Assembly (NCBI GenBank): GCA_019057385.1
Contig: JAHQJS010000004.1
Span: 186,001-250,000 of the forward strand
Length of the DNA: 64,000 nt
From: Candidatus Borrarchaeum weybense
Lineage (GTDB): Archaea > Asgardarchaeota > Sifarchaeia > Borrarchaeales > Borrarchaeaceae
Reading direction: 5' to 3'
Part shown: piece after piece, positions 1 through 64,000 of the stretch
Layout: each line of letters starts with the position of its first letter
How positions within the stretch are numbered: the first letter of the stretch is position 1
Made by a program: the position numbers and the translations under genes
Notes under the pieces: generated by a model
Told to the model about the DNA's origin: nothing
Database searches by the model: none
The model's input: only the letters and a program-made list of their open reading frames with translations

Positions 1-541
1 CTGTAACTTTTTCCGCCATAGCAAAGCCAACTTCAAGCGCCCGTAAGTTTATAGTCTTATACTTTGTTGGCACCACTTCAAGCACAGCTTTCCCTATTGT
101 ATCCCTCGAAACCACTTCTGTCAGGCCGACTAAGAAGCCGAGCATAATTATGTTAGCGACTACCTTGTTTCCAAGATCTATTGCAGTATTAGTAGCTTGG
201 ATTCCAATTTTTCTAATTGATTCAGATTTTAGCGTTGCTTCTTTCACTAATCCCTCATCGTAAATGAAAATGCCGTTAATTTCAATATCATCAATATATG
301 TATCTACTGCTTCTTGGGACATCGCCACAAGAATATTTGGTTTTGTTACGTTCGGAAAGATTATTTCGTGAGGGCTAATTTTTACCTCAGAACTGGCTAA
401 CCCGCCTCGTGCTGCTGCCCCATAATTTTGAAATAGCGAGGCGAATTGATTCTCGTATAAGGTAGCTGCACGTGCCAAGATAACGCCCGCGGTGATTGTC
501 CCTTGTCCACCAGATCCTGCAAAGCGTATCGATAGTTCCAT
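1..541 (-). CDS. 2-oxoacid:ferredoxin oxidoreductase, gamma subunit (3' end cut by window edge)
   Basis: About 180 codons are open from the ATG at 541 to the window edge, nearly the usual length of the family. The N-terminus reads ELSIRFAGSGGQGTITAGV, the glycine-rich signature of the gamma domain of pyruvate, 2-oxoglutarate and branched-chain 2-oxoacid:ferredoxin oxidoreductases. It is followed by the NYGAAARGG segment also typical of the family. The complex converts a 2-oxoacid and CoA to acyl-CoA and CO2, reducing ferredoxin in the cytoplasm. Substrate cannot be told from this subunit. Alpha and beta subunits would be expected beyond the left edge. The gene is divergent from the next one at 632. 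Confidence 0.88.
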   Translation of the reverse strand, partial: MELSIRFAGSGGQGTITAGVILARAATLYENQFASLFQNYGAAARGGLASSEVKISPHEIIFPNVTKPNILVAMSQEAVDTYIDDIEINGIFIYDEGLVKEATLKSESIRKIGIQATNTAIDLGNKVVANIIMLGFLVGLTEVVSRDTIGKAVLEVVPTKYKTINLRALEVGFAMAEKVT

Positions 542-631
542 CCGAAAAAACTCCCTAAAAACAACTTTACATACGTCAACATATACTTTTTAACCTTATC
601 GATATTATTGAACTTAATTGGAGGAGCTTCA

Positions 632-1063
632 ATGGTTCATATAAAGGACTTCCTTTCAACGAATATAGGCACTCGTGAAATCATGAATAAAAAAAAGTTG
701 CTTTTATATGGTACATGCATGGCTGAAAAGCATCCCAACATTTTAGAAGAGTATGCTGAAGGAAGAGTAGCTTTAGCGGTTTGTCTAGAGAGAGATCACC
801 TGAATATGGTAGCTTTCAAGCTTGCAACAATGGTAAAGAGTGCAAACTTAGAGGAGGTTGCGGTCTTAACCGTAGACGGCTCCCCTCATTGTGTTCAATT
901 ACATCAAACTGTTTCTGAGGTCAATAGGTTATTTGATGACCCTCCGTCTACCCGTTATTTTGTAGTAGAGCATAGTAAAATCCATGAAGTAGATGAAAAA
1001 ACAGTAAAAACCTCTCGATTCCTATCAAAAATCGAGAAGTTATTGAGAAAAGGAAGCAAATAA
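632..1063 (+). CDS. Conserved-looking small protein next to the ferredoxin oxidoreductase, function unknown
   Basis: The chosen ATG at 632 has a good ribosome binding site (GGAGG, about 620-625); an in-frame start further upstream lacks one. The product is 143 residues, with no membrane segment. It has cysteines in the contexts YGTCMAEKHPN, ALAVCLERDH and SPHCVQLHQ, and a central stretch (EEVAVLTVDGSPHC) that looks like a Rossmann-type strand and loop. The spaced cysteines and the divergent position next to an oxidoreductase would fit a redox or metal-linked role, but that is inference. I do not recognise a named family. Confidence 0.7.
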   Translation: MVHIKDFLSTNIGTREIMNKKKLLLYGTCMAEKHPNILEEYAEGRVALAVCLERDHLNMVAFKLATMVKSANLEEVAVLTVDGSPHCVQLHQTVSEVNRLFDDPPSTRYFVVEHSKIHEVDEKTVKTSRFLSKIEKLLRKGSK

Positions 1064-1139
1064 AAAAAGGTTTATATGAGAGGCAGTTGTGTTTTAATTA
1101 GATACAGATTCTATTATTGCAGAGAACGGAGGCTTGCTT

Positions 1140-1481
1140 ATGGGAAAAGTGGAACGGCTCGCTAAAAAACTAAAAAATTATTTAGCAACTGATGAAAATA
1201 TTCTTTATGTTGCAGATACCTCTCCTTTTAAGGATGCAGTATATCCACCACAACTTATCGTAACAACGCAGAGGCTTATTTTTCGTATTCCTAAGGCGAT
1301 CGGTCAACAGCTTGAGGATTACCCCTATGAGTCAATAGTTAATCTCCAGATCGACGAGGGATTAATGTTTTCAAATATCATCATTAAAGCACCGGGTGTC
1401 GAAAGACTTGTCGAAGGACTTTCGAAGAAAGAAGCACAAGAAGTCATGAAATATGCAAGAGAGGCGCAAAAAAGCCAGTAA
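1140..1481 (+). CDS. Small PH-like (bacterial PH / YokE-type) domain protein
   Basis: The ATG at 1140 is preceded by GGAGG (about 1128-1132); an in-frame TTG six bases upstream would be too close to that site. The protein has 113 residues. It starts with a basic helix (KVERLAKKLKNYL), followed by strands DENILYVADTSPF, PPQLIVTTQRLIFRIP, YPYESIVNLQIDEG and FSNIIIKAPG, and a C-terminal helix. This order, with the TxxRLIF turn, matches single-domain prokaryotic PH-like proteins. Ligand and partner are unknown. A related PH/GRAM-like segment lies in the 8442 gene. Confidence 0.65.
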   Translation: MGKVERLAKKLKNYLATDENILYVADTSPFKDAVYPPQLIVTTQRLIFRIPKAIGQQLEDYPYESIVNLQIDEGLMFSNIIIKAPGVERLVEGLSKKEAQEVMKYAREAQKSQ

Positions 1482-1620
1482 TTATGATTGATTACATTAA
1501 AAATAAATCGTTATAACCTTTTGATTTTTTCATTTTAGTACTAAAAATTCGTGAATAGTAGTTTAAATCAGCCTTATAAGCTATGTAACTGTTACTACAA
1601 TTTCTTTGAGTGTGAATACA

Positions 1621-2706
1621 ATGGAAGAATGGAAAAGCGAAAATCCCCCTGCACTCACGTTTGATAAATTCATAAGAACGGCTAGATTACTGAGCCCCAT
1701 GAAGGATTTCGAACTAGATGAACAAGAAATAGAATTCCGAAAGCATCCTTTATTAGATTACTGGTGTCGAATAAATTTAGGTAGGAGTCTGCGCGTTAAG
1801 CAAGCACATGCACCTTCAGATTATGATGACACCATTCAAGAAGTAATTAAAAGGACACATGAAAAATGTTTCTTCTGTCCTGAGAATCTAGAAACGACGA
1901 CGCCAAAATTCCCCCCAGAAGTTGCACCTGAAGGACGCTTAAGAAAAGGAAAGTTTGTTCTTCTACCAAATTTATTCCCGTTTGCAGAACATCATGCAGT
2001 CGGAGTTTTATCGGAAGACCATTTTCTTGGGTTAAACGAAATTACAAAAGAACTGCTTGAAGACAGTTTCAAGGTCAGTGTAGCTTATTTTGACCGTATT
2101 TTCAAATTGAATAACGAAATGAAATTCTGTTCAATAAATATGAATTATATGCCACCCGCTGGTGCTTCTATCGTGCACCCACATGTACAGATCACAAGCG
2201 ATATAAAAGGGTCTGGAAAACTGCTTGAAATCCTTTATAAAAGCAAAGAATATCATAAAGCGCATGGTACAAACTACTGGATAGATTTAGTAGGAACTGA
2301 GAAGTGGTTAAAAGAACGATTTATAGGTACAAGCGGAGCAGTTTCATGGTTGACGAATTATGCGCCAATGGGAAAGAATGAAGTAATTGGCATTGTAACG
2401 CGTCCTATATCTCATTTTCGTGCATTTGATGAAACTTTAATTAGCGATTTTTCAGAAGGACTTTCAAAGATCTTTACAGGGCTATGGGAGAAACGACATG
2501 TTCGCAGTCTTAACCTTACAATATATTCTGGTCCTATTGATGTTGATGTAAGCGAATATTTTCGTGTTCATGTAAAACTGATTTCTAGACCAGTTTTAAG
2601 ACCATTTTATACTGGAGATACAGCTTTTATGGAAAACTTCTATGCTGAGCCTATCATTGAAACAGCACCCGAAGATGTAGCAAGTGATTTGCACAGTATT
2701 TGGTGA
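1621..2706 (+). CDS. GalT-like / HIT-superfamily nucleotidyltransferase
   Basis: A protein of about 360 residues. It shows a CFFCPEN zinc-type knuckle, the FPFAEHHAVGV strand-loop and the ASIVHPHVQI active-site motif. The last corresponds to the HxH nucleotidylation site of galactose-1-phosphate uridylyltransferases and related HIT enzymes. The likely reaction moves a nucleotidyl group between a sugar-1-phosphate and a nucleotide, but the substrate is not readable. A TATA-like TTATAAG lies at about 1573-1580. In-frame TTG (1606) and GTG (1612) lie just upstream of the ATG at 1621, so the start is uncertain. The stop is 4 bases before the next gene's ATG, so the two are co-transcribed. Confidence 0.75.
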   Translation: MEEWKSENPPALTFDKFIRTARLLSPMKDFELDEQEIEFRKHPLLDYWCRINLGRSLRVKQAHAPSDYDDTIQEVIKRTHEKCFFCPENLETTTPKFPPEVAPEGRLRKGKFVLLPNLFPFAEHHAVGVLSEDHFLGLNEITKELLEDSFKVSVAYFDRIFKLNNEMKFCSINMNYMPPAGASIVHPHVQITSDIKGSGKLLEILYKSKEYHKAHGTNYWIDLVGTEKWLKERFIGTSGAVSWLTNYAPMGKNEVIGIVTRPISHFRAFDETLISDFSEGLSKIFTGLWEKRHVRSLNLTIYSGPIDVDVSEYFRVHVKLISRPVLRPFYTGDTAFMENFYAEPIIETAPEDVASDLHSIW

Positions 2707-2710
2707 CGAT

Positions 2711-3637
2711 ATGAATCAATCAGTTCTAAAATCTAAGTTTATTGGTGCTTTAATCGGCACTGCCATTGGTGATGCAATAGGTATGCCGTATGAAGGTTTG
2801 ACTCATCAAGAAGTCAATGCAACATGCACTCTACCGCTTGAGATGCAGGACGGAAGGTTACCTAAAGGCAGTTACACTGATGATACGGAATTAGCGATTG
2901 GTATCGCTGAATCACTTATCACAAACAAAGGACTCGTTGATAAAAATCACATACTTCAAAGATTTATTGAGAATTTTGATAGAAAACGAGGTTATGGTTT
3001 TGGAACAATATCAATCCTTCAAAAAAAGGCAAATGCCAAAACACTTTTCGGAACGGGTTCTTATGGAAACGGGGCTGCTATGCGTATAGCACCAATAAGT
3101 CTCGTTTATTATGATACTCCTACAAATCTTTATGAAGCAGTTGCCAAATGTAGCGAAATTACTCACGCGCATGTCTTAGGAATAGAAGGTGCTCAAATTC
3201 AAGCCCACGCAATCGCAATCGCACTTAGATCGATCCAATCGACACATTCACTAGATGCAACTGAATTCGTTAATGAAATAATGGGTATAGCAAAACAAGA
3301 TGTATACAAACAAAAACTTCACAAGATTTTAAATCTTTTAAATGAAAAAGGCGATCACCAGTTAGTTATTGACGAATTAGGTAATGGTGTCGAAGCATTT
3401 AACTCAGTTCCTTCAGCGGTTTACTCATTTCTATCGAATTTGAATAGTTTTGAGGATGCAGTAACATATGCAGTTTGTTTAGGTAAAGACACTGATACTA
3501 TTGCCGCGATGACAGGTGCAATTGCTGGTGCTTATTTAGGCGTTGAGGCGATACCAAGCGAATGGATTGATTGTTTAGAAAACAAGGACTTTATTAAAAA
3601 CCTAGCTGAACGAATATTTCACCTAAAGTCTACTTAA
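2711..3637 (+). CDS. ADP-ribosylglycohydrolase family protein (DraG-like)
   Basis: A 308-residue protein starting at the ATG at 2711, just after the upstream stop and with GGTGA as a weak ribosome site. The N-terminal GTAIGDAIGMPYEGL, then GSYTDDTELAIG and the C-terminal GKDTDTIAAMTGAIAGAYLG are the two aspartate-rich magnesium-binding sets of the family. These enzymes remove ADP-ribose from proteins or small acceptors. Tight coupling with the HIT-type nucleotidyltransferase suggests a joint role in nucleotide-sugar or ADP-ribose metabolism, which is inference. Confidence 0.85.
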   Translation: MNQSVLKSKFIGALIGTAIGDAIGMPYEGLTHQEVNATCTLPLEMQDGRLPKGSYTDDTELAIGIAESLITNKGLVDKNHILQRFIENFDRKRGYGFGTISILQKKANAKTLFGTGSYGNGAAMRIAPISLVYYDTPTNLYEAVAKCSEITHAHVLGIEGAQIQAHAIAIALRSIQSTHSLDATEFVNEIMGIAKQDVYKQKLHKILNLLNEKGDHQLVIDELGNGVEAFNSVPSAVYSFLSNLNSFEDAVTYAVCLGKDTDTIAAMTGAIAGAYLGVEAIPSEWIDCLENKDFIKNLAERIFHLKST

Positions 3638-3660
3638 ATACTACAAAAAAGAAATATGAA

Positions 3661-3773
3661 GCCCCGAGTGGGATTTGAACCCACGACCAACAGCTTACGA
3701 GGCTGCCGCTCTACCAACTGAGCTCTCACTTCTCCGATACGCTATACAGAGATACCGAGGCATGTACCGGGGC
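3661..3773 (-). tRNA. tRNA-Thr (CGT anticodon), interrupted by a 41-nt intron at position 9/10
   Basis: The minus strand from 3723 to 3661 gives a D-arm, an anticodon loop CTCGTAA (anticodon CGT, Thr), a T-arm with TTCAAAT, and a 3' acceptor strand TCGGGGC. U73 follows, as in archaeal tRNA-Thr; no CCA is encoded. The bases directly before the D-stem cannot pair with the acceptor. A matching 5' strand GCCCCGG plus TA lies 41 bases further upstream (3773-3765). The gene is therefore read as exon 1 (3773-3765), intron (3764-3724) and exon 2 (3723-3661). A minus-strand T-run at 3654-3645 fits a terminator. Confidence 0.8.
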
Positions 3774-3808
3774 GTGATATATCTACGCTTCAAGTGAGTG
3801 TATTTTCT

Positions 3809-3819
3809 ATTTTAAAATA
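3809..3819 (-). promoter_or_regulatory. TATA-like box for tRNA-Thr
   Basis: On the minus strand an AT-rich ATTTTAAAATAG lies about 40 bases upstream of the tRNA 5' end, the usual placement of an archaeal TATA box with a short 5' leader. This is based on position and composition only. Confidence 0.35.
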
Positions 3820-3873
3820 AAAAAATTGTCATTGCAAAGAATCTGATGAAAAATAAAATGGAATGAATTTATG

Positions 3874-5085
3874 TTACAGGCAATAGCTGCTGTATATTTT
3901 ATTTTCGTTCATTGTTTGAGGTGCTTTCTTCTTCCTAGGGCGTTTATTATAACTATCTCGTTCGAACCTTAAGCGCTTAATCTTTGGTACTTCTAGTTTT
4001 TCTATAGGCAAATCATGAATCATTATTCTTTGAAATGAATCAAAGTCTCTCTCTGATAATAGCGAAATCGCCTCGCCTTCGGCTCCCGCTCTTGCTGTTC
4101 TTCCAATTCTATTTATATAGTCTTCTGGGTTTTGGGGGATATCATAGTTTACAATATGGCTGACATCGTCAATGTCTAGACCCCTACCCGCGACATCTGT
4201 TGCCACTAACACCTTAAATCTTCCAGCGTGAAAGTCTCTAATCACGCTGTTTCTTCTTGCTTGACTAAGTCCTCCGTGTAATGCTGAAACCTTTCCGGAG
4301 AGACCATTATTCTGTAGATTTTTGGTTATAAGGTCAACTTCACGTCTTGTATTGCAAAATACAATAGCTTTGTCTTTTCCTGTTTTTTTCAGAAGATGAA
4401 CTAGCAATGAAAACTTCTTTCGAAAATCTACTTCAAAATAGCTTTGTTTCAGTAGGGAATCACTCACATGTGTTTCTGTCTGAACGAACTCCAAATTATT
4501 TGAAAATCTGTTAGCTAATTTTAATATATCGTTTGATAACGTTGCGCCAAAAAAGAGCATTTGCTTTTCTTCTGGCAATGCACGAATCGCAGTTTCGACA
4601 TCTTCAATGAAACCCATGTCTAACATTCTATCAATTTCGTCTAAAACGAAGATTTTTATGTTACGTAAGTCTAGCGTTTCTCGCCTTATATGGTCAAGAG
4701 TTCTTCCAGGTGTTCCCACGACGATGTGAGCTTTCCTCAATTTTCTAATCTGGGGATCTAGAGAGACACCGCCATAGATACACGCAATATTTACTCGCAT
4801 AAATCTTGAAAACTTCACAAATTCTTCAGCAATTTGCTGAGCTAATTCTCTAGTTGGTGACAAAACCAAAACCTGAGGTTTGGTAATTCTTTCATCGATT
4901 TTTTCCAGTATTGGAACTGCAAATGCAGCGGTTTTACCAGAGCCAGTCTTTGATTGACCTATCACATCAAAACCCTTTTGAATTAGAGGGATCGTCTCTA
5001 TTTGAATTTCAGTTGGTTCTTCAAGCCCATAGATACTAAGGGCCTCTACAATTTTTTGTTCTATATTTAAATCGCTAAATTTCAT
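3874..5085 (-). CDS. DEAD-box family ATP-dependent RNA helicase
   Basis: A 403-residue protein from the ATG at 5085; an upstream in-frame start adds only eight residues and has no ribosome site. Motifs in order: Q motif (GLEEPTEIQIETIP), motif I SKTGSGKT, Ia PTRELAQQ, Ib GTPGR, motif II DEID instead of DEAD, motif III GAT instead of SAT, motif V DVAGRGLDI and motif VI NRIGRTARAG. The C-terminal tail is basic (KRPRKKKAPQ), which could add RNA affinity. Role: ATP-driven remodelling of structured RNA, for example ribosomal RNA or mRNA. It stands alone, without an operon partner. Confidence 0.93.
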   Translation of the reverse strand: MKFSDLNIEQKIVEALSIYGLEEPTEIQIETIPLIQKGFDVIGQSKTGSGKTAAFAVPILEKIDERITKPQVLVLSPTRELAQQIAEEFVKFSRFMRVNIACIYGGVSLDPQIRKLRKAHIVVGTPGRTLDHIRRETLDLRNIKIFVLDEIDRMLDMGFIEDVETAIRALPEEKQMLFFGATLSNDILKLANRFSNNLEFVQTETHVSDSLLKQSYFEVDFRKKFSLLVHLLKKTGKDKAIVFCNTRREVDLITKNLQNNGLSGKVSALHGGLSQARRNSVIRDFHAGRFKVLVATDVAGRGLDIDDVSHIVNYDIPQNPEDYINRIGRTARAGAEGEAISLLSERDFDSFQRIMIHDLPIEKLEVPKIKRLRFERDSYNKRPRKKKAPQTMNENKIYSSYCL

Positions 5086-5274
5086 AATAACAGCTCTAAT
5101 TATAATCACATTTAATTTCGTGATTTTTTATGGTAAGAAAAGCAGTCTTTTAAGAACTCGTTTGTCGGCTCTTTTGATAGCCTTTCTTCAATCTCTGAAA
5201 AGTAGGGTGTTTTTCCTAAAACTTTTCTTGAACATTTAAACCAAAGACGTTCTCTTTTAAAAAACTTTTCTTCA

Positions 5275-7509
5275 CTACAAGATTTTTTTTCCCTTAAAAT
5301 GAAGAATCAAGTCTTGAATTTTTCTTTGGAATAGGAACACGACACTTATAAGAATTCCAATTAGATACAGGAATAAGCCGGTATAAAATTGCTGGATTAC
5401 TGTCGAATCTGAAGCACCATCCCACTGAACTTCTATATTGCCATCTTTATAGTCATTAATACGATATATACTAATATCTGATTGCTTATAAACCTCCACG
5501 AATAAGTTTTTCCAATCATTGAATTTTTCTAATCCTTTTGTTGAATAAACCGCGTTTTCCATTCTACCAACATAGGCATATCCGATATCGTATTTTTGAA
5601 TGATTTCCTTAATTTGATTTTGATCTAAACTTGTATAAAATGCATCAACATCATTTATTCGGTCATTGACATCCATCTTATACTGGGACATGAACCTTGG
5701 ATTTGCAAAAACAATTTGTCTATCAGCGAAAACAGCGATTTCATAGAAATCATAATTACAAATGAATATTGCATCGTCTTCGGTATTTTCTTGTATCCAT
5801 TGCATCGCATTGATTTCATCACGCGACACATAGAAATCTGGAGTGGAATAGTAAATAGACATTATTACGGATAAAACCGAACTCAAAGCGAGCAATGATA
5901 TAATAGTAATCCCTATCGTACTTTTTGTGATGCGTGGAAAAGAATCAAATCGCGTTAGGCGTATCTGAATTTCCTGTATAAAAACAACAAATCCCTTGCC
6001 TGCTAGTATTCCTATTGGGACTAACATGAAGTCTATAAAACGTAAAATATCCCAACCTTGTCCATATGGATCTTGGATGAAAAGTAAATTTGCAACAATG
6101 AAGATTGAGATGATCCATGCGAATAAGAGTATATCAAAATCTTTCCGTTTTTTAAAACTGATAAACAGGCCAATTAAGGTGAAAATGCCCATTATTCCAA
6201 TTATTCGAGGTATATGGATCAAAGAAATCCATGTGTAAATCTGGAAGGGCTGAAGAATTATACTGGGCGAGAGCACCATCAGTGGTAGAAGTATAACTGA
6301 CCCAATTGCAACACTAATAATAAAGACAGTCAAAATAGCGATAAAGGGAAAAAGTTTGCTTTTACTGGTAGGACGTTGTAGCACAATCTTTGCAATAAAC
6401 AGGCCTCCCATGATGGTACAAACCGCGATAAATGTGAGTCCATGGGTCAGCACTAAATTACCCAGAAGAAACCCTGTGACGCCTAAGTATCTTATGTCAC
6501 GATATTTCAATGAAAATTGCAGAAAATACAGAAATGCAATCATAAGAATAAAACCTACTGATTGTGGTTGTGGAGTGAAAAAGTATTCTATTAATGGAAA
6601 GACATTCCCATGCCAATGCCCACCAAAGTATCCCCTATTAAGGACAATAAGCCCAATTGGATCATTCGTACTTGAACTAAATATAAGATCTCTAATAAAC
6701 CGAACCCAACCTAGTTCATTAGAAAGTGTACAGAAAAAAACTGCGGCAAGTGCAATTTTTTCATTTTGAAAGCCACGAAGGACGAAAAAGAAACATCCTA
6801 GAGCAAAAAGAAGGGTATGTATCGTTGGGAGGACACGGAAAAGTTGTAAAATAGGTATACCCGAAACAAGTGATGTTATAGCAAAATGCAGGTGATAAAA
6901 CCAGGTATAGACAACGATACTTGCTCCAGCAAAATATGGATTCCCAGGCGGAATCCCATGCATAATCTCTTCTGAAAGTGCAATATGCCAAAATACGTCT
7001 CGTCTGTGCCACGGGGTTTGAAATATATACCCACTATTAGATGGAGCACCAAGTAGTAGATGTGGTATTCCTACAAGAAGTAATAGAATTGAAATAAACA
7101 AGATAAGAAGAATTTTACTTGTCCAACTAAATACAAATTCTTCGTTGATCTCTTGATCTGTCTTATTTAATTTAGCAAATATGATACCCAGTATTGAGAG
7201 AATTGACAAACTTAATGTAATAGGGAGTACACTAAAAGAAAGTAAACCTACAAGAAACCCTACAGTACAAGAAACGGGGATACTCAAGATCATTGAAAAG
7301 GTAAATTTCTCTAGAAGATTTTGCCTTCTTCCCAGCAAAGATGCGTAGAGCGAATAGCCAGGAAAAAAGAGAACTAATGTGCTACCTAAAAAGGCACGGA
7401 GAATAGGAATATTTGCAGCAATTGAAATTATAGCAAGAATTATTGCTAGTATGTCCCAGTAATACAACAGTAAATGACGGGCATTATCTTTAAAAAAAGG
7501 CGGTACCAT
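5275..7509 (-). CDS. Large polytopic membrane protein: DUF1616-like N-terminus plus GT-C-like region
   Basis: A 744-residue protein with at least a dozen hydrophobic segments. The first 160 residues resemble DUF1616-type archaeal membrane proteins (four helices with a FFPGYSLY motif). Next comes a loop with WHRRDVFWHIALSEE and GNPYFAG, like the first extracytoplasmic loop of GT-C glycosyltransferases. A soluble C-terminal part of about 150 residues precedes a final helix and a basic tail. It may move sugars from lipid carriers on the outer face of the membrane. It is divergent from a GT2 gene at 7621 that could make such carriers. Substrate unknown. Confidence 0.6.
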   Translation of the reverse strand: MVPPFFKDNARHLLLYYWDILAIILAIISIAANIPILRAFLGSTLVLFFPGYSLYASLLGRRQNLLEKFTFSMILSIPVSCTVGFLVGLLSFSVLPITLSLSILSILGIIFAKLNKTDQEINEEFVFSWTSKILLILFISILLLLVGIPHLLLGAPSNSGYIFQTPWHRRDVFWHIALSEEIMHGIPPGNPYFAGASIVVYTWFYHLHFAITSLVSGIPILQLFRVLPTIHTLLFALGCFFFVLRGFQNEKIALAAVFFCTLSNELGWVRFIRDLIFSSSTNDPIGLIVLNRGYFGGHWHGNVFPLIEYFFTPQPQSVGFILMIAFLYFLQFSLKYRDIRYLGVTGFLLGNLVLTHGLTFIAVCTIMGGLFIAKIVLQRPTSKSKLFPFIAILTVFIISVAIGSVILLPLMVLSPSIILQPFQIYTWISLIHIPRIIGIMGIFTLIGLFISFKKRKDFDILLFAWIISIFIVANLLFIQDPYGQGWDILRFIDFMLVPIGILAGKGFVVFIQEIQIRLTRFDSFPRITKSTIGITIISLLALSSVLSVIMSIYYSTPDFYVSRDEINAMQWIQENTEDDAIFICNYDFYEIAVFADRQIVFANPRFMSQYKMDVNDRINDVDAFYTSLDQNQIKEIIQKYDIGYAYVGRMENAVYSTKGLEKFNDWKNLFVEVYKQSDISIYRINDYKDGNIEVQWDGASDSTVIQQFYTGLFLYLIGILISVVFLFQRKIQDLILHFKGKKIL

Positions 7510-7620
7510 TTTCGGAAAGTCACACCTGAATTCATTTATGGATGTAGTGAATGATTGTTAGTTCTTATAAATCGCAATGTTTGTTCTTTGGATAAATGAA
7601 TTATAAATGAGGTTAAGAAA

Positions 7621-8310
7621 GTGCAAAAACAGGGCAAAATCTCGGTGATCATCCCTACTAAGGATGAAGCAGAAAATATGATGCCGCTTGCCCTAGCACT
7701 TCACAAAGCGCTTCAGCAATTTGATTTTGATGTTATTATTATTGATGATAGCGCTTCCACTGTAACAGTTGAAACGGCAAAAAAGGCATACGATCATCTA
7801 GGTATACCTATTACTGTAAATCATCGTAAAAAATCTGGAAAGGGTTCTGCAATCAGAGATGGGTTTCGTTATGTCTCTTCTAGTGACTATATAGCAATTA
7901 TTGATGCAGACCTTCAATACCCACCTCGCAGAATTCCTGAGATGCTTAATTTATTGAATAAGAAAAATCTTGATATTGTAAATGCAAATCGAATACGACA
8001 GGATCCTCCATATCGTCGAATTCTTGGAATGTTTTTCAATCTTCTTCTCAGATTATTGTTTCACCTTCGATGGGACACACAGGCTGGCCTAAAAGTGATG
8101 CGAAGAGAAGTCACAGAGAGTATCGATTATGTTACGGATGGCTGGGCCTGGGATGTTGAATTCTTGGTTAGAGCCGTACAAAAAGGATATTCAATTGATG
8201 AATACCCGGTTGAATTCCTCCAACGCAAAAAAGGAAAAACAAAAATCAACCCACTGACAAGCACACTTTCTATGTTTTTTGCACTCCTTAAAATCCGACA
8301 AATATTGTGA
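7621..8310 (+). CDS. GT2 family glycosyltransferase, dolichol-phosphate mannose synthase-like
   Basis: A 229-residue GT-A protein with the N-terminal ISVIIPTKDEAENM, the metal and nucleotide-sugar motif DADLQYPP (Asp95 and Asp97), and GWAWDVEFLVRA near the C-terminus, typical of DPM1-like and polyprenyl-phosphate sugar transferases. There is no clear C-terminal membrane domain. The start is GTG at 7621 behind GAGG; TTATAAAT lies about 50 bases upstream. It probably loads a sugar onto a polyprenyl phosphate at the inner membrane face, for use by GT-C enzymes such as the divergent neighbour. Confidence 0.85.
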   Translation: MQKQGKISVIIPTKDEAENMMPLALALHKALQQFDFDVIIIDDSASTVTVETAKKAYDHLGIPITVNHRKKSGKGSAIRDGFRYVSSSDYIAIIDADLQYPPRRIPEMLNLLNKKNLDIVNANRIRQDPPYRRILGMFFNLLLRLLFHLRWDTQAGLKVMRREVTESIDYVTDGWAWDVEFLVRAVQKGYSIDEYPVEFLQRKKGKTKINPLTSTLSMFFALLKIRQIL

Positions 8311-8441
8311 ACTCGTCTAATCTAGACTAATTTTTGGTTTGAAATCATCATTGATTATTTTGCGTGAGATCGATATCTGACTCAGATGATACCAAAGTAA
8401 AAGAGGTTTCTATCCAAAAAGACTATGCAAGGGTGTGAAAG

Positions 8442-9968
8442 ATGACAATCTACATGGAAGAGCGATTAGAGCACATATTATGTAAATTTTGCAATAAGCC
8501 GACAGCAATGCATGTTTGTTTGGAATGTTATTCGCTTTTTTGCGAGAGTTGTGCTCATATGGAAGTAAGCAACTATTATTTCTGTAGCATATGCTTTTCG
8601 AGTGACATTCGTAAACTGAGAAGGATCAATAAAGACATAACTAAATTGTTTTGTGGGAACTGCGGATCATCAAAGATCAAAGAAGGGAAACAAAAATTAC
8701 AATTATGTCCTGCATGTGAGTCAAGAAACTTTGAACATATTTATACACACCAACGCAACCTATTCATGAAGTATCGTGAATTCTGTGAAAAATTGAATCA
8801 TGCATTAGAGGAGTCCCAGAGATTTGTAAAAAGTCTGGGAGAATATAGAGACCTTATATTGAAGTTACGCAGTCAGGGTTATTTTACATTCCCCTTTCTT
8901 GAAAAAAACCTTCTTGAAGCATATTCTTCCTTTGGCAATATAGAAACGCAACTTATTGAGCGAGAAAGTCTATATTTAAGTTTTTTAAGACGATATATGA
9001 TGGATTTCTTGAATAAGAAGCAAATTCTCCCCTTTCTATTCAAGAATTATAAGGAAAAACTAGAAAGAATTGATGAAGCATGTACAGTCTACAAAACTAG
9101 CGTTGATAAATTATTTGAAGGTTTTGAGAACTCATTTGGAGAAATTGAAAGCACATTAAAGTCTCTAGAAGAGAATAAAGAGCAATTTGAAGAGCGGAAA
9201 GAGGTGCTTAGTTTAGGACTGAAAGAAAAGCCAATATGTAATCTTCCTGACATTACTTGTAAATTAAATAGATCGTCTTTTCCAGTAAAAACAGGTCGTG
9301 GACATCTTTTCTTTACGAATTATCGCCTGGTTTTTATTGCAAACAAAGGATTAGTGTCCAAAAATTCAGTAAAATTATTTGAACTACCTATTTCAAAAAT
9401 CGTTGGTTGTTCAATACGTAAAAGAAAATTTTCTAAAAAACTTCTTCTCAAAACAACGAAAGGCTTAATCAGCTTTTCTGGGGACATGAATACTTTGAAA
9501 GAATTTGTACAACATATCAAATGTATGAAAGAATGGGAGCAAAATTGTGTTAAAGAAGATGTCATAGAGGAGTTAAAGCGCTGTACGATCACTTTATCTG
9601 AAATCAAACGCAAAACGGATAGGGATATTCAAGAATTGCTGGAAAATAAGCACACAAAGATGTTCGATGTCTCACTAAGACCAAGACTAAGATTTCGTGA
9701 TAAAATCTATGGAACGATAAGTCCTTTAGGTCCTATAGGTCCTAATATACGGCCCCGTGTAGGACCTGTACCCTCTCATTTGGCAGAAGAGATCGAACGA
9801 TTAAAACGTGAAATACATTCAATAGAGAAGACCATCGAACTACTGGACGCAAAATTCAAATCAGGAGGAATCCCTAAGGAATATTATCTACAAAAATATC
9901 GCACATTAACTGCAGAATTATATCAGCTTAAAACACAACTCGATGAGCTGAGCGGTGTAAAACGGTAA
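8442..9968 (+). CDS. B-box-like zinc finger, coiled-coil, PH/GRAM-like protein near ESCRT-III genes
   Basis: A 508-residue soluble protein. Residues 14-51 hold eight cysteines in four Cys-x2-Cys pairs (14/17, 26/29, 34/37, 48/51), like a B-box or RING-like double zinc site. Residues 71-92 form a zinc ribbon (CGNC, CPAC). A long helical region (about 105-255) follows. Then comes a beta-rich segment (about 275-365; GHLFFTNYRLVFIA and KLLLKTTKGLISF) that looks like a PH/GRAM domain. A glycine/proline linker (PLGPIGPNIRPRVGP) leads to a C-terminal coiled coil with a SHOCT-like LDAKFKSGGIPKEYY. A PH fold combined with zinc fingers recalls ESCRT-II Vps36, but homology is not shown. Membrane-lipid or ubiquitin binding is inference. 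Confidence 0.7.
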   Translation: MTIYMEERLEHILCKFCNKPTAMHVCLECYSLFCESCAHMEVSNYYFCSICFSSDIRKLRRINKDITKLFCGNCGSSKIKEGKQKLQLCPACESRNFEHIYTHQRNLFMKYREFCEKLNHALEESQRFVKSLGEYRDLILKLRSQGYFTFPFLEKNLLEAYSSFGNIETQLIERESLYLSFLRRYMMDFLNKKQILPFLFKNYKEKLERIDEACTVYKTSVDKLFEGFENSFGEIESTLKSLEENKEQFEERKEVLSLGLKEKPICNLPDITCKLNRSSFPVKTGRGHLFFTNYRLVFIANKGLVSKNSVKLFELPISKIVGCSIRKRKFSKKLLLKTTKGLISFSGDMNTLKEFVQHIKCMKEWEQNCVKEDVIEELKRCTITLSEIKRKTDRDIQELLENKHTKMFDVSLRPRLRFRDKIYGTISPLGPIGPNIRPRVGPVPSHLAEEIERLKREIHSIEKTIELLDAKFKSGGIPKEYYLQKYRTLTAELYQLKTQLDELSGVKR

Positions 9969-10060
9969 AAACATCTAACCTTACCTTAGAAACTGTTTTT
10001 CCCTTTTTTCTTATAAAATAAGAAATTTAAAAGAAAGCATACTACATTCTATGCTTGTGT

Positions 10061-10729
10061 TTATCCACCAAGTTCGCGTTCCAATTCCTTTCGCAGTTTT
10101 TCAAGTTCTTTTGTGTCTGTCTTTTTCTTTTCTGGCTTTTCGGTTTCACGGACTGGTTCTGTATCAATCGGGGGTGTGATATCAGGCAGTTCCGTTTCTG
10201 ATTCAATGGAAAGTTCGCCCATGAGTGCTTCCATTTCCGCATCAAGTCCGGATTCTTCTTCAAAGTCTAATTCGCTTTCTGCGAAACTTGTATCACCTAG
10301 GATCTCATCAGTCATTGAGATGCGTTCTATTCCTTCCTGACTGCGAAGCATAGTTTTCTCTATCCTCTCGGGTGAGGCTGCCTTAAGCGCATCTTGTATG
10401 GCAACATCAGCCTCTTCCATTGCATTTGCAACATCGATGTTAGAACCCGCTGTCTCAAGGGCAGAAATGGTTCGTTGCAGGTTGAAGACTTTATTGTAAG
10501 TTGTGTTCATCTGTTTTAGATAGAGTTGACGACGCATAAGGGCTTGTTTGGCTGCAACTTTGTTTCCTGCTTTCAAGAACTCTTTCGCCATAACTCTTTG
10601 TTCGTCAGATTGACGTTTATACTTGACAGCTGTCACATTTAGTTTATTTATCGTACGACGAAGGACCGCTACGGTTTTTTGAGGGGTAACCTTTTTTTTC
10701 CCAAACAGTTTTTCTAAGAACTTTGGCAA
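10061..10729 (-). CDS. ESCRT-III family protein, Snf7/Vps20/32-like
   Basis: A 222-residue protein with the ESCRT-III layout. A short N-terminal amphipathic segment (FLEKLFGKKK) precedes a long basic helical hairpin (residues 15-100) with AAKQALMRRQLYLKQM, very like the Snf7/CHMP4 core. An acidic helix region follows. The tail holds a proline-rich stretch (ELPDITPPID) and a final leucine-rich helix (KELEKLRKELERELGG), resembling MIM2 and MIM1 motifs that bind the MIT domain of Vps4. The start is TTG at 10729, since a TGA lies just upstream in frame and GAGGTG sits at the right distance. Role: membrane-remodelling filament, as in division or vesicle formation. No Vps4 gene is in the window. 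Confidence 0.85.
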   Translation of the reverse strand: MPKFLEKLFGKKKVTPQKTVAVLRRTINKLNVTAVKYKRQSDEQRVMAKEFLKAGNKVAAKQALMRRQLYLKQMNTTYNKVFNLQRTISALETAGSNIDVANAMEEADVAIQDALKAASPERIEKTMLRSQEGIERISMTDEILGDTSFAESELDFEEESGLDAEMEALMGELSIESETELPDITPPIDTEPVRETEKPEKKKTDTKELEKLRKELERELGG

Positions 10730-10817
10730 TCAATTCACCTCATCTAGACGACGAAGTACGAGACAAAAAATTACTCTTTGATATCCCTCTATACTCATTA
10801 TTGATTGTACCTTCAAG

Positions 10818-10826
10818 TTATAAATC
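10818..10826 (-). promoter_or_regulatory. TATA-like box for the Snf7-like ESCRT-III gene
   Basis: The minus strand reads AGATTTATAACTTG, a good archaeal TATA match. It would place a transcript start near 10795 and a leader of about 65 bases before the TTG start, unlike the mostly short leaders around it. The rest of 10830-10984 shows nothing I can assign. Confidence 0.45.
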
Positions 10827-10984
10827 TCTTTTCTTATTTCGTGCGCGCACCCCCATCATTTACAGTTTTTATAATCAAATAGAGAAATAGCATCTCATCA
10901 ATTGCGTAACCTTCAGGGGTGCTTAAAAGAATTCTTTGAAAGAAAACTTCGATGAAAAACATTTGTTAAAGTAAAAGGATCAGA

Positions 10985-11320
10985 TTAAAGCTGTATAATT
11001 GTTTCTACTCTTTTGTCTTTGGATATTTCTGATAATAATCCCAAAAAATGCTTCTGAGCTTTTTTTAGTTCTTTAAATTTATGAAAATTCTTGATTTTTG
11101 AGTTTTCAGCAATAAAGGAGAAGTATTTTTCATCTTGACCTCGTAATAAACACAGAAAAATATCATCACTAAAGCAGACGCTCTGAATTAACTCCCATCT
11201 GTATGGAATAGGTTCACGATTCCCCCTCATCTTTGCTTTCTCCCTAGATGATTTTAAGTGGATTTGATTAGATAAAAACAACTTCAGAGCAATATCTCGA
11301 AGTAAAACAACTTTTCCCAT
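10985..11320 (-). CDS. Small uncharacterised protein in the ESCRT neighbourhood
   Basis: A 111-residue, basic, soluble protein (MGKVVLLRDIALKLF start). A TTTTAAAC box lies about 25-30 bases upstream of the ATG, so the mRNA would be nearly leaderless. It has two beta-rich stretches (YRWELIQSVCF, DIFLCLLRGQDEKYFSFIA) followed by helices, which could be a small PH- or WH-like fold; no family recognised. It lies on the same strand as the ESCRT-III genes on both sides. It could be spurious, but it has its own promoter-like element. Confidence 0.5.
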   Translation of the reverse strand: MGKVVLLRDIALKLFLSNQIHLKSSREKAKMRGNREPIPYRWELIQSVCFSDDIFLCLLRGQDEKYFSFIAENSKIKNFHKFKELKKAQKHFLGLLSEISKDKRVETIIQL

Positions 11321-11469
11321 AAATATAATTTCAACAGAGTTTAAAAGCCCCGCAAAATTTCAAAATCAGACATAGTTGATTTTCAGAGAAAAGAGATAAA
11401 TTACATATTCAATAAAAACAAGTTTTTGTTCTAGATTCTTGTATTGAGGGTGCATAGATGAATCTAGTT

Positions 11470-12576
11470 TTACATATACAGTTTATTACGTTCTTCTATC
11501 CGTTCTGCCATCCATTTACTGAATTGAGCAAGTGTAGGATCTATTTTTTTTTCTGAGTAGATCAATTCGGCAGAGGCTACTATGGAGGCGATAATATGTG
11601 CTTTATTTGCATCAGGTAGCTGTGGTATCTGTTCTAATTCTTGCTTAACGCGTTTTTCAAAATCATCAATTGTGAGTAATCCCTCCATGACCAGTCGAAA
11701 GCCAGTAAGGATATTTTCTGTGATATTTTCTAGGTCAATTTCCAAATTAAGACCCTGAAGAAATGCTAAAGTAACATTCACAGTCTCAGCATAACATTCA
11801 AAAATAAGGAGAGGATCGTCCATGCGATCTTGTGTTTGTGACAATGCAATTTCTGGTGGAATCTTCGTTTTTAATGCATGTGCAATCTTTAATTTTCCAA
11901 ATTCACGAATCGTATCTAAAAACGGAAGGATAAAAGAAAGTACTAGAGGTGCAAAATCAATATTGTTTTCTTCAAGAAGTATTTCGATTGCATCGTGGGC
12001 TTCTTCAAACGTAATTTCTTCTGTAATATACGCCTTAAAGATTTCAATAATCAATGCACGAATATGAAGGGCTAATTCATAATTTCTGAGACGCAAGGTA
12101 AGTAAAGTAAATACAGTTTCCATCAACTCTCTGTCAAAAAATGTGATAAGAATCCATTCTGCAGTTAATCCTTTAATGTCCCGTATACGTTCTTCAATAT
12201 CTGTATCTATCTCCACTTCTTTCCTAAATTGCTTTGCAAATGTGGTTAATGAATTAACAATGAATTGCTGAAGGGTATCATCAATATCAACTGTATTGTA
12301 TGTTCGTTTCATAAATGAAAATATATCTTCCTCTTTAACTGGCGCAATTAACGCGTTCTTAAAAGATTTGAGTAATTTTTCATGCAGTAAACTTCTTTTC
12401 TTTGGGGTTAGAGTTAAAACAAGTCTTTCAATTATAGGCCAGAAGACAAACTTGAAGAAATCATTTAAGAGTTCTTCATTTTCTTTTAAGAAATTGTTAG
12501 GCAAATTTACTCCCTCTTCTTTTTCAAGAGAAGACATGATAATTTGTGCTTTCCAAAATCGTTTAAAAAATCTCAT
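11470..12576 (-). CDS. Uncharacterised all-helical protein between the two ESCRT-III genes
   Basis: About 368 residues from the ATG at 12576 (MRFFKRFWKAQ); alternative in-frame starts are 12627 and 12537. It has no signal peptide and no clear membrane helix; it is built of amphipathic helices throughout, with hydrophobic repeats such as LALHIRALIIEIFKAYI and VTLAFLQGLNLEI, and an acidic middle (EVEIDTDIEERIRDIKG). The C-terminus is DPTLAQFSKWMAERIEERN. I do not recognise it. Its same-strand position between two ESCRT-III genes suggests a linked role, for example as an adaptor. That is inference from neighbourhood only. Confidence 0.7.
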   Translation of the reverse strand: MRFFKRFWKAQIIMSSLEKEEGVNLPNNFLKENEELLNDFFKFVFWPIIERLVLTLTPKKRSLLHEKLLKSFKNALIAPVKEEDIFSFMKRTYNTVDIDDTLQQFIVNSLTTFAKQFRKEVEIDTDIEERIRDIKGLTAEWILITFFDRELMETVFTLLTLRLRNYELALHIRALIIEIFKAYITEEITFEEAHDAIEILLEENNIDFAPLVLSFILPFLDTIREFGKLKIAHALKTKIPPEIALSQTQDRMDDPLLIFECYAETVNVTLAFLQGLNLEIDLENITENILTGFRLVMEGLLTIDDFEKRVKQELEQIPQLPDANKAHIIASIVASAELIYSEKKIDPTLAQFSKWMAERIEERNKLYM

Positions 12577-12720
12577 AATATGGCCTGTGACACATAGAGA
12601 GCTCAATCTTTTCAAAGAAAAAGACAAGCTTCTATAAAATATACATTAATCTCTGTATCGAACCTAATTTGAATCTAGTGTAAATAAAAGAATACAGCGT
12701 TGATGGAAATAAAAGACTAA

Positions 12721-13305
12721 TCAGTCTTCTTTCAGTTTTTCAATTTCTTTTTGTAGTTCTTTTGATCTAATATCTGGAGAAGGTAGTCCTGTTTCGGCAT
12801 GTACACTCCTTTCAGCGCCAAGTTCCACCATTATCTTATCTACTTCAGTATCCTCGACATCTGCTGCCATTGTACCCTCAAGTCCATCTTCCATCACTTC
12901 ACTAGTGATATCTGCCTCACCGAGCACGCCTTCTAGTTCATTGATAGTTTGTCCAAGTTCAGGCGCTTTAATTTGTGCATTAACTGTACGTAATGACCTG
13001 ATAACCCATTTGAGATCTTTTCCCAGATCACCTACTGCTTGTGCACGTTCCAACTTAAATTGTAGACCATTGATCCTGCTCTGTAATTGACTGTAGCCCA
13101 TGGCCCATCGCCGATAGCGTGCTGCATCTGTTGCATACATCCTTCCATTGTCTAAATTTCCCTGTTGAATCTCTCCACGCGCTTCACGAAGCATTTTTCT
13201 TTCTTTGTTTTTTAGTTTCTTTTTCTGACGCTCAAGTCTTCTGTCCGTGAGTTTTAAGTTTATGATCAAATCCTGAAGGCTTTTTCCTCCACCAAGCCAG
13301 CTCAT
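12721..13305 (-). CDS. ESCRT-III family protein, Vps2/24/46-like
   Basis: A 194-residue protein from the ATG at 13305 (MSWLGGGKSLQDLI), which gives the amphipathic N-terminus usual in Vps2/CHMP2. A longer frame reaches 13374, but a TATA box (TTTATAAG, about 13376-13384) abuts that ATG and would start transcription inside the extension. The core is the basic helix LKLTDRRLERQKKKLKNKER and ARGEIQQGNLDNGRMYATDAARYRR, matching the Vps2/24/46 hairpin. An acidic C-terminal half follows. The tail ends in SKELQKEIEKLKED, a MIM1-like helix. It should co-polymerise with the Snf7-like protein at 10061. Confidence 0.87.
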   Translation of the reverse strand: MSWLGGGKSLQDLIINLKLTDRRLERQKKKLKNKERKMLREARGEIQQGNLDNGRMYATDAARYRRWAMGYSQLQSRINGLQFKLERAQAVGDLGKDLKWVIRSLRTVNAQIKAPELGQTINELEGVLGEADITSEVMEDGLEGTMAADVEDTEVDKIMVELGAERSVHAETGLPSPDIRSKELQKEIEKLKED

Positions 13306-13472
13306 AAATCTTTTGAATACTATTTTAATCACTTCTTTTACGATCTTTCTTTTATCTAAGAAAAGATCACGCATCCTTATAAAACTTTGTATGCGACTTT
13401 TTTCGTCCCCTGCTAGTAATTCTGTCTGATCAAGGGTGTCAGACCTTTATATTTGTTTACAGTTTATTTATT

Positions 13473-14918
13473 TTAAGGGGTGAAGAGATAGACTTTAATG
13501 CTATGAGGTTCTGCCATTAATTCACAATCAGACTCAAGCCACGCTCTAAACTCATAATCTGGATCAATAGATGGTATTCTAGCGTTGTCAATCAGTAACC
13601 ACACTTTTTCTTCAGAATTCTGTATCTCTTCAAGGACACTAGGTTCAAAAAATTCAATAGATAATCTGTAATCGACTTTCCCCAAATAATACTCAACAGC
13701 CTTATCACCTGTAGTTGCAATGAGATCTTCCGGTTCCATATTAGATGTAACATATGCACAGGCAGATTTCCAATCTGGATGGATTTCCTTTGTATAATGC
13801 TCAAAGAGGGCAGGTAGGTTAATTATACTAATAACCGTAGCAAATACAAATCCTAGGGCTAAGAACTTGTTTAACTCCAGATTCTTTAACATTATAACGT
13901 GAAATTTCTTTTCTTTTGCACTTTTCATAATTCTTTCAAAGATTTCTATTATGAGACTAGATGACAATAGTGCAAAAGCGGGCAAAGTAAAAATAACATA
14001 TCGAGGAACAACATTGGTTACAAATGTAAGCACAGAAACCGTAGCCACAGGAATCGCTGCATAGCCCGTTAATAAGTAGCCCGCTTTATTTTTTTGTGAA
14101 ATTAAATAAATTGCACTAACTACGGAGAATAGCGATAACGTTGGTCCAAAAGTGTCTTCAAATAGCGTCAAGAAATAAATGTGGATAGGCAATCCCCATC
14201 TTGAGCTTGTGCCTCCAATCTTGAATGTTAGTGTCTGGGGAATAATGGTAAGAAACAGTGGCAAGGTAAAGATAAAGAACAAAGCAAAAAAGATTATAAG
14301 ATATTTATAATTGATGCTAATTTCTATTTTCTCAAAAAACTTTATTGAGATCAACCAAGCAGCTATTATTACTAGGATAAGAATAGCTAAATAATGCGTA
14401 TAAAAGGCAAGTATAGTAAATAATACCGAAAGTACGTAAGATGTGAGCGTTGTTTTATAAATTGTACGATAAAAGAAATATAAGGCTAAGATGGTAAAAA
14501 CCGTTAATTCAGTATACATTCTTGCTTCTTGAGACCATCTAATATACCATGGAGATAAGGAAATTATAAAAGAGGCAACCAAGCCTTCTTTTTCGCCAAA
14601 TAGTTGTTTTCCAAAAAAATAGATTAAAGGTATTGTAGCAATGCCAAATAGGCATGAGGGAAGTCGTGCAGTAAATTCTGTCGTTCCTAGAGTTTCTATT
14701 ACGATCCTAAGGATCAGGAAAGAGAGCGGTGGATGTGAGATGTTGTATAAATTGCCTCTAGCATCCAGAATAGATGAGGCTTCGTCATACCAAAAACTTT
14801 GAGCACCTAATTTGTAAAACCTCAAAACTGCTCCAATAATGGTAATTAAAATGATAAGAAAAATGTTCAACGTACGTGGAGCTGATAAATTGCGCTTAAT
14901 TGAGGTTTTTGTAAGCAT
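13473..14918 (-). CDS. GT-C family glycosyltransferase (PMT/ArnT-like membrane protein)
   Basis: About 480 residues with 11-13 hydrophobic segments. The first external loop carries FWYDEASSILDARG, with the acidic pair expected at the catalytic site of ArnT/PMT-like GT-C enzymes, followed by HPPLSFLIL, also typical. SPWYIRWSQEARMYTE is the family's second conserved loop. The soluble C-terminal domain is short (about 110 residues). It likely transfers a sugar from a polyprenyl-phosphate donor to a lipid or protein acceptor outside the membrane. A GTG two codons upstream is an alternative start. Confidence 0.82.
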   Translation of the reverse strand: MLTKTSIKRNLSAPRTLNIFLIILITIIGAVLRFYKLGAQSFWYDEASSILDARGNLYNISHPPLSFLILRIVIETLGTTEFTARLPSCLFGIATIPLIYFFGKQLFGEKEGLVASFIISLSPWYIRWSQEARMYTELTVFTILALYFFYRTIYKTTLTSYVLSVLFTILAFYTHYLAILILVIIAAWLISIKFFEKIEISINYKYLIIFFALFFIFTLPLFLTIIPQTLTFKIGGTSSRWGLPIHIYFLTLFEDTFGPTLSLFSVVSAIYLISQKNKAGYLLTGYAAIPVATVSVLTFVTNVVPRYVIFTLPAFALLSSSLIIEIFERIMKSAKEKKFHVIMLKNLELNKFLALGFVFATVISIINLPALFEHYTKEIHPDWKSACAYVTSNMEPEDLIATTGDKAVEYYLGKVDYRLSIEFFEPSVLEEIQNSEEKVWLLIDNARIPSIDPDYEFRAWLESDCELMAEPHSIKVYLFTP

Positions 14919-15061
14919 TTTCACAACTTTCCGTAAATAATCATTCTTGTTACCACTAATGTCAATAAAATGATATTAAGAACTTATCGATTAAGTGGCA
15001 AAAGGACTCGTAAGGGATAGTTTATTATCGATGTAGGAAAAAAGGTGAAAAAAAAAGAAAT

Positions 15062-16822
15062 TCATTTGACAAAAATGTCCACAACTTTTTGCTGTGTGAC
15101 ATCGATAAGCCCTTTGTCAGTGATTTTCAATTCGGGGATCACTGGTAGTGCGATAAATGATATTGTAAAGAAGGGTGACTTTAGAGTACAATTTAATTCT
15201 GTCTTGGCTGTTTTTAGTAAATCAACATAATTTTTAGCCACCGTCATACCAGATGCATCACTAAGTATTCCACCAATTGGAAGTGGAAGATCTGCAAGGA
15301 TTTTTCCATCTTTTGCAACCACTAAACCACCATTCAACTCCATAATATGCTTAACTGCTGTGCTCATATCGTTCGGATCCGCTCCAACAACGACTATATT
15401 ATGTGAATCGTGTGCGACTGAGCTTGCAATGGCTCCAGATGTAATTCCAAAACCCTTGATGAAACCTTTGCCAATATTACCCTCATTTGAATATCTCTCA
15501 ATGACAGCTACTGCTAACATATCTTCTTCAGGATTTGGTTCCAACTTTCCTTTTTTAATAGAGACTGTACCTTCTTCTGCGGTTGTGTAAATTGTACCAT
15601 CCTTTACACCGATTGCTCGAACGCGCTGTGGTTTCTTCTTCTTAGTTTTTACTAAGAGTTGCGCTGGTTTTGGTGGAGTTTTAATTCCTATAGTCTTTTT
15701 AATCGATTCTGAAAACTCAAAATCTGGCGCGGAAACCAGTAATTGTCCTTCGTCTAAAACCGGTTTACCGTCAAAAATGACTGTAGAAGGTTTTATGGAA
15801 TTCAAATCATCTAATATTACAAGATCCGCAGTTTTTCCAGGAGTTATACTGCCAAAAGTCTTGTCTAATCCTAAGTATTCAGCAGGATTTATAGTAGCAA
15901 TTTGAATAGCAGTAACAGGATCTAATCCACTCTCGATTGCTCTTTTTATAACATGATCTATATGTCCCTTTGTAATGAGATCAGACGCTGAAAGATCATC
16001 GGTAGCAAATAAGCAGTGCCTTGTGCCAATCTGTTTGTCGATAATTGCTTTCAAGAGAGTTTCTAAGTTCTTACAACCAGTACCTTCCCTGATTTGGAGC
16101 CACATGCCTAATCTAAGTTTTTCCAGGGCTTCATCTCCTTGTGTGGTTTCGTGATCTGACATAATACCCGCAGAAAGATATGCATTCAATTCTTTTCCAG
16201 TAAGACCTGGTGCATGTCCATCTATGACTCTAGCATCTTTTCCTGTTTCTAACTTAGCTAAGATTGTTGGATCTGCATGAAGAACACCTGGATAATTCAT
16301 CATTTCTCCTAATCCAATTATTGGCGAACGAGGGTATAGCGATAACAGGGTTGCGATATCGTGTTCTTTAATAGTATGTTTTGTAGTTTCCAATTCTGGT
16401 GCCGCCGGAACGCATGTCGGAACAAGGAAATAGATCCTCTGAGGTATATTTCTTGCTTCAAGCAAAAATTCCTTAATACCTGCAATTCCTGACGCGTTTG
16501 CGATTTCATGTGGATCCCATACAATACTTGTTGTTCCATGCAAAAGCGAGTACTTTGAAAAGTTTGTAGGAGTTAACATACTACTTTCAATGTGGATATG
16601 TGAATCAAAAAACCCTGGTGTCACAACACCTTTCGTCTTTATAACAACTGTATCTTTTCCGACGATATCTTCAACATCACCCACACGTACGATTTTATTG
16701 TTTGATATTCCTATATCTGCAGGATAAACCTCTTTCGTTATTGTATTTACGATCTCTGATCCTTTTATTACTAAATCAGCTTTCATCTCACCGATTGCTG
16801 TCTTTATGAGATTTTCTAACAT
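15062..16822 (-). CDS. ade: Adenine deaminase
   Basis: About 586 residues, full length for the amidohydrolase-type adenine deaminase. Start is the ATG at 16822, with GGTGG at a good distance; a GTG three codons upstream overlaps that site. It shows the metal-binding PGFFDSHIHIESSMLTP, the DPHEIANASG motif, VIDGHAPGLTG, ATDDLSASDL and the C-terminal VAHDSHNIVVVGAD. It converts adenine to hypoxanthine and ammonia for purine salvage in the cytoplasm. Sequence match is strong end to end. It appears to be transcribed alone. Confidence 0.95.
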   Translation of the reverse strand: MLENLIKTAIGEMKADLVIKGSEIVNTITKEVYPADIGISNNKIVRVGDVEDIVGKDTVVIKTKGVVTPGFFDSHIHIESSMLTPTNFSKYSLLHGTTSIVWDPHEIANASGIAGIKEFLLEARNIPQRIYFLVPTCVPAAPELETTKHTIKEHDIATLLSLYPRSPIIGLGEMMNYPGVLHADPTILAKLETGKDARVIDGHAPGLTGKELNAYLSAGIMSDHETTQGDEALEKLRLGMWLQIREGTGCKNLETLLKAIIDKQIGTRHCLFATDDLSASDLITKGHIDHVIKRAIESGLDPVTAIQIATINPAEYLGLDKTFGSITPGKTADLVILDDLNSIKPSTVIFDGKPVLDEGQLLVSAPDFEFSESIKKTIGIKTPPKPAQLLVKTKKKKPQRVRAIGVKDGTIYTTAEEGTVSIKKGKLEPNPEEDMLAVAVIERYSNEGNIGKGFIKGFGITSGAIASSVAHDSHNIVVVGADPNDMSTAVKHIMELNGGLVVAKDGKILADLPLPIGGILSDASGMTVAKNYVDLLKTAKTELNCTLKSPFFTISFIALPVIPELKITDKGLIDVTQQKVVDIFVK

Positions 16823-17063
16823 CTTTTCCACCTTTGCTCTCTTTAGAGCATTTTAATTATTATCAACTGTGCAATTAACGTACATTAGATGTATTTTAAA
16901 CGGAGATATTTGTAGTTTATTGTCAAATCGATACTTCAATACAAAAATAATGAGCACGACTTCTTCTTGATTTGTGAGAAATTTTTATCTTATAGAGTTT
17001 TTAGATTTCGAAACCAAAAGTTCTTAAAATATCTCTCCATAATGCTGATGATATCGATTGGTG

Positions 17064-18434
17064 GTGACGTTTATCAGAGAAAAGATCTCCTTCCTGCAAG
17101 CTAGCATAATCTCTTTATTTAAAAAAATTGGTTCAAAATCCACTTGGAATGACGATCGCGTTAAAATCTTCTTTATTGCACTTGTAATCTATCTTTTTTC
17201 TCTATCTGTTTTTCGAGCTTTTCACTCGGAGGATGAGTTCAGTTATTTCTACTTGACTTATTCTATTGTCGAAAACCGAAGTTTTACAATCGATCCTATT
17301 GCAGGACATCATTTAAGCAACACCGAAAACTTCGTGCAATATGATGGGAATTGGTATTCAAAGTATCCTCCTGGTTTGCCTTTTCTCGCAATTCCATTTT
17401 ATCTTGTTGGAAGATTCATTTGGCAGTTAATGGGATTCAATGGATTCCCGTTGATTATTATGTGTTCAATTAGTAGTTTTTCTGCCGCATTTTCTCTTGT
17501 CATAGTATATGAGTTCTGTACGTTCTTCAAATTCAGTTATATAGCAAAAAGAGCAACAATTGTCACATATGGATTTGGAACAATAGCGTGGGTGTATGCG
17601 AAGACCTTTTTTTCACACTCTATTGCTACGCTTTTCATTTTATTGAGTTTATATTTATTCATTTCAATGACAAGAGATGAAAAAGAGGATTCAGTTTACA
17701 TGAAGTCGTTACTATCTGGAATAGCAATAGGGCTTGCTACCCTCATTCGCTATACAAGTTTCCTTTTTGTATTTCCTTTGGTCTTTTATTTTGTCCTAAA
17801 ACCTATGTCTCTGAAAAAGGAGCGAGCAACACTTTTTATTTTCCCTCTCCTAATATTCATTCTACTTGCTGGGTGGTACAATTTCATTTGTTTTGATAGC
17901 CCCTTCATTACAGGCTATCATTTAAATCAATTGTATGGAAATGAAACGGAACGATTTACAACTCCTATTTACATAGGATTATGGGGTCTCCTTATTTCTC
18001 CGAAAAGGGGGTTGTTTATTTATTCGCCTGTTCTTTTGTTTAGCATTATCGGTATAAAAGAACTCTATACAGAAGTAAAAGAAGAGACAGTTCTCCTAAT
18101 AAGTTCCTTTATGATACTGTTGTTGGTCTATTCTGCATGGTGGTATTGGCCTGGTGGTCTTTGTTATGGACCTCGTTTGCTGCATGAAGCTATTCCACTC
18201 TTCACAATTCCAATAGGAAAATCCATAGACTCATATAAAAATAAAAGGATATTTTGGATCGCCTTTATTGTGCTTCTATGCTTCAGTATTTATGCACAGT
18301 TTGCTGCCGTAGTTACTGACTTCATAACCACAGATTATCCAACATCATTTAATGAAATTGGACTGATTGCTGTATCGAGGAAATTATTCAATGGAGAATT
18401 CGATACCTTGCTTAGTAGACTTCTTGGAATCTAA
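17064..18434 (+). CDS. GT-C-like polytopic membrane protein, paralogue of the 38954 gene
   Basis: About 456 residues and 11 or so hydrophobic segments. The first loop contains HSEDEFSYFYLTYS, with an acidic cluster like that of GT-C enzymes, and WYSKYPPGLPFLAIP. It is clearly related to the 38954-40324 protein: both have (N/H)(W/Y)YS-PPG-F-AIPF, WVYAKTFF/WIYAKTFY, RGLFIYSP and GGL-(Y/F)GPR. Candidate starts are TTG 17058, GTG 17061 and GTG 17064; none has a strong ribosome site. Likely a lipid-linked sugar transferase; substrate unknown. Confidence 0.72.
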   Translation: MTFIREKISFLQASIISLFKKIGSKSTWNDDRVKIFFIALVIYLFSLSVFRAFHSEDEFSYFYLTYSIVENRSFTIDPIAGHHLSNTENFVQYDGNWYSKYPPGLPFLAIPFYLVGRFIWQLMGFNGFPLIIMCSISSFSAAFSLVIVYEFCTFFKFSYIAKRATIVTYGFGTIAWVYAKTFFSHSIATLFILLSLYLFISMTRDEKEDSVYMKSLLSGIAIGLATLIRYTSFLFVFPLVFYFVLKPMSLKKERATLFIFPLLIFILLAGWYNFICFDSPFITGYHLNQLYGNETERFTTPIYIGLWGLLISPKRGLFIYSPVLLFSIIGIKELYTEVKEETVLLISSFMILLLVYSAWWYWPGGLCYGPRLLHEAIPLFTIPIGKSIDSYKNKRIFWIAFIVLLCFSIYAQFAAVVTDFITTDYPTSFNEIGLIAVSRKLFNGEFDTLLSRLLGI

Positions 18435-18439
18435 GTGCA

Positions 18440-19093
18440 TTACAAATAGATTTTTGCGGTCTCATAAGATTTTTTTATATGAGATTGACCATTATTGACG
18501 ACATCCATATGTCCTGGCGCTAAAATGTCTATGTTTAATTCTGCTAAACGTTCTAGGGAATTTACAAGATCCTTGCTATTTCCTCCTGGAGGTAAATCGG
18601 TTCTTCCAAAGCTCCCATGAGCGAAAACTGTGTCTCCCGAAAATAATATACGTGCTTCTTTTTCGTAGAGGCAAATACTTCCACAAGTATGCCCAGGCGT
18701 ATGAAGCACTTCAAAAACAAATTCATCAAACCTAATAATATCGCCGTCTTGTAATTTTCTTGCTATAGGTGTTCCTTGTAATGGTAAAGAAAATAGTGCT
18801 GCTGCTGTAGCTTCCTTATCTCCTTCCTCGACATAATTCGCTTCGCTTTCATGGATACTAACGTCTGCAGATGTTTTTTCTACTAACTCATTCAGCCCGC
18901 CAATGTGGTCGACGTGCGAATGTGTTAGAATTATATTTTGAAGGCTTTCTAAAGAAATATTAGATTTTTTCATCGCATCAATTAGATTATGAGCGTATAA
19001 ACCAGTATCGATAACCAGATATGCATCTTGGCCTATTAAATAGACATTAGAAGTAAAACTCTCTGAAACTCTGAGTATCTTTATTTGGGGCAT
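18440..19093 (-). CDS. Metallo-beta-lactamase fold hydrolase (glyoxalase II-like)
   Basis: About 217 residues from the ATG at 19093; an upstream ATG at 19126 is possible. It has the complete metal site HSHVDHIGG, then HTPGHTCGS, SGDTVFAHGSFGRTD and the final APGHMDVVN. This arrangement is that of the glyoxalase II / YcbL-like branch, which hydrolyses thioesters. The true substrate cannot be read. A TATAATATG box lies just upstream of the longer start. The gene ends close to the convergent 17064 gene. Confidence 0.85.
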   Translation of the reverse strand: MPQIKILRVSESFTSNVYLIGQDAYLVIDTGLYAHNLIDAMKKSNISLESLQNIILTHSHVDHIGGLNELVEKTSADVSIHESEANYVEEGDKEATAAALFSLPLQGTPIARKLQDGDIIRFDEFVFEVLHTPGHTCGSICLYEKEARILFSGDTVFAHGSFGRTDLPPGGNSKDLVNSLERLAELNIDILAPGHMDVVNNGQSHIKKSYETAKIYL

Positions 19094-19336
19094 AATTTCG
19101 ATAAGATCTGACAAATTAATACACATCTATGTACATATTATAGGTGAAAATTTACAGGTGAATAGTGAATTTAATTCTTTTGGAAAAAGGCAAACGTTCG
19201 CGCTGTGTTCATTCTTTAAAACATTTAGATGGGTCAAATCATCTGTGAACATGAATTTTTCTTAAATTTTGAATATTCTTCTATTTGAAAAATGCTGACA
19301 GAAAGTAATTAAAAAGAAACTCAAAAAAGTTATACA

Positions 19337-19358
19337 ACTTGTTGAATGGTAGTTCACT
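19337..19358. repeat. 22-base copy of the IS605-type right end found at 42255-42276
   Basis: ACTTGTTGAATGGTAGTTCA and the next two bases match 21 of 22 positions of the end of the transposon relic near 42.26 kb. Only the 3' half of the end hairpin is kept here. It overlaps the stop codon of the neighbouring coiled-coil gene. It may be the scar of a former insertion; chance is not fully excluded. Confidence 0.4.
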
Positions 19359-21393
19359 TTCTGAAAGTCTCTATACATGCAAGACTCAGTTTTTCGTAAT
19401 CTTTGCTGCTGATCAGTTTGTATTCAAAGATTTCTTTTAGCCCATCATAGATTTTAGTTTCGATCTCTTTGTCATTTAAAAAATTGTTTTCAGTGCACAC
19501 AGTATCAAAGATTCTCTGTACTTCTTGACGTTCTTCTAATGCCATTTCTAGACGTTGTTTAATAGCATCGAAAAAGTGCGGATCGATACTAATTGGTATT
19601 CTTTTGCTCACAGATTTAAATTTTGAATGTAAATGGCAGGGTGGGATCACAACAAACCGTGCCCCATTTACATCATCTTTATTAACGAATTTTGTGACGT
19701 AACATGGCATATAAGAAATAACAGCATGCTTTGTAAGAGCGGCAGGAATTGATCCTGAAGGAATTATGAATTTATTTAAATCGCTAAGTTCATTAGTTAT
19801 TTCTTGTTTCAAGGAATCTATCATTTCTAAGAGCTTATCTCGTTTAGATTCTAGCATTTTAGTTGAAACGGATATTGAAGCACGTTTTTCTTCAAATTCC
19901 TTTTTCAGAAGTACAATACGTTCATTCTGCTCAGATACTAAATTGTTGTACTTAACATTTACATCATTAATTTCTTTTTGCAGGGAATATCGAAGTTCAT
20001 CATATTGTATCTCGATTTTATTAAGCGTATCTTCTGTGTTATGGAAAGCTACTTCAATACTGCTTAGTAGAAGTCGTTTTCTTCGAATACTATCAATAAA
20101 GGTTTCTGTAAAATCTTCTTGTGAATTAGAAGAGTTAGACTGTAAGATTTGCCCAGAATATTTTAGTAATGATCTGGTGCTTTCGTCCAAAATTTTTGTT
20201 TCCTTATGAAATGTATCGTATAGTTCTTCAATTTTGCTTTGTGCATCAAGTTTTTTAGCTTCAATTTCATTTTCTCGTTGTTCAACTATTTTCTCAATTG
20301 CCTTTTGTACATCCTCTTTTGTAACTGTAAGCTTACTTGAAAAATCATCTTCTATTTCTTGTAGTTTACCATTAAGTTCTTGTTTCCAATTATTAGTAGT
20401 TGTTATTAAAAGACTTTGAAGTTGCTCTAAACTTTGTGTAGCATCTTGGTTAAATTGAAAACACTCTTCAATTTTTGTTCCATGTATTATGGCCTTATTC
20501 TTGGAAAAAACAGAGCGAAGAGGTTCACTAAATATTTCAGAAGTAGCATAATACTGTACGGTTGGAAATACCTCTAATATTGCTTCTAAAAGATCTGGTT
20601 CAACCATCGCATCAAGTTTGAATTCCTTTTTAGACATTTGATTAAGTAAAACCTCAACTTTATCGAGAGCAAATATTGAATTTGACGCAGAAGTTTTTAA
20701 AATATCTTCGAAAGATGCGAGATTGATCGGGGTTGTAACAGTTTTGTTGTACGTAGTTAAAGCAAATCCATCAACGATTACAGGTCCTTGATTAGTATTA
20801 ATAACCCAAAAAGGCCACAGGACTTTCGTTAAGTATTCAAATTTCTCGTTACGTTTCTTGAATAATCTTCCTCCGCCCTTCTCTCTCAAGTCTTCAAATA
20901 ACGCGAACATAAGAGCGATTTCTTTTTGAAAGTTGGTGATCTCTTCACCCGTATTATCTACAAGGAAAGGAACTGCTATAATATGGCCCATTGTTTGTTC
21001 TTGAATCGTTTGAACAATTCGATCAACATCAGTTTCGAATTTCTTGAAGACACTTACCTCTCCATTGAAATTTTCTAGAAAAGCTCCATATTTCTCTATA
21101 AATACTGTTTTAATCTCATCTAATACGATCTTAAATGTTCCAAGTTGCTTTTCATCGTCTCGATCGATGCCCATTGCTAGAATAAGATCGTACTCTTGTT
21201 CATAGGCGTAAAGAAACTTTAAGTTTTCCATGTCTAAAACATGAATAGACTTTTCCCCTAATTCTTGTGTAAATGTAAAGATCGCAGATGTAAAACTGCT
21301 CAAGAGGTCATCATCCAGATTGAAAGCTATTTGAGTCCAACTAAATATATTTTGACCGGAGCTTTTTAAGATTAGAACATTATGAATTGGCAT
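19354..21393 (-). CDS. Longin-like N-terminus plus long coiled coil; uncharacterised
   Basis: A 679-residue soluble protein. Residues 1-105 (IHNVLILKSSGQNIFSW, LLSSFTSAIFTFTQELG, FLYAYEQEYDLILAMGIDRDD) have the strand/helix pattern of longin or roadblock-type domains, which in Asgard archaea are linked to small GTPases and trafficking-like proteins. A mixed middle part follows (about 105-330), then a heptad-rich coiled coil (about 340-540) and a C-terminal domain with FIIPSGSIPAALTKHAVISY and IPPCHLHSK. Function is not known; a GTPase-associated scaffold is inference. Start is ATG at 21393. The stop lies inside the 22-base repeat. Confidence 0.75.
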   Translation of the reverse strand: MPIHNVLILKSSGQNIFSWTQIAFNLDDDLLSSFTSAIFTFTQELGEKSIHVLDMENLKFLYAYEQEYDLILAMGIDRDDEKQLGTFKIVLDEIKTVFIEKYGAFLENFNGEVSVFKKFETDVDRIVQTIQEQTMGHIIAVPFLVDNTGEEITNFQKEIALMFALFEDLREKGGGRLFKKRNEKFEYLTKVLWPFWVINTNQGPVIVDGFALTTYNKTVTTPINLASFEDILKTSASNSIFALDKVEVLLNQMSKKEFKLDAMVEPDLLEAILEVFPTVQYYATSEIFSEPLRSVFSKNKAIIHGTKIEECFQFNQDATQSLEQLQSLLITTTNNWKQELNGKLQEIEDDFSSKLTVTKEDVQKAIEKIVEQRENEIEAKKLDAQSKIEELYDTFHKETKILDESTRSLLKYSGQILQSNSSNSQEDFTETFIDSIRRKRLLLSSIEVAFHNTEDTLNKIEIQYDELRYSLQKEINDVNVKYNNLVSEQNERIVLLKKEFEEKRASISVSTKMLESKRDKLLEMIDSLKQEITNELSDLNKFIIPSGSIPAALTKHAVISYMPCYVTKFVNKDDVNGARFVVIPPCHLHSKFKSVSKRIPISIDPHFFDAIKQRLEMALEERQEVQRIFDTVCTENNFLNDKEIETKIYDGLKEIFEYKLISSKDYEKLSLACIETFRK

Positions 21394-21596
21394 TGCCGTA
21401 GAATCCTCGGAACACTAGTAGATCTAAAAGTGCGATTCTTATTGCGAAATTGTGTGGCTGATTTTTTTCAATTGTTGACAAATAGTTGTTAATAACTATC
21501 GTAGTAATCCTTGTTTAATTTTTAAAAAATCCATCTTAAAAATATTCTCAATAAATTATCCGCATACTTTTATATTTCATACCCGAAGGGAAATGG

Positions 21597-21742
21597 TAGC
21601 CCGGCCCAGATTTTCGCTCCTTTATCATGTGGATGTTTCGAACTGGGGTCCAGGGATCCAGAGTCCTTGATTTCCAAGATTTAGTGATGTATGTCTTTGA
21701 AGCATACCCACTGAATCCGCTTGGCCACTACACTACCGGGCT
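21597..21742 (-). tRNA. tRNA-Gln (CTG anticodon) with two introns, in the D-arm and T-loop
   Basis: The minus strand starts AGCCCGG-TA-GTGTAGTGGCC and ends with the matching acceptor CCGGGCT and A73. The loop CTCTGGA gives anticodon CTG (bases 21661-21659). Intron 1 (21718-21672, 47 nt) sits between the two halves of the 3' D-stem (AAGC / ATC). Exon CCAA pairs with intron TTGG, flanked by 3-base bulges GCG and AAA. Intron 2 (21636-21611, 26 nt) interrupts the T-loop between TTCGAA and T. TTCG pairs with CGAA, with bulges AAA and AAT, next to the intact T-stem CCCAG/CTGGG. Both are proper bulge-helix-bulge folds. One A-C mismatch (28/42) remains in the anticodon stem. CCA is not encoded. Confidence 0.9.
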
Positions 21743-21816
21743 AAACTATGGGGTTAGAATTTAATTAACGGAATGATAAATTTAACCTTATCGGTCTCTT
21801 AAGGTTGGGATATGTT

Positions 21817-22224
21817 TCATTGATTTTGTGCTAAATAATTGCTATGAGTAAATGCGCCAATCAAAGCCGATAAAATGGCTGTAATAAATATTAGCGCAAA
21901 TGCGATGAAATCCACCGTCTCATTTATCATGACCACATTAATGTTTATTACAAGGCAAATAATGCCCAAGATGATTCCAGTAATTAAACCTCCATGAAGG
22001 GGTACTATTCTAGGAACTTCTAATATAAACATCCCAGAAAAGAGCCCCGCAAAAAAGATTCCGGCGAATAATAGACTATATGAAACGAGTGTACTTGGGT
22101 CTGAAACATAAGTTCGAAAACTCATAAAGAATACAAAAATTATGCTAGACATAGACGCAGAAATGAGGCTGCCCATAATTAGTTTTTCAAAGTAATAAGG
22201 TATTTCTCTTGTTTGTTGTGTCAA
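21817..22224 (-). CDS. Small four-helix membrane protein, unknown
   Basis: 135 residues with four hydrophobic segments (ISASMSSIIFVFFMSF, LLFAGIFFAGLFSGMFIL, GGLITGIILGIICLVI, FIAFALIFITAILSALIGA). Start is a TTG at 22224 with GGTGAG upstream; the next in-frame ATG would remove part of the first helix. It lies 36 bases after the threonine aldolase gene on the same strand, so it probably is the last gene of that operon. No family recognised. Confidence 0.6.
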   Translation of the reverse strand: MTQQTREIPYYFEKLIMGSLISASMSSIIFVFFMSFRTYVSDPSTLVSYSLLFAGIFFAGLFSGMFILEVPRIVPLHGGLITGIILGIICLVININVVMINETVDFIAFALIFITAILSALIGAFTHSNYLAQNQ

Positions 22225-22260
22225 CTTGTTCTCACCTAAAACATCACGGTAGTTTAAAAT

Positions 22261-23283
22261 CTACTGAAATACTTCTGGTATTGTAGCTACAACGGTGTTG
22301 ATATCTGACCTTGAGATATTCAAATAGGTGACCATTCTAAACAAGTCTTCTCCCATACGAGATACCTTTATTCCTTTGTTCTCAAATCGATTTTGAATTT
22401 CTGAAGCAGTCCATTTTGTTTTAGACAGGTCACCATAGATAATATTAGTTTCAACAGGTTTAAGTTTAATAGGTATTTTTTCCAGTTCCTTTGCAATTAT
22501 TTTAGCATGCATATGATCTTCCGCCAGTCGATCTATCATGTTATTTAGGGCATATATTCCAGGAGCTGCAATTATACCGGCTTGTCTCATTCCTCCTCCT
22601 AATATTTTGCGGTTCTTACGTGCTCTATGGATGAATTCCTCTGTCCCTACAATTACTGAGCCTACGGGGCAGCCTAATCCTTTACTTAAACATATTTGCA
22701 CACTATCCGCATTCTCAACTAACTTAGCTGCTGGAGTTCCTGAGGCTATCGCGGCATTGAATATTCTTGCACCATCAATGTGAACAGCAACTTCGTTTTC
22801 ATGGGCAATTTTTGCAAGGGTGTCAATGTTTTCCTTGGGGATAACAGTTCCGCCAGCGTGGTTATGCGTGTTCTCTATGCACAACAATTTAGGTTCTGCA
22901 AAATGAACGTTGTAGGGTCGTGTAAGAATTTCTTCTACGTCTTTTGGATTCATTGCACCATTTTTCCCTTTAACGAGAAAAGGATATGCGCCAATAATGG
23001 AGGAGAATCCTCCAGCCTCATTTAAGTAAGTATGACTTTCTGCTTCGAGGACGATACCGTCTCCACTATTAAGATGTGTCATATTTGAAACTAAATTGCC
23101 TTGAGTTCCACTCGTAACTAACAAACCTGCTTCTTTTCCAAGTTTTTTAGCTGCTAGTGCTTCCAGATGCGCGACTGTAGGATCTTCTCCCCAAACATCG
23201 TCTCCTAATTCGGCTGTCAGGATAGTTGCAAGCATTTCACGGGAAGGCATAGTGAATGTATCGGAACGCAGGTCTACTACCAT
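22261..23283 (-). CDS. ltaE: Low-specificity L-threonine aldolase
   Basis: A 340-residue PLP enzyme of fold type I, full length. Signatures: DLRSDTFTMPS at the N-terminus, GDDVWGEDPTV, TSGTQGN, HIDGARIFNA and the PLP-lysine motif CLSKGLGCPVGS. It cleaves L-threonine or L-allo-threonine to glycine and acetaldehyde. It lies 28 bases downstream of the Sua5/YrdC gene, an enzyme that also consumes threonine, so the pair may be co-regulated. Start ATG at 23283 behind AGGTGAGG. Confidence 0.93.
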   Translation of the reverse strand: MVVDLRSDTFTMPSREMLATILTAELGDDVWGEDPTVAHLEALAAKKLGKEAGLLVTSGTQGNLVSNMTHLNSGDGIVLEAESHTYLNEAGGFSSIIGAYPFLVKGKNGAMNPKDVEEILTRPYNVHFAEPKLLCIENTHNHAGGTVIPKENIDTLAKIAHENEVAVHIDGARIFNAAIASGTPAAKLVENADSVQICLSKGLGCPVGSVIVGTEEFIHRARKNRKILGGGMRQAGIIAAPGIYALNNMIDRLAEDHMHAKIIAKELEKIPIKLKPVETNIIYGDLSKTKWTASEIQNRFENKGIKVSRMGEDLFRMVTYLNISRSDINTVVATIPEVFQ

Positions 23284-23311
23284 TTTTACCTCACCTAAAT
23301 TTGTTTTAAGA

Positions 23312-23962
23312 TCATAAAGCGTTTTTGAGTTTTTTTAATATCTTATTAGTTGGAATAGGGCCTTCTCTTATGACTTTTGGTGGATCAAGAGTCAAGTCAA
23401 GTATTGTGGAAGGGGGCTTTTGTGGAAGAATGCCAATATCCAGATATAAATCTACCTTATTTTCTAATTGGTCAAAGGCGTCTTGTATCGAGTATGTATC
23501 TGGCTGACCAGATACGTTTGCACTGGTTGCAGTGATCGGAACGCCTGCACGTTCTACTAATGCAAGTGCAATAAGATTGTCAGGCATTCGTATACCAATT
23601 GTTTCTTTTCCTCCACTTAAGAGATCCGAAATGATTTCTCTTTTTCTTAAAACAAGAGTTAAAGGACCAGGTAGAAAATGTTGCGCTAAATTTAAGGCAG
23701 ATTCTGGTACAAAAGCATAGTCCTCTGCCATCTGTAAACTTGACACGACAATATGAAGAGGTTTATTAAGTGACCTCTGTTTAAGTTGGAAGATTTTTGT
23801 GACAGCACGAGCGTCAGTCACATTCGCACCTAAGCCATAAGAAGTATCTGTAGGGAATACAACCAGTTTTCCTTGTCGTATAAAATCTGCCGCGATTTGA
23901 ATTTTGCTAAATTCTATCGCCGTTTCACTTAATTTGAGTATGATTGGAGATTGTGTAGAAAT
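23312..23962 (-). CDS. Threonylcarbamoyl-AMP synthase (Sua5/YciO/YrdC family), apparent ATT start
   Basis: The conserved domain begins upstream of any ATG: GKLVVFPTDTSYGLGAN is the YrdC N-terminal motif, followed by KPLHIVVSS, LPGPLTLVL, IGIRMPD and ITATSANVSG. This gives about 216 residues, a normal YrdC length without the Sua5 extension. The reading frame holds no ATG, GTG or TTG before this motif. A perfect GGAGG lies 7 bases before ATT at 23962, which fits the expected N-terminus (then STQSPIILKLSE). The enzyme makes threonylcarbamoyl-AMP from threonine, bicarbonate and ATP for the t6A modification of tRNA. Confidence 0.88.
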   Translation of the reverse strand: MSTQSPIILKLSETAIEFSKIQIAADFIRQGKLVVFPTDTSYGLGANVTDARAVTKIFQLKQRSLNKPLHIVVSSLQMAEDYAFVPESALNLAQHFLPGPLTLVLRKREIISDLLSGGKETIGIRMPDNLIALALVERAGVPITATSANVSGQPDTYSIQDAFDQLENKVDLYLDIGILPQKPPSTILDLTLDPPKVIREGPIPTNKILKKLKNAL

Positions 23963-24072
23963 AGATCTTCCTCCTAAAAATCAAAATACCCTATACGTTA
24001 ACCGACGTAAATCATTTTTTCTATATATATGAACTTGTAGGATAACTCCCGTAATATCGAAATTTTTAAGTG

Positions 24073-24924
24073 ATGCCTGAAAACAATATTTTGAGATTAA
24101 CCATGCCATCTAAAAAATTATGTGTACATTTTTCTGCTGCCTCCTCACTCTCTTTCTATTGTCTTTTAAAACATGGCGTAATTCCAAATGAATATGCAGA
24201 GCGCGTGTGTAAAGGGGGCGAGTCCCTTATAGAGGCATGCATCAAGTCATATGAAATTGAGAAAGTAAAAAAGGCTATTGACGAGAACGTTACTATCAAT
24301 AAACTGATTACTGTAGAAAATATGAACTCAGAAGCTCAAAAATTAGAAGATACTTCTTCAACTTCGGACGAGGAAGAGACAGATTTTCTCGAAGAATTAT
24401 TACTGAAAGTTCCAAATGCTAAAAATCAACTTAAGAAGATAACCAAAACAACTCCGCCATCACCAACTCCAGCGCTACCATCAACACGACCAAAACTAAC
24501 TCCGCCTCCACCACAATCAGAAAAAACGATAATAAAAACTAAGAATTACCATGATCATGCCAAAGAATACGAGTCAATGGCTTTAAAAATGCGCGATTCT
24601 GAACTCTATTCTGAGGCCGCAATAGATATCTGCTGTGCGAGTTTGGCATGGATTCTTACAGGTGAAATCCCGCGAGCTATTCAATCACTAAAGAATTTTG
24701 TAGATACACTAGATGCCCATATGAAAGAACAAGTGGGGCGACACCCTGCATTCTTGATTTCAAGAGCTCTCATTGCTGCAGCTTATCATAAAGATCATGG
24801 AAAGTTCTACGAGGCCGAGGTTTATTTGCGTGATCTATACTCAAAATTGCAATACGGAGAAGACAAAACATTTATCGCAGAATCTATAAAAAAAATTGAA
24901 GAGATGCTAAAAAACCAATGGTAA
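24073..24924 (+). CDS. Uncharacterised protein with proline-rich linker and TPR-like C-terminus
   Basis: 283 residues from the ATG at 24073 (a GTG directly before it is also possible). Residues 1-75 form a helical domain with three cysteines. An acidic stretch follows, then a linker rich in Pro and Thr (PPSPTPALPSTRP, TPPPPQS) at about 130-150. The C-terminal half is helical with TPR-like pattern (YESMALKMRDSELYSEAAIDICCASLAWI; HGKFYEAEVYLRDLYSKL). Such repeats bind proteins. I recognise no family. Confidence 0.6.
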   Translation: MPENNILRLTMPSKKLCVHFSAASSLSFYCLLKHGVIPNEYAERVCKGGESLIEACIKSYEIEKVKKAIDENVTINKLITVENMNSEAQKLEDTSSTSDEEETDFLEELLLKVPNAKNQLKKITKTTPPSPTPALPSTRPKLTPPPPQSEKTIIKTKNYHDHAKEYESMALKMRDSELYSEAAIDICCASLAWILTGEIPRAIQSLKNFVDTLDAHMKEQVGRHPAFLISRALIAAAYHKDHGKFYEAEVYLRDLYSKLQYGEDKTFIAESIKKIEEMLKNQW

Positions 24925-24968
24925 CTAGATCCCGCGTTATGTTCAATTTCAATTTTCTATTTCTATTC

Positions 24969-25538
24969 CTAGATTTTGGTGGTAATTTCAAGACCGTCGT
25001 TGCCTACGGGCACAAATTTGCTTGAGTATTTTTTTGACGAGCGAACATAATTCAAATACTCTTTCATCGACTCTGCAAAGCTGCCTGCATTGTCTGCAAC
25101 TAGTACGCTTCTCTTATGAAGTTTGTCTTCAATTAGTTTAAGATATTTAATGTATTCTCTTTTGGCGGCATCAATGAAAACTAAATCAAATTCACCTTCA
25201 AGTTTTGGAAGGATTTTGAGTGCATCACCAACTATTACATCGATTTTTGGTTTTATTCTAGCTTTTTTTATGTTCTCTTCCGCTATTTTCGCCTCGTCTT
25301 CGTCTATTTCAATTGTGGTTATTCTAGCCTCACTTTCTAGTTCTTTAGCCATTAAGATGGTCGAATAGCCAATAAGTGCTCCAATTTCCAATACTCGCTT
25401 AGGTTTGATCTCTCGAAGAACATCCATCAAAACCCTGCCTTTTTCAGGTCCAACAATTGGAAGATACTTTTTATTGGCTAGTTCTTCAATAGAATTTAAT
25501 ACTCTATCAGCTTGGTTCAAATTGATCACAAAAGCCAT
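24969..25538 (-). CDS. SAM-dependent O-methyltransferase (catechol/caffeoyl-CoA OMT-like)
   Basis: 189 residues from the ATG at 25538 (MAFVINLNQADR); a further ATG at 25559 adds seven hydrophobic residues and has no ribosome site. Motifs: VLEIGALIGYSTILMA (SAM-binding loop), ITTIEIDEDEAKIAEEN, and FDLVFIDAAKREYIKYL, where family 3 OMTs bind a divalent metal; VADNAG follows. The substrate is unknown. A structured RNA segment and a promoter lie directly upstream (25582-25690), so regulation in the leader is possible. Confidence 0.82.
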   Translation of the reverse strand: MAFVINLNQADRVLNSIEELANKKYLPIVGPEKGRVLMDVLREIKPKRVLEIGALIGYSTILMAKELESEARITTIEIDEDEAKIAEENIKKARIKPKIDVIVGDALKILPKLEGEFDLVFIDAAKREYIKYLKLIEDKLHKRSVLVADNAGSFAESMKEYLNYVRSSKKYSSKFVPVGNDGLEITTKI

Positions 25539-25581
25539 TGTAAGAAATAGAAAATTCACAGCAATTCTTCAAAGCAAGAAA

Positions 25582-25660
25582 GGGGGATGTTACCCACTTT
25601 GGACACCTTCACGCATCGCTGGGGCTTGTGAAAGCAACGCGGCGGGTATTATTCCCCAAC
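25582..25660 (-). ncRNA. Structured RNA: 5' leader or small RNA upstream of the O-methyltransferase
   Basis: On the minus strand this 79-base GC-rich element folds as nested helices. GGGGA (25657-25653) pairs with TCCCC (25587-25583). ACCCGC (25647-25642) pairs with GTGGGT (25597-25592). CGCGTTGCT (25641-25633) pairs with AGCGATGCG (25620-25612) around a 12-base loop. Fourteen unpaired bases lie on the 3' side between helices two and three. G-T pairs hold only on the minus strand, which sets the orientation. A TATA box lies 25 bases upstream and a T-rich run (25581-25572) follows. It matches no riboswitch or guide-RNA class I know. Confidence 0.55.
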
Positions 25661-25680
25661 TGCAAATATGTGTTGTGAAA

Positions 25681-25690
25681 CTTATAAAAA
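25681..25690 (-). promoter_or_regulatory. TATA box for the structured RNA / O-methyltransferase
   Basis: The minus strand reads TTTTTATAAG, a near-consensus archaeal TATA box. The structured RNA begins about 25 bases downstream, as expected for a transcription start. Confidence 0.55.
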
Positions 25691-25767
25691 TATGGGCTTA
25701 TATCATTCTGCTCTTGTATTGAATCAATGACTACAAGATGGCATAGCGTAACTTTCTAGTTAATTAG

Positions 25768-26832
25768 TTATAGAGACCAGTAAGCAGAATGGACGTTCTT
25801 AACTTCTTTCACAAAATTTTTCGCTTGTATCAAAATCGACTCATCATTTATCCATGTTGGCAGTGGAATAGGCTCTTCTAGAGAAAATTCAATATCTGAT
25901 AGCCCTAATATTATAGATATCCATCCGTAAGGGAGTATAATAGGATTGTATCCACTTCCAATTAAAGTAATTCCTTTTGATCCAGAAATTTGCATAATTT
26001 CTCTATGAATCTCTCCCATCCTTCTTAGTCCATTCAGAGACACTCCTAAATCTGTCAATTTATCAGAGAAATGAGGATCTGAACCTCCGTTTCTAATGAT
26101 TATCTCAGGCTTGAATTCTTTAACTAATGGTAAAACAATTTCTGAATAAGCTAGTTCATAGCAAGAATCGTTCCCATAAACTGGCATGGGAATGTTTACA
26201 TTGTATCCTTCTCCATCTCCTCTACCTACTTCTCTTATATAACCCGTACCTGGATAGAGTGTAGAAGGATTTTGGTGAATAGAAATGAATAATACTTCAG
26301 ACGTCTCAAAAAAAATATTCGCTGTTCCATCCCCATAATGGGCATCTGTGTCTAAAATCAAGATTCGCTTTATTTTCTCCTTTTTTCTTAGGTATTCTGC
26401 ACAAATAGCAACATCGTTCACGATGCAAAACCCACCACCTGAGTTTGGGAATGCATGGTGCATTCCTCCTCCTAAACCCACAGCAGCCGCAGCATTTCCT
26501 TCGAGTATATATTTTAAAGCATTTAAAGACGCACCAACAACGTGCTTTGCAGCTTCAAACATGCCTGGTCGAAGTGGAGTGTCTAATGAGAGCGGTTCAT
26601 ATCTTTTTTCTCCTTGTCTTATCATCTCAAGATATTCTTCATTGTGAACAAGCAATAAATCTTCAAAAGAACAAGGGCTCGATTGGATAATTTTAAGACG
26701 TGGGAGTTCATCTAGACCTAATTGTTTAAATGTGATCAGAAAGTCACTAAATCGTTTCCCTCGGAAGGGGTGACCTTCTCCAAAATCATATTTTGTGAGA
26801 TCTTCTGAGTACATTATCCCAACAACATTCAC
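25768..26832 (-). CDS. Histone-deacetylase-family (AcuC-like) deacetylase
   Basis: About 354 residues from GTG at 26832, chosen because GGAGG lies 7 bases upstream; an in-frame TTG ten codons earlier lacks a site. Catalytic set complete: His125-His126 in GGGMHHAFP, zinc ligands in DTDAHYGDGT (Asp163, His165), Asp252 in NGGSDPH, and Tyr295 in GSGYNP. Class I/II HDAC-like proteins remove acyl groups from lysines or from small amines such as polyamines; the target is not readable. A TATA-like TTTTATATAC lies upstream, shared with the divergent reductase gene. Confidence 0.9.
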   Translation of the reverse strand: MNVVGIMYSEDLTKYDFGEGHPFRGKRFSDFLITFKQLGLDELPRLKIIQSSPCSFEDLLLVHNEEYLEMIRQGEKRYEPLSLDTPLRPGMFEAAKHVVGASLNALKYILEGNAAAAVGLGGGMHHAFPNSGGGFCIVNDVAICAEYLRKKEKIKRILILDTDAHYGDGTANIFFETSEVLFISIHQNPSTLYPGTGYIREVGRGDGEGYNVNIPMPVYGNDSCYELAYSEIVLPLVKEFKPEIIIRNGGSDPHFSDKLTDLGVSLNGLRRMGEIHREIMQISGSKGITLIGSGYNPIILPYGWISIILGLSDIEFSLEEPIPLPTWINDESILIQAKNFVKEVKNVHSAYWSL

Positions 26833-26899
26833 CCCTTGCCCTCCTCGCAACGTTACTTTCAAATATGATTAGCTTATTGTATATAAAACCGTGGGTGAA

Positions 26900-28126
26900 A
26901 TGGTGAAATACGACGTCATAGTTGTAGGGGCAGGTCCTGCTGGTTCAACAGCTGCAAAAGAAATGGCTAATAAAGGGCTTAAGGTGATTGTTCTTGAGAA
27001 ACATCGCCTCGACAGGGAAAAACCGTGTGCAGGTGGCGTAACAGAGCGAGCAATACAAAGATTTCAAATTCCTGAGAGCATTTTTGATCGATCTTGTGAC
27101 AAGTTATTCTTATGCTCTCCAAAAGGTAAAACAGTTACACTCACCTATCCTGAACGTATAGTAGCTACAACTATGCGAGCCAAACTTGATAAAACTCTCG
27201 CTGATCAAGCAAGTGATCAAGGCGCCGAGTTCAGAGAAAATACTAGAGTTATTGGTATAATTACTGCAAATGGATCTGTAAAAGGTATTAAAGCAAAAAC
27301 GTCAAATGGTTCAAGTGATATTTATGGAGACCTAACAGTTATTGCGAGCGGAACTCCCAGTATATTAACTAAACATCTTGGCTTACAAACAAGTAATAAA
27401 CACTCTCAAGCACTTTGTTATCAATATCAGATGGCAATGGATGAAAAACTTATTGATGATTTAGTTGGCAATCAAATAGAGGTCTATTATGGATCAGATA
27501 TAGCCCCTGGAGGCTATGCTTGGATTTTTCCTAAAAAAGACATTGTTTCGGTAGGCATGGGTACGTGGCTAGAGTTTTTTAAAGGGACAGATATTCGCTT
27601 AAGGGAAAGATTAGATAACTTTATCAGAAATCATTCGGTAGCAAGTGGAAAACTAGCAGATGCAAAAATACTTTACCCGCAAGCCGCTATGATTTCTTTT
27701 CTTGGAGTAATAAAGAGAAATTACGGAAACGGATTTATGGTTGCAGGTGAGGCTGCCGGACACGTTGATTTTGCAAACGGTGAGGGTATTTATTACTCGA
27801 TGATGTCTGGTGAGCATGCAGGAAAAGTCGCATTAAGTGCTTATAACGCTGAAGATTATTCAGCTGATTTTCTCAGGAAATATAAAATTGCGATCGACAA
27901 AGAGATCGAAAAAGATCTTAAAGCATCCTTTAATATAAGAAGGAATATGTTAACAACTAATAAGCAGCAGGAATTTACTGTAGATACTGCTCTTAAAAAC
28001 CGAGGATTCGGAGATCACCTTTGTAAATACATGCGCGGCGAGGTTTCGCCGAGTGATTTTAAATGGTATGCTTTGAAACACCCTGTGTTTCTTTTGAAAA
28101 TGATCTTTGCGCGCTTTAGATCATGA
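26900..28126 (+). CDS. Geranylgeranyl reductase family flavoprotein (archaeal lipid saturation)
   Basis: 408 residues from the ATG at 26900; a GTG at 26891 is possible. The N-terminus has the FAD motif VVGAGPAGSTAAKEMA, then EKPCAGGVTERA with the cysteine typical of geranylgeranyl reductases, PGGYAWIFPK, and the second FAD motif VAGEAAGHVDFANGEGI. It would reduce the double bonds of geranylgeranyl chains of archaeal membrane lipids. A TATA-like GTATATAAAA lies just upstream, so the mRNA is close to leaderless. The 3' end overlaps the convergent ATP-grasp gene by 6 bases. Confidence 0.88.
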   Translation: MVKYDVIVVGAGPAGSTAAKEMANKGLKVIVLEKHRLDREKPCAGGVTERAIQRFQIPESIFDRSCDKLFLCSPKGKTVTLTYPERIVATTMRAKLDKTLADQASDQGAEFRENTRVIGIITANGSVKGIKAKTSNGSSDIYGDLTVIASGTPSILTKHLGLQTSNKHSQALCYQYQMAMDEKLIDDLVGNQIEVYYGSDIAPGGYAWIFPKKDIVSVGMGTWLEFFKGTDIRLRERLDNFIRNHSVASGKLADAKILYPQAAMISFLGVIKRNYGNGFMVAGEAAGHVDFANGEGIYYSMMSGEHAGKVALSAYNAEDYSADFLRKYKIAIDKEIEKDLKASFNIRRNMLTTNKQQEFTVDTALKNRGFGDHLCKYMRGEVSPSDFKWYALKHPVFLLKMIFARFRS

Positions 28127-29362
28127 TTTTGGAGCAGGGATAAGTTGTCTGTAGACATTATTAGCAAGTATTTTAGCTTTTTCTATTGTTATTTCTCTTT
28201 CTTGGCCAGTAACGAAAACGGTACATACCGGATTCGACGGTTCAAGAATGATGCCTTCAACTGGTACATCTACGATATGAGGCATATTTGACAGGTTTGG
28301 AATAATTATTCTCTTTTTTGCATAAAGTATCATTTTTACGGCATAACCTTTTGATTCAAGAGCTTTTTCAGGTAAATTGCCATTAAACGCCTCAATGTGC
28401 AATTTTACTAGATTTGATGATGTAACTGCTTCTATACATTCGAGAGAGCCTTGAAATCGTGGATTAAGTTCGATTAAATAAGGTTGATCACCTCTAATAA
28501 CAAAATCGAATCCATTCGAACCTAAGAGCCCTAATTTTGAACCTAATTCTTCAGAAATACTTTTTATATTATCGATAACTGTTGTTGAATTTTTTAGTGG
28601 AACAATATTTCCGCAATAGCCAAAAGGCATGGAAACTCCTAATTCTGATCTTCCAATTACTTGTTCTGTTACCGAAACAGCTTGACAATCCTTACCTGTT
28701 CCAAGTACTGAACAACTTGCATCAATGCCTTGAATAAATTCTTGAATAAGAATCTTTTTCCCCGAATTTCTTAACTCGTTATATGCCCTATGAAGCTCAT
28801 CTAAATTTGTAATTAATTTAACAAAGAGTCCGCCTGCGCTTCTTGGCGTAGTGAGTACAATTGGATAACCAATATTTTTTGCAATTTCAAGTGCTTCCTC
28901 TGTTTCTTTTACTTCTATAGTCTGTGGGCATTCGATTCCTAATTTCGAGGCTAATCTATAGATACTCAAACGGTCTGAATGACTGATTATCTCTGGAGTA
29001 TTTCCAATAACAGGTGCAATTTTACCAAATCGTTGCCATATTTTAGGTTCATCATCAAAACCGCTGCCTATAAGCAAGAATTTTATCTTTCCATAATAAT
29101 CATCAGCCATTGTTTCGGCTAGGAGGCACATGTATTCAGAAATTGGGCGGAGAAATTTTCTTTTTATTGGATGACTTTTTCTTTGCCGTATAACTGAAAA
29201 AACATGTTCTGCAACAGACCTAAGATCTAAATCTCCAAAAAAGTCAATCGCAAGGACATCATAATTTGCTTTTTTAGCAGAAGTCGCAATGGGTCTTGCA
29301 TTGAACGCAACAACTAAACAGAAGTTGCGATCGTTTTTAGAGTATGTGATATCTTCTTCCAT
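28121..29362 (-). CDS. ATP-grasp ligase (carbamoyl-phosphate-synthase-like fold)
   Basis: A 413-residue soluble protein. After an N-terminal Rossmann-like pre-ATP-grasp domain (about 1-130) come the ATP-grasp signatures: GYPIVLTTPRSAGGLFVKLI, KKILIQEFIQGIDASCSVLG and YLIELNPRFQGSLE, where the last glutamate and asparagine bind magnesium. Such enzymes join a carboxylate to an amine or thiol through an acyl-phosphate. Related archaeal genes are annotated as generic ATP-grasp proteins; substrate unknown. Start ATG at 29362 behind GGGAAG. Confidence 0.82.
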   Translation of the reverse strand: MEEDITYSKNDRNFCLVVAFNARPIATSAKKANYDVLAIDFFGDLDLRSVAEHVFSVIRQRKSHPIKRKFLRPISEYMCLLAETMADDYYGKIKFLLIGSGFDDEPKIWQRFGKIAPVIGNTPEIISHSDRLSIYRLASKLGIECPQTIEVKETEEALEIAKNIGYPIVLTTPRSAGGLFVKLITNLDELHRAYNELRNSGKKILIQEFIQGIDASCSVLGTGKDCQAVSVTEQVIGRSELGVSMPFGYCGNIVPLKNSTTVIDNIKSISEELGSKLGLLGSNGFDFVIRGDQPYLIELNPRFQGSLECIEAVTSSNLVKLHIEAFNGNLPEKALESKGYAVKMILYAKKRIIIPNLSNMPHIVDVPVEGIILEPSNPVCTVFVTGQEREITIEKAKILANNVYRQLIPAPKS

Positions 29363-29509
29363 TATCTTCCCACTAGAATAATAAATACACTAACGAAATC
29401 TTCATTAATAAATTGAAATGAAGTTCATAATGTTAGCATCATTAGAGAATATTGTTAGGACATCTATCTCAAAAAATTATCATATTAAATCTAAATCTAG
29501 GGGGATTAA

Positions 29510-29971
29510 TTGAGCTTAAGTGAAGAAGATTATTGGGCCAGGCTGGCTTATGAAGCAAAACATGTTAAAAGTGAAGAACCTGGGTTCAAACCTGAAAAAG
29601 GGGATATTCGTAAATGGCATGGTTTCATCCTTGGTACTGAATTGTACGAAGGTGGGGTTTTTCAGATCGAAATTGAAATCCCTAGACAATTTCCTTTCGC
29701 ACCTCCACATGTAAGATGGCTCACAGAAATCTGGCATCCGAATATTTACAAAGAAAAAGTTTGTGTTGGATTACTAGGTAAGGATTGGTCCCCCTCAAAT
29801 AGCTTAGTTGATGTCATTGAGACTCTTAGAATATTATTAGCAGCGCCAAACCCTGCAGATCCTCTAAACACTTCTGCTGCTAATCAGATGGAAAATGATC
29901 TAGAACGCTTCAAGAAGACTGTTAAAGATTTTATTGAGCAATATGCTACTTGGGAAAAATTACAAAATTGA
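29510..29971 (+). CDS. Ubiquitin-conjugating enzyme (E2) homologue
   Basis: A 153-residue protein spanning the whole UBC fold: FQIEIEIPRQFPFAPPHVRW, the HPN tripeptide (76-78), catalytic Cys85 in KVCVGLL, then WSPSNSLVDVIETLRILLAAPNPADPLN and a C-terminal helix. These are the hallmarks of eukaryotic E2s and appear all present. The start is TTG at 29510 with GGGGG a few bases upstream; no better start exists. It would take an activated ubiquitin-like protein from the E1-like enzyme encoded next (124 bases downstream) and pass it to a target. No modifier gene or RING E3 is evident in the window. Confidence 0.93.
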   Translation: MSLSEEDYWARLAYEAKHVKSEEPGFKPEKGDIRKWHGFILGTELYEGGVFQIEIEIPRQFPFAPPHVRWLTEIWHPNIYKEKVCVGLLGKDWSPSNSLVDVIETLRILLAAPNPADPLNTSAANQMENDLERFKKTVKDFIEQYATWEKLQN

Positions 29972-30094
29972 CAAACTCTCTCAAAATAAATACAAATCCA
30001 TTGTGCATCCTATTTTTAAGTTTTAATAATTGTTAATCTGCTAATCTAAAATCAAGAATCTCTGGGATGATTGTGTCTCCTTTCGGTGATCAAA

Positions 30095-31105
30095 ATGAGT
30101 GAAAATGGCGATAGATATCATAGGCAAACTATAATGCCGAACTGGGATCAAAATAAGATTTCTAATGCTACAATATTCCTTGCTGGAGTTGGAGCACTTG
30201 GATGTGTTGTAGCAGAGATATTAACTATGATGGGTGTTGGTAAATTGGTAATTGTGGATTTTGATACTGTTGAACTTTCAAATTTGAACCGTCAATGGCT
30301 ATTCCGTGACGAGGATATTGGAAAATCAAAAGCTTTGGTCGCAAAAGAACATCTTAAAATACTAAATCCTTCTGTCGATGTTATTGCCTTTAATCAAAAG
30401 ATAGAGGACATTCCAGATCGTATTTATGCAATGTGCGATCTGATTGTTTCCTCTTTAGATACCTTTGAGGCACGCCGCTGGTTAAATTCAATGTGTGTTT
30501 CTGTAGGAAAACCATTAATTGATGCAGGTCTTTACGAATTCTTTGGTCATGTTCAGGTAATTATCCCTGGGTCAGATGCTGCATGTCTTGAATGTCAACC
30601 CCTAATCCCCGAAACTCGATTACAGCAAGTTTGTACCCTCCCTGGTGAACCGAGGAAGAAAGAAAGGGATGAACCGAAGGAGGTATTTCCATCTGTTGGA
30701 ACGATTTCTGCCGTAATTGGAGGAATTATGAGCCAAGAAATTGTGAAACTGCTATTAGGGCTTGGGAATCCTATTGGATATCTCTTTTACGATGGTCTTT
30801 CTGAAGAATTCACAAAACTTGATCTTAGTAGAAGATTAGATTGCTTTGTATGTGGTGAAAAGTGGAAACTTGATGAATTAAGATATTTCGCAGAAGGAGA
30901 TGAAAAAATAGGCGAACTACGGAAAAGAATAGCATTGATCTACGGTCTCGCTGATCCTACAATGATAGTGGGAACAAAAATAGTTGATGACGAAATGAGT
31001 ATTACTGAAGCGGAAATATCTGAGCATGCGCTGATCTTCGTTATAGATGCGACTGTGGCTAAACCGATACGAATAAGAGTTGTCTTAACTCATAATTCTG
31101 TTTGA
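30095..31105 (+). CDS. E1-like (ThiF/UBA) activating enzyme with a ubiquitin-like C-terminal domain
   Basis: 336 residues from the ATG at 30095, with GGTGA upstream. Motifs: RYHRQTIMP start, GVGALG (31-36) for ATP, VDFDTVELSNLNRQWLF, cysteine pairs 164/167 and 250/253 for zinc, and Cys180 in VCTLPG, where E1 enzymes carry the catalytic cysteine. Residues 270-320 look like a ubiquitin-type beta-grasp (IGELRKRIALIYGLADP, then VGTKIVDDEMSITEAEIS, then ALIFVI). In eukaryotic E1s the C-terminal ubiquitin-fold domain recruits the E2. It likely forms one unit with the E2 at 29510. Confidence 0.9.
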   Translation: MSENGDRYHRQTIMPNWDQNKISNATIFLAGVGALGCVVAEILTMMGVGKLVIVDFDTVELSNLNRQWLFRDEDIGKSKALVAKEHLKILNPSVDVIAFNQKIEDIPDRIYAMCDLIVSSLDTFEARRWLNSMCVSVGKPLIDAGLYEFFGHVQVIIPGSDAACLECQPLIPETRLQQVCTLPGEPRKKERDEPKEVFPSVGTISAVIGGIMSQEIVKLLLGLGNPIGYLFYDGLSEEFTKLDLSRRLDCFVCGEKWKLDELRYFAEGDEKIGELRKRIALIYGLADPTMIVGTKIVDDEMSITEAEISEHALIFVIDATVAKPIRIRVVLTHNSV

Positions 31106-31151
31106 TATTATAATTTTTTTCTAGAATCAAGATTAATTGGAAGGAAATCTA

Positions 31152-31955
31152 ATGTCTTTTAAACTAGCTATCGTTGGCAAAGGGGGTGTAGGAAAGACCT
31201 TTTTAGCGGGAACTTTAGCAAGGTTATTTGCGAAAGATGGTAAAAATGTTCTTGCAATAGATGCCGATCCTAATTTAAATTTGCATGCAACATTAGGCGG
31301 TATTTCTAAAACAAAGATGAAAAACCTAACACCAATTCGCGAGATGAAAGACCTCATTGAGGAGAGGACGGGCGTTCCTGCAGGGACGTCAGGCATGTTT
31401 GTTCTAAATCCAAAAGTGGATGACATTCCTGATAAATATCATGTTAAATCCGAGGATGGAGTTAAACTTATTGTTCTTGGAACCATCAAGACTGCTGGAG
31501 GCGGCTGTATCTGTCCAGAAAGTGCTCTTTTGCGCGCATTGTTAAGCCACATTATTTTACATCGCGACGAAGTTGTTATAATAGACTTTTATGCAGGTCT
31601 TGAGCATTTAGGGCGAGGCACAAGTAAAGGCGTTGACGCTATGATAATTGTCGTGGAACCAGGAACTAGATCGCTCGATCTAGCAAAAAGAATCAATTCT
31701 CTTGCAGCAAGTCTTGGAGTCCCTCGACGTTATTTCGTTGGAAATAGAATTTCAAATAAACAAGAAGAGGAATTCCTGCTTAATTCAAGCAAAGAGTTAG
31801 AATTGGAGTTATTGGGGCTCATCCCTTATGATACCGAAGTAATTCAATCCGATATTAAAGGCATAGCGCCAATTGACTTTGCCCCAGAATGCCCAGCGCT
31901 CGTTGCGATTCAAAACATCAAAGAAATACTAGAAAAGAAACTTGCTTCTCAGTGA
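31152..31955 (+). CDS. CooC-like MinD/ParA family ATPase
   Basis: 267 residues from the ATG at 31152 behind GGAAGGA. The deviant Walker A GKGGVGKT (9-16), DADPNLNLHATLGG, the CxC motif in GGGCICPES and FYAGLEHLGRGT identify the CooC branch. These ATPases help insert nickel into CO dehydrogenase and related enzymes. No such enzyme is in the window. It follows the E1 gene by 46 bases on the same strand; whether it works with it is unknown. Confidence 0.85.
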   Translation: MSFKLAIVGKGGVGKTFLAGTLARLFAKDGKNVLAIDADPNLNLHATLGGISKTKMKNLTPIREMKDLIEERTGVPAGTSGMFVLNPKVDDIPDKYHVKSEDGVKLIVLGTIKTAGGGCICPESALLRALLSHIILHRDEVVIIDFYAGLEHLGRGTSKGVDAMIIVVEPGTRSLDLAKRINSLAASLGVPRRYFVGNRISNKQEEEFLLNSSKELELELLGLIPYDTEVIQSDIKGIAPIDFAPECPALVAIQNIKEILEKKLASQ

Positions 31956-32084
31956 AATAAGAGCTATCGGGCAGAATTGAAGTATTGAACATCTAGATTT
32001 TTGCTAGGAGTAATTCATTTCAGGTATATCTAACGTATTGCTAGAGATAATACGAATATTAAATACTTCAATCTTAGTTTGTAA

Positions 32085-32798
32085 ATGTATAATCACTTTT
32101 TGACGGCGACAAAAATGACTCAATCTGAAATTGAAGTTGATGGAAACATCATTATCAATGGAAAGGCGTATCCTGCTATTGAACTTCTAAAAGCAATTAA
32201 CAGGTCAGTCGCACTTTCTTTCGATAATGAAACTGCACAATTGATACTTAATGATATGCCTATTAAGCCGGTTAATAGTTCTACAAGAAAAAACGTGTTT
32301 TCTCTTTTATGTTATCACAGCTTAGCGTATTGTTGCCCTAGAACTCATAAATGTGATAAACGTGACGCTACATTGAAAATGCTTAATATCTCGCCAGATG
32401 AGTATTCTCGTATTAAAGATGAGCATCATTCACTTTTTCTAGAATTTGAACACACGCATTCACATACCACTTACAGTGAGAATTCACCGTCACGTGTTGA
32501 TGATAATTTAGATCTTTCATCCTTTTTTGGTAGTCCAAATGAAGATTCAAAGACAGAAAAAGAAAATACAGAGGATTTCCTTAAGGAATTTCTCTCAGGG
32601 AATGATTTCGACAGCAATAGTATGTGGGATAGTTCTTTAAACCAAAATGAAGTCCGTTATGGAAGAAAAAATGTTCCTCCATCAACAGAAACAGGTTTAC
32701 GTAACTTGAGTTATTCTGGCAAATGTCCACGCTGTAGAAAGCGAAACTCTCCTGATGATAAATTCTGTTCTCGTTGTGGAGCGGAACTTAGAGATTAA
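32085..32798 (+). CDS. Uncharacterised protein with C-terminal zinc ribbon
   Basis: 237 residues from the ATG at 32085; an ATG at 32115 is an alternative. Residues 80-90 hold a cysteine cluster (YCCPRTHKC). A low-complexity acidic and serine-rich linker follows (about 120-210). The tail is a zinc ribbon (CPRCRKRNSPDDKFCSRCGAEL). Its position after the E2-E1-CooC genes makes it a candidate partner, but there is no RING signature and the link is inference. A TATA-like ATTAAATAC lies about 25 bases upstream, so it may have its own promoter. Confidence 0.65.
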   Translation: MYNHFLTATKMTQSEIEVDGNIIINGKAYPAIELLKAINRSVALSFDNETAQLILNDMPIKPVNSSTRKNVFSLLCYHSLAYCCPRTHKCDKRDATLKMLNISPDEYSRIKDEHHSLFLEFEHTHSHTTYSENSPSRVDDNLDLSSFFGSPNEDSKTEKENTEDFLKEFLSGNDFDSNSMWDSSLNQNEVRYGRKNVPPSTETGLRNLSYSGKCPRCRKRNSPDDKFCSRCGAELRD

Positions 32799-32933
32799 TA
32801 AGTTCTTAAATACTCTAAATTGCTCCCTAATCAGCCGTTTTTCAAGAATCATCCAATTGGCGAGACTCTATCCAAGTCTAGTAGCATGATCAACGAAGTG
32901 TGGTCTTATTCAACTAGTATACATTGAATCTTG

Positions 32934-33944
32934 TTAAGTTAATCCAAGATGGAGTTCTCGTCTCTCCTTGTAAGTCTGAGGGTAGCCCTCTAAAAGGAAC
33001 AGATACGTAGCATTAATGTCTGCTTTCATTTTTTCTAAAGTCTCAATTTCTGGGTCCGTAACTCCCCAATTGAAAATACTATACTTTCTTCCAATTCGAT
33101 TTAAATCGCGTGTGAAAGCTAATTCTGAAAGAACTCTTTCATAATCTGGGGTTTCAGGCTGTGGGAGTGTAGCTGTAAGCGGTAAAACATTGAATAATAA
33201 TTGATCTGCAATATCAGATAACTTCATCACGTCTTGTCCAAAAAATTTTTTAGCTCCTTCAATATAATCGGTTTCGGGGTCAATATCGACGGTAAGGAGA
33301 ACTTCAATATCTGGATTTAATTCCTTGATTGAACTTGTAGTGTTAGAAAGGAATGTAGTTATTTTATTGGCTCGCCATTCATACCATTGAGAAAGGATGT
33401 CCGGGTCATTGAGTAATGTATCAAACACGAATTCTCTCTCTAAGTTCGTTAATTCTGAAAATTCTTTTCTACATGTTTCACAAAAACAAAACTCTTGTCT
33501 AGCAAATTGATTATCCATCAGTATAATACCATTTATTGGATATGTGAGGATTTCCTTGATTACAGCCATAAGATATTTCCAGTACGACTCTTGGACGGGG
33601 CATACGAAAGTGCCTACGGGAGCTCTGGTAATACCAGATCTATATGCACCATATTTTGGATCCTGAGCAAAATAATTGTCTACAAAGGTTGAAACTATTG
33701 CATAAGCCTCTACGGCGATGTCAGAGGCAATCTGGGTAAAGGAAGAGAAAAATTCGGAATAGCGATCGTCGCTCGGTGCGCTCATACTTCTATAAAGTGT
33801 GTATCCAGTATCTCTCTTCGCCATTAACGCAATTCGCTCTAAAAAACTCCCATAACTCGCGAAAAACTCATCGGAAGTCTCTTTAAGCGTATAAGGGTCA
33901 AGTACGGGGATATGTCCTCTTGTTAATATTTCACGGAGTTCCAT
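32934..33944 (-). CDS. Putative glycoside-hydrolase-like TIM-barrel protein
   Basis: 336 residues, no signal peptide. The segment INGIILMDNQFARQEFCFCETCRKEF is the strand and CxC-x2-C signature of a group of putative glycoside hydrolases (GHL-type TIM barrels). Further strand-like blocks are DIEVLLTVDIDPETD, LLFNVLPLTATLPQ and YSIFNWGVTDPEIE. Substrate is unknown and catalytic acids cannot be assigned safely. Start ATG at 33944 with GGTGATCTT upstream. Lacking export signals, it would act inside the cell. Confidence 0.55.
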   Translation of the reverse strand: MELREILTRGHIPVLDPYTLKETSDEFFASYGSFLERIALMAKRDTGYTLYRSMSAPSDDRYSEFFSSFTQIASDIAVEAYAIVSTFVDNYFAQDPKYGAYRSGITRAPVGTFVCPVQESYWKYLMAVIKEILTYPINGIILMDNQFARQEFCFCETCRKEFSELTNLEREFVFDTLLNDPDILSQWYEWRANKITTFLSNTTSSIKELNPDIEVLLTVDIDPETDYIEGAKKFFGQDVMKLSDIADQLLFNVLPLTATLPQPETPDYERVLSELAFTRDLNRIGRKYSIFNWGVTDPEIETLEKMKADINATYLFLLEGYPQTYKERRELHLGLT

Positions 33945-34016
33945 AAGATCACCATTAATTAGAAATAAACCATAAGAGAACTATGCAATTCTTAGATTTA
34001 ACATTTTCCGTCTCTA

Positions 34017-37000
34017 TTACATAAAAAGGTCAAGTCTTCTTATACCGATAATAGATCCAAAATCTACGTTTAATGCGTCAAGAACCTGTGTGAAGATACT
34101 TTCAACATGTTTTTTGTATTTTTCTGTGTCTATTTCATCAATCGAAGCTATTTCAACAGGTTTTACACCAGGCTCCCCCCTCACCTTCACAAATGAAATA
34201 ATGCTACCAGGCTCGATGTCTCTGTTCAATAATCTTGCAGCCTTTACATGTTGAGGTGTCGTCTTTTGATAACTTTTCAAGTTTCTAGTCATTTGAACAC
34301 GAAATGCGAGTTCCTCTAATGAATATTCGAGATTTTTCAATTTATCTAGACATGTCTTTACTATCGTACGTATTTTGTTTCTAGCTATTTCGAAGTCATC
34401 TTGAACTTTTACTTCCGAAAGCACATTCATCATTTCGAAAAATGCGTCTTGAAGGAATAATGGAGTATGACGCTTTTTTCCCGTCAGTCCTTTAATATCC
34501 ACAGAGCCGCTTTCATATACACCTAGATAGTTCTTTTTTCTCCCTGAAAGAGCAACATATCTGTAAATCTTGTCAATATCTAAATCAATATCAAGAGTGT
34601 GTTTGCACCATTGCGTAAGTTCTTCGATTTGGGACTCTGAAGGATTTTCTAAGAATACAGAGTCAGTATCTCCATAGATAACAGAGATATCCATTTTCTG
34701 AGCCTTTTCGATAGTTTGTGTAATGATAAATCTTCCGAGAGCTGTTGTACTTTCAGCCACCGGCAGGCAATATAAGGGAAAGTGTTCTGCGCCAAAGACG
34801 CCATAGAACGCATTAATAATAAGCTTTAAGGCCTGTTGAATAACATAGTATAGTTCTTGTGTTTCTTTGCCTAACGTTTTGTTTTTTGACTGTGGCTTAA
34901 ACCATTTCAGTCTTATGTCTCTTAGAAATCCAATAATAAGACCTGCAAGGCCTCGTTGTTTTTTACAAACCCAATGGTCTGTATCCGGTATAAGATTTTG
35001 TTTACATTCTGGATGTGTACACCTTACAGTCTCATAACTAAGGTTATGGACTTTTATAATGGAAGGATACAAGCTATTTCCAGTTACAGCTGGCTTGCCA
35101 TTACGTCTGACAATAACAGTACTGTTAGGAACTGCAACACACCATACTTTTCCGAAATAATTCTCTCTTTGTATACGATTATGCTGACCGTTAAACACAT
35201 TTTTTCTTGTATAACTTAAAAGGCAGCGATAACTAACATGATCTTTGTATACGGTGTCAAAAATCTTACAATCTCGTACTTCTTTTCTTATTGCACAACC
35301 ATATCCGAGTCTAAGCGCAAGTTCTTGAAAATCGTTTGCTCTTTCCTTATATGTAGAGGAAAAAGAAAGACATTTTCCTTTATACCAACTTCCGTCTCCT
35401 AAAATCATGGAATCAAATAGAAGTTTTAAATGTTTTTTTTCAAATCCAAGAATTTTTCTTGGAATTCTCTTCTTATAAGAACCATTTTCTTCGATTAATC
35501 CTTTTTCTTTGACCAACCAGTTCTTAAATTCCCTTTTGAATTTAACATTGTGAATTTCGAATACTCTATGGTTTTTTCCACGCCTAGTATATTCATATTC
35601 TTTGAATGGAAAACCAAGATGTGTTAAAGCGGATCTTATGTGGTGAAAGTTTTTCGTTTTTGATTGAGAGATTTGAATACCTTTTGTTATAATAGATCCA
35701 TCAGTTAAGAACCATCCTAAAAAGGGAAGAAATTTCTCTGGCGAAAAAACATTATTTCCTATGATAATATTGTCAGACTTACCGACCCATTTGCCAAAAG
35801 AAGGAATTCTGAACCAACTGCGCTCGCTTAGTTCTTGTGCTTCTGCGAATTCAAGCTTATTTTCCCAAACCGTTTTTTTTCTTTCATTAGTTCTTCTGTT
35901 GAACACCACTCTATGATTTGGTGTAACTAGTAGATCTAAACCACCTTTGATTGAGAAATTATACATCTCTCCTTCGTAATCATACTCAAAAATCCTTTGA
36001 TGTTCTTGAAACTCTATCTCACCTGCAGAAATATTTACAGTTGCAATTTTTGGAGAACGATTAGTGTTCTTTAGTCTAGCTAATGTATGCCAGCCATCGT
36101 CTGTAAGTATTTCAGTATCTTCCGAAAAGCATGCAAAATCCAAGACAACAACGTCAAAATGAACGCCCGGCAAGGGGTCAATAACAATGGCACCTTTGTA
36201 TTTCTTTCCTTTTATTATTGCCTGCGTTGAAGCCTCTCCTCCTTTTGCCTCCTTGATGTCGTTTGGTAATGGGATCAGATAATCATTCTTTCTATGTTCA
36301 TAATAAAACAGATTTTGAATCCAAGAAGATACACTTTGACGCGTAACATCTTCAAGAGACAAATGGGAAATTCTCATCAGTAGCATTATCAATTTCCAGA
36401 CAAGGTTTTCACTATAGCGAGTAAGGTCTAAGGTAATCTTTCCATCTCTAAAGCAATAACTGGCTAAATCTAATAGAGGCAACTTCGAAAGTGGGTGCTC
36501 TACTTTTATTTTTTCGATGTCTAATAACGCTTTGGCTACGGTATTGAGGTCAGTAGTTTTATATTTTGCAGAGAATGCATATATCTGAACAGCTCGGTTG
36601 TTAAAGAACCTGTAAAGATCTACATGGATATTTCTCGACAGAGCAACAAAATCTTTTCTAATGATCAATGGGATGTCAGCTCTTCGAAATCCAAGGTGGT
36701 TAAGAGCCCGATAATACAAATAAGGCATATCGAATTTGTCACCATTATACGTTAAAATAACTGGATATTCGTTGAAGATCTGAAATATTTCTCGAAGAAG
36801 TTCTTTTTCCTTTGAAAAATACTCGATCCTTACATCTTCAAGGTTATCTTTGGCGTCTCCAATTTCCACATCTTTTCTTTCAAGGATTAGTATTCGCTTT
36901 TGCCCATCCGATGCTACAACAGAGACACACCCAACAGGGAAATTTGCTTGTTCAGGTCTTGGAATTGCGTCTGCAAAAGGTGAGATAACTTCAATATCAA

Positions 37001-37676
37001 TAGCCACACGTTTTATATCAGGTATGGGTGATAAAAAGAGAGATACATTCTCTTCCAGCAGTTCTTTCACTTCTTTTGGTTCATCTTCAAATAGTCGCCT
37101 AATTTCTTCTTTAATCTCTGCCGGCACGATTGCTGCGCTATTAAGCTGGTTATCAAAGACTTCATAAGGCAAACCGGGTGTTAACTCTAAATCCGCTATG
37201 TAACATTTGTGATATGGAATATTTGCTTCCCACGCCGTTGGTAGTAACTCTCGAATAGCCCCTGTTCTCCCACCTATTGCAAGTGGGTCTTTAGCAATTA
37301 TTTTTGTCATTTTTATAGACCTATCTTGCAAAAGATCCTTTTTTTCAACCGTTTCCATATCCAAAAATCCTGTATGGTTCGTTATCTTAGAGTTGTTTTT
37401 CAGCTCTTCAATGGAAATATTTGAAAAGCAATAAGGATGATGTTCTGAGTAGTCATGCCAGAAATAAATTGACTGATTTCTTGGATCATAAAATCGTGCC
37501 GCCGCACAACTAGTCTTTCCATCATATTCAACTGAAAGCAAAAAATCTGTCTTTTTAGTTGTTAGTTCTTTAGCCTCTAATTCAGTTATTTTCTCTTCTT
37601 TTGAGGATTTTTCTTTCTTTTTTTGTGGTTCATAAGATTCAAAAAACTGATCAAGTGTAGTTTCTGAGAAATCCAT
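34017..37676 (-). CDS. Family B DNA polymerase, interrupted by an intein
   Basis: A 1219-residue precursor; without the intein it is 867 residues, normal for archaeal PolB. Exonuclease motifs: RVAIDIEV (Exo I), LTYNGDKFD (Exo II) and YCFRDGKITLD (Exo III). Polymerase motif A is DFA|SLYPSII, split by the intein; motif B is KLIINAFYGVFG and motif C YGDTDS. The N-terminal region contains a charged, lysine-rich stretch (15-45) of unknown use. It is a replicative or repair polymerase with proofreading. ATG at 37676 has GGAG upstream. Confidence 0.95.
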   Translation of the reverse strand: MDFSETTLDQFFESYEPQKKKEKSSKEEKITELEAKELTTKKTDFLLSVEYDGKTSCAAARFYDPRNQSIYFWHDYSEHHPYCFSNISIEELKNNSKITNHTGFLDMETVEKKDLLQDRSIKMTKIIAKDPLAIGGRTGAIRELLPTAWEANIPYHKCYIADLELTPGLPYEVFDNQLNSAAIVPAEIKEEIRRLFEDEPKEVKELLEENVSLFLSPIPDIKRVAIDIEVISPFADAIPRPEQANFPVGCVSVVASDGQKRILILERKDVEIGDAKDNLEDVRIEYFSKEKELLREIFQIFNEYPVILTYNGDKFDMPYLYYRALNHLGFRRADIPLIIRKDFVALSRNIHVDLYRFFNNRAVQIYAFSAKYKTTDLNTVAKALLDIEKIKVEHPLSKLPLLDLASYCFRDGKITLDLTRYSENLVWKLIMLLMRISHLSLEDVTRQSVSSWIQNLFYYEHRKNDYLIPLPNDIKEAKGGEASTQAIIKGKKYKGAIVIDPLPGVHFDVVVLDFACFSEDTEILTDDGWHTLARLKNTNRSPKIATVNISAGEIEFQEHQRIFEYDYEGEMYNFSIKGGLDLLVTPNHRVVFNRRTNERKKTVWENKLEFAEAQELSERSWFRIPSFGKWVGKSDNIIIGNNVFSPEKFLPFLGWFLTDGSIITKGIQISQSKTKNFHHIRSALTHLGFPFKEYEYTRRGKNHRVFEIHNVKFKREFKNWLVKEKGLIEENGSYKKRIPRKILGFEKKHLKLLFDSMILGDGSWYKGKCLSFSSTYKERANDFQELALRLGYGCAIRKEVRDCKIFDTVYKDHVSYRCLLSYTRKNVFNGQHNRIQRENYFGKVWCVAVPNSTVIVRRNGKPAVTGNSLYPSIIKVHNLSYETVRCTHPECKQNLIPDTDHWVCKKQRGLAGLIIGFLRDIRLKWFKPQSKNKTLGKETQELYYVIQQALKLIINAFYGVFGAEHFPLYCLPVAESTTALGRFIITQTIEKAQKMDISVIYGDTDSVFLENPSESQIEELTQWCKHTLDIDLDIDKIYRYVALSGRKKNYLGVYESGSVDIKGLTGKKRHTPLFLQDAFFEMMNVLSEVKVQDDFEIARNKIRTIVKTCLDKLKNLEYSLEELAFRVQMTRNLKSYQKTTPQHVKAARLLNRDIEPGSIISFVKVRGEPGVKPVEIASIDEIDTEKYKKHVESIFTQVLDALNVDFGSIIGIRRLDLFM
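35076..36131 (-). other. Intein with LAGLIDADG homing endonuclease, in PolB motif A
   Basis: 352 residues, Cys516 to Asn867 of the precursor. N-terminal splice block CFSEDTEILTDDGWHTLA; block B TPNHRV with the conserved His; C-terminal block VWCVAVPNSTVIVRRNG ending AVTGN before the +1 Ser. The two endonuclease helices are FLGWFLTDGSI and LLFDSMILGDGSW, each with its aspartate, so cutting activity may be intact. The residue before the terminal Asn is Gly rather than the usual His. The insertion point is within the DxxSLYP active site, a known hot spot for polymerase inteins. Confidence 0.93.
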
Positions 37677-37710
37677 GTATTTCTCCTCAAAGTTATTTCT
37701 AATTCTGAAA

Positions 37711-38868
37711 TCAACTATCTTTATTTGAAGCGTTCCTTAATATTTTTTCAATTCTATCAATAACGTTTTGCCAACGATATTTCTCTACATTTTCTAAACT
37801 TTTTTCCACGAATTTATTGTACGTTTGTTTATCGTCAATAAGTCGCAAGATCTCATTCTTTAACGAAACCTCATTATTTGGTTCAAATACGACTCCTCCC
37901 AGACCAATCGTTTCAGCAATTGCCGTACAATCTGAGCCAATAACAGGTGACCCACATGCTTGAGCTTCTAAAATCGGTAACCCAAACCCTTCGTAGAGAC
38001 TTGGTATGACAAAAATGTCACTTGCAGCATAATAACTTGGTAATTCCTCCTCAGAAACGCGACCTGAAAATATTACTCTATCTGTTATATTCAGTCTTTT
38101 TGTAATCTTCACAAGGCTTTTTCTTTCCCTTCCGCTCCCCACAATTATTATTTTAATTCTTACATCCTTTCGATCGTTTTTAATTAATTTTACTGCCTTT
38201 AAAAGGCAATGCAATCCTTTATGAGCCTCAAGACGACCCACATAGAGTATTACGGTAGCATCTCCTATATTAAGGAGATCTCTAATATGTTTCCCAGATA
38301 TATTAGGATTAAATCTATTTAAATCGACTCCATGAGGTACAACTTCACTATTTATACGATAACGCTGCTTAACTTCATCCCTAATATATGAACTATGCGT
38401 TACAATTCGATTAAATTGTACAAATGACAGCCAAAATTTGAATATTGCATCATATTTTATAAGTGAAAGTTTGTCTAAACCTCTTTTATAAACAGAAAAT
38501 GTAAGACCATGATGATCAAATACACAAGGTTTATTATAAAGGCGTTTAATTAAAAAAACCAATAAAAAATCAATAAACGAGTGTGTTTCTACACAGAACA
38601 CATCATACTGACCTAGAAAACGCAATGCTTTTTTAAGATAAGGAGTCAAAGAGATTTCATGAAGAAGAGGTACTTTTGAAAGAATTCGTGGAAAAGAAAA
38701 CACTTTATAATCAGATAGAGTTCTGAGCGCCTGAGAATCATACCATGGTCCCGTAACAAATACAGTTACATTATGACCCATTTTCTCTAAACCCAGTACA
38801 ATTTTCCTGACATAATCGCCTCTACTATCTGGTGATTTGAAATAGTGCATCAAGAAAGCAATTTTCAT
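37711..38868 (-). CDS. GT4 family glycosyltransferase
   Basis: A 385-residue GT-B enzyme: N-terminal IAFLMHYFKSPDSRGDYVRKIV, linker and donor region VILYVGRLEAHKGLHCLLKA, and the EGFGLPILEAQACGSPVI motif with the conserved Ex7E pattern. The donor is probably a nucleotide sugar. A TTTATAAATAC box lies about 25-35 bases upstream of the ATG at 38868, so the mRNA is almost leaderless. It is the first gene of the glycan island on the minus strand. Confidence 0.88.
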   Translation of the reverse strand: MKIAFLMHYFKSPDSRGDYVRKIVLGLEKMGHNVTVFVTGPWYDSQALRTLSDYKVFSFPRILSKVPLLHEISLTPYLKKALRFLGQYDVFCVETHSFIDFLLVFLIKRLYNKPCVFDHHGLTFSVYKRGLDKLSLIKYDAIFKFWLSFVQFNRIVTHSSYIRDEVKQRYRINSEVVPHGVDLNRFNPNISGKHIRDLLNIGDATVILYVGRLEAHKGLHCLLKAVKLIKNDRKDVRIKIIIVGSGRERKSLVKITKRLNITDRVIFSGRVSEEELPSYYAASDIFVIPSLYEGFGLPILEAQACGSPVIGSDCTAIAETIGLGGVVFEPNNEVSLKNEILRLIDDKQTYNKFVEKSLENVEKYRWQNVIDRIEKILRNASNKDS

Positions 38869-38953
38869 TGAAAAGTCCGCTCTCCCGTTTTTAAGTATTT
38901 ATAAAACGTAAGATAGATTTTACAAACTGTATTACTCAATTATTCTTCTAAAG

Positions 38954-40324
38954 TCAATTGTTTTTTATGAGGTTATAGATAAGAATATCAGGTCCATTCT
39001 GAGCTAGATCTCTTATTTTTCCAGGCAGAGCATATTCTTGGATCCCTGCCAAAGGTGATGTGAGGACACCAATAATTTGCGTGAATATACTAAATCCGAG
39101 TAATATGTAAAAGAAAACCCAAAAATACCTATTGGATGAAAACTTTTCTAGAGTTTTTCCTAACGGCAATACAAAACATGGAAGAATATCTGTTAAGAAT
39201 CGAGGACCAAAAGACAGTCCACCATGCCACCATGTATATGTTGAATAGAATAAAAGAATGGCAAAGAATGAAAGGATAAACAACGTTGCCTCTTCTTTAT
39301 TTGATTTAAAGAAATAGAAAAATCCAGGAATTGACAAAATCAAAATTGGCGAATAGATAAATAAACCTCTTCCAGGGCTGAATAGAAGCCCATATAAGCC
39401 AAAGAAAGGGTTTGTCGAAAATACTGAAGAAATCGAAGTATAATCATAAAGAAGATCGTAATAATATCCCATAATAAATGGATTATCAAAACATAGAAAG
39501 TTATAGAAAAGGAGTAATGAAAGGGCAGGAACTGTTCCGATAATAAAAAGAATGAAGGTTTTCACTATTTGTGATTTTAATACAAAATAAATCAAGATAG
39601 GTATACTTATGAGAATATTTGAGAACCTTACAGTAACTGCTATCCCCATAATAATGCCTGCGAAAAAATGTCCATTGGTTTTCTCATATTTTGTATTTAA
39701 TATAACCAGATATACCACAAAGAAATTCAAGAACATAGATAATGATTGGGCATAGAAAGTCTTAGCATATATCCATGAGGTCGTGCCGAAAGCTAGTGTT
39801 ATTGATGTAAAAAGAGCGGAATTATCATTAAATTCCAGTTCAGTTAATAGATTATGAAACAGTACAATGGTTAAAGCAGCGGAGATTGAACTAAGCATCG
39901 CCATTGGAACGTATGTAACTGAAATGTAAGATAAATTTATTCCTAGGGAATTTAATAGTATCCAGATTCCTTTTCCGATTAAAAAGAAGGGAATGGCGAT
40001 AAAAGATTGGCCTGGTGGTAATGTGGAGTAATAATGTCCATTATAATAACCAATGCCCATTCTTGATTCTAATTTCCAAGGTGTGTATATTTCCAGTGCT
40101 TGATCGACATACAAATTCTGGAAATCGGTGATTGATACTGTTAATAACCAATAGCTAGATTCATCAGGAGAATAATAATGTGCGATTGAAACTGAGTATA
40201 TTATAAAAGTAAGAAGAAATAACTTAAATCTAGTTTTGTCATTCCAAATTAAATTTATAATGAAATCTGCGATATCTTTAAATTTATTGCGAATTGAGAA
40301 GATTCTCACTCTTGATAGCACCAT
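38954..40324 (-). CDS. GT-C-like polytopic membrane protein
   Basis: About 456 residues from the ATG at 40324. The frame extends upstream to 40453, but the extra residues are hydrophilic and overlap the divergent gene. It has 11 or so hydrophobic segments, a first loop with SPDESSYWLLTVS holding an acidic pair, and YYSTLPPGQSFIAIPFF. It is a paralogue of the 17064 gene (RGLFIYSP, GGLSFGPR shared). Likely transfers a sugar from a polyprenyl carrier outside the membrane. Confidence 0.75.
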   Translation of the reverse strand: MVLSRVRIFSIRNKFKDIADFIINLIWNDKTRFKLFLLTFIIYSVSIAHYYSPDESSYWLLTVSITDFQNLYVDQALEIYTPWKLESRMGIGYYNGHYYSTLPPGQSFIAIPFFLIGKGIWILLNSLGINLSYISVTYVPMAMLSSISAALTIVLFHNLLTELEFNDNSALFTSITLAFGTTSWIYAKTFYAQSLSMFLNFFVVYLVILNTKYEKTNGHFFAGIIMGIAVTVRFSNILISIPILIYFVLKSQIVKTFILFIIGTVPALSLLLFYNFLCFDNPFIMGYYYDLLYDYTSISSVFSTNPFFGLYGLLFSPGRGLFIYSPILILSIPGFFYFFKSNKEEATLFILSFFAILLFYSTYTWWHGGLSFGPRFLTDILPCFVLPLGKTLEKFSSNRYFWVFFYILLGFSIFTQIIGVLTSPLAGIQEYALPGKIRDLAQNGPDILIYNLIKNN

Positions 40325-40373
40325 AACTTTCTTATAGCCTTGTTCTTTCCATCTTGGGCAACGAGGTTGTGTA

Positions 40374-42176
40374 ATGTCTAAAATCTGGCGGTCTAACACT
40401 TTTATTTTATTAGTGCTTTTTTGCGTTTCTGTTCTTATTAGGGTTATTCCCATGCAAAAATGGGTTTATGGATTAGATGAAGCTATGCATCTAATTGCAC
40501 CCTCTTTTCTTGCAGGATCTAAAGACCCAGGTACCAAACCAGGCTACGCTTTTATATTGATCATTATTTTTATAATTCTAAATAGTCAGCATCCATTTTT
40601 TGCGCGGTTGTTGACAGTTATCTTTACAAGTTTAATACCTTTTGTTGGTTTTTCTTTTGGCAAAAAACTTGGAGGAGAAAAGACTGGTTTGATTACTGCA
40701 ATTTTCTTAACGTTTCATCATAGGCTTTTTGATCTTTCCTACTGGATTATGACAGATGTTCCATTCACATTTCTCTCATTTCTTAGTACTTATTTCGTCG
40801 TCTGTAATGTTCAAAAGTCTGAGAAATCTGAAACAAATATACATCTCACATTAATTACAGGCATACTTTGTGGGCTCTCATATTTATTTCGACAAATAGG
40901 GATTTATCTTGTCCTCATGGTTATTCTACTGTATTTTGTAACAAAGGGCAACTTGGCAGTCAAGTTTAAGGGTTTTATTGGATTTTTTATGGGAGTAACA
41001 ATCATGTTATTTCCATGGTTTCTTTGGAGTTATATTCAATTTGGTGTTTTAGACCCTGCTACTTCTGTTATTAATATTTCTTCTTTTCCCGTTATCCATG
41101 TCAATTTATTGACCTATATTTTGCTTTTCCTTGTCCTAACCGCTTCTAGTGTAATAATATGTTTGATAATTCATTATAGAAACAAATATTTTGGAATAAA
41201 AAAACAGCTTGGTATTTTTGTTGCATGTAGCATTTCTGCCTTCTATGTTTTTGCATTAATTTATTTTGTATATTTTAAAACAAAAGGTGTCTTTAAACTT
41301 CTACTTTATTATTTCGTACAAATACCTGGGTTGGTATTAGGATTCGATCTAATTAATCAGTATCAGGTAACTCCTTATGCTATCATCATTTCAATCATTA
41401 TCTTCCAAATTTTATTAGTTGGACTTGTGATCGGCTATCGAATGAACAGGCTATTTACGAGGGTTACCCTACTCTCCATTATTATATTGCTTATATTTTT
41501 GGTGAACATTATTTATTATAAATCACGCTATTTTTATCCAATTATTCCTTTGCTAACACCCTTTTTGTGGATTGGGTTGTTTAAAATCAGGGATTCTTCA
41601 ATTTCCGTTTTACGAAAATTTTACTATCGGTATCCTAACTATTTTAGAAAGGGTTTCTTACTCTCATTTCATAGATCATGCAGTCTTATCATAAGCATTA
41701 TGTTTATCACTGTAATTCTATTTCCGAATATTGTAGCAGACGGCTTAGCAAATAATGATTATTTATCAACTGATGACATGGTTGTTACATCTCCATTATG
41801 GAGAGAATATATCGAGGCTGCTCTTTGGTTTAAAGAAACTAGTGATCCGCAAGCTAAAGTGATGGCATTTAAAAACTTTGATTTTGAGTATTATTCGCAA
41901 CGAAAGTGTATCGCACCGTCTCAACGAATATATAATGAATACTTTCGAAACAATAAACAAGCATATGTCACGGAATTAATGACTTATATGAAGGCAAACA
42001 ACATAACCCATATCGTTTTTGGGCCTTTTGGATATTCAGATAATATCCTATTTTGGCTTTCTGATCCAGATACAGCACCTTCTTATGTAGAAGTAATTTA
42101 CTTAAGAAATTCGCCTAAAGTAATCATATATTTGATTCAATGGTCCAAATTTACGCCAGCATCTCCTTTTGATTAA
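40374..42176 (+). CDS. GT-C family glycosyltransferase (ArnT/PMT-like)
   Basis: A 600-residue protein with about 12 hydrophobic segments. The first loop WVYGLDEAMHLIAPSF carries the Asp-Glu pair, and MTDVPFTFLSFL matches the second conserved element of the family. A soluble C-terminal domain follows (about 460-600; DDMVVTSPLWREYIEAALWFKE). ATG at 40374 has GAGG upstream. It is divergent from the 38954 gene with about 50 bases between starts, so their promoters overlap. It is probably a lipid-linked-sugar transferase. Confidence 0.78.
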   Translation: MSKIWRSNTFILLVLFCVSVLIRVIPMQKWVYGLDEAMHLIAPSFLAGSKDPGTKPGYAFILIIIFIILNSQHPFFARLLTVIFTSLIPFVGFSFGKKLGGEKTGLITAIFLTFHHRLFDLSYWIMTDVPFTFLSFLSTYFVVCNVQKSEKSETNIHLTLITGILCGLSYLFRQIGIYLVLMVILLYFVTKGNLAVKFKGFIGFFMGVTIMLFPWFLWSYIQFGVLDPATSVINISSFPVIHVNLLTYILLFLVLTASSVIICLIIHYRNKYFGIKKQLGIFVACSISAFYVFALIYFVYFKTKGVFKLLLYYFVQIPGLVLGFDLINQYQVTPYAIIISIIIFQILLVGLVIGYRMNRLFTRVTLLSIIILLIFLVNIIYYKSRYFYPIIPLLTPFLWIGLFKIRDSSISVLRKFYYRYPNYFRKGFLLSFHRSCSLIISIMFITVILFPNIVADGLANNDYLSTDDMVVTSPLWREYIEAALWFKETSDPQAKVMAFKNFDFEYYSQRKCIAPSQRIYNEYFRNNKQAYVTELMTYMKANNITHIVFGPFGYSDNILFWLSDPDTAPSYVEVIYLRNSPKVIIYLIQWSKFTPASPFD

Positions 42177-42254
42177 CTGGCGATTCTTTGAGAAACAATG
42201 TGCTTTTTCGGCCAGATATTTGAATTTGTGTTAAAGATTTTACAAAGTTAGATT

Positions 42255-42502
42255 AGTGAACTACCATCCAACAAGTGGAATGGCTTCCTGCTTCACAGAC
42301 GACCTGCGGCGTCTCTAACCATACCGTTACCTGGTATCGGCTTAACACAGGCTTTAAATCGGGTAGTCCCTGCCCTAATGTGTCCCCTTCCAGACCCACT
42401 GGGCTTTACGGCATACAGGGTTCAGAAGGGTACTCGCATGCCGACCTCTTGCCTGCAGGTAGACACATGTCATATGTGTGCGAAAACCTATTTAAAATTT
42501 AG
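42255..42502 (-). mobile_element. Relic of an IS605/IS1341-type (TnpB) element: 3' part and right end
   Basis: A GC-rich block unlike its AT-rich surroundings. The minus strand ends with GAAGCAGGAAGCC, then a hairpin CCAT(T)CCA / TGGATGG, then TAGTTCAC at 42256, the arrangement of IS605-type right ends. Upstream, the frame reads LPAGKRSACEYPSEPCMP and, after a stop, KPSGSGRGHIRAGTTRFKAC up to RDAAGRL, resembling the low-complexity tails of TnpB proteins. No RuvC or zinc-ribbon core is left, and no left end is seen. If the reading is right, the region would also contain the former guide (omega) RNA scaffold. Confidence 0.5.
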
Positions 42503-42737
42503 AGTGACATGGGTGAAAGTGAAAATAGTAATGCACTTCATCCCCCCAACACGATGAGGGGTCTTCTTGCGAAGAAATGATAAAATAACTTGAGAAAAAA
42601 TGGACGAACTCACATTGAGTAATGAAGATGACATTATGAAAATCGGATAAGATTATGAGTAATCTAGTTAACTTTGATAACAATAAAATTATCTTTACAG
42701 AAACGTGAATAAAATTTAGATTGGAGTTCAGCAATCT
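42503..42737. other. Non-coding gap before the tandem membrane-protein genes
   Basis: AT-rich apart from a CCCC...GGGG inverted pair near 42541-42557 that could form a weak hairpin. I see no gene, tRNA or strong promoter. A short open frame on the minus strand has no ribosome site and hydrophobic low-complexity content, so I treat it as noise. Confidence 0.4.
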
Positions 42738-45098
42738 ATGCGCGGTGTCCTTTTCGGATTAGGTGTTCTTAGTCTATCCCATGTATTGCTAGTTATATGG
42801 CGATATGGAATCATTCCTTTGTCTTTTGTTTGGCCAATTAGTTTAATTTGTATTGGAGTTATCATTCTTGCGATTTCAGAACTAATAGGGAAGGAGGTAA
42901 CTCGATTCCTTGAGTGTATAACTACATCACATAAATATGCTCTTAGTTTTATAATTCTCGTTTCAGTATTAGCGAATCTTTCCTTAATAGGCCCGGGTAA
43001 TATCCATGGAGACGGTATTTTTCATGTATTCAAAGTTTGGTATTTAAGAAAGGCATGGATGAATGGAATTTTCTATCCAATATGGTGTCCTTACTGGTAT
43101 TCAGGGTATCCTTTTTTGGAATTTTATGGTCCACTTTTCTATGTCTTTGCCGCTTTACTTTCCTTAGGCACAGACTGGATGACAGGCTCTAAGTTTGCAA
43201 TTTACTTTGCGTGTATATTATCATCTCTGACTATGTATGGTCTTATTTATGTTATTACTCAAGATAGATTGGGAGGAATAGTAGGAGGGCTAGCATATAC
43301 TCTTACTTACTATAAATTTCCTCTTTTAACCAAGTTTGGGCATCTTGCTAGCAGTTTAGAATGGTTTTTTCTGCCATTATTATTCTTATTCTTGGAATTA
43401 GCTATTAAAAGAGAAAAACACATTTTTGCTGTATATGCAGGTTTTTGTTGGGCGGGAATTTTTCTTACTCATGCAGGAGACGGATATATGATCTCTTTTT
43501 TAGTAATATTCTATCTTATAATCTCAAGTATAATTAAGTTTAATTTAGAAAATATATACTTCATAGGGCGATTAGCCTTGATTTCAGGGACTATAACATT
43601 GGGTTTATCTGCCTTCTTTTTAATACCTTACCTGCTTGATAGTGTTGAAGCAAATACGAGATTATTTGTATACCCTGGAAAGCTAGGAGACCCCATATCC
43701 TTACCTTTAATTCTCACGAGAGATTTTGTACACATCAATCAACCATTTCCTATTTACATAGGGAATTCAATTCTGATAATAGCGTTTTTAGCAATCTTTC
43801 TTCGAAGAAATAGAGCATCGATTGTTTACACTGCTTCTTTACTCTTTTCTTTATTTTTTGTTCTAGGCTCAGCAGTTCCGTTTTATAGCGAAATTCCTCT
43901 TATTACTAGCCTAGATTATTTTCCTTATCGCTTTTTACTATTAGTTAGTTTTGTGGCATCAGTACTATCTGGTCTCACAATCGCCTCACTTAAAGATATA
44001 CAAAAACCATTTTCAGCCTATTTAAAGAAATTTAAATCAAAGCGTAAGCTTCAAAAACACTTAATCGTTGTGTTGATGGTTATCATAGTTATTGATTTGT
44101 GGCCGGGGACATTAATTTCCAAAAATCGCCCCTTATCTTGGATGCTTGATGATAACTGGATAAATACCTATAATTGGCTTAATGAACATCCCGGTTATCA
44201 CAAAATCATCAGATTAGATAGAGGAGGTCCTCCTAATTATGCTTATCATGCCATTATAGGGAATACATTCGATACTGCTGGTGCGTTTGGTCAAGCTGAG
44301 AATCAAGAGTATTCATCTTTTAAAATCAAATTTGAGGGAGACATAAAATCTTTAAAAAATACTCCTAGAAAGGGATTACTAACTCCCTTAAGACTTTTAG
44401 GTGTCAGATATTTGATTATAGATAGTTCTCGTAGTTATGCTAAATACTTGATTGAATCTTCTAAATTGGATATAATGCAGACTAATGGCAACGTAATGAT
44501 TCTAGAATATAACGAATATACTTCGCCTGTTATTATTTCTCAAGCAGCTGCACTTGTTGAAGCAGATAATGAAATCAATGAATATTATTCTTATGTAACA
44601 GATCCAGATTATGATCCTTCAAAAATGATTTTTCTTAAGGCAACAAAATTTGATTACGAATCAAATGTCCCACTTAACTTGCCTGAGGATTTTATAGATG
44701 ATAAAAGTAACTTCAATTCCGATACACTTGAACTAGAGATTAAGGAGAACACGATCTCTGCAAAGGTATATATCTCTGCTCCTTCTTTTGTATATTTCAG
44801 TTTTAGCTACTTTCCTGGCTGGAAAGCCTTGGTTGATGGGACAGAAAGTAATATCTTAATTGCAGAACCAAATTTTATGTGTTTATACATTGATAAGGCT
44901 GGAACACATAACATCTCACTTAAATATAGTTTAAATCCGCCGAAAACTGTCGGAATAGTTATCACATTAAGTACCTTTCTGGTGTCACTTTTTATGATGG
45001 CCTGGCCTTCTCGACAGACATTTAAAGAAACTATAGAACTGATTATATTCAGAAAACGCAAAGGAAAAAAAGTTAATCAAGATCTCAAAAAAAGTTAA
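42738..45098 (+). CDS. Large membrane protein, PTPS-related/YfhO-like, first tandem copy
   Basis: 786 residues with about 13 hydrophobic segments in the first 460. The loop after the second helix group has HGDGIFHVFKVWYLRKAW and WCPYWYSGYPFLEFYGPL, the signature of the 6-pyruvoyl-tetrahydropterin-synthase-related membrane family (a GT-C-like fold despite the name). The C-terminal soluble domain includes FSYFPGWKALVDG, as in YfhO-like sugar transferases. Start ATG at 42738 with GGAG upstream. Highly similar to the next gene. Confidence 0.75.
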   Translation: MRGVLFGLGVLSLSHVLLVIWRYGIIPLSFVWPISLICIGVIILAISELIGKEVTRFLECITTSHKYALSFIILVSVLANLSLIGPGNIHGDGIFHVFKVWYLRKAWMNGIFYPIWCPYWYSGYPFLEFYGPLFYVFAALLSLGTDWMTGSKFAIYFACILSSLTMYGLIYVITQDRLGGIVGGLAYTLTYYKFPLLTKFGHLASSLEWFFLPLLFLFLELAIKREKHIFAVYAGFCWAGIFLTHAGDGYMISFLVIFYLIISSIIKFNLENIYFIGRLALISGTITLGLSAFFLIPYLLDSVEANTRLFVYPGKLGDPISLPLILTRDFVHINQPFPIYIGNSILIIAFLAIFLRRNRASIVYTASLLFSLFFVLGSAVPFYSEIPLITSLDYFPYRFLLLVSFVASVLSGLTIASLKDIQKPFSAYLKKFKSKRKLQKHLIVVLMVIIVIDLWPGTLISKNRPLSWMLDDNWINTYNWLNEHPGYHKIIRLDRGGPPNYAYHAIIGNTFDTAGAFGQAENQEYSSFKIKFEGDIKSLKNTPRKGLLTPLRLLGVRYLIIDSSRSYAKYLIESSKLDIMQTNGNVMILEYNEYTSPVIISQAAALVEADNEINEYYSYVTDPDYDPSKMIFLKATKFDYESNVPLNLPEDFIDDKSNFNSDTLELEIKENTISAKVYISAPSFVYFSFSYFPGWKALVDGTESNILIAEPNFMCLYIDKAGTHNISLKYSLNPPKTVGIVITLSTFLVSLFMMAWPSRQTFKETIELIIFRKRKGKKVNQDLKKS

Positions 45099-45231
45099 AC
45101 TAAGACTTTTTACGCTAGCTTTCATCTCATCTTCAAAAAGAATCATTTAGATATTAACTTAATCGCTGTGTAAGCTGAAGAAAATACTAACTAAATCCTT
45201 GAATGTAAATTTAGAACCGGAGTTCAAAACT

Positions 45232-47568
45232 ATGCGTGGTTCTCTTTCAGGAATTGGAATTCTTAGTCTTTCACAAATTTTATTAGTCCTTTGGCGATAT
45301 GGACTTCTTCCCTTCTCTTTAATTTGGCCTATTCTTTTGAGTTGCTTAGCAGTTATTATACTGGTGGTTTCTGAATTGTTATGGCACGATGTAACAACCT
45401 TCGTTGAATTAATGACTACTTCTCATCGATTTGCACTTGGTTTCATTATTCTAATTGCCGCATTGGCGAATCTCACTTTAATAGGTCCTGGTTATATTCA
45501 TGCTGATGGTATTACTCATGCTTTTAAGGTGTGGTATCTTAGGAAAGCGTGGCTAAATGGAAGCTTTTATCCACTTTGGTGTCCCTATTGGTATTCAGGA
45601 TATCCATTTCTGGAATTTTATGGCCCTCTATTTTATGTTTTTGCTGCTTTACTTTCCTTGGGAACAGATTGGATGCTTGGCTCTAAACTGGCTCTGTATC
45701 TTGCATGTATAATGTCTCCCCTCGCCATGTATGGTCTTGTATATGTCATTACTGAGGATAGACTTGGAGGAATAGTGGGAGGGGTAGCCTATACCCTTAT
45801 CTACTATAAATTTCCTCTATTAACGAAGTATGGACATCTTGCTAGCAGTTTGGTGTTGATTTTTCTTCCTTTATTATTCTTATCTTTTGAATTAGCCATT
45901 AGAAAAGAAAAACAAGTGTATGCGATATTAGCAGGTTTTTGTTGGGCTGGGGTATTCCTTTCTCATCAAGGAGCCGGATATATGGTCTCTCTTTTGGTAT
46001 TTTTTTATCTTCTATTTTCCTGTGCTATTAAGTTCAAATTTGAAAATATCTACTTAATAGGTCGCATATGCTTAATTTCAACAGTCGTAGCGTTAGGTCT
46101 GTCTTCCTTCTTCATTATACCTTACTTTATAGATGGTATTGGAGCAAATACAAGAATCTTTGATTCACATTGGCTAGGATATCCTATATCTCTACCCTTA
46201 ATTCTGACAAGAGATTTTGTAAACGTTTATCAACCGTTTCCTGTATATATTGGGGATTCTATATTGGGAATAGCTTTTGCAGCGATATTTCTGCGTAGAA
46301 CTAGGTCAACCATCGTATATACTGCATTGTTGCTTTTTTCGTTCTTTCTTGTACTCGGATCAGAACTTCCATTCTATACTGCAATTCCTTTTATTGTCAG
46401 TCTTGAATATCCGTATCGATTCCTCATACTAGTTAGTTTTGTGGCATCAGTATTATCTGGCATTGCAATTTCATCAATAAAGAATATACAAAAACCATTT
46501 TCAGGGTATCTTATGAAACTTAAGTCGAATCCAAGAATTCAAAAAAGGGTAATCGTAATATTGATGGTCATTATAATCATTGATCTATGGCCAGGAACCT
46601 TAGTTTCCAAAAACAGACCTTTGGATTGGTTAGTTGATGATGAATGGTTAGGTGCCTATAATTGGCTTGATACACAGACTGGTTACCATAAAATCATGAG
46701 ATTTGGGAATTCTGGACCCAGTTATGTAGTTTCTTCTTCTATTATTGGAAACACATTCGACACCGCAGGCTACTTTAGACAATCTACGAATAAAGATTAT
46801 GGTGAGTTTACCTCCACATTTAAGGGAGAAATAAGATCATTGAATAATGCCCCTAAAAAAGGGCTTCTAACGCCTCTTCAACTTTTAGGTGTTAAATATG
46901 TGCTTTTAGATACTTCTAAAAATTATGCTACACATTTAGCAAAATCATCTGAATTAGAAGTAGTGCATACTTCCGGCAAGGTAACTATTTTGGAATATAG
47001 TGGATATACTTCCCCGATCATAATTTCTCAGTCTGCAGCGCTTGTTGGAGGCGAAAACGAAATCGATACTTTCTATGATTATGTAACAAATCCAGATTAT
47101 GATCCTTCTAAAATGATTTTTCTCAAAGAAGATCAGTATTATAACGACATTGAGACCCCTCTCCAATCTTTTGAGGACTCAATAGAGTATGACGCCAGTT
47201 TTATGTCACAAATTATTGATTTAGAGGTGAGAGAAGACATTATCTTGACAAATATATTTGTTTCTGCATCTTCTTTTGTATTTTTCAGTTTTAATTTCTT
47301 CCCTGGCTGGCATGCTTTAGTTGATGGAAAAGAAAGTAAAATCCTAATAGCGGAACCCTTTTTTATGTGTATATATCTTAACGAAGGCGGAACGCATAAT
47401 GTCTCGCTTAAGTACCAGCTTAATACACCTAAAACAGTAGGATTACTAATTACACTGAGTACATTATTTGTAGCACTCTTTGTTACGTTTTGGTCGTATA
47501 AACAGAAAATCAAAGAGATAATAGAACAGAGCTTATTGAGCAAATACAGAGGATGGAGAACTAAATGA
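45232..47568 (+). CDS. Large membrane protein, PTPS-related/YfhO-like, second tandem copy
   Basis: 778 residues. The start at 45232 is set by alignment with the first copy: MRG-L-G-G(V/I)LSLS in both, each behind GGAGTTCA. A TTG at 45199 is in frame but has no counterpart. It shares the WCPYWYSGYPFLEFYGPL loop and the FPGWHALVDG domain; by eye roughly two thirds of the N-terminal residues are the same. The copies have drifted mainly in the soluble domain. The stop overlaps the start of the 47565 gene (ATGA), so they are translated together. Confidence 0.75.
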   Translation: MRGSLSGIGILSLSQILLVLWRYGLLPFSLIWPILLSCLAVIILVVSELLWHDVTTFVELMTTSHRFALGFIILIAALANLTLIGPGYIHADGITHAFKVWYLRKAWLNGSFYPLWCPYWYSGYPFLEFYGPLFYVFAALLSLGTDWMLGSKLALYLACIMSPLAMYGLVYVITEDRLGGIVGGVAYTLIYYKFPLLTKYGHLASSLVLIFLPLLFLSFELAIRKEKQVYAILAGFCWAGVFLSHQGAGYMVSLLVFFYLLFSCAIKFKFENIYLIGRICLISTVVALGLSSFFIIPYFIDGIGANTRIFDSHWLGYPISLPLILTRDFVNVYQPFPVYIGDSILGIAFAAIFLRRTRSTIVYTALLLFSFFLVLGSELPFYTAIPFIVSLEYPYRFLILVSFVASVLSGIAISSIKNIQKPFSGYLMKLKSNPRIQKRVIVILMVIIIIDLWPGTLVSKNRPLDWLVDDEWLGAYNWLDTQTGYHKIMRFGNSGPSYVVSSSIIGNTFDTAGYFRQSTNKDYGEFTSTFKGEIRSLNNAPKKGLLTPLQLLGVKYVLLDTSKNYATHLAKSSELEVVHTSGKVTILEYSGYTSPIIISQSAALVGGENEIDTFYDYVTNPDYDPSKMIFLKEDQYYNDIETPLQSFEDSIEYDASFMSQIIDLEVREDIILTNIFVSASSFVFFSFNFFPGWHALVDGKESKILIAEPFFMCIYLNEGGTHNVSLKYQLNTPKTVGLLITLSTLFVALFVTFWSYKQKIKEIIEQSLLSKYRGWRTK

Positions 47569-48644
47569 CCAAAGCACAAAAAAAAGTGTTAAAACTCCTT
47601 ACGCCAGGTTTTATTACACCGCATAAGGGGGTTCATTTAGTCTTTGACGCTATTGATGGGCTCAATGACGTGGAATATATTGTCGCAGGTTCAATTAGAA
47701 CTGATTCACGTGTTCATAAGACATACTTGACAAAAATAAAAGAAAATGCTCCTTGTAATGTGAAAATAATTGAAAAATTCTTTTCGAAAGAGGAGTTTCT
47801 TGAAATAATTGCAGATAGCGATATAGTTATTTTACCTTATTTAGATGTATCTCAAAGTGGCTCTGGAATTCTCCATTTATCATTAGGTCTTGGAAAGCCG
47901 ATTATTGCCTCAAAAATTGGAGAATTCGTAGAATTATTAAGAGGAAACGCTTTATTGGTCGATCCTTACGATAAAATTGCATTAAGAAACGCTATTCTTA
48001 AAATGAAGAATAGCAAATTGAAGAAGTTTTATGAATCTCGTACAAAAGAATTAGCCTCTAAAACATCATGGAGCAACATTGCTAATGAACATCTCAAAAT
48101 ATATCGTAATCTGCTAAAAACATATCATCCTTCACACATAGCGATAGTTAGTACCTTTGGGGAACGTTGTGGCATAGGCGAATATGCATCATTCTTGGCA
48201 AACTCGTTAGAAAATCAACAACTGAAAGTTCTGCGGATTAAACTTAAGAAGAACTGGAGTTTTAGCATCGCTTTGGTGAAAATTATTGATCGGTACCATC
48301 CCCAACTTGTGCATATACAATTTGAATATGGTTTATTCAAATGTTTTCCATTTCTCCAGATAGGCACTTCTATTTTACTCTTCTATTTCCTCTCAAAATT
48401 ATTTAACGTTAAAACAATAACAACAATGCACACTGTTTATAACCCTCATTATCTCTGGAACAAAAAATGGAAGAATATATTATCAAGGGTTGCAGGAACG
48501 TTTTTGCGAGTATTCCTTGTGAAATTAATAACCGTAATGTCAAATCGAATTATAGTACATACAAATGAATCTAAAAAGGCGCTTTCAAACGACAAGAAAA
48601 CGTTTGTAGTGCGTCACGGCACATTGATTAAAAGGCGCAAATAA
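47565..48644 (+). CDS. GT-B-like protein with GT4 half-domains in swapped order
   Basis: 359 residues. Residues 10-185 resemble a C-terminal GT4 donor-binding half: LKLLTPGFITPHKGVHLVFDAI, DIVILPYLDVSQSGSGILHLSLGLGKPIIASKIGE. Residues 190-359 resemble an N-terminal GT4 acceptor half: HIAIVSTFGERCGIGEYASFLA, PQLVHIQFEYGLF and NRIIVHTNESKKAL. Normal GT4 enzymes have the reverse order. It may be the middle of a former GT4-GT4 tandem protein or a true circular permutation. The ATG overlaps the previous stop, a sign of coupled translation. Confidence 0.7.
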   Translation: MTKAQKKVLKLLTPGFITPHKGVHLVFDAIDGLNDVEYIVAGSIRTDSRVHKTYLTKIKENAPCNVKIIEKFFSKEEFLEIIADSDIVILPYLDVSQSGSGILHLSLGLGKPIIASKIGEFVELLRGNALLVDPYDKIALRNAILKMKNSKLKKFYESRTKELASKTSWSNIANEHLKIYRNLLKTYHPSHIAIVSTFGERCGIGEYASFLANSLENQQLKVLRIKLKKNWSFSIALVKIIDRYHPQLVHIQFEYGLFKCFPFLQIGTSILLFYFLSKLFNVKTITTMHTVYNPHYLWNKKWKNILSRVAGTFLRVFLVKLITVMSNRIIVHTNESKKALSNDKKTFVVRHGTLIKRRK

Positions 48645-48657
48645 GGTAGAGCGAGAA

Positions 48658-49542
48658 ATGGATGCTTCTATAGTTATTTCAACTTATGGGAGAGGACAAG
48701 ACGTTGTAGATTGTATTAACAGCCTCCTTAATCTCAACAAACATAATTTTGAGATTATTGTTATTGAGTCATCCCCCAACGTGTTAACAGCGCTTGATTT
48801 AAAAAAAAGATATAAGGATAATTTATTAGTAAGAATAACTCATTCTAAAATTCCCATAGGTCTGTCCAGAGCCAGAAATCTCGGCGTTCTCCTTGCAAAG
48901 AATGATATTGTGGTTTTTATCGATGACGATTGTATAGCCTGTCCTAATTGGCTTCAAAATCTTTTAAATGTATTTAATACTAAAAAAACAGGCATTGTTG
49001 GGGGTCGATCAATCCCGCTTTTCTTAACTGAACGCGTTCCTCGATGGTTAGATGATCGATTGACTCCAGCAATAGGAATTTCACATTTTTCAAATAAAAG
49101 GCAAAAAGTTGAATATGTACTTGGCTGCAATTTTGCAGTCCGAAAGGAATTATTCAATGAAATGAATTTGTTTAGAGAAGATTTAGGTCGTAGAGGAAAA
49201 CTTCTTCTATCAAATGAAGAGGTCGAGTTTTGTAAGAGAGTTAAGGAAGCAGGTTATCTTGTTATTTACACGCCCAAAGCTGTGGTGAGACATAAGGTAT
49301 ACCCTACAAGGTTGGACAGAAGTTACTTTTTCAAACGATTCTTCTATGGAGGTTTGAGTGAGGGGATAATGCATACTTTTGGCATTAGAAAATTGTTTTT
49401 CGTAGCGAAAGAATTGCTGAAAAACATAATATATTTCTTTAGAAATGCCAATATGTTTTCCTTGTGTTTAATTTTTGAAAAGTTAGGTCTATTTGTAAGC
49501 ATTCTCTATATACCTAAAAGCGGAGAATCTTATTCAGTCTAA
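48658..49542 (+). CDS. GT2 family glycosyltransferase
   Basis: 294 residues. The GT-A core has DASIVISTYGRGQDVVDCI, SRARNLGVLLAKNDIVVFIDDDC (metal-binding Asp cluster), CNFAVRKELF and EEVEFCKRVKEAGY. A hydrophobic C-terminal patch (FSLCLIFEKLGLFVSILYI) may associate with the membrane. It lies 13 bases after the swapped GT-B gene, in the same operon. Donor and acceptor unknown. Confidence 0.85.
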   Translation: MDASIVISTYGRGQDVVDCINSLLNLNKHNFEIIVIESSPNVLTALDLKKRYKDNLLVRITHSKIPIGLSRARNLGVLLAKNDIVVFIDDDCIACPNWLQNLLNVFNTKKTGIVGGRSIPLFLTERVPRWLDDRLTPAIGISHFSNKRQKVEYVLGCNFAVRKELFNEMNLFREDLGRRGKLLLSNEEVEFCKRVKEAGYLVIYTPKAVVRHKVYPTRLDRSYFFKRFFYGGLSEGIMHTFGIRKLFFVAKELLKNIIYFFRNANMFSLCLIFEKLGLFVSILYIPKSGESYSV

Positions 49543-49589
49543 TTTCATAATGAACTACAAAAAAGAAGTCATTGGAGTTCAATTGGGTA

Positions 49590-50768
49590 ATGTCAATAAA
49601 AATAGATACAAGTAGAGAACTTGAGGAGATCCATCTTAGTCTAACTCGAATTCTCGACGAAAGGGATAGATTATTCCCAAAACACGATCCCCAAAATACA
49701 AAAGATGTGCGAAAGATCCTCAAGGCATATGCAAATGTTCTTAAAAGTATAGAAGTGCCAAACTGGGAGCCCGATAATAAACTTATAGACTCAGCGAAGA
49801 ATTTGACCCAAAAATGTGTTTTCATCTGTGGTTTCATGAAAAGTGGAACAACATTACTTTTAGAACTCTTGGATAACCATCCTGAACTTATTGTCATGCC
49901 TGGTGACTCAAATCTGATAAATTGGATAAATAATACGCTGAATACACCTTTAGAGGAGCGTCTAACAAATTGGGATGTGCACTGGATCTCTCGCCTTATC
50001 AATCCCACAGGTCAAAAACCATTCTGGATAATGGGTGAAAAAGTTCATCCATATTTGGAATTTCTTTACTATCTAAATTATTGGCTTGAAGATTTACCTT
50101 CTTCTGACACTAGCCCTTTTATTGCAGTTGTCTTAGCTTTTTATTGTGCAAATCCACAGCGTGCAACCGATCCTAAGTTTTGGGTTGAAAAAAACCCTAG
50201 GAATGAATTGAAAGTTGATCAGATCTTAAACTATTTTCCTTCTGCACGTTTCATTCACATTATACGTGATCCTCGCTCGAATATGGCTTCCTTGAAGCGA
50301 CGTTGCAAACTCCATAAATTGAATTGGGATGTAGAAGGTTATTCTTATGCAATCCAGAAATCAAATAAACTCGGATTTTTTTACCAAAAAAGACTTGGAA
50401 AAAGCAGGTATCATATTTTACGATATGAAGATTTAATAAAGAATCCAGAAATTGAGATGAAAACTATCGCTAATTTCTTAGGAATCAAAATTGACAACAA
50501 TCTGCTTTACCCTACAGTGAATGGTCTTCCCGCCAAATCAAATACAATGTTCAAAGATAGACAGATCCAAGGCAAAATTTTTGCCAACTTAAGCGAGAAA
50601 TGGCGAACTGAATTAGACCTTTCTGAGCAAAAGGAAATATATGCTATTTTATATCCTATAGCAAAACGTCTAGGTTATGATTGGAAACTTGGATCTATTA
50701 GTTGGGCTAATTATCTTTACTATTGCCAAGCTAGGATTAGATATCTTGCATCTCGAATGCTTAAATGA
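49590..50768 (+). CDS. Sulfotransferase (PAPS-dependent), first of three
   Basis: 392 residues from the ATG at 49590; an in-frame TTG upstream covers the ribosome site. The 5'-phosphosulfate loop is GFMKSGTTLL (81-90) and the 3'-phosphate motif is IIRDPRSNMASL. FWVEKNPRNE and YEDLIKNPEIEMKTIANFLGI are typical of Stf-type sulfotransferases. The first 75 residues are a helical extension. It should transfer sulfate from PAPS to a sugar or lipid in the cytoplasm, before export by the ABC system encoded next. Confidence 0.88.
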   Translation: MSIKIDTSRELEEIHLSLTRILDERDRLFPKHDPQNTKDVRKILKAYANVLKSIEVPNWEPDNKLIDSAKNLTQKCVFICGFMKSGTTLLLELLDNHPELIVMPGDSNLINWINNTLNTPLEERLTNWDVHWISRLINPTGQKPFWIMGEKVHPYLEFLYYLNYWLEDLPSSDTSPFIAVVLAFYCANPQRATDPKFWVEKNPRNELKVDQILNYFPSARFIHIIRDPRSNMASLKRRCKLHKLNWDVEGYSYAIQKSNKLGFFYQKRLGKSRYHILRYEDLIKNPEIEMKTIANFLGIKIDNNLLYPTVNGLPAKSNTMFKDRQIQGKIFANLSEKWRTELDLSEQKEIYAILYPIAKRLGYDWKLGSISWANYLYYCQARIRYLASRMLK

Positions 50769-51000
50769 TTTAGAAACTAAAAATAACGACTTTGGAAATA
50801 TCTTGAATCACGATTGCTTTAGTTATCGCAAAAAAGCCAAACCAGATTTATAATTAACTTCATAGCCCTTTCCATGTTTCCTGATAAAAGCTTTTTTGGT
50901 CTATTAAGAAAATCATAACGGTCTTAATTTCAAAGCGATAGACATAAATTCATAACTTAATTGAATTTACCCCAAATATCAAAGTTCTTGTGGGCTGATT

Positions 51001-51849
51001 TTGGGCGAAAAAAAGATCGCAATATATGAACCCGATCGTACAGTAAAACAAGGTTATATTACACTCTGGAAAGAAAATTTCCAGGATTTAAAAGAAAACT
51101 TATGGCTAATCCGTCAATTTTTTTTCAGAGAATTTAAAGGGCAGTATAGTCAATCTCTATTGGGTATTATATGGGCTTTTATACTGCCTCTTGTAACACT
51201 AGCAATTTTTATTCTTCTAAGAAGTTCAGGGTTATTTAATGTTGGAGTTATAGAGGTGCCTTATGTAATCTATGCGCTCCTAGGATTATCTTTCTGGCAG
51301 TTATTTGTCACAGGGATTGTACAGAGTACAAATTCTTTGGTTAGTGCGGGATCTATGATTAAAAAGGTTAATTTTCCTCGGGAAACCTTGGTCTTTGCAT
51401 CATTAGGAAATGCACTATTCTCATTTGCTCTTCAGATGGGCATTGTTTTTATCTTGTTTGGTATTTATGGATTTTTTCCTCACTGGAAATTTTTGCTGTT
51501 TCCATTAATGATAATCCCGATATTATTATTAACTTGTGGATTAGGCTTCATTTTTTCGTTAATAAATGGTATAATACGAGATTTAGGAAGAATTCTTGGC
51601 CTTGGATTAACTTTTTTGCTGTTTATCACTCCTATCGCGTATGAACTTCCTGAAATGGGATTTTTGGCAACATTGGCCCGCATCAATCCCTTGTATTATC
51701 TTTCCATAGCACCTAGGGATCTTGCACTAACAGGAACATTAAGCCATCCGCTGGGCTACTTTATTTCTTGTGGTCTTTCTATTTTCGTCTTTTTCTATTG
51801 CTGGATGACGTTTCATTTGACAGAAACCAGAATTCCAGAGAGGCTCTAG
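51001..51849 (+). CDS. ABC-2 type polysaccharide export permease (Wzm/TagG-like)
   Basis: 282 residues with six hydrophobic segments. The N-terminal cytoplasmic helix LIRQFFFREFKGQYSQSLLGIIWAF and the closing INPLYYLSIAPRDLAL are typical of O-antigen and teichoic-acid exporters. It starts with TTG at 51001, with no ATG nearby that would keep the N-terminus. The ATPase gene begins 5 bases after the stop. Together they move a lipid-linked glycan across the membrane. The 232 bases upstream (50769-51000) contain no gene. Confidence 0.9.
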   Translation: MGEKKIAIYEPDRTVKQGYITLWKENFQDLKENLWLIRQFFFREFKGQYSQSLLGIIWAFILPLVTLAIFILLRSSGLFNVGVIEVPYVIYALLGLSFWQLFVTGIVQSTNSLVSAGSMIKKVNFPRETLVFASLGNALFSFALQMGIVFILFGIYGFFPHWKFLLFPLMIIPILLLTCGLGFIFSLINGIIRDLGRILGLGLTFLLFITPIAYELPEMGFLATLARINPLYYLSIAPRDLALTGTLSHPLGYFISCGLSIFVFFYCWMTFHLTETRIPERL

Positions 51850-51853
51850 TAAT

Positions 51854-53152
51854 ATGTCTTTAAAAAATACAGATGTTAGGTCGTTAAACGATAACGAAGT
51901 CGTTATCAAAGTCGAAAACGTATCAAAAAAATTTTCTAAGTCACTTAGGCGATCTATGGTTTATGGCTTGAAAGATATCCTTAGAAATACTTTTAAAATG
52001 CACTCAAAATCTGACAGACTTAGAAAAAGTGAATTTTGGGCAGTAAAGGACATCTCATTTGAATTAAAAAAAAGCGAATGTCTTGGAATAGTTGGCCCTA
52101 ATGGTTCTGGAAAGACAACACTATTGTCTATGTTAAATGGCATTTACATGCCAGATCAAGGTAAGATTACAGTAAAAGGAAAAGTAGGTGCATTAATAGC
52201 AGTTGGAGCTGGTTTTCATCCTATGTTATCAGGGCGGGAGAACATCTATATTAACGGTGCAGTATTAGGAATGGGCAAAGAAGAAATTAACAAGAAATTT
52301 GATTCTATAGTTGAATTTGCTGATATTGGTGATTTTCTCGATATGCCTGTGAAGCATTATAGTTCTGGCATGTATGTGAGACTTGGATTTGCGGTGGCAA
52401 TTCATTGTGAGCCAGATATACTTCTAGTTGACGAAATCTTGTCAGTAGGAGATATCAAATTTAGAGATAAGTCACAACGAAAATTCATGGAATTGGTTGA
52501 AAATGGTACTTCAGTCGTTCTTGTTTCTCATAATCTTAATACCGTGAGACGAGTTTGTGATAAGGCACTTATGTTAAACAAAGGAGAAGTTATTGATTAT
52601 GGAGAGGTTGAAGATGTTATCAATAATTATAGTCTGCTAATGAACAGAGAGGAACTAAAAACTCTCAAAGAAAAAAGTGATCTCATTCCCCTGCAAAGGA
52701 AAGGGGAAACAGGAAGGATAGAACTTTTTAATTGCAAAGTTTATGAAGAAGGAGGAAATCCGGAATTTAATGAGATCGAATTTGGAAAAAATATTATAAT
52801 TGAGTTTGAGTATAAATGTTATGAGGAACTAAAAAATCCAGAATTTCGTGTAATTATCTCTTCTGCTTTTAATAGAAAATCGATTGCAAAGATAAGTTCT
52901 TATTCTACGTCCAATTTACCATCTTTCTTCAGTGATACCGGGAAAATTAGATTTACAATTACAAATAATAGACTGCATCACGGAGTTTATCTTATTAGTC
53001 TGGCAGTAGTGAGAGGCTCCTTTGGCCATTTATTTACTTTTAACAATTGTCAACAATTTCTCATTAAGAATCCGGATCCTAGAGTATATCGTGTAGAATA
53101 TTCGAATTTATTATTTGTTCTTGATTTTACCGTGGATCATATTAGCGAATGA
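51854..53152 (+). CDS. ABC transporter ATPase for glycan export (Wzt-like, with C-terminal glycan-binding domain)
   Basis: 432 residues. Walker A GPNGSGKTTL (81-90), signature YSSGMYVRLGF (169-179), Walker B ILLVDE (189-194) and switch VLVSHN. After residue 265 comes a beta-rich domain (RIELFNCKVYEEGG, IIIEFEYKCYEE, FTITNNRLHHGVYLISLAVV) like the Wzt carbohydrate-binding module, which selects finished chains by their end group. Sulfation or methylation might be that end mark; this is inference. Confidence 0.92.
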   Translation: MSLKNTDVRSLNDNEVVIKVENVSKKFSKSLRRSMVYGLKDILRNTFKMHSKSDRLRKSEFWAVKDISFELKKSECLGIVGPNGSGKTTLLSMLNGIYMPDQGKITVKGKVGALIAVGAGFHPMLSGRENIYINGAVLGMGKEEINKKFDSIVEFADIGDFLDMPVKHYSSGMYVRLGFAVAIHCEPDILLVDEILSVGDIKFRDKSQRKFMELVENGTSVVLVSHNLNTVRRVCDKALMLNKGEVIDYGEVEDVINNYSLLMNREELKTLKEKSDLIPLQRKGETGRIELFNCKVYEEGGNPEFNEIEFGKNIIIEFEYKCYEELKNPEFRVIISSAFNRKSIAKISSYSTSNLPSFFSDTGKIRFTITNNRLHHGVYLISLAVVRGSFGHLFTFNNCQQFLIKNPDPRVYRVEYSNLLFVLDFTVDHISE

Positions 53153-53298
53153 ATCAATTTGATAGACATTAACACACTTGAAATCGTATCCGCAAATGTT
53201 CGATAGTGATTAGTATAAGCACATCTAAAATATCAAGTATTGGATAAAATTTATCTTCTGTTAATCTGTGAGCTTAGGACATTATTGGGGTAAATTAG

Positions 53299-54297
53299 AT
53301 GTCAAATATGAAGGATCTCTTACCTAATGTAGTTGTATTAGGTGCCCAGAAATGTGGGACAACTTGGTTATTCAAAAATTTACAAAATCATCCAGACATT
53401 TTAATACCACGAAAAGAGATCCATTACTTCACTAGACATCATTTAAAAGGGATTGAGTGGTATTCGAATTATTACAAAGACGCCTATAATGGGCAGAAAA
53501 TTCTAATGGACATAGCAACAAACTATCTTTATGATCATGATTATTTTAGACGATATATGCTTACTTATCACAGAAATATTGCAAAAGAGATTTACAATAC
53601 ACTAAATGAACCAAAATTGATATTAATGGTCAGAGATCCAATAGATCGAGCATTTTCGCAATATATCAACTTATTACAAGAATCAATTACTTATGGTGCG
53701 ATATATAGTGGTAAAATTAAACCAATTGATTCTCCAAAAGCTAGAAAAATGGGGTTTAAATATCCTAAACACTGGCCGTTAGGTTTTAAATTACAAGACC
53801 GTGATGCTTTTTTTTATGTGCCAGATACGTTTGAGAAAGCAATAATTACTCATCCTTATCTAATTACGCGTGGCTTTTTTGCTACTTATGTGAAAAAATA
53901 TTTAGAGTATTTTACGAAAGATCAATTTTTATTTTTAGAATTTGATATGCTAAAAAAGAATCCAAAAGGGCTTCTAAATTCTGTCTACGATTTTTTGGGA
54001 ATAGATAGGTATTATAATGAGGAATTTCTATACAAGAGAATCAATCCAGCAAGTAAAAGAAAAATTGTTAGAAATTGGAGTTTAGAATCATATATAGTAC
54101 GGATTCTGAGAGAAGAAACTATTCCAAGCACATTTAAAATCCCTTTAAAAATTCTATCGAAATTGAATTTGGCTTTAAGTAAGAAAGAAAAACCTAAACC
54201 AAAAAAAGAAACGATAAAAATACTGTCTAGATGGTTTAAGCCACATAATCTAGAATTGGAAAGAATTACTGGCCTAAATTTAAGTCATTGGAAATGA
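53299..54297 (+). CDS. Sulfotransferase, second of three
   Basis: 332 residues. PAPS motifs: VVLGAQKCGTTWLFKNL (12-28) and LILMVRDPIDRAFSQYINL. The ending LNLSHWK matches the heparan-type sulfotransferase tail. HPDILIPRKEIHYF carries the lysine-glutamate pair that often provides the base. It lies in an AT-rich context without close overlap; 53153-53298 shows no gene. Confidence 0.88.
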   Translation: MSNMKDLLPNVVVLGAQKCGTTWLFKNLQNHPDILIPRKEIHYFTRHHLKGIEWYSNYYKDAYNGQKILMDIATNYLYDHDYFRRYMLTYHRNIAKEIYNTLNEPKLILMVRDPIDRAFSQYINLLQESITYGAIYSGKIKPIDSPKARKMGFKYPKHWPLGFKLQDRDAFFYVPDTFEKAIITHPYLITRGFFATYVKKYLEYFTKDQFLFLEFDMLKKNPKGLLNSVYDFLGIDRYYNEEFLYKRINPASKRKIVRNWSLESYIVRILREETIPSTFKIPLKILSKLNLALSKKEKPKPKKETIKILSRWFKPHNLELERITGLNLSHWK

Positions 54298-54411
54298 AAA
54301 GACCCAATTATTGTTTACTTCATCAGAAAGAAAAGTGAAGAAATGTTCAGTAGCATTCTGGTTATATAGGGCAAATCTTACAGATACTCGATCGAAAAGG
54401 AAAGATAATGA

Positions 54412-55335
54412 ATGTTGCCAAATTTCTTAATCATAGGTGCACAGAGATCTGCTACCACTTTCGTACATAAATGTTTAGAAGATCATCCCGATATTTTTAT
54501 GCCTCCAAAAGAAAAGGCCTTTTTCGAGAATCCATATTTCTTTCAAAAAGATTTTAATGAATTTGAAAAATTATTTGAAAACTTATCTCAAAAAGCAATT
54601 GGAATCAAACGTCCTAACTATTTAGGTAAAATAGAATGCCCAGAAAGAATCTATCGATATATTCCAAATGCTAAACTTATAGTGATACTTCGAAATCCTG
54701 TAGAGAGAGCGATATCCGCTTATTTTCACCAGATGAAATCAGGTTTTATTCCAATAAAGCCTCTGGAAAAAGGATTACTCAATGTAATTAACCGAAAATA
54801 CTACAAATTGTATCCTAGATCCAAAGAAATTATTGAGTTCGGTTTTTATTATAAGCATTTGATGCATTACTTACATTATTTTAAAAAAGATCAATTATTA
54901 GTAATTATCTATCGTGATCTCAAGGCGAATCCACTTAAGACAATTCAACATATTTTCAGGTTTCTTAAAGTTGATGAGAATTTCATTCCAAAAACATTAC
55001 AAAGCAAACAAAATCCAGGTGTGTACTCGCTCACAAGGCTCAGACTACTCAATATCCGTCATCGATTTGTTTCAATTTATAATGAAGACAAAACCGCAAG
55101 ATATGGTAAGAAACAAAAAACAGTCTTAGATAGACTAATTGATAAACTAATTCTTTTAATTGATAGAAAATTACTCTTTCAAATTTGCAAAAACTCGAGG
55201 TTAGAGTTAAGTGCAAAACTTTCTAGAAGCCTATTCAAGATATATGAAGAAGATATCAATGGGCTGGAAGTTTTTTTAGGTAGAAAATTAACATATTGGA
55301 AGTCGTACTCGTTAATGCAAGATGTCAACAAGTGA
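54412..55335 (+). CDS. Sulfotransferase, third of three
   Basis: 307 residues starting MLPNFLIIGAQRSATTFVHK. The 5'-phosphosulfate loop has Ala where glycine is usual (RSATT rather than RSGTT). The 3' motif is VILRNPVERAISAYFHQM. The tail EDINGLEVFLGRKLTYWK matches the family's C-terminus. It is followed by a decayed copy of such a tail (55342-55485), suggesting local duplication. ATG at 54412. Confidence 0.85.
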   Translation: MLPNFLIIGAQRSATTFVHKCLEDHPDIFMPPKEKAFFENPYFFQKDFNEFEKLFENLSQKAIGIKRPNYLGKIECPERIYRYIPNAKLIVILRNPVERAISAYFHQMKSGFIPIKPLEKGLLNVINRKYYKLYPRSKEIIEFGFYYKHLMHYLHYFKKDQLLVIIYRDLKANPLKTIQHIFRFLKVDENFIPKTLQSKQNPGVYSLTRLRLLNIRHRFVSIYNEDKTARYGKKQKTVLDRLIDKLILLIDRKLLFQICKNSRLELSAKLSRSLFKIYEEDINGLEVFLGRKLTYWKSYSLMQDVNK

Positions 55336-55341
55336 CACCTG

Positions 55342-55485
55342 TATTTTAACAGAATGAAGCAAAGGATTTTATTACATCTTTCAATTGTTATACCGAAGAT
55401 ATTTATGGTGATATAAGGGAACAACTTAGATGTTTAAAGGATTTCTATTTGTTATTTGCGAAATCTAAGTTATTGGAAGAGGAAA
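55342..55485 (+). pseudogene. Remnant of a fourth sulfotransferase C-terminus
   Basis: Between the sulfotransferase and the deacetylase-like gene, one frame reads FITSFNCYTEDIYGDIREQ, similar in pattern to LFKIYEEDINGLEVF of the gene before. A second frame then reads ISICYLRNLSYWKRK, matching the usual LGR-LSYWK ending. Two frames are needed, so it is not coding as it stands. Confidence 0.35.
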
Positions 55486-56331
55486 ATGGAGATCAATAGA
55501 TTTCTTTGTCAGATTAACAAGCATATTGTTAGAACACAAGTTAAGAACAAGAAGTCTAAAAAAATTACAATTGTATTAGACCGACTCACTTCATTTCCTT
55601 GGAAAGGCTTATACACTAAATTGAATCCGGAAAGAAAATTTATTATTAGAGTGGATGATTACCCTCGCTTAGATCACAAATTCGACAATTTTAAAAGATT
55701 TCATTTACTTACAAAGAAATATAAAATAGATTACTTGCTGTGTGTTACTCCATTTGAGAAGTTTTATGGTAGAGAAATTGACTTTCTCAATTCTGAATAT
55801 TTTGATTTTTTATTAAAAGAACACATAGAATTCGGGTTACATGGGTTCACGCATCAGAGAAGAAAAGATAAGAGCGAATTATTACTAATGGGAATTCAGA
55901 AACTGAGAAAAAGAGTTTTAAAAATATTGAACATGTTTTCTGAATATTCTAATTTCAGAAAAGTATTCATTCCGCCCTTTAACCAGATAGATTATGATAC
56001 ATTTATTGAATTATCAAGACATTTTGAAATAGTGACTGGTGGTCCTGAGTCATTATATTTATTTGGCGCTTATCCACCAATGATACTAAATGGTTGCGCT
56101 TATATGCCCTCTTATTACGGTTTTTATGGTCGTTCAGAGCGAATCAATGAATTTCTAAAAAATAGGACATATTTCAATAATCTCATGCCCATCACGTTAC
56201 ATTGGGCATGGGAATGCAAAGATAATTACGAAAACTTGAATAATCTCCTAAAAAACTTTAGTAGGAAAACGAGAACTTGGAAAAACTTCATAGAAACTCT
56301 AACAGACCATAAACATCTTAAGAGGGCGTAG
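55486..56331 (+). CDS. Polysaccharide-deacetylase-like (NodB/DUF2334-type) protein
   Basis: 281 residues from ATG 55486 with AGAGG; the frame runs 30 bases further up, but those residues are the sulfotransferase-tail remnant. Motifs: RKFIIRVDDYPRLD with the Asp pair, FGLHGFTHQRR (the HxxTH-type metal site), VFIPPFNQID and ITLHWAWE. This order is that of NodB-like metal-dependent deacetylases. It could remove N-acetyl groups from the glycan, or belong to the poorly understood DUF2334 group. Confidence 0.72.
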   Translation: MEINRFLCQINKHIVRTQVKNKKSKKITIVLDRLTSFPWKGLYTKLNPERKFIIRVDDYPRLDHKFDNFKRFHLLTKKYKIDYLLCVTPFEKFYGREIDFLNSEYFDFLLKEHIEFGLHGFTHQRRKDKSELLLMGIQKLRKRVLKILNMFSEYSNFRKVFIPPFNQIDYDTFIELSRHFEIVTGGPESLYLFGAYPPMILNGCAYMPSYYGFYGRSERINEFLKNRTYFNNLMPITLHWAWECKDNYENLNNLLKNFSRKTRTWKNFIETLTDHKHLKRA

Positions 56332-56484
56332 TCAAAAAATAGCGAAGATAATGCTATATATGAATACATCATTCTTGTCGTCGATTGAGATCATTATTAA
56401 CAGCTAACTGCCGTTTATATTTATGACTAAGATTTACTTGAATCAAGACTAATTAGGTTAGAATGATGAAAGGGGAATATCTTA

Positions 56485-57726
56485 TTGGACAAGATCTCTA
56501 TTAAATCTCTATGCTGGCTGTATCAAATATACTATGGTGGTGTCGAGAATAGAGCTTACAATATGGCAGCCTTTCTATCACGATTTGCGAATGTAGAATT
56601 CCTTTTTGCAAGACCATTTATTTCCGATAATACTTTTCAGAGATTTTTTCCAAAAAAAGTTAAAATTAGAGTACATAAGATAGCTCCGTTTCTATTAAAA
56701 TTTGCTGATATAGAATTTTTGTTTGCAAGACCAATTTATTCCAATACAAGTTATCAGAATAAAGCCAATCTCAGATACAGACCTATACAAATCTATTTTA
56801 ATCCCTATAAGGTTTATAGAAAAGATTTCTGGGAAGACTTCTTTATAAAAAAGGCGACAATGTATCTAAATAGAGAAAAACAAAATATAGATCTAGTAAT
56901 AGGACATGGTTTAAATGCAATCCCTGGCATTAACGTGGGGCTACCTACTGTAACTACAATGCATGGAGTAGATCGCTGGATATCAAATCCGCCAAAACTG
57001 AGAAAAATTCTTTTAAGAAAGTCGAATAAGATAATAGCGATAACAAAAAGGGTACAATCACAGTTGATAGAAAAAGGGGTGGATGAAAAAAAAATATCAG
57101 TCATTTATAATGGCGTTGACTTTAATGATATCGATAATACAAAACTTAAATCAAAAGATTTCTTGGAAAAATATGGTATAAATCCTGATAAAAGAATAAT
57201 TCTTTCAGTCCATAATTTCAATAAAGTAAAAAACACGATGAGAATCATACAGTCTTTCATTAATATAAAAAGAGGTTATGATGACTATCAACTGGTATTT
57301 ATTGGTGACGGCCCTGAAAAGCGGTATTACGTTAACTATATCAAGAGAAAAAAGATTAAAGATGTTTACTTCATAGGAAAACTTTTCAAAACAGATCTCT
57401 ACCCCTTTTATAAGGTTGCCGATGTGTTCCTTATGCCGAGTTTAAGAGAAAGCTGGGGTATCGTTTTTTTTGAAGCAATGGCAGCAAAATGTGCAGTAAT
57501 TCTTAGTAAAAATTGTGGTGTTACAGAAATCATAGAAAATAACAAAGATGGGATAATTGTCGATCCAAATAGCCAGCCAGAGATTGATAATGCATTAAAA
57601 ACTCTGATAGATGATGATGAGTTTAAAAAACAGTTAGGAGAAAATGGATACAAACTTGCTCGGACATTGGACTGGGAGAATCAAGGAAAAATATTATGGA
57701 AGGAATTGCAAGAGTTTTTTAACTAA
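56485..57726 (+). CDS. GT4 family glycosyltransferase with internal duplication
   Basis: 413 residues from TTG at 56485 with GGGG upstream. GT-B core: YYGGVENRAYNMAAFLSRF, IILSVHNFNKVKNTMRIIQSF, and ESWGIVFFEAMAAKCAVIL with the conserved Glu pair. In the N-terminal half a 25-residue block is repeated: AAFLSRFANVEFLFARPF (copy 1) and APFLLKFADIEFLFARPI (copy 2), 14 residues apart. The catalytic half is intact, so it may still be active. Confidence 0.85.
   Translation: MDKISIKSLCWLYQIYYGGVENRAYNMAAFLSRFANVEFLFARPFISDNTFQRFFPKKVKIRVHKIAPFLLKFADIEFLFARPIYSNTSYQNKANLRYRPIQIYFNPYKVYRKDFWEDFFIKKATMYLNREKQNIDLVIGHGLNAIPGINVGLPTVTTMHGVDRWISNPPKLRKILLRKSNKIIAITKRVQSQLIEKGVDEKKISVIYNGVDFNDIDNTKLKSKDFLEKYGINPDKRIILSVHNFNKVKNTMRIIQSFINIKRGYDDYQLVFIGDGPEKRYYVNYIKRKKIKDVYFIGKLFKTDLYPFYKVADVFLMPSLRESWGIVFFEAMAAKCAVILSKNCGVTEIIENNKDGIIVDPNSQPEIDNALKTLIDDDEFKKQLGENGYKLARTLDWENQGKILWKELQEFFN
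56566..56757 (+). repeat. Two diverged direct copies of a 75-base segment inside a GT4 gene
   Basis: Copy 1 is 56566-56640 and copy 2 is 56683-56757; both encode ...FLFARP... blocks in the same frame. The spacer (56641-56682) encodes a basic stretch (FPKKVKIRVHK). Nucleotide similarity is still visible, so this is a tandem duplication within one gene. Confidence 0.75.
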
Positions 57727-57827
57727 TTCGAGAAAGTTCACAAACAAATCAATACTTAAATATTTGAAGGAATTGGAGATAGATTGAAGGCTTGTTTACA
57801 AAATGTAGAAGGTAATGGTGATATCCT

Positions 57828-58775
57828 ATTCTCTCAATTATTGTCCCAACATTTAATCGAGCAAAGTATCTGAAGGCCACTCTTGAATCTTTACTTCAGC
57901 AAAAATATAAAGATTTCGAAGTTTTTATCGTCGACAACGGACCTTCAACAGACAAAACGAAGGAAATTGTAGAATACTCTGCTAAGAACGATAATCGTAT
58001 TCACTATCTTTCAATAACTCAGAAAGGGTGTATTTTTGCACGAAATATGGGCATTGAAAATGCAAAAGGAGAAATATTTTTAACTCTTGACGATGACGTT
58101 GAATTCTTAGAGCCAGATACTCTACAAAAACTCGTAAATACTTTTAAGTCAGATAATAAGATCGGAATTGTGGGATCTATTGAACTCAGGGAACCCAACC
58201 AAAGAGTTCCAAAAGGTCCAGATCCGCTTCCTGCTGAGACCGGTCGGATTTCTCAAAATGGTGAGTTCAATACGGCCTTTGGATGGATTGAAGGTCATGG
58301 AATTACTGAAGTAGATCACGTAAGGAGTGCATTCATGGCTATTCGAATGGATCTATTTAAATTAGTTGGCAGCTTTGATGAAATATATGATGCAATGGGG
58401 CTGGGATTTCGTTACGAAACTGACATTTGCATGAAAATTAAGAAAATTGGGTTCAAAGTCGTCGTGAATCCTGAAATTAAGATATGGCACAAAGTAGCAA
58501 AGCGTTCTCACGGATTTGAGAGAGGAAAAGGCTTTAAATACTTTTATTACGCGAATAGAAATCATATTTTTTTCATGAGACGGTTTTTTTGGAAGAAAAA
58601 CTCTTTTGAAAAACTTATAATGGATATTCTTAGAGGCACAAGGAGATGTCCAGGCATAAAACAAGGAATCATCAGAATGAGAAATGATTTCAATTTTATG
58701 TGGCCTATTTACATCCTTGCATCAATATCAGGGAAAATTCTAGGTTATTTGAGGTACTCAAAATATGGCTCTTAG
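57828..58775 (+). CDS. GT2 family glycosyltransferase with unusual or damaged start
   Basis: About 315 residues if read from ATT at 57828 (then LSIIVPTFNRAKYL). The GT2 signature SIIVPTFNR lies before any ATG, and TGA at 57819-57821 closes the frame upstream. GGTGAT precedes the ATT. Alternatively a one-base shift joins the ATG at 57815 or the TTG at 57784 (behind GGAGAT) to the main frame. The rest is normal: GEIFLTLDDDVEFL (metal site), FMAIRMDLFKLVGSFDE, YETDICMKIKKIGF. The stop overlaps the next gene by 11 bases. Confidence 0.72.
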   Translation: MLSIIVPTFNRAKYLKATLESLLQQKYKDFEVFIVDNGPSTDKTKEIVEYSAKNDNRIHYLSITQKGCIFARNMGIENAKGEIFLTLDDDVEFLEPDTLQKLVNTFKSDNKIGIVGSIELREPNQRVPKGPDPLPAETGRISQNGEFNTAFGWIEGHGITEVDHVRSAFMAIRMDLFKLVGSFDEIYDAMGLGFRYETDICMKIKKIGFKVVVNPEIKIWHKVAKRSHGFERGKGFKYFYYANRNHIFFMRRFFWKKNSFEKLIMDILRGTRRCPGIKQGIIRMRNDFNFMWPIYILASISGKILGYLRYSKYGS

Positions 58776-60117
58776 AAAAATCTTGATTACTTGCGATAAT
58801 TATTACCCCGTCCCAGGCGGAATTCAGCAATATGTCCGAGGACTCGGATTAGAATTAAGTAAACAGGGGTACAAAATTAATATCTTGACAAGTTCGGTTG
58901 AAGGTCAACGCAAAAGAGAAAAAATGCCAGAAGGACATGTCATTAGAACATCACTAATGAACAATGCGATATGGCATCCAGAAATTGTTTTATCAAAATG
59001 GAAACAACTTGCATCGCTAATTAGTTCAATTAAACCAGATATAGTACTTGCTAACAATCATGCATCAGTAGCAATTATCAAAGCGGCGAAATCTTTAGGA
59101 ATTCCAGTTATCCATTGCTGTCGGGGGTGGGGGTTACTTTGTCCTTTAAAGGTTAGGTTGATTAAACCAGAAACTGATGAACTTTGTTTCAATGAACGAT
59201 CATTTGAAAATTGTTCAGTATGTGCTAAGAGAAAAGGGAAGCTTTTTGAGTATAGTGATAAACTAGAACATTCAAAACAGGAGCTTTTCTATGGAAATCA
59301 GATTTCTTTGAAACGAAAATTGAAATTGTTATTAAATTGCGTTTCTCCTATTCCCATTCCTAAACTAAAAGCGATGCTTTCTTTAAAGGCGCTCAAATCC
59401 TTGATAGATCGCTATGACCAGTATCAATTAATTCTAGAATCTGCAGACAGAGTTATATCTCTTTCAAAAATGTATTGTTCCTTTTTTGATTCTAAAAAAG
59501 CAGAAGCAATACCTACAGGCATAGATGAAGAATTTTATCATCCAGTTGATGAAACTTCATTTCTAAATAAACTCAATATAATAGAACCATATGTTCTTGT
59601 TACGAGCCGTATTCATCATAATAAAGGTCAAAAATGGGCTGTTGAGGCGCTGAAATATCTATCTACTGATATAAAACTAGTCCTAGCTGGCAAACTTAAA
59701 AACAATATACACACCAGAGAGATTGTTGAAACAATAAAGCAGTTAGATCTTGAGGACCGGGTTGTTTTTACCGATTTTCTAATGCCGAAAGAGTTGAAAC
59801 AATTATATTCAGGGGCTATCGCAACAATCGTTCCTTCAATATGGGCTGAGCCTTACGGACAAGTTACTATTGAAGCAATGGCTTGTGCTTGCCCAGTGAT
59901 TATTACAGAGAATTCTGGTTCTGCTGAAGCCGTGGATGACGGAGTTGATGGTTATATAGTTCCACGAAAAGATTCAAAGGCAATTGCTTGTGCAATAAAG
60001 ATGATACAGAAGAAACGTGATGAGTTCGGACAGAAAGCACGTGAAAAAATCCTGAAAAAATATGCTTGGCCAATTTTATCAAAAAAAATAATCGGGATTT
60101 TTCGCGAAGTATATTGA
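58765..60117 (+). CDS. GT4 family glycosyltransferase
   Basis: 450 residues. N-terminal CDNYYPVPGGIQQYVRGLG, donor half ILITSR-like segment VLVTSRIHHNKGQKWAVEAL and AEPYGQVTIEAMACACPVII with the conserved Glu residues. A cysteine-rich insert (CCRGWGLLCPLK, ELCFNERSFENCSVCAKR) between residues 110 and 155 is seen in some GT4 enzymes and may bind metal. ATG at 58765 lies within the end of the previous gene, so the two are translationally coupled. Confidence 0.87.
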   Translation: MALRKILITCDNYYPVPGGIQQYVRGLGLELSKQGYKINILTSSVEGQRKREKMPEGHVIRTSLMNNAIWHPEIVLSKWKQLASLISSIKPDIVLANNHASVAIIKAAKSLGIPVIHCCRGWGLLCPLKVRLIKPETDELCFNERSFENCSVCAKRKGKLFEYSDKLEHSKQELFYGNQISLKRKLKLLLNCVSPIPIPKLKAMLSLKALKSLIDRYDQYQLILESADRVISLSKMYCSFFDSKKAEAIPTGIDEEFYHPVDETSFLNKLNIIEPYVLVTSRIHHNKGQKWAVEALKYLSTDIKLVLAGKLKNNIHTREIVETIKQLDLEDRVVFTDFLMPKELKQLYSGAIATIVPSIWAEPYGQVTIEAMACACPVIITENSGSAEAVDDGVDGYIVPRKDSKAIACAIKMIQKKRDEFGQKAREKILKKYAWPILSKKIIGIFREVY

Positions 60118-60120
60118 AAA

Positions 60121-61533
60121 GTGATCATGATAGCGAAGTATTTTCGTTTAAAAATTTTGAAGAGAAGGAAAGTAAGAATGAGCAAAATCATTAGGGTTTT
60201 TCTAAAAAGAATAGATCGGATTGTACAGACTTTTTGTTTAAAAAGACGCGAACTACATACGATCCTTTTCATAATTACTGTTAATTTCTTGTATTTCCTC
60301 ATTGTGTTTTTAAGTTATTTCTTAATATTAGATGGGAGGTGGGCATTTTACGGAAACCCGCTTGCATGGCTTGCTGAATGGATTGATTATAATACAATTT
60401 TAAGAAAAGCAGTTTCAAATCAGTTTACTTCATTGAGGTTTCCTATCTTAGGTTCATTATATCTATATTTGGTTGGACGCGCTGCTCTTATCAGCAGCAC
60501 CTTGGTTTCTTCAGTTCTTTTACGTCCAATTTTCTATTTATATATGGGTCTATTTAATGTACTTTTTGAGATTATTACCGTTATTTTAACAATGAGGCTT
60601 GTTTCTCGCTATTTTGGACAGATTTATGCCTCTAATATCACATTCATCTTCATTTTATTACCAATAGTATGGTGGACAACGATTTGTCGATGGGATCTGC
60701 TTCCCTTAGCTCTTACAGTTTGTACTATATATTTTGCAGTGGAAAATAAGGCTTGGTATGCGTGGTCCTCGCTTACTATTGCCGTTTTGGCGAAATTATA
60801 TCCAATAATTTTCGCAATTCCCTTATTGTTTTATTACTTCGAAAAAAACGGTGCTAAAAAAACGTTAATTTATGTATCGAGCATGATCATCGTGACAGTG
60901 CTTATTTATATTCCATTTTACTTAATTTACGGATGGAATATTTTTAATGGAGTTTCTCAGAATATAATTGTAAATGCTTCTCGATCTTCAATTTGGTATT
61001 GGATTTCTATCTTATGCGGAGAAAAAGAAAAAGCTTTATTATTTTCAGTCTCAGGTTATATTCAAGCAGCGGTTATTTTCTCATATGTTCTTTTGGATTA
61101 TTTTCATGAAAGAAATCAAGAGAACCCACTAACTGTAGATAAGGCCCTACTAAAAAGGTGCTCAATTGTTATTTTACTTTTTTTGGTGACCTTTAAGTTT
61201 AGTAAACCACAAGGCATAATGTATGGATTGCCATTAGTAATATTTTTCAGTAATAGCTTTAAAAAGTTCTTTTATTTTCTTATATGGCTTATAACTTTGC
61301 ATGTAGTTGCGTATCCGAGAATTATGATTTACGCATATTTGAGGGTTAAACCTTCGCTTACAATATATATTCTTATTGGGATCGCATTCCTTACTCTTTA
61401 TACAGCAGTTGTTGCTCTAATTCTTTTTAACAAAAATCTATTTGAAAATGACATTCAAATTTTGAGTGAAAGAGATTTCATAATAGAGTTACACAATTAT
61501 GTAAAAAAGATTAAGAAATTTCTAATGAAATGA
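60121..61533 (+). CDS. GT-C/GT87-like polytopic membrane glycosyltransferase
   Basis: 470 residues with about ten hydrophobic segments. The RWDLLPLALTVCTIYFAVENKAWYAWSSLTIAVLAKLYPIIF segment resembles GT87/DUF2029-type mannosyltransferases (only key part given: RWDLLPLA and AKLYPI). WAFYGNPLAWLAEWIDY may be the first external loop with its acidic residues. GTG at 60121 lies 3 bases after the previous stop; ATG at 60127 is an alternative. Same operon as the GT4 gene. Confidence 0.7.
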   Translation: MIMIAKYFRLKILKRRKVRMSKIIRVFLKRIDRIVQTFCLKRRELHTILFIITVNFLYFLIVFLSYFLILDGRWAFYGNPLAWLAEWIDYNTILRKAVSNQFTSLRFPILGSLYLYLVGRAALISSTLVSSVLLRPIFYLYMGLFNVLFEIITVILTMRLVSRYFGQIYASNITFIFILLPIVWWTTICRWDLLPLALTVCTIYFAVENKAWYAWSSLTIAVLAKLYPIIFAIPLLFYYFEKNGAKKTLIYVSSMIIVTVLIYIPFYLIYGWNIFNGVSQNIIVNASRSSIWYWISILCGEKEKALLFSVSGYIQAAVIFSYVLLDYFHERNQENPLTVDKALLKRCSIVILLFLVTFKFSKPQGIMYGLPLVIFFSNSFKKFFYFLIWLITLHVVAYPRIMIYAYLRVKPSLTIYILIGIAFLTLYTAVVALILFNKNLFENDIQILSERDFIIELHNYVKKIKKFLMK

Positions 61534-61548
61534 AGAAGAACCTAAAGG

Positions 61549-63267
61549 ATGTTTATAATGAAGTTAGAGAAATACGATAGAAATATGCTTTTGGTCGTTA
61601 TAATTAGCACGTTTATCAATTTTTTAGCCCATGTTTATGATTATGTCTTCTACAAAGGCAATTTCGTCGTTAATGGTTTTAGTGCTTATTATGATGTTCC
61701 CGAACATTTGCTTTATACGATGGAACTTCTAAGAAGTGAACATCCCTTTCCAAATCCAATGGCTGCTGGCTTCGCGATAAATTACCCGATAGGTCTTCCC
61801 CTTCTGATTGCAATTTTTGTAACAATAACTGGGGCTCCTGTTCTCCAGGTATTTAGAGTTTTTTCCATCATTTTAAATATTTTTATTGGATTAACAAGCT
61901 ACATAATGGTCTCTTCACTTTTTAAAAACAAAAGAATAGGTTGCTATACTACATTTTTCATTCTCTTTTCAGGTGGATTTTTTTGGACCACCTATTTATT
62001 CCCGATCTTGAATTTAGGCCAAAGTGGATTTTTATACGAATTCCTGAGAGTGGAGTACAACTATTATACTTCTTTGATCAGTGTCAACCTTTTTAGACCT
62101 TTGTCAAGAACTTTCGGATTCGGACTATTTTGTTTTTATTTTTATTTTCTAAACATGTTTTTAAAATCAAAGAAAATTAAGTATATGCTTCTTAATGGGC
62201 TCCTATTAGGCATACTGCTTAATACATCGCCTGGCATGATAATTGAACTCTTTATTTTATCAATAATGGCTTTATTGTATTTTAAACCGCCTCTAAATAA
62301 TAGCTTAAGATATTTTTTAACATTACTAATTTCATTATTCCTGTTTTCTATCCCATTATCTTTTGAACTTGTCGCCGGGGCTTTGACAGGTAAAACAATA
62401 GTAGGTGTTGGTAGGTATCTATCTCCCCTGTTCTATTTGCCATTTTTTGGGATCGCTTTTTTTTTAATGATCATTGGTGTGCTATTCTATCCAATGAAGG
62501 AAAAAAAGATCAGAGATTTTTTTCTTTTATGGCTAGCTATTGCGTTAATTCTCGCTAATATTCCCCTCATTGGGACAACATATCAGGCAGCCATAATTGC
62601 TTTATTACTAGCGAATACACATGTTTTTACATTATTACTAAATATTCCCGTCTATATATTTTCTAGTTTAGGTTTAGTCAAAATTCTTGATTTAAAACCA
62701 GTTAGATGGCCAATGAGATGGTTCAGCTTTAAACGTTACGGAATTCTTCTTGTAGTACTAACTTGTTGCTTTTCCACATTACTATTAATTTACATTAGAG
62801 GCTACAAAATACGCGCAGGAAGTATGGCAACCGAAGAAGAATATAATGCGCTAATGTGGGTGCGTAAGAATACCAAAAAAGATGACTTATTCTTGACATT
62901 CCATTATATAAATATGGAACAAACAGAAATTCGAGGAAAACTTGTCAGAGCTGGTAGAGGTCATTCATGGGTTACAATCATTGGCGAAAGGAGAGTTCTT
63001 TTGAATTTGAAGTCAGTATTTCTTTCAAGAGGAATTAATCGTAGTGAACTTGTTGTGATTGCATCTGACATTGATTTCATATATACCTCAACTAATGAAC
63101 AAAAAACCATTCAATTGCTAGAATCATATTCTGTTTCATATATCTATGTAGGACCAGATGAACAGGAACAATATGAAGTTGCTATGAACAAGTTTGGAAA
63201 TCAGAAATATTTTGATAATGTTTATCTGAATGATTTAGTTACGATTTACAAATTAAAAACCACTTGA
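61549..63267 (+). CDS. GT-C-like polytopic membrane protein
   Basis: 572 residues with about 12 hydrophobic segments. The first external loop has SAYYDVPEHLLYTMELLRSE and PNPMAAGFAINYPIGLP, as in GT-C proteins of the 5275 type (DVFWHIALSEEIMHG, GNPYFAG). The C-terminal soluble part starts with TEEEYNALMWVRKNTKKDD, much like DEINAMQWIQENTEDD of the 5275 protein, so these two are likely distant paralogues. ATG at 61549; ATG at 61558 possible. Confidence 0.7.
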   Translation: MFIMKLEKYDRNMLLVVIISTFINFLAHVYDYVFYKGNFVVNGFSAYYDVPEHLLYTMELLRSEHPFPNPMAAGFAINYPIGLPLLIAIFVTITGAPVLQVFRVFSIILNIFIGLTSYIMVSSLFKNKRIGCYTTFFILFSGGFFWTTYLFPILNLGQSGFLYEFLRVEYNYYTSLISVNLFRPLSRTFGFGLFCFYFYFLNMFLKSKKIKYMLLNGLLLGILLNTSPGMIIELFILSIMALLYFKPPLNNSLRYFLTLLISLFLFSIPLSFELVAGALTGKTIVGVGRYLSPLFYLPFFGIAFFLMIIGVLFYPMKEKKIRDFFLLWLAIALILANIPLIGTTYQAAIIALLLANTHVFTLLLNIPVYIFSSLGLVKILDLKPVRWPMRWFSFKRYGILLVVLTCCFSTLLLIYIRGYKIRAGSMATEEEYNALMWVRKNTKKDDLFLTFHYINMEQTEIRGKLVRAGRGHSWVTIIGERRVLLNLKSVFLSRGINRSELVVIASDIDFIYTSTNEQKTIQLLESYSVSYIYVGPDEQEQYEVAMNKFGNQKYFDNVYLNDLVTIYKLKTT

Positions 63268-63580
63268 TTTAATGTAAAGACCCAAAACTGTGATATAGGC
63301 CTTTAAAATCTTGTTCTAGCAATAGAAGTCGTGATGAAGACAGCAGTTCATAAAGGAATCATGAAAATAGCCTTAAGTTTTGCTATACAGAATATAGAAA
63401 TCTAATGATTTTTTTTACTACTATAAAAGTGTTCATTTTCTCACCAACTTGAAAATGACATCGCAATTTAAATGAATAGATTTCATGGCGTAATTATATA
63501 ATTTTGTAAAGAGGATTAAATTCTTCATATTAAATAAGGAACTTGCTTCTTAACGTACCAATGTACCCATCCAAAGTGAT
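63268..63580. other. Intergenic region between convergent genes
   Basis: 313 bases, AT-rich. I see no open frame, tRNA or strong repeat. An eight-base T-run near 63408-63415 could end transcription of the glycan operon. Confidence 0.4.
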
Positions 63581-64000
63581 TTAGTCGGTATTTTGGCATA
63601 CAACAACCATCGCTGGAGCATAATTGCGCAAAAGTTTGGTTGGCAGGTGAAGGTAGTAACCACCAGGAAATAAAAACCTATAAATGCCACGCCACTTTTT
63701 AATCAAAAAATATTTTTCTGCCCAGTATAGCCAAAAGTTTCGTGATTTTTTGTGGACATGAGTTGGATCCTTGTCCATGATTTTAATCAATAGTCCTGTG
63801 GGACCGTCATAAACAGGAACTGAGAATATAAAGTGTCCAGAAGGACTCAAATTTGACTTCACAGCATTAATGACTTTGCTTAAATCCTCAATATGTTCAA
63901 TTACATCAAATGCGGTAATTATATCAAAGGAATGATTAAACGGAATTTTTTCAATGTCAGATTGAACCAGATTGGAGGAGATTTCTGGATTTTTCTGCTT
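63581..64000 (-). CDS. SAM-dependent methyltransferase (type 11-like), N-terminus beyond the window
   Basis: 140 codons are visible, open to the right edge. FDIITAFDVIEHIEDLSKVINAV and SPSGHFIFSVPVYDGP are the post-motif regions of class I methyltransferases that act on small molecules or sugars; the SAM-binding loop would lie outside. Followed by HVHKKSRNFWLYWAEK and a C-terminal basic part. In this setting it may methylate the glycan or its lipid carrier. Confidence 0.75.
   Translation of the reverse strand, partial: KQKNPEISSNLVQSDIEKIPFNHSFDIITAFDVIEHIEDLSKVINAVKSNLSPSGHFIFSVPVYDGPTGLLIKIMDKDPTHVHKKSRNFWLYWAEKYFLIKKWRGIYRFLFPGGYYLHLPTKLLRNYAPAMVVVCQNTD

Follow-up and report, generated by a model that had tools for sequence, protein, structure and literature searches.

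The window analysed here is a stretch of 64,000 nucleotides, bases 186001-250000 of contig 4, in the genome of Candidatus Borrarchaeum weybense (4.18 Mb in 8 contigs). Borrarchaeum has been placed in the class Sifarchaeia (PMC9723677), and Candidatus Borrarchaeum yapensis (G003 in our genome set) is a relative of the same genus. Five genes lie within positions 8442-13374 of the window, one on the plus strand facing four on the minus strand, in the order IIIA-P4-P3-IIIB, facing Znr_CC_PH_SB:

8442-9968, plus strand: Znr_CC_PH_SB protein, 508 residues, recognised by homology, its cysteine pairs, and profile and hhalign matches
9195-9587, plus strand: PH domain of the Znr_CC_PH_SB protein (AlphaFold model, Foldseek, weak Pfam GRAM match)
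10061-10729, minus strand: ESCRT-IIIB (Snf7/Vps20/32/60 class), 222 residues, TTG start (Pfam and PDB sequence matches)
10985-11230, minus strand: P3, 81 residues, specific to Borrarchaeum (reading frame open to 11320, start corrected)
11470-12537, minus strand: P4, 355 residues, all-helical, three tandem four-helix repeats (reading frame open to 12627, start corrected)
12721-13305, minus strand: ESCRT-IIIA (Vps2/24/46 class), 194 residues, with a MIM1-like core (reading frame open to 13374; Pfam and PDB matches)

The positions of the reading frames bear out the initial annotation of this DNA, which had described a five-gene ESCRT neighbourhood at this site. The Pfam and PDB matches agree with it on a Snf7-like and a Vps2/24/46-like ESCRT-III gene about 2 kb apart on the same strand with two other genes between them, as do the cysteine pairs and the PH model on a zinc-finger/coiled-coil/PH gene at their flank. 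The two intervening genes, given there as 111 and 368 residues, are real, but their lengths had to be corrected. The open frame of P4 is cut in B. yapensis by an in-frame stop ahead of the ATG at its residue 31, and another stop breaks the N-terminal extension of P3; because the extensions are interrupted in this way, the two proteins are taken to be 355 and 81 residues long. The extensions were rejected as coding sequence on account of these stops and of the absence of third-position bias. Over the genes proper the mismatches fall mainly at the third codon position, 17/13/42 over the three positions for P4 when the two Borrarchaeum species are compared and 18/12/31 for P3 against its paralogue, and on these grounds both are considered real genes. 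The intergenic gaps measure 183-255 bp, so that the genes may or may not be co-transcribed, a point against the reading favoured below.

The locus encodes both a B-type and an A-type paralogue of the Snf7 superfamily. ESCRT-IIIB matches Pfam Snf7 at 1.5e-18 (67.4 bits against a cut-off of 27.3), and its top PDB match is the ESCRT-IIIB of Heimdallarchaeota AB_125 (9ftl, 5.4e-37). ESCRT-IIIA matches the same Pfam family at 1.2e-13 (51.5 bits against 27.3), with CHMP1B (3.9e-13) and CHMP2A (9.4e-13) as its top PDB matches. Of the MIM-like helices that had been reported in both tails, the one in ESCRT-IIIA stands: an L-x3-I-x2-L-K core, LQKEIEKLK, lies near the C-terminus, and such a core is found in 0.7% of shuffled tails. 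The ESCRT-IIIB tail gave no match to the MIM1 patterns tried. As in the A/B pair known from Asgard archaea (Heimdallarchaeota AB_125; CHMP1B/CHMP2A class), the two classes share one locus; the Borrarchaeum pair differs from it in being split by two extra genes, and in having Vps4-Vps25 at another site, about 60 kb off. The two proteins would together form a membrane-remodelling polymer, which Vps4, encoded at that distance, should dismantle through MIT-tail contacts.

This second locus lies at 126.8-135.2 kb of contig 4, about 51-59 kb before the window begins. One of its strands encodes Vps28, Vps22 and a Vps23 with UEV and steadiness box; the other encodes Vps25 and a MIT-containing Vps4. 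The ESCRT system is complete, divided between two loci of the same contig, and a real loss of Vps4, Vps25 and Vps22 was rejected once this locus had been found. The initial annotation had noted that these three genes are missing and had argued from the absence that the unassigned genes could be lineage-specific ESCRT parts. The absence holds inside the window; on the contig all three genes are present, and the argument was an effect of the window.

Other genes of the window may be mentioned here. A ubiquitin-type cluster at 29510-32798, about 16 kb away from the ESCRT-III pair, contains a ubiquitin-conjugating enzyme E2 (Pfam UQ_con, 3.5e-33) and then an E1-like ThiF protein (5.6e-62); genes for a ParA-type ATPase and for a zinc-ribbon protein follow. 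A 1219-residue reading frame at 34017-37676 resembles, on inspection of its translation by eye, a family B DNA polymerase with an apparent intein, and the list of reading frames suggests a series of glycosyltransferase-like, sulfotransferase-like and ABC-export genes at 37711-63267.

The 508-residue protein fits a family that has already been published. It carries predicted cysteine-pair zinc sites at residues 14-92, followed by a coiled coil, a PH domain at residues 252-382, and a C-terminal steadiness box at residues 446-508. The cysteine pairs are conserved among 13 homologues. The PH region is modelled by AlphaFold as seven strands plus a helix, and Foldseek matches it to PH domains, among them that of yeast Vps36 (2cay, 3.6e-4). 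The steadiness box falls below the cut-off in a single-sequence Pfam match; the profile of the protein, however, finds the yeast Vps23 headpiece as its best PDB match (2p22, 1.5e-5), together with the Vps23 structures 2caz and 2f66, and hhalign aligns the C-terminus with the Vps23 of the same genome at 96%. All of these elements, and the neighbouring ESCRT-III gene, are shared with the Asgard family Znr_CC_PH_SB (asCOG cog.011556), a proposed ESCRT-I component (PMC10936438), and no difference from it was found; the likeness, and hence the membership, is judged by architecture. Yeast Vps36, a subunit of ESCRT-II, likewise combines a PH fold and zinc-binding sites in one chain. The Asgard protein differs from it in its steadiness box and coiled coil, and a winged-helix region was not recognised. 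Homologues occur in 28 of 39 Asgard genomes, frequently adjoining ESCRT-IIIB. The protein is an ESCRT-I-type part that has been described before and is found widely among Asgard archaea, rather than one specific to this lineage; its PH domain is predicted to bind the membrane, and its steadiness box to join ESCRT-I.

P4 is a different matter. No Pfam family was matched above the cut-off and nothing of note was found in NCBIfam or among PDB sequences. The AlphaFold model, built from six P4 sequences only, has 15 helices and no strands at a moderate pLDDT of 70, and it matches no PDB fold at E<=0.001. P4 contains three segments, each about 100 residues long, whose alignments with one another score above all 30 shuffled controls (46.6 against a shuffled maximum of 16.2, 25.4 against 18.0, and 19.7 against 14.8), and because every control is outscored P4 is a protein of three repeats. 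Kinship to the Znr_CC_PH_SB protein or to the helical N-terminal domain of the ATPase described below was tried and rejected (0.9% and 0.3%, respectively).

Since P4 is encoded within an ESCRT locus without Vps25, one may ask whether it is a known subunit that has diverged a great deal, such as an ESCRT-II winged-helix protein, Vps28 or an ESCRT-III protein. We consider this very improbable. The strandless model speaks against a winged helix, and the tandem winged-helix domains of ESCRT-II were not found in P4; neither fold nor sequence searches returned an ESCRT protein, which was also the outcome of the structural comparison suggested with the initial annotation. Vps25, Vps22 and Vps28 are, moreover, encoded elsewhere in the same genome, and P4 and Vps25 occur together in three Jordarchaeia genomes (G017, G031, G038). 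P4 is an undescribed all-helical protein that is associated with ESCRT rather than a recognisable ESCRT subunit.

What ties P4 to ESCRT is its company in other genomes. Of 228 Asgard genomes searched with a P4 profile, 17 contain the family at E<=1e-3. With the f-numbers standing for family labels assigned by the tool, some of which can be named, these are two Borrarchaeum genomes, five of the Jordarchaeia type (four in f12 and one in f28), four f23 genomes, one with a divergent copy in f28, four with distant copies in f3, and G007 with a weak fragment; extra f23 copies were seen when the loci of G088, G090, G092 and G093 were read. The f3 homologues (L089 8854-10101; L090, L091, L092) have about 415-434 residues and lie near a GTPase gene, not within an ESCRT locus. 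P4 sits somewhere between the ESCRT-IIIA and ESCRT-IIIB genes in Borrarchaeum and Jordarchaeia and adjoins ESCRT-IIIB in f23, at 20-29% identity. The gene order is IIIA-HerA-P4-IIIB, facing Znr_CC_PH_SB, in Jordarchaeia, and HerA-P4-IIIB in f23.

For counting, a genome was taken as evaluable if it had a strong P4 and either a contig reaching at least about 2 kb past P4 on the ESCRT-IIIB side or a visible ESCRT-IIIB gene; G017, G089 and G092, whose contigs end too soon, were left out. ESCRT-IIIB lies within about 2 kb of P4 in 10 of the 13 evaluable genomes (G000, G003, G031, G038, G101, G177, G086, G087, G088, G094). The loci were fetched for P4 or the ATPase, so the count describes association given P4 and not the reverse. 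The initial annotation had proposed to ask whether the unassigned proteins co-occur with ESCRT-III across Asgard genomes; P4 does so, adjoining ESCRT-IIIB in three separate Asgard lineages. Most Asgard genomes of the set are fragmented assemblies, and a profile search detects no P4 in most of those that bear ESCRT-III; for this reason it cannot be a core ESCRT part.

Outside Borrarchaeum, P4 directly adjoins the gene of a HerA-family ATPase in 13 genomes. This protein of about 875-1170 residues has a HerA central domain that matches HerA structures and exceeds the Pfam cut-offs for DUF87 (2e-13) and HerA_C (4.8e-6), with intact Walker motifs and invariant RGSGKS and DEAH. Full-length or near-full-length copies come from f12, f28, f23, f6, f11, f24 and f25. 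The gene lies between ESCRT-IIIA and ESCRT-IIIB in Jordarchaeia, G008, G013 and G103, adjoins ESCRT-IIIB in G024, and stands between ESCRT-IIIB and Vps4 in G102. A HerA-family ATPase is found inside ESCRT-III gene sets under seven Asgard family labels. In G008 the ESCRT-IIIB-like gene beside it (L045 8888-9756) spans two frames, by a frameshift or an assembly error. The f4 copies are shorter and more distant, and none of the three examined was in an ESCRT locus. A hairpin at the C-terminus of the ATPase was convincing by eye as a steadiness box linking it to ESCRT-I; hhalign gave 4.9% and a PDB search no match, and the idea was dropped.

The genome of the window has no orthologue of this ATPase: its HerA matches are weak, at 50 bits, whereas members of the true family score about 1,650. 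P3, on the other hand, leads to another ATPase. Its family was found in only three Borrarchaeum genomes among the 228 Asgard genomes, and it thus does not accompany ESCRT-III outside the genus. Together, these results leave part of the earlier proposal of lineage-specific ESCRT parts standing: the 508-residue protein and P4 are linked to ESCRT, but the former is widespread and known, and P3 lacks the wider association. In all three Borrarchaeum genomes the P3 paralogue (contig 7 of G000, at 225.3 kb) begins before a CedD/HerA-like ATPase gene has ended, with an overlap of 1-4 bases, and this paralogy is the only lead to a role of P3 in the ESCRT locus. The CedD/HerA-like ATPase is a membrane ATPase (L053, contig 7, 216001-236000), and genes for a type II/IV secretion ATPase and Cdc6 lie nearby. 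NCBIfam HerA models match both this ATPase and the ESCRT-linked one; a direct similarity of the two was not detected by hhalign.

HerA is a DNA translocase in other archaea. The ESCRT-linked ATPase shares with the HerA-NurA type the central domain and the structure matches, and differs in having an N-terminal helical domain without a confident relative, in sitting with ESCRT-III, and in being missing from the genome of the window. It is conceivable, though we think it rather unlikely, that the ATPase and P4 make up a DNA translocase held in place by a division ring of ESCRT-III, so that several Asgard lineages would couple ESCRT-III to DNA translocation through P4 in the manner of bacterial FtsK. 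The Borrarchaeum version would then have been remodelled: with the ATPase gone from the locus, the CedD-like ATPase of the HerA superfamily might have taken over, and P3, related to the partner of that ATPase, might have been recruited to the ESCRT locus. The comparison with FtsK draws on the function of HerA elsewhere and on gene order. It is encouraged by the placement of the ATPase within ESCRT-III gene sets under the seven labels, and by the ties of P4 and P3 to HerA-superfamily ATPases, through synteny and through the overlapping paralogue, respectively. Against it, a closely matching ATPase is missing from most Asgard genomes, P3 and P4 are unlinked outside Borrarchaeum, and the CedD-like ATPase bears no detectable similarity to the ESCRT-linked one.

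HerA ATPases usually act in the resection of DNA ends or in anti-phage defence, and the NCBIfam HerA matches obtained here include both types. The pair of ATPase and P4 might accordingly be a DNA-repair or defence module that resides in the ESCRT locus by shared ancestry and does not work with ESCRT, a reading we hold to be doubtful. ESCRT-IIIB is not beside P4 in three of the 13 evaluable genomes (G090, G093, G176), which counts against P4 as an ESCRT-III accessory, and in G090 and G093 the pair itself occurs without an adjacent ESCRT-IIIB. Placement inside ESCRT-III gene sets nevertheless recurs in distant Asgard families, neither a NurA nuclease nor a defence gene was recognised among those neighbours of the pair that were scanned, and the P4 of Borrarchaeum stays in the ESCRT locus despite the missing ATPase.

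We favour, at a probability of roughly 55%, the reading in which these genes make up one arm of a two-locus system, that of ESCRT-III and accessory ESCRT-I, with P4 as an ESCRT-III accessory scaffold; a three-repeat helical scaffold is its most likely nature. Such a scaffold would bind the ESCRT-IIIB polymer and, where present, the neighbouring HerA-family ATPase. In Borrarchaeum the ATPase was probably lost rather than gained elsewhere, and P4 may have been retained as the ESCRT-side part. It is worth pointing out that two further observations weigh against the scaffold: P4 resembles no ESCRT protein by sequence or fold, in a model of moderate confidence, and in Borrarchaeum it has no ATPase partner in the locus.

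The ESCRT cluster itself is of a known kind. P4, and the putative link of HerA to ESCRT-III, which may serve in clearing DNA at division, are the new part. In a full-text search of a collection of papers with the terms HerA, ESCRT-III and Asgard, the top-ranked papers mention HerA at most once, and the main text of the ESCRT survey (PMC10936438) does not mention it. The finding bears on whether the role of ESCRT in Asgard archaea is cell division, vesicle formation or both, and a conserved helical-repeat protein and a HerA-type ATPase in ESCRT-III gene sets are named candidates by which membrane scission could be connected with DNA. They hint that the archaea most closely related to us may couple the cutting of membranes to the handling of DNA.

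Follow-up and report, generated by a model that had tools for sequence, protein, structure and literature searches.

Asgard archaea are a group related to eukaryotes. In two of their lineages, Atabeyarchaeia and Freyarchaeia, 92-95% of the tRNA genes bear introns, often at non-canonical positions and more than half with several (Nat Commun 2024, PMC11291895). The word endonuclease does not occur in the main text of that report. Multiple introns with bulge-helix-bulge (BHB) motifs are also found in the Thermoproteales, which belong to the Crenarchaeota, where a single tRNA can hold up to three, for example at positions 25/26, 56/57, and 59/60 (Sugahara 2008; reviewed in PMC4090602 and PMC8450103). 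On the enzymatic side, relaxed BHBs are removed efficiently only by endonucleases of the (alpha beta)2 and epsilon2 types, and in the Aeropyrum pernix enzyme this requires a lysine within a loop termed the Crenarchaea-specific loop (CSL; PMC6379350, PMC12397907). Neither of these two papers mentions Asgard archaea.

The tRNA-Gln(CTG) gene of Candidatus Borrarchaeum weybense (Sifarchaeia) described here is like those of Atabeyarchaeia and Freyarchaeia in having multiple, non-canonical introns, while coming from a different Asgard lineage, and like those of the Thermoproteales in having more than one BHB intron, including one at 59/60. Its other intron lies at 23/24, which is not among the Thermoproteales positions given in the review text, whereas 22/23 and 25/26 are. 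In addition to what was reported in PMC11291895, the endonuclease type and its loop were identified, and intron presence was compared within one genus. The endonuclease resembles the (alpha beta)2 enzyme of A. pernix in its Tyr-His-Lys alpha subunit, its Lys-Pro-Lys/Arg loop, and its separate, non-catalytic beta subunit (PMC6379350, PMC12397907); it differs in that the loop is seen across Asgard archaea and not in Crenarchaeota only. Multiple non-canonical tRNA introns are already known in Asgards and Thermoproteales, and tRNA-Gln(CTG) is a clear further example.

Results

Anatomy of the tRNA-Gln(CTG) gene

The window, that is, the whole stretch of 64 000 nucleotides that was analyzed, corresponds to C4:186001-250000 of a 4.18 Mb genome in 8 contigs. 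The genome is in all likelihood metagenome-derived and its estimated contamination is 7%. The tRNA-Gln(CTG) gene occupies 146 nt of the minus strand, from 21742 (5' end) to 21597 (3' end), and is interrupted twice. Its parts are as follows.

21719..21742, minus strand: exon 1, 24 nt, mature nucleotides 1-24 (acceptor 5' strand, D-stem 5' strand, D-loop, G22 and C23)
21672..21718, minus strand: intron 1, 47 nt, in the D-stem 3' strand at 23/24; BHB CCAA-GC^G...TTGG-AA^A
21637..21671, minus strand: exon 2, mature nucleotides 25-59 (A24 and T25, anticodon arm with CTCTGGA, variable loop, T-stem 5' strand, TTCGAA)
21611..21636, minus strand: intron 2, 26 nt, in the T-loop at 59/60; BHB TTCG-AA^A...CGAA-AA^T
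21597..21610, minus strand: exon 3, mature nucleotides 60-73 (T60, T-stem 3' strand, acceptor 3' strand, discriminator A73)
21594..21596, minus strand: encoded CCA end, adjoining exon 3

Both introns have a 4-bp central helix and two 3-nt bulges on opposite strands. In intron 1, the central helix is CCAA/TTGG, the bulges are GC^G and AA^A, and a long inner stem follows; the intron folds with a z of -3.67, and none of 200 shuffles folded as well. In intron 2, the central helix is TTCG/CGAA, the bulges are AA^A and AA^T, and the motif stacks on the 5-bp T-stem. The inner helix of this second BHB is weak in the present genome, consisting of 1 bp followed by a mismatch. The cut site of intron 2 is fixed by the BHB motif, and small shifts (exon ...AA, intron ...AAAA) leave the mature sequence unchanged.

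Removal of both introns gives a predicted mature tRNA of 73 nt with the anticodon CTG, which reads AGCCCGG TA GTGT-AGTGGCCAA-GCAT C AAGGA-CTCTGGA-TCCCT GGAC CCCAG-TTCGAAT-CTGGG CCGGGCT A. This product forms a complete cloverleaf with the conserved features of a tRNA, the sole defect being an A28-C42 mismatch in the anticodon stem. At the same position, the congeners have A-T or G-T.

Detection of the gene

The gene was recovered with our own script, in which all BHB motifs were enumerated, at most two were removed, and what remained was scored as a cloverleaf. The BHB thresholds were loosened once; the stricter version, in which a longer inner helix was required, missed the gene, and the loosened version is the one used in the chance test below. 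The first-pass annotation had placed introns of 47 and 26 bases in the 3' D-stem and the T-loop of this gene, and the top solution of the independent splicing script contained exactly two introns that agreed with it to the base. The helices CCAA/TTGG and TTCG/CGAA and the 3-base bulges that it had described were likewise recovered in the BHB search. The expectation that a simple tRNA finder could miss the gene proved correct, as ARAGORN returned 0 tRNAs in the window and Rfam RF00005 at the gathering score reported only the Thr gene at 3666-3727, without tRNA-Gln(CTG).

Over the whole window and both strands, tRNA-Gln(CTG) scored 21.1, followed by a part-solved tRNA-Thr at ~ 3.7 kb (17.9) and then by a score of 11.0. 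For comparison, six first-order-Markov copies of the window, in which the dinucleotide content is only approximately preserved, were searched on both strands, and the best of the 12 hits scored 11.0. A chance origin of the tRNA-Gln(CTG) solution was rejected on the basis of this difference (21.1 against a maximum of 11.0). Imposing both BHBs on the full precursor cost 3.6 kcal/mol relative to its unconstrained fold. No cloverleaf was seen in the unconstrained fold, and this lack of a cloverleaf is expected for an unspliced precursor.

The second-ranked gene in the window, tRNA-Thr(CGT), lies at 3666-3727 on the minus strand and extends to ~ 3770. Its acceptor stem and D-stem are separated by an insert of ~ 40 nt, for which a BHB search found no motif. 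Together with its insert, this gene looks identical in the congener G003, against 92% identity over the 2.5 kb around it.

Intron presence in relatives

The D-stem intron at 23/24 is present, at 46-47 nt, in all four genomes of the genus that were searched. In G003, the orthologous gene has both introns, again of 47 and 26 nt, while G001 and G002 have the D-stem intron alone (46 nt). The T-loop of the latter two reads as an uninterrupted TTCGAAT, the same as the predicted spliced product of the gene studied here. The exons are near-identical across the genus (exon 1 is the same in all orthologues apart from one difference in G002), and the loop of the D-stem intron is variable. The BHB of the second intron is exact in G003, where its inner helix has four pairs, and one substitution in the present genome weakens this helix. 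The first-pass claim of a tRNA-Gln with two introns outside the anticodon loop is thus borne out by the structure, by the chance test, and by the empty sites in relatives. Judged from four genomes, the difference at 59/60 may represent either a gain in this genome and G003 or a loss in G001 and G002.

Most of the Gln genes read in other Asgard families have no interruption (GCAT) at the 23/24 junction, and an intron at 59/60 was parsed in Gln genes of two genomes and recognized by eye in those of three more. The parser requires T33, so that several Gln genes of one Asgard family (f3) were skipped and then read by eye. In several genomes of this family, the tRNA-Gln(TTG) gene (five loci) has C33, within the loop CCTTGAA, in place of the near-universal U33.

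Other tRNA genes of the genome

A DNA search of the genome with the mature sequence returned tRNA-Gln(CTG) itself and one other tRNA match, a tRNA-Gln(TTG) gene at C5:262439, which also has two introns, but elsewhere (in the D-loop and the variable loop). A further match at C6:786509 was rejected as a false, non-tRNA hit. A separate intact tRNA-Gln(CTG) gene would have spoken against the first-pass annotation; neither pattern searches nor DNA searches of the genome turned up a second or uninterrupted copy, and the only other Gln gene found was the twice-interrupted Gln(TTG). With both of the Gln genes found interrupted twice, decoding of Gln appears to need two splicing events with either tRNA.

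At E <= 0.001, Rfam gave 26 tRNA matches in the genome, many of them on contig C1; few chromosomal tRNA genes were detected in this way, and both Gln genes were missed. Most of the chromosomal tRNA genes that could be parsed contain introns, and at least eight genes have two, in a census that is partial. Several T-arm matches could not be resolved into whole tRNAs. The genes parsed on contigs other than C1 include those listed here; some of the solutions rest on relaxed motifs, so that the precise cut sites are uncertain.

Two introns each: Val CAC, Val GAC, Val TAC, Ala TGC, Ala GGC, Thr GGT, Arg TCG, and both Gln
One intron: Asn, Phe, His, Thr TGT, Arg TCT, Arg CCT, Ser GCT, Cys (C6), Ala CGC, Met
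No intron: Glu; one Cys on C7

Intron positions in these other tRNAs include 9/10, the D-loop, 37/38, 45/46, and 59/60, and T-loop introns at 58/59 or 59/60 are present in seven of them. The T-loop introns of Val CAC, Val GAC, Val TAC, and Thr GGT are alike (z of 5 to 7 against shuffles), and this similarity may reflect copying or spread between tRNA genes. The T-loop intron of Gln(CTG) resembles none of these four.

Contig C1 (179 kb) carries more than 12 compact tRNA genes in which BHB introns are not apparent, and an RtcB gene matched there in two pieces. It could be that this contig is viral or contaminating and not chromosomal.

Splicing endonuclease and ligase

Exactly two tRNA-intron endonuclease genes were identified in the genome. 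The first (C4:663774) encodes an alpha subunit that matches the catalytic EndA subunit of A. pernix (3p1z_B) over its length with an E of 5.6e-42; it has two EndA domains and keeps the Tyr-His-Lys residues. Its loop, GKPVGIRKPKHF, contains a KPK that, in the sequence alignment, is placed opposite K44-P45-R46 of 3p1z_B. The second (C5:195898) encodes a beta subunit without the loop, in which Ala stands in place of the catalytic His in an alignment with 1a79 of M. jannaschii. At the protein level, EndA shares 94% identity with its counterpart in Ca. Borrarchaeum yapensis and 79% with the one in Ca. Sifarchaeum marinoarchaea, which places the genome among the Asgard archaea. A gene for RtcB, the archaeal tRNA ligase family, is located on C5. 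A catalytic alpha and a separate beta subunit are the components of an (alpha beta)2 enzyme, and the two would be predicted to assemble accordingly. The endonuclease type, for which the first-pass annotation had proposed a search of the genome, can be given as a two-gene alpha/beta enzyme with a CSL-type K-P-K loop.

The distribution of the loop was explored in 30 further Asgard EndA loci, which were the best-scoring ones, so that alpha subunits were favored over beta; one locus was left out, and a K-P-[K/R] loop was present in all 29 of the readable alpha subunits. As every Asgard alpha read has the loop, it does not discriminate intron-rich from intron-poor Asgards.

It had been argued earlier that multiple non-canonical introns such as these imply an endonuclease of broad specificity. 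From the two introns of tRNA-Gln(CTG) this does not strictly follow, since neither lacks any part of the 4-bp helix or the 3-nt bulges, and such complete motifs are cut by enzymes of narrow specificity too. The argument can be retained on other evidence, as the relaxed motifs in other tRNAs of the genome, together with the CSL-type K-P-K loop, offer better grounds for expecting a broad-specificity enzyme.

Discussion

The locus is, with high probability, a functional tRNA-Gln(CTG) gene with BHB introns at 23/24 and 59/60 that would be cut out by the alpha/beta endonuclease, with RtcB joining the exons. This account starts from what was observed, namely the gene anatomy, the empty sites, and the endonuclease subunits and RtcB with their conserved residues, and the enzymatic steps are assigned by homology. 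Once transcribed, the precursor would fold with its acceptor stem, anticodon stem, T-stem, and two BHBs. The alpha/beta endonuclease, probably assembled as (alpha beta)2, would then cleave both BHBs after the second of the three nucleotides in each bulge, and ligation of the exons by RtcB would restore the D-stem and the T-loop. Since the D-stem waits on the removal of intron 1 and the T-loop on that of intron 2, both introns would have to be out before the tRNA elbow exists, whichever of the two splicing events may come first. Counted against this explanation are the A28-C42 mismatch, the weak inner helix of intron 2, the gap of 3.6 kcal/mol between the two folds, and the probable metagenomic origin of the genome, with its estimated contamination of 7%.

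Some of these same features could also be read in another way. Archaeal U34 tRNAs are often able to read G-ending codons, so that Gln(TTG) might serve both CAA and CAG while tRNA-Gln(CTG) decays as a pseudogene broken by insertions, an interpretation to which the A28-C42 mismatch and the missing T-loop intron of two congeners would lend themselves. Such decay is nevertheless very unlikely, because the exons otherwise give a full cloverleaf and have stayed near-identical across the genus while the loop of the D-stem intron varies, the central motif of the BHB is exact in each of the two insertions, and interruption is the norm among the tRNAs of this genome. The CAG codon is, moreover, in use, accounting for 134 of 469 Gln codons as counted in long stop-to-stop frames and not in curated genes.

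The weak inner helix of the T-loop BHB might suggest that only one of the insertions is a spliced intron, the second being either an expansion segment that is retained or an artefact of the assembly. This is scarcely credible given that both insertions are found at the same place in the independent genome G003 (~ 90% identical over the 0.9 kb region), that a 26-nt insert retained in the T-loop would destroy the elbow, and that seven other tRNAs of the genome have introns in the T-loop. Archaea are known to have group I introns (PMC6125680), but self-splicing introns of group I or II were rejected here, as a ribozyme would need far more than 26 or 47 nt; with BHB motifs present and no match to the Rfam intron families at the gathering score, the probability of self-splicing is close to nil.

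Beyond the functional, twice-spliced tRNA-Gln(CTG) gene, a wider interpretation can be put forward tentatively, at somewhat less than even chances: that the K-P-[K/R] loop is general in Asgard endonucleases, that introns continue to be gained and spread, that 59/60 is a hot spot for them, and that the T-loop intron described here is a recent gain within the genus. Within that reading, 59/60 would be a hot spot because the invariant TTCRA already gives one half of a BHB. Neither a CSL-type loop across Asgard alpha subunits nor the within-genus difference at 59/60 was found in the open-access literature searched.

Genes of this kind are missed by standard tools, and Asgard genomes look short of tRNAs as a result. 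A T-loop intron that is present or absent in otherwise near-identical genes of one genus provides a clean system for the study of intron gain and loss. Dense non-canonical introns and a CSL-bearing alpha/beta enzyme across Asgards offer a testable link between the enzyme and the spread of introns, near the origin of the eukaryotic TSEN.
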